Assembly: GCA_012800805.1 (NCBI GenBank)
Contig: JAAZIO010000146.1
Span: 1 to 7,705 of the forward strand
Direction: 5' to 3'
Length of the DNA: 7,705 bases
DNA from: Clostridiales bacterium
GTDB taxonomy: Bacteria; Bacillota; Clostridia; Christensenellales; CAG-917
Position numbers and translations under genes: made by a program
Part shown: positions 1 to 7,705 of the stretch, piece by piece
How the letters are laid out: each line of letters begins with the position of its first letter
Position numbering within the stretch: position 1 is the stretch's first letter
The notes under the pieces: model-generated
Seen by the model: only the letters and a program-made list of their open reading frames with translations
What the model was told of the DNA's origin: nothing
Database searches by the model: none

Positions 1-6
1 AAAAGA

Positions 7-12
7 TATAAT
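7..12 (+). promoter_or_regulatory. possible -10 element upstream of aroQ
   Basis: A perfect TATAAT lies here, about 50 bp before aroQ. Any -35 element would fall outside the window, so the promoter cannot be completed. The surroundings are so AT-rich that one TATAAT match carries little weight. Confidence 0.25.
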
Positions 13-62
13 ACTTAAACTAGTTTAATAAAAAGTGCTATTATAAATAAAAAACAAAATGG

Positions 63-491
63 ATGCTTATGAAAAAAATTCTTGTCGTAAACGGGCCCAA
101 TCTCAATATGCTTGGGATAAGGGAAAAAGAAATATATGGCAGCAAAAACTATAAAGCCCTTAAAAGGTATATTAAAAATGAGGCGAAAAAAAGGGGGCTT
201 AAGGTAAAGCTTTTTCAGTCAAACCATGAAGGGGAAATTGTTTATAAAATCCAAAAAGCTTATAAGAGGTTTGACGGAATAATCATAAACGCGGGAGCCT
301 ACACCCACACAAGCATAGCCATACTCGACGCCCTTAAGGCGGTAAACATAAGAACGGTTGAAGTGCACCTTTCGGACATCAACTCAAGGGAAGAGTTTAG
401 AAAGCATAGCTTTATCTCTCTGTTTGCTGAAAAAACGATATGCGGCCTTGGTTTTGAAGGCTACAAAGAGGCACTGGATATACTAAAATAA
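63..491 (+). CDS. aroQ: type II 3-dehydroquinate dehydratase
   Basis: This cytosolic enzyme converts 3-dehydroquinate to 3-dehydroshikimate, the third step of the shikimate pathway to chorismate and aromatic amino acids. The 142-residue length fits the type II (dodecameric) family. Motifs seen in order are GPNLNMLG (11-18), EIYG with the probable catalytic Tyr25, QSNHEGEIV (52-60), NAGAYTHTSIAI (76-87) with substrate-binding Asn76 and His82, EVHLSD (100-105) with the general-acid candidate His102, and CGLGFEGY (127-134). All expected catalytic residues appear intact. The ATG at 69 gives the family-typical N-terminus MKKILVVNGPN and has a weak GGA five bases upstream, so it may be the true start instead of 63. 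No other shikimate gene is in the window. The gene is followed at once by a hairpin terminator. Confidence 0.96.
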   Translation: MLMKKILVVNGPNLNMLGIREKEIYGSKNYKALKRYIKNEAKKRGLKVKLFQSNHEGEIVYKIQKAYKRFDGIIINAGAYTHTSIAILDALKAVNIRTVEVHLSDINSREEFRKHSFISLFAEKTICGLGFEGYKEALDILK

Positions 492-492
492 A

Positions 493-513
493 AAAGCCGC
501 ATGATGCGGCTTT
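493..513. terminator. bidirectional intrinsic terminator between convergent genes
   Basis: AAAGCCGCA (493-501) and TGCGGCTTT (505-513) form a perfect 9-bp stem with a TGA triloop. It begins two bases after the aroQ stop and 40 bases past the stop of the convergent minus-strand operon. The U-tract is better on the minus strand (six T, A, four T) than on the plus strand (TTTATATATATT). It therefore probably ends both transcripts and works best for the nitroreductase operon. Confidence 0.85.
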
Positions 514-553
514 ATATATATTGACGCTTAATATTATTCGGTTTAAGAAAATT

Positions 554-1249
554 TTATTTTAAGACAGTACCGATATATTGATATCCCGTCTTTAGGGGAG
601 CGTCATCCATCTTTTTGAAGCGGAAGCTGTCGCTCTCAAGGTATATATGGGATAGAGCTATGCCCATATCTATAAAGTCGGATATGTTTTTAAAGAAAGT
701 AAGCAGAGGGTTCGGCTTTTTTCTGTAGCAGTGAATGAGGCCGTCCTTTGCGATAAAATACCAGCCCTGGGCGTTTATTGCGCTTGGGGCAAGGCGGGCG
801 GCTTCGATTCTTTCATCCTCGCCCTCGGATATTTCGGTAAGGCTTTTTCTTTTAAATTCATCTTTATTTCTAAATAGGGGTTCAGCCGGCAGCCCCAGCG
901 GCATGCTGATGATATATTTAAGCTTGCTGCTTAGTTTAACTTTTGGCTTTCCCGCCATTTTGAAGTAGGAGCCTATGCCGATAGAGGTAAGATACAAGCT
1001 TATCTGCTCACCTATAAAGCCGATGTTTTCCAGCGTTTTTTCGTTTTCCTCGCCAAAGAAAGCAAGGAAATACCTAGACTCGTTTTCCGAAATCTTTTCT
1101 TCGTTAAGCGTTATTTCGTAGTTGTCGTCTTTAAACAAAGGCCCTATGGTTTTGATGCGCGCTTTAATAAGCTCAAGAGTTTTTTCGTCCAATGCTTGGT
1201 TTTTGAATTTTCTTACAGATTTTCTTTTTTCTATAAACTCGTTTTTCAT
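554..1249 (-). CDS. nitroreductase-like protein, TM1586 type
   Basis: A 231-residue protein resembling the putative nitroreductases typified by Thermotoga TM1586, which carry two half-domains of the FMN-dependent nitroreductase fold in one chain. Features seen are the N-terminal RKSVRKF (9-15), as in nitroreductases; a helix around 75-96 (GFIGEQISLYL, then GIGSYF); the segment IEAARLAPSAINAQGW (148-163), strongly reminiscent of the FMN-phosphate-binding 'APSA.N.QPW' motif; and DMGIALSHIYLES (194-206). FMN binding and an NAD(P)H-dependent oxidoreductase role are family inference; the substrate is unknown. It is the second gene of an operon, 11 bp behind the GPH transporter, with a GGTGA Shine-Dalgarno sequence at 1254-1258 in the gap. 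The pairing could mean modification of the transported compound, but that is speculative. Confidence 0.8.
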   Translation of the reverse strand: MKNEFIEKRKSVRKFKNQALDEKTLELIKARIKTIGPLFKDDNYEITLNEEKISENESRYFLAFFGEENEKTLENIGFIGEQISLYLTSIGIGSYFKMAGKPKVKLSSKLKYIISMPLGLPAEPLFRNKDEFKRKSLTEISEGEDERIEAARLAPSAINAQGWYFIAKDGLIHCYRKKPNPLLTFFKNISDFIDMGIALSHIYLESDSFRFKKMDDAPLKTGYQYIGTVLK

Positions 1250-1260
1250 ACTTTCACCAT

Positions 1261-2829
1261 TTATTCCGTTATTTCACCTGCCGCCAAATCGTTGCCGTTT
1301 TCTTGCTCAATACAGCCGCTCTCGTCCTTATCGCTGTTTTTCTCATCCTCGCCGCATATGGACTTAGGCGCTTCTACTTGTGCTTTTTCAATTTCCATGT
1401 TGTCTATAATGTCATAATCAAGGCAAAGTTCGCCCCGTCTTTCGACAAGCTCTTTTCGCATAAGCTCTTTTGTTTTAAAATCGATTTTGTAAAAGAACAT
1501 CGGTATCATGCTAAGCAGCATGCAAACGCCTGGGATTAAGACATATGCCGCAAATATTATGGTCTGCATTTTTTCGGTAATCAATACGCCCTTTTCATAG
1601 CCCGCGGCGCCCACGATAAATATTCCCACCGCGACCGAAAGCGCGTTGCTGATTTTGTTTGATAAGCTTAGCACCGCAAACTGGGTGCCCTCGGTTCTTT
1701 TGCCCGTCTGCCACTCCCTGTAGTCTACGATATCGCTAACCATAACCAGGGGCAGATAACCGCTGGGGCCAAAGGAAAATCCGATAATGAACTGGTAGGC
1801 AAGTATCGCCCATACTGAGCGCAGCGCCTTTATGCCTGATGAGTAAAGAATGAATGCCGATAAGGTGACGACAAAGCCATATACGGCAAAAACTATAAAT
1901 GTTTTTTTCTCGCCCCATTTTTTGTTTATCATGGGAACGGTTATTATCATGATTGTTGAGCTTATCGCCGACGTCGTGCCAATCAGCCAGACAAGGTTTT
2001 CTCCCGCAAATTGCTGTCCAAACAGGGTTATGCCGTCTTTTAAAAGCGTTGCGGCCGCCTGAACGCCTATACCCATGCCCATGTTTCGGCCAAAGCCAAG
2101 CATAAAGGTCAAAAAGACGATAAAGAGCATTTTGTTGTCTTTAAGCTCCTTTGCCATTTCCTTAATGGACATTTTGTTGCTTTTGGTGGGGACAAGCTCA
2201 CGGTTGAAAAAGTAGATGAGAATATATAAAGCCATACCGAAAAGCCCCATAAAAAGCGCGGATATCAGATATTGCTCTTTCAGTATCGCTCCGCCCGGGG
2301 ACTTTGTTATAACGCACACCAAAGGAACGATAACGCTTGCCGCGGCAAGGCCGACAGACTTTAGCATATTGGCGATTCCCGCCGCCGCGTTTCTTTCCCC
2401 CGCCCTTGGGGAGAGCACGGCAAGCATGCCTTGTGAGGGGATGTCCGCAAACGACATCGCTATGTTCCAAAGCACCGTGGTAACAAGAATATAAGCGTAC
2501 ATTCCTATTTGGGTTTTAAAATCTATCGCGATGAATATAAGAATGGACAGCAGGGTGAAAGGGACCGCGGAAATCAAAATGAACGGGCGCATTTTGCCCG
2601 ACTTAAACTTGCTTCTGTCAATCAGGTTGCCGATAAACGGGTCGACAATGGCGCTAATTAACTTTGAAACCAAGATGATAATGGCTACATACATCAAATT
2701 GGCGCCAAGAATTGATGAGTAAAACTGCGACTGGTAGCCGTTCATATAGCCAACGGCAAGCTGGAAACCCATCATGCCGACGCCGTAGACAAGCATCGAG
2801 CCAACGCTCAAATATTTTTTTTGTTCCAT
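1261..2829 (-). CDS. GPH-family sugar:cation symporter (MFS)
   Basis: A 522-residue, roughly 12-helix inner-membrane transporter of the glycoside-pentoside-hexuronide:cation symporter family (MFS_2; relatives MelB, XynP, UidB). Diagnostic segments are D63-P64 and the GNLIDR loop (67-72) followed by GKMRPFIL (78-85), matching the family's D.P..G...DR....GK.RP signature, and DIVDYREWQTGKRTEG (376-391), the second-half signature. It probably imports a glycoside or sugar with Na+ or H+; the substrate cannot be read from sequence. Residues about 455-522 form an unusually long, charged and acidic cytoplasmic tail with no recognised domain. It is the first gene of a two-gene operon, with a strong promoter 30-60 bp upstream. 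The Shine-Dalgarno sequence is weak (GTGGGG, five bases before ATG). Confidence 0.9.
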   Translation of the reverse strand: MEQKKYLSVGSMLVYGVGMMGFQLAVGYMNGYQSQFYSSILGANLMYVAIIILVSKLISAIVDPFIGNLIDRSKFKSGKMRPFILISAVPFTLLSILIFIAIDFKTQIGMYAYILVTTVLWNIAMSFADIPSQGMLAVLSPRAGERNAAAGIANMLKSVGLAAASVIVPLVCVITKSPGGAILKEQYLISALFMGLFGMALYILIYFFNRELVPTKSNKMSIKEMAKELKDNKMLFIVFLTFMLGFGRNMGMGIGVQAAATLLKDGITLFGQQFAGENLVWLIGTTSAISSTIMIITVPMINKKWGEKKTFIVFAVYGFVVTLSAFILYSSGIKALRSVWAILAYQFIIGFSFGPSGYLPLVMVSDIVDYREWQTGKRTEGTQFAVLSLSNKISNALSVAVGIFIVGAAGYEKGVLITEKMQTIIFAAYVLIPGVCMLLSMIPMFFYKIDFKTKELMRKELVERRGELCLDYDIIDNMEIEKAQVEAPKSICGEDEKNSDKDESGCIEQENGNDLAAGEITE

Positions 2830-2857
2830 AAAAACCCCACATTATCAAATTTAAAAT

Positions 2858-2886
2858 ATTATACAATTTCATGACCACGTTGTAAA
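2858..2886 (-). promoter_or_regulatory. sigma-A promoter of the transporter/nitroreductase operon
   Basis: Read on the minus strand, TTTACA (2881-2886) is followed by exactly 17 bases and a perfect TATAAT (2858-2863). Transcription would start near 2851, giving a leader of about 22 nt to the ATG at 2829. An imperfect dyad, TACAA (2862-2866) and TTGTA (2880-2884) with 13 bases between, spans the spacer and could be an operator. Its arms overlap the promoter hexamers, so chance is possible. Confidence 0.75.
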
Positions 2887-2949
2887 TATCGATGTTTGGC
2901 CCTTAATTGGTTTTTTTTGAAATAACGATAAAAAAAAGAGTATGTGTTG

Positions 2950-2965
2950 TATAATTTATATAAAT
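2950..2965 (+). promoter_or_regulatory. possible distal -10 element and AT palindrome upstream of the RHH gene
   Basis: A perfect TATAAT (2950-2955) overlaps a 12-bp palindrome ATTTATATAAAT (2954-2965). There is no -35 at standard spacing: TTGAAA at 2917-2922 is 27 bases away. It may be a secondary promoter or an operator-like site, but the AT-rich context makes either weak. Confidence 0.2.
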
Positions 2966-3012
2966 AATAATAAAGTTTTCCAAAAAAATGTAAAAGAAAT
3001 TATATAAAAAAC

Positions 3013-3041
3013 TTGAAAAAACTTTATAAGGGGTATAAAAT
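3013..3041 (+). promoter_or_regulatory. sigma-A promoter of the RHH-clpB operon
   Basis: TTGAAA (3013-3018), a 17-bp spacer and TAAAAT (3036-3041) match the consensus at five of six positions in each hexamer. The predicted start near 3048 is only a few bases before the Shine-Dalgarno sequence at 3051, so the leader would be very short. A perfect dyad TTTATA (3023-3028)-AGGGG-TATAAA (3034-3039) overlaps the -10 and is a candidate operator. No CIRCE (TTAGCACTC/GAGTGCTAA) or CtsR heptad repeat (GGTCAAA) was seen between 2830 and 3058. Confidence 0.6.
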
Positions 3042-3050
3042 AATCTTGCC

Positions 3051-3055
3051 GGAGG
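3051..3055 (+). promoter_or_regulatory. strong Shine-Dalgarno sequence with no canonical start codon behind it
   Basis: GGAGG is a near-ideal ribosome binding site. Six bases downstream, at the ideal spacing, is AAG (3062-3064). ATT (3059-3061) is three bases away and in the RHH frame. The first NTG codon in frame, TTG at 3083, is 27 bases away. An in-frame TAA at 3041-3043 excludes any start further upstream. The site thus marks translation starting at about 3059-3062 rather than at the TTG. Confidence 0.8.
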
Positions 3056-3058
3056 ATT

Positions 3059-3706
3059 ATTAAGAACAAAATCTTATACAGTTTGATATTAAGCGAGAGC
3101 GTAATTGAGGCGATAGATAGAGAAGCTGACAAAAAAGGGACCACAAGGTCGGGTCTTATTGACGAGATACTTTCCGAGCATGTTTCGGTTGTCACTCACG
3201 AGCAACAAATAAGAAAAATATTCCGTGAGCTTGACAGGCTGGTCGCAGGACATTTTGAGGAGCTCAGCCCGACAAACAGCCGTTCAATCGCTCTAAGAAG
3301 CTCGCTTGATGTCAAATACAAGCCTTCCGTCAGATATCAGTTTGAGCTTTCAAAAAACTTCGACACCACGCTTGGCAGGCTTAAAGTCCAGTGGAGGAGC
3401 AAAGCGCCCGAACTTCTTAGCAGAATCGAGGAGTTTGTAAGATACTGGACCGAGGCTGAAAAGCTGTTCTCGGGAGATGATTTCGCGGGGGCGGAATTCT
3501 TCCTTGAAGAGGGAAGATTCCAAAGGCTTTTTCTGACTCCAAAGGACTTTGAGCTTAAGCATAACATTATTGGAAGAGCGCTCTACGACTATATGCGCGC
3601 GTTTGACACGGCTCTTAAAAACTACGCCTCCGGAGAGAGCGACGGCTATAAGGATGTTGAAAAAAGCTTTGCAAGCTATGTAAAAAACACTGTAAAGAAA
3701 CTGTAA
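3059..3706 (+). CDS. ribbon-helix-helix protein with unrecognised C-terminal domain, coupled to clpB
   Basis: The N-terminus reads as a CopG/Arc-type ribbon-helix-helix domain: beta-strand ILYSLILSES, helix A VIEAIDREADKKG, then TTRSGLIDEILSEHV as helix B. RHH proteins bind DNA as dimers through that beta-strand. Conceptual start choices are ATT at 3059 (215 codons) or TTG at 3083 (207 codons); the TTG would cut through the strand and has no Shine-Dalgarno sequence, so 3059 is given although ATT is non-canonical. The remaining roughly 165 residues match no domain I recognise. They look soluble, with helices, a likely beta segment near LDVKYKPSVRYQFEL, then more helices rich in charged and aromatic residues; no membrane segment is seen. 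The stop overlaps the clpB ATG (TAATG). Operon position suggests an autorepressor of clpB or a ClpB partner. The DNA-binding fold is fairly secure; the role is inference. Confidence 0.75.
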   Translation: MKNKILYSLILSESVIEAIDREADKKGTTRSGLIDEILSEHVSVVTHEQQIRKIFRELDRLVAGHFEELSPTNSRSIALRSSLDVKYKPSVRYQFELSKNFDTTLGRLKVQWRSKAPELLSRIEEFVRYWTEAEKLFSGDDFAGAEFFLEEGRFQRLFLTPKDFELKHNIIGRALYDYMRAFDTALKNYASGESDGYKDVEKSFASYVKNTVKKL

Positions 3707-6303
3707 TGGACGCATCGAAATTCACAAAAAAGACGCTTGAGGCGACCATAAACGCTCAAAACCTTGCAAGGGAGAACGCCAACCAGCAGATTGCCCCTGA
3801 ACACCTTGCTTTTGTTTTGATAAGCGATAGAGAGGGGCTGATAAGGTCTCTCCTTGAAAAAACGGGCGCGGATACCGAGGCTTTGGAAAAAGAGCTGCTT
3901 AATCTTATAAAGAAGCTGCCCAAAGTCATGGTTAGCGGAGGGGTTAGGGATAATCTCTACCTTGACAGGCAAACAGAGCGTATATACAGCCTTGCAGAGG
4001 AGAAGGCAAAAGAGCAAAAAGACCTGTATATCGGCGTCGAGCATCTTTTTTCAGCTCTGCTCGACTTAGCCGAGGGCGCGCTCTCGGGCGCGCTTAAAAA
4101 AGCCGGAGTTTCAAAAAAGGCTTTTTTAGAGGAGGTGAATAAAGTGAGAAACGGACCGATTACCACCGACAATCCCGAGGACACCTACGAGGCGCTTGAG
4201 AAGTTCGGAACGGATATAACAAAAAGAGCAAAAGAAAACAAGCTTGACCCCGTCATAGGAAGAGACGACGAGATAAGAAATGTCATAAGAATACTTTCAA
4301 GAAAAACCAAAAACAACCCCGTTTTGATAGGCGAGCCGGGGGTTGGCAAAACCGCGATAGCCGAGGGGCTTGCCCAAAGAATTGTAAGAGGGGACGTTCC
4401 CGAGGGTCTTAAGGATAAAAGGCTCATCGCACTTGACATGGGCGCTCTTATTGCGGGCGCAAAATACCGCGGAGAGTTTGAAGAAAGGCTTAAAGCCGTT
4501 TTGAACGAGGTCAAAAAGCAGGAGGGCAAAGTCCTGCTCTTTATAGACGAGCTTCATACGATAGTGGGCGCGGGAAAAGCCGACGGCGCTATGGACGCCG
4601 GCAACCTGCTAAAACCCATGCTTGCAAGGGGCGAGCTTCACTGCATTGGAGCGACAACGCTTGACGAATACAGAAAGTATATTGAAAAAGACGCGGCGCT
4701 TGAAAGGCGCTTCCAGCCCGTAATGGTAAACGAGCCTACGGTAGAAGACACAATCGCAATCTTAAGAGGTCTTAAAGAGCGCTATGAAATCTACCACGGG
4801 GTAAGGATACACGACGCAGCGCTTGTGGCCGCGGCCACGCTGTCTCACCGCTATATTACCGACAGGTTTTTGCCCGATAAGGCAATCGACCTTGTGGACG
4901 AGGCATGCGCTTTGATTAGAACCGAAATTGACAGCATGCCCGTTGAAATGGATGTCATTTCAAGAAAAATTATGCAGCTTGAGATTGAGGAAATGGCTCT
5001 GTCAAAAGAAACGGATAAGCTCTCAATGGACAGGCTTTCAGCTCTTAGGGCGGAACTTAAAGAAAAGAGGGAAGAGTTTGAAAAGCTCAAAAGACAGTGG
5101 GAAGCCGAAAAAGCGGGCATTAACGACGTTCAATCCATCAAAAAAGAAATCGACAGAGTAAATTCCGAAATAGAGAGGGCCACAAGAGAATTTGACTACG
5201 CTAAAGCTTCAGAGCTTCAATACGGCGCTCTGCCCACACTTATGAAAAAGCTTGAAGAGGCGGAAAAGGGCGGCGGAACGGAAAAGAAAAAAAGACTGCT
5301 TCGCGACCAGGTTACCGCGGACGAGATATCCTCAATTGTTGCGAAATGGACGGGAATTCCCGTAACCAAGCTGATGGAGAGCGAAAAGCAAAAGCTACTT
5401 TCCCTTGAGGCGGAGCTTCATAAGCGGGTGATAGGTCAAGATGAGGCGGTGCGGAAAGTATCAGAGGCGATAAGGAGATCGCGCGCGGGTATTGCCGACG
5501 CCAACAGGCCCATAGGCTCATTTATGTTCCTTGGGCCCACGGGTGTGGGTAAGACGGAGCTTGCAAAGGCGCTTTCTTCGATACTCTTTGACGACGAAAA
5601 GAATATGGTAAGGATTGATTTGTCGGAGTATATGGAAAAGTTCTCTGTGTCAAGGCTTATCGGCGCTCCTCCCGGTTATGTAGGTTACGACGAGGGAGGA
5701 CAGCTGACGGAGGCGGTAAGAAGAAAGCCCTACTGCGTTGTGCTGTTTGACGAAATAGAAAAAGCCCACCCCGATGTGTTCAACATTCTTCTTCAGGTGC
5801 TTGACGACGGCAGGCTTACAGACAGCCAAGGCCGAACGGTGGATTTTAAAAACACCGTCATAATCATGACATCAAACCTTGGAAGCTCGTATATACTAGA
5901 GGGAATCGGCGCTGACGGCGAGCTGAAAGCGGGAGTAGCGTCTTGCGTTGACGCTTTGCTAAAGCAAACATTCAGACCCGAGTTTTTAAACAGGCTGGAT
6001 GAAATCGTTATGTTTACGCCGCTCAGCAAAGGGCAGGTTAAAAATATCGTTGAGCTGATGCTGAGCAACCTTAAAAAGCGTCTTGAGGATAAGGAGCTTA
6101 AGCTTATTGTAAGCGATAGGGCTAAAGAAAAAATCATCGAAGGCGGTTTTGATGTCAACTTCGGAGCAAGACCCCTTAAGCGCTTTATCCAAGCCAATAT
6201 CGAAAACAGGGTGGCAACGCTTCTTCTTGAGGGCAACCTCTTACAGGGCGACACGATATATATAGATGTGAACGAAAAAGGTTTTATTGTTGAAGCAAAA
6301 TAA
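3706..6303 (+). CDS. clpB: ClpB disaggregase (Hsp100 AAA+ ATPase)
   Basis: The 865-residue cytosolic hexameric unfoldase works with DnaK/DnaJ/GrpE to rescue aggregated proteins. Domains in order are a two-repeat N domain (about 1-145); AAA1 with Walker A GEPGVGKT (209-216), pore-loop Tyr254, Walker B LLFIDE (277-282), sensor GATT (315-318) and arginine fingers Arg334/335; a full-length coiled-coil M domain (about 416-535), which favours ClpB over ClpC; and AAA2 with Walker A GPTGVGKT (610-617), pore loop GYVGY (657-661), Walker B VLFDE (679-683), arginine finger Arg763 and sensor-2 GARP (820-823). No ClpP-binding IGF/IGL-type loop was recognised. Every key residue is intact. The ATG overlaps the upstream stop and has no Shine-Dalgarno sequence of its own, so translation is probably coupled to the RHH gene. 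An internal start at codon 147 is annotated separately. Confidence 0.97.
4130..4146 (+). promoter_or_regulatory. internal ribosome binding site and GTG start within clpB
   Basis: AGGAGGTGA (4130-4138) is a perfect 9-nt complement to the 16S anti-Shine-Dalgarno sequence. Eight bases after its GGAGG core comes GTG (4144-4146), in the clpB frame as codon 147. Translation here would give a 719-residue ClpB lacking the N domain, beginning in the linker before AAA1. E. coli and cyanobacterial ClpB are known to make such a short form from an internal start at nearly the same point (Val149 in E. coli). Use in this organism is inferred, not shown. Confidence 0.6.
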
Positions 6304-6330
6304 AGCCATTAAAACGGCATGGTTTTTTTT
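6303..6330 (+). terminator. probable intrinsic terminator of the RHH-clpB operon
   Basis: A 7-bp stem, AAGCCAT (6303-6309) with ATGGTTT (6319-6325) including one G-U pair, encloses a 9-nt loop and runs into a tract of eight T (6323-6330). The stem starts at the last base of the clpB stop codon. The U-tract is excellent but the stem is modest, so read-through into the spacer is possible. Confidence 0.6.
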
Positions 6331-6642
6331 AGCGATAAAGCTCAAAAAGCAATTTTTATTAAATAGAATTTAATCATGCAATCAATTGTCTTAACTAAAA
6401 ACAAGTAAAATTTTAATGCCCTATAAAACAATCAAAAAGTTAAAACACTGATTTCAACGAGCCGATAGCTTAAATTTAACGGGCTGAACCTTTAATATAT
6501 TGAAGTAATTTATTAACTTTAAATCAAAAGTCTAAATAATCAATAGTCTAATAAATTTTTATAAATTAAACTTAAGCATTTAAGCTGCTTTGCTTTTAAT
6601 AAGTAAAAAAGACTTAAATGTAAAAAACTGTATTTTTTGATT

Positions 6643-6729
6643 ATGCATACACAAGGGCAAAAGACGCAAACTAATATCAGAAAGCGGCAAGAAAAGGAGT
6701 TTCTTAGCTCTATCCCGCTTAAGACTTAA
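6643..6729 (+). CDS. candidate 28-codon micro-ORF or gene remnant
   Basis: ATG at 6643 opens 28 codons ending at TAA 6727-6729, one base into the stem of a strong terminator. The peptide is very polar and basic (TQTNIRKRQEKEF within it) and ends SSIPLKT; it has no signal or membrane segment. There is no Shine-Dalgarno sequence before the ATG. In favour are the less AT-rich composition than the flanks and the stop sitting directly against the terminator, as at the end of a real gene. It may be a small gene, the relic C-terminus of a lost gene, or part of a small RNA: 6682-6687 and 6715-6720 (AAGCGG/CCGCTT) enclose a second hairpin, 6689-6705. I do not recognise it. Confidence 0.2.
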   Translation: MHTQGQKTQTNIRKRQEKEFLSSIPLKT

Positions 6730-6759
6730 CACCCGCAAATAGAGATGCGGGTGTTTTTT
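6728..6759 (+). terminator. strong orphan intrinsic terminator
   Basis: AACACCCGCA (6728-6737) and TGCGGGTGTT (6746-6755) form a 10-bp perfect stem with an 8-nt loop (AATAGAGA). It runs into T6 (6754-6759), whose first two bases also close the stem. It is the strongest terminator in the window, yet the nearest recognised gene upstream, clpB, ends over 400 bp earlier with its own terminator. It implies an undescribed short transcript, or the surviving end of a lost gene. Confidence 0.85.
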
Positions 6760-7191
6760 CTATTTAAACCGCTCTAAGATTTTTTTTATAAACTTTTATA
6801 GCTTTATTGACCTAGGTTTTAATTGCATTATAAATAAAAAGCGGTTTTAAAATTTTAAAAGACAAAAAAGCACTAAAAAGCTAATTTATTGTTTTTTTTG
6901 AAAATTTACATTTAATGTTTCGCTTATTTTTGGGAATTTGTTTGATTTTTTATTTCTTTACTTTCAAGTGAAAAATGATAATCTTTTGCTTTATAAGATT
7001 GAAATAGTTTGATATGGAAGAAAAGTTTTTAAATTTAGTTTTTAAATACTCTAGATTTAAGAAGAACAATTTTTAATATACTGAACCATTTTTTTAAGGA
7101 AAATAGTAAGACGGTTTTATATTATAATAAAACGCTTAAAACAAAACGCCAAACAAAAGAGCGGCAAAACTAATTACGCTTTTTTTTAAAC

Positions 7192-7217
7192 AAAAAGACG
7201 CATCTAAGATGCGTCTT
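7192..7217 (-). terminator. intrinsic terminator of tRNA-Leu
   Basis: AAGACGCATC (7195-7204) and GATGCGTCTT (7208-7217) form a 10-bp stem with a 3-nt loop. On the minus strand it runs into TTTTTG and then another T run (7180-7190). The first stem base coincides with the last A of the tRNA's encoded CCA, so no spacer separates the tRNA from its terminator. Confidence 0.85.
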
Positions 7218-7303
7218 GGTGCGAGGGACGGGACTTGAACCCACATGATATTGCTATCACTAGAACCTGAATCTAGCGCGTCTGCCAATTTCGCCACCCT
7301 CGC
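7217..7303 (-). tRNA. tRNA-Leu (anticodon CAG), CCA encoded
   Basis: Read on the minus strand, the acceptor stem GCGAGGG pairs with CCCTCGC, followed by discriminator A and an encoded CCA. The D arm contains GGCGAAATTGGCAGACGC, typical of bacterial tRNA-Leu. The anticodon arm is CTAGA-TTCAGGT-TCTAG, placing CAG at 34-36 and so reading CUG codons. A long class II variable arm (TGAT/ATCA stem) and the TTCAAGT T-loop follow; the T stem has two G-U type pairs beside GGG/CCC. The gene has its own promoter and terminator and so appears to be transcribed alone. Confidence 0.97.
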
Positions 7304-7316
7304 GTGGGGCATTAAA

Positions 7317-7345
7317 ATAGTATAACAAAAGGCGCGGATTGTCAA
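7317..7345 (-). promoter_or_regulatory. promoter of tRNA-Leu
   Basis: On the minus strand a consensus -35 TTGACA (7340-7345) precedes a TATACTAT region. TACTAT (7317-7322) gives a 17-bp spacer, while TATACT (7319-7324) matches the -10 consensus better at a 15-bp spacer. Transcription would begin just before the mature 5' end at 7303, leaving a very short 5' leader for RNase P to remove. Confidence 0.75.
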
Positions 7346-7385
7346 TTATATGTGCCGATTTTGTTATGGCGGAGATTATTCGTGC

Positions 7386-7414
7386 TTGACTTTTTTTAGG
7401 CTTTGCTGCATAAT
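7386..7414 (+). promoter_or_regulatory. promoter of the DUF898-like gene
   Basis: TTGACT (7386-7391), 17 bp and CATAAT (7409-7414) each match consensus at five of six positions. A perfect TATAAT at 7414-7419 overlaps but lies 22 bp from the -35. The start site near 7421 leaves a leader of about 37 nt. It diverges from the tRNA promoter about 40 bp away. Confidence 0.65.
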
Positions 7415-7457
7415 ATAATTAAACAATAGAGAAAAATTTTTACACTTTGGAGTGAAT

Positions 7458-7705
7458 ATGGAAAAATCGGCTTCAAAATTCAACGGCAGCGCTTGGGGGC
7501 TGCTTGGAATGAGCTTGCTTGCGGAGTTAATAAGCATCCTGACTTTTGGCATAGCTACGCCTTGGGCAGTGTGCATGATGTATAACTGGTATATTAAATA
7601 TACCGTAATTGACGGCAAGCAGCTTTATTTTACAGGTAAAGGCGGGGAGCTGTTTGGCAGTTACATTATTTGGTTTTTGCTCTCTGTTATAACGCTTGGA
7701 ATATA
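7458..7705 (+). CDS. DUF898-like membrane protein, N-terminal part
   Basis: The first 82 codons are present and the gene runs off the right edge. A good Shine-Dalgarno sequence, GGAGTGA (7449-7455), lies two bases before the ATG. The sequence begins with a short polar stretch and then has a hydrophobic segment (GLLGMSLLAELISILTFGIA, about 14-33), a PWAVCMMYNWYIKYT segment (35-49), a hydrophilic turn IDGKQLYFTGKGGELFG and a second hydrophobic helix (about 69-82). This alternation of 'ITLGIATPWA', 'Y.W....T.I.G..L.F.G' and 'LFG.YI.WFLL..ITLGI' is characteristic of DUF898/YjgN-like membrane proteins, whose function is unknown. It is a single-gene start with its own promoter, unrelated to the neighbouring tRNA. 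The family call rests on pattern recognition. Confidence 0.7.
   Translation, partial: MEKSASKFNGSAWGLLGMSLLAELISILTFGIATPWAVCMMYNWYIKYTVIDGKQLYFTGKGGELFGSYIIWFLLSVITLGI

What the first reader, a model, noticed from the sequence alone, without database searches (positions are those of the whole stretch)
3051..3085. RHH gene has an ideal ribosome binding site but no canonical start codon
Seen: GGAGG (3051-3055), then ATT (3059), AAG (3062) at the ideal spacing, and no NTG in frame until TTG at 3083; an in-frame TAA at 3041 blocks anything further upstream. The codons from 3062 to 3091 encode the beta-strand (ILYSLILS) that RHH proteins need to bind DNA, aligning with CopG-type N-termini (RLTITLSES). 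Starting at TTG would remove it. Either AUU is used as start, as known for infC, which would tie expression to IF3 level, or an ATG has become AAG (loss of function or sequencing error). A one-base change to ATG at 3062 would restore a perfect start.
Basis: partly seen in the sequence, partly recalled or inferred. Interest (0 to 1): 0.75.

Follow-up and report, generated by a model that had tools for sequence, protein, structure and literature searches.

The report
Start-less regulator of the ClpB operon
In this genome fragment, from what is likely an uncultured clostridial bacterium, the gene next to the ClpB chaperone gene reads AAG exactly where 97 of 99 relatives and a near-identical database protein have a normal start signal, so it likely makes very little of a protein that is predicted to control ClpB through a DNA site noticed here.

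Summary
In detail: GGAGG 3051-3055, ATT 3056 and 3059, AAG 3062, no in-frame NTG until TTG 3083, TAA at 3041. Relatives show that codon 3062 is the family's start position: 97 of 99 distinct relatives have ATG/GTG/TTG exactly there, and a 99%-identical protein (P0001) has Met there. TTG is not conserved at 3083 (10 of 98). AAG is therefore most likely a strain-level start-codon substitution, or a consensus error, rather than a conserved infC-like AUU start, although infC of this same genome also lacks NTG and reads ATT. AUU 3059 may give trace initiation but lies only 3 nt from GGAGG.

The gene itself is more interesting than the lesion: a clpB-linked protein with a predicted ribbon-helix-helix N-terminus, whose promoter carries a conserved palindrome, AAATTTG-N9-TTATATAA-N9-CAAATTT, overlapping the -35 box. 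In five genomes the exact core plus -35 occurs once, at this promoter. I propose a dedicated clpB autorepressor. In the window clpB lacks a ribosome site and overlaps the stop (TAATG), so the lesion would also lower ClpB. Two relatives carry ATA and ACG; gene calls hint that a non-NTG start is conserved around the ACG one.

The parts
3062..3706 (+). ORF of the clpB-linked RHH-type protein (214 codons read from AAG 3062, stop TAA 3704-3706)
   Evidence: one copy in the own genome
3062..3064 (+). AAG at the family's start position
   Evidence: NTG in 97 of 99 distinct relatives; Met in P0001
3059..3061 (+). ATT, possible trace start, 3 nt after GGAGG
   Evidence: sequence; spacing 3 in 4 of 115 genes with an SD
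3056..3058 (+). second in-frame ATT, 0 nt after GGAGG
   Evidence: sequence
3083..3085 (+). first in-frame NTG (TTG); a leucine codon of the conserved YSL motif, not a conserved start
   Evidence: TTG in 10 of 98 relatives at this position
3051..3055 (+). Shine-Dalgarno GGAGG
3000..3007 (.). palindrome TTATATAA, predicted operator core
   Evidence: exact core + N5 + TTGACA once per genome in 5 of 5 genomes
2984..2990 (.). left operator arm, AAAAATG (consensus AAATTTG, 2 mismatches)
3017..3023 (.). right operator arm, AAAAACT (consensus CAAATTT, 3 mismatches)
3013..3018 (+). -35 box TTGAAA (TTGACA in most relatives)
3036..3041 (+). -10-like hexamer TAAAAT, 17 nt from the -35
   Evidence: consensus scan
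3706..6303 (+). clpB; its ATG overlaps the stop of the RHH gene (TAATG) and has only a 3-nt SD match
   Evidence: TIGR03346 1326 bits over cut-off 1232

Best explanation
The codon at 3062, the start position of this clpB-linked gene in 97 of 99 relatives, reads AAG in this assembly, which likely cuts full-length translation of a protein that is predicted to be the autorepressor of the RHH-clpB operon. How it would work: an RHH-type dimer binds the palindrome AAATTTG-N9-TTATATAA-N9-CAAATTT, whose right arm overlaps the -35 box, and represses its own operon, hence clpB (inferred from anatomy). In the sampled strain the start codon has been substituted (inferred to be a recent, strain-level change, because P0001, 99% identical, has Met there). 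AAG mispairs with the initiator tRNA at the second base, so little initiation is expected; some may occur at AUU 3059, which is poorly spaced. Because clpB here has no ribosome site of its own and overlaps the stop codon (TAATG), less translation of the first gene would also mean less ClpB translation, while loss of the repressor would raise transcription (both inferred). Shown: the codons, the alignment, the synteny, the conserved promoter motif, the overlap. Not shown: any expression, binding or regulation.
For: Start position: ATG 92, GTG 4, TTG 1, ATA 1, ACG 1 among 99 distinct relatives; P0001 identical at 210 of 213 residues, Met at this codon. Upstream residues conserved, TTG 3083 not. 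In the own genome, among 166 tested genes only infC and this one have a full-length conserved ORF without NTG. IF3 requires Watson-Crick pairs at the first two codon bases (PMC10158994, passages). Linkage: clpB on the same strand in 16 of 16 loci and 78 of 80 (the other two end 80 and 282 nt after the gene); the two sets overlap. Operator: 0 mismatches to TTATATAA-N5-TTGACA in 68 of 96 upstream regions, at most 1 in 83; spacing 5 in 84 of 88; 0 of 1920 mononucleotide shuffles reach 0 mismatches and 2 reach 1. Dyad centred on TTATATAA: mirrored arms differ at 1.9 of 7 positions at offsets 15-16 against 2.3-4.3 at the other offsets tried. Once per genome in 5 of 5 genomes, each at this promoter by its coordinates. 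clpB SD: 3 nt in the window, at least 4 nt in 93 of 94 relatives.
Against: The contig is from a fragmentary MAG (208 contigs, 73% complete), so a consensus error cannot be excluded. The rest of the ORF is intact over 214 codons, with 187 of 187 residues after position 27 identical to P0001, so there is no other sign of decay. TAATG coupling would make the loss costly for ClpB, which favours an error or a working weak start. Two relatives (ATA, ACG) also lack NTG, and gene calls suggest that the ACG lineage has lived with it, so a non-NTG start may be tolerable. P0001's codon is known only from its protein sequence; its DNA was not reached. At 1 mismatch the promoter motif also occurs elsewhere: 2 further places in the sampled 389 kb of the own genome plus the same palindrome read on the other strand, and one other promoter in the sampled 1.2 Mb of G004.
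Confidence: 0.58

Rival explanations
1. Consensus or assembly error: the living strain has a normal start codon and AAG is wrong.
For: P0001 has Met there; fragmentary MAG; everything downstream of the codon is intact; loss would also hit the coupled clpB.
Against: None of the other 164 tested genes of this genome shows a lost start with an intact ORF (infC aside); the codon is at 3062 of a 7705-nt contig, not at its edge; P0001 differs at three more residues (23, 24, 27), so it is another strain and may differ truly.
Confidence: 0.24
2. Working non-AUG start: AUU 3059 (or AAG itself) is used at low, IF3-limited rate, as in infC, and sets the level of the regulator and, by TAATG coupling, of ClpB.
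For: infC of this genome has ATT ATT AAA GAG after AGGAGG, and no NTG at that place in 5 of 7 genomes looked at; stress regulators with such starts are known: sigR GTC under IF3 (PMC5472188, passages), rsbW ATA/ATT in Listeria (PMC13068326, abstract and one section); ORF intact; coupling.
Against: 97 of 99 relatives and P0001 start with NTG at 3062; ATT 3059 is 3 nt from GGAGG, a spacing found in 4 of 115 genes; AAG mispairs at the second base.
Confidence: 0.15
3. TTG 3083 is the real start and the protein is 207 aa without the strand.
For: It is the first NTG in frame and what a gene caller would take.
Against: No Shine-Dalgarno in front of it (sequence); TTG at this place in 10 of 98 relatives; the residues before it are conserved.
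Confidence: 0.03

Closest known systems
CopG / NikR / MetJ-type ribbon-helix-helix autorepressors
   Different: A further 170-residue domain of unknown role; partner gene is clpB; no Pfam RHH family reaches its cut-off for the window protein.
CtsR and HrcA/CIRCE control of clp and chaperone genes in Firmicutes
   Same: Predicted repressor acting on a clp chaperone gene.
   Different: Other fold (recalled), other site: best CIRCE-like site has 7 of 18 mismatches in 98 upstream regions, best CtsR-like site 2 of 14 in one region, mostly 5-6 (both consensus sequences recalled).
infC AUU and sigR GTC starts repressed by IF3
   Same: Non-NTG codon behind a good Shine-Dalgarno; infC of this genome is an example.
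   Different: In infC and sigR the odd start is the norm of the family; here the family norm is ATG.
Listeria rsbW start-codon mutants (ATG to ATA or ATT)
   Same: Single-base start-codon change in a negative regulator of a stress response, lowering its translation (PMC13068326, abstract and section 10).
   Different: There selected in the laboratory and tested; here seen in one assembly, AAG, untested.

Membership tests
Ribbon-helix-helix (MetJ/Arc) superfamily | N-terminal strand followed by two helices | tested here: inconclusive
Ribbon-helix-helix (MetJ/Arc) superfamily | Match to a curated RHH family | tested here: inconclusive
   RHH_1 found at E <= 1 in 17 of 18 aligned members, best 4.9e-4; window protein RHH_5 E 0.022, RHH_1 E 0.17, both under the gathering score.
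Ribbon-helix-helix (MetJ/Arc) superfamily | Dimer that binds a palindromic operator | not testable with these tools
   A conserved palindrome exists at the promoter; binding not tested.
infC-like IF3-controlled start | Non-NTG start conserved in relatives | tested here: not met
   97 of 99 distinct relatives have NTG at the codon; a further 20 of 20 in the genus of G640 too.
infC-like IF3-controlled start | Translation rises when IF3 is limiting | not testable with these tools
   Needs reporters.
CtsR | PF05848 match | tested here: not met
   No PF05848 among the matches of any of the 18 aligned proteins listed at E <= 1.
Type III secretion chaperone / YbjN-like fold (residues 43-190) | Fold match well above background | tested here: inconclusive

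The most novel reading that the evidence does not exclude
A dedicated, previously unnoticed clpB regulator (RHH domain plus a chaperone-like sensor domain, tripartite operator at a single promoter per genome) whose start codon works as an evolutionary rheostat: lineages repeatedly swap ATG for GTG, TTG and even non-NTG codons (AAG here, ATA in L192, ACG in L244 and perhaps its whole clade) and live with low-rate initiation that tunes ClpB.
Probability: 0.22. Interest if true: 0.8.

Novelty: new variant of a known kind. Interest (0 to 1): 0.52.

Why it matters
If right, many clostridia control the ClpB disaggregase with a local repressor and a site unlike CIRCE or the CtsR box, which would fill a gap in stress control of uncultured gut and rumen bacteria (49 of 248 sampled genomes of the window's order hold the gene). 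The start-codon change is a natural test case of how far a regulator's start may drift, and a warning that gene callers drop the DNA-binding strand when the start is not NTG.

Tried and rejected
TTG 3083 as start: rejected (no SD, not conserved). A start upstream of TAA 3041: blocked by the stop; the predicted -10 box ends at 3041, so the transcript would begin behind it (inference). RNA structure hiding the ribosome site: 3047-3130 folds no better than shuffles (z 0.48, 131 of 200 shuffles as good). CIRCE or CtsR box upstream: not found. Defence system: no PADLOC family at E <= 0.1. Is the RHH gene a stand-in for CtsR? Left open: CtsR was found in 1 of 17 genomes with the gene, but also in only 2 of 11 without it, and the search rang in just 1 of 14 control genomes (Lactococcus lactis; not Bacillus subtilis, which I recall has ctsR), so its sensitivity is doubtful. 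The gene is not needed for clpB: 8 of those 11 genomes without it hold a ClpB over the cut-off. Pattern search for starts whose second base is not T behind the MKKS[IVM]YS motif: 2 of 125 genomes of the genus of G640, one being L244's own gene and one elsewhere in the genome; the pattern sees only that exact motif. Three of the 78 projected clpB starts lie before the RHH stop (-230 to -332), which I take for misprojection and did not inspect. Excess of non-NTG starts in this gene over clpB (2 of 99 against 0 of 94) is too small to be significant, and the clpB start was searched within 6 codons, the RHH start at one codon only. First scan of genome contigs found no relative. No search result (listings and abstracts only) described an RHH regulator of clpB; most subscription papers are not held.

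Full report
Observation. The sequence is as described, with a second in-frame ATT at 3056 and the remark that ATT 3059 stands only 3 nt behind GGAGG, while AAG 3062 stands 6 nt behind it. In this genome spacing 6 is common (27 of 115 genes with an SD) and spacing 3 rare (4 of 115).

Where the start belongs. A search of 60 relatives gave 16 genomes besides the own one with a homologue. In all 16 the codon aligned with 3062 is ATG (14), GTG (1) or TTG (1). A scan of named genomes kept 80 loci (the best 80 of 463 confirmed), and a search of 248 genomes of the order found the gene in 49 and gave 30 loci. After removal of identical copies 99 relatives remain: ATG 92, GTG 4, TTG 1, ATA 1 (L192), ACG 1 (L244). 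Twenty more, the best-scoring part of the 53 matching genomes in the genus of G640, have ATG 10, GTG 8, TTG 2 (overlap with the 99 not checked). clpB in the same loci starts with ATG in 94 of 94. The leucine codon at the 3083 position is TTG in only 10 of 98. Among 5.8 billion proteins one hit was found: P0001, 214 aa, 8 member sequences, identical at 210 of 213 residues, with Met at the codon in question; its three differences are clustered at residues 23, 24 and 27.

Is the genome full of such cases? Of 166 tested genes only infC and this gene have an intact conserved ORF without NTG at the start (rows dropped are told in the observation check). infC shows ATT ATT AAA GAG after AGGAGG; in seven genomes the codon before the conserved lysine is ATT 2, ATC 2, TTC 1 (with ATT before it), TTG 2. 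So a non-NTG start is at work in this lineage, but in its classical place.

Other non-NTG cases in the family. L192 (Ruminococcus sp. UBA6407) has ATA; 11 of 11 close proteins (P0002-P0012, 94-100% identical) have Met at that place, three of them as an internal residue, so ATA is a strain- or assembly-level change, like AAG here. L244 has ACG with a perfect promoter motif. Its closest proteins behave differently: P0057 (100% by rounding, 18 members) carries Thr there and is called from a GTG inside the ribosome site; P0105 and P0106 (94%), P0122 (84%) are called from an internal MDDV and P0064 (87%) from MYSL, whereas the next five fetched relatives (75-79%) start MKKSVYSL. That pattern suggests a conserved non-NTG start in a small clade, but rests on gene calls, not on DNA.

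Promoter. The upstream regions share TTATATAA exactly five bases before TTGACA: 0 mismatches in 68 of 96, at most 1 in 83 (95 relatives and the window). Aligned on it, 84 regions show arms AAATTTG and CAAATTT placed symmetrically about the palindrome. The right arm overlaps the end of the -35 box, which points to repression (inference). The exact motif occurs once in each of five genomes, at this promoter by its coordinates; with one mismatch it also occurs at a few other places. The window keeps the core (3000-3007) but has TTGAAA as -35 and 5 of 14 mismatches in the arms, among the five worst of 84. L192 has a damaged core but good arms.

Coupling. In the window clpB begins inside the stop codon (TAATG) and has a 3-nt SD match; 93 of 94 relatives have at least 4 nt (88 at least 5). 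Thus the first gene's translation probably feeds clpB (inference).

Mechanism and literature. AAG would mispair at the second base; IF3 was found to require Watson-Crick pairs at the first two bases (PMC10158994, passages). In Listeria, rsbW start codons changed to ATA or ATT lower translation in the order ATG > ATA > ATT and raise SigB activity (PMC13068326, abstract and section 10). sigR of Streptomyces has a GTC start repressed by IF3 (PMC5472188, passages), and the GTG start of lacI in a gut E. coli raises basal lac expression (PMC11445065, passages). The 64-codon measurements in E. coli are not held. I therefore take a start-codon substitution with residual or no initiation as most likely, then a consensus error, then a working AUU start.

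Verdict. The lesion is of a known kind; the clpB-linked regulator with its operator is, as far as five searches of the held library show, not described there (listings only).

Noticed in passing
window 2984-3023 and 95 relatives: Tripartite palindrome AAATTTG-N9-TTATATAA-N9-CAAATTT at the RHH-clpB promoter, core 5 nt before the -35 box.
   Followed up: yes
window 2989-3007, - strand: The same TTATATAA also lies 5 nt from a -35-like TTTACA facing the divergent GPH-type transporter gene (1261-2829, -), so one site might serve two promoters in this genome.
   Followed up: partly
window 3704-3708: clpB start overlaps the RHH stop (TAATG) without a Shine-Dalgarno, unlike 93 of 94 relatives.
   Followed up: yes
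L244 184-190 region; P0057, P0064, P0105, P0106, P0122: ACG at the start position with a perfect operator; gene calls of close proteins suggest a conserved non-NTG start in that clade.
   Followed up: partly
L192 3995-3997: ATA at the start position while 11 of 11 close proteins have Met there.
   Followed up: yes
L277-L296: GTG or TTG starts in 10 of 20 homologues of the genus of G640, against ATG in 92 of 99 in the wider set.
   Followed up: partly
L148 (G000 contig C71), - strand: infC of this genome lacks NTG: AGGAGG-GAAAAA-ATT-ATT-AAA-GAG.
   Followed up: yes
window 3128-3142: The three residue differences between the window protein and P0001 fall within five residues (23, 24, 27 of 214), near the RHH turn; recombination or local selection possible.
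   Followed up: no
window 6304-7216: About 0.9 kb of AT-rich sequence between clpB and tRNA-Leu with no ORF of 60 aa or more apart from one that runs over the tRNA.
   Followed up: no
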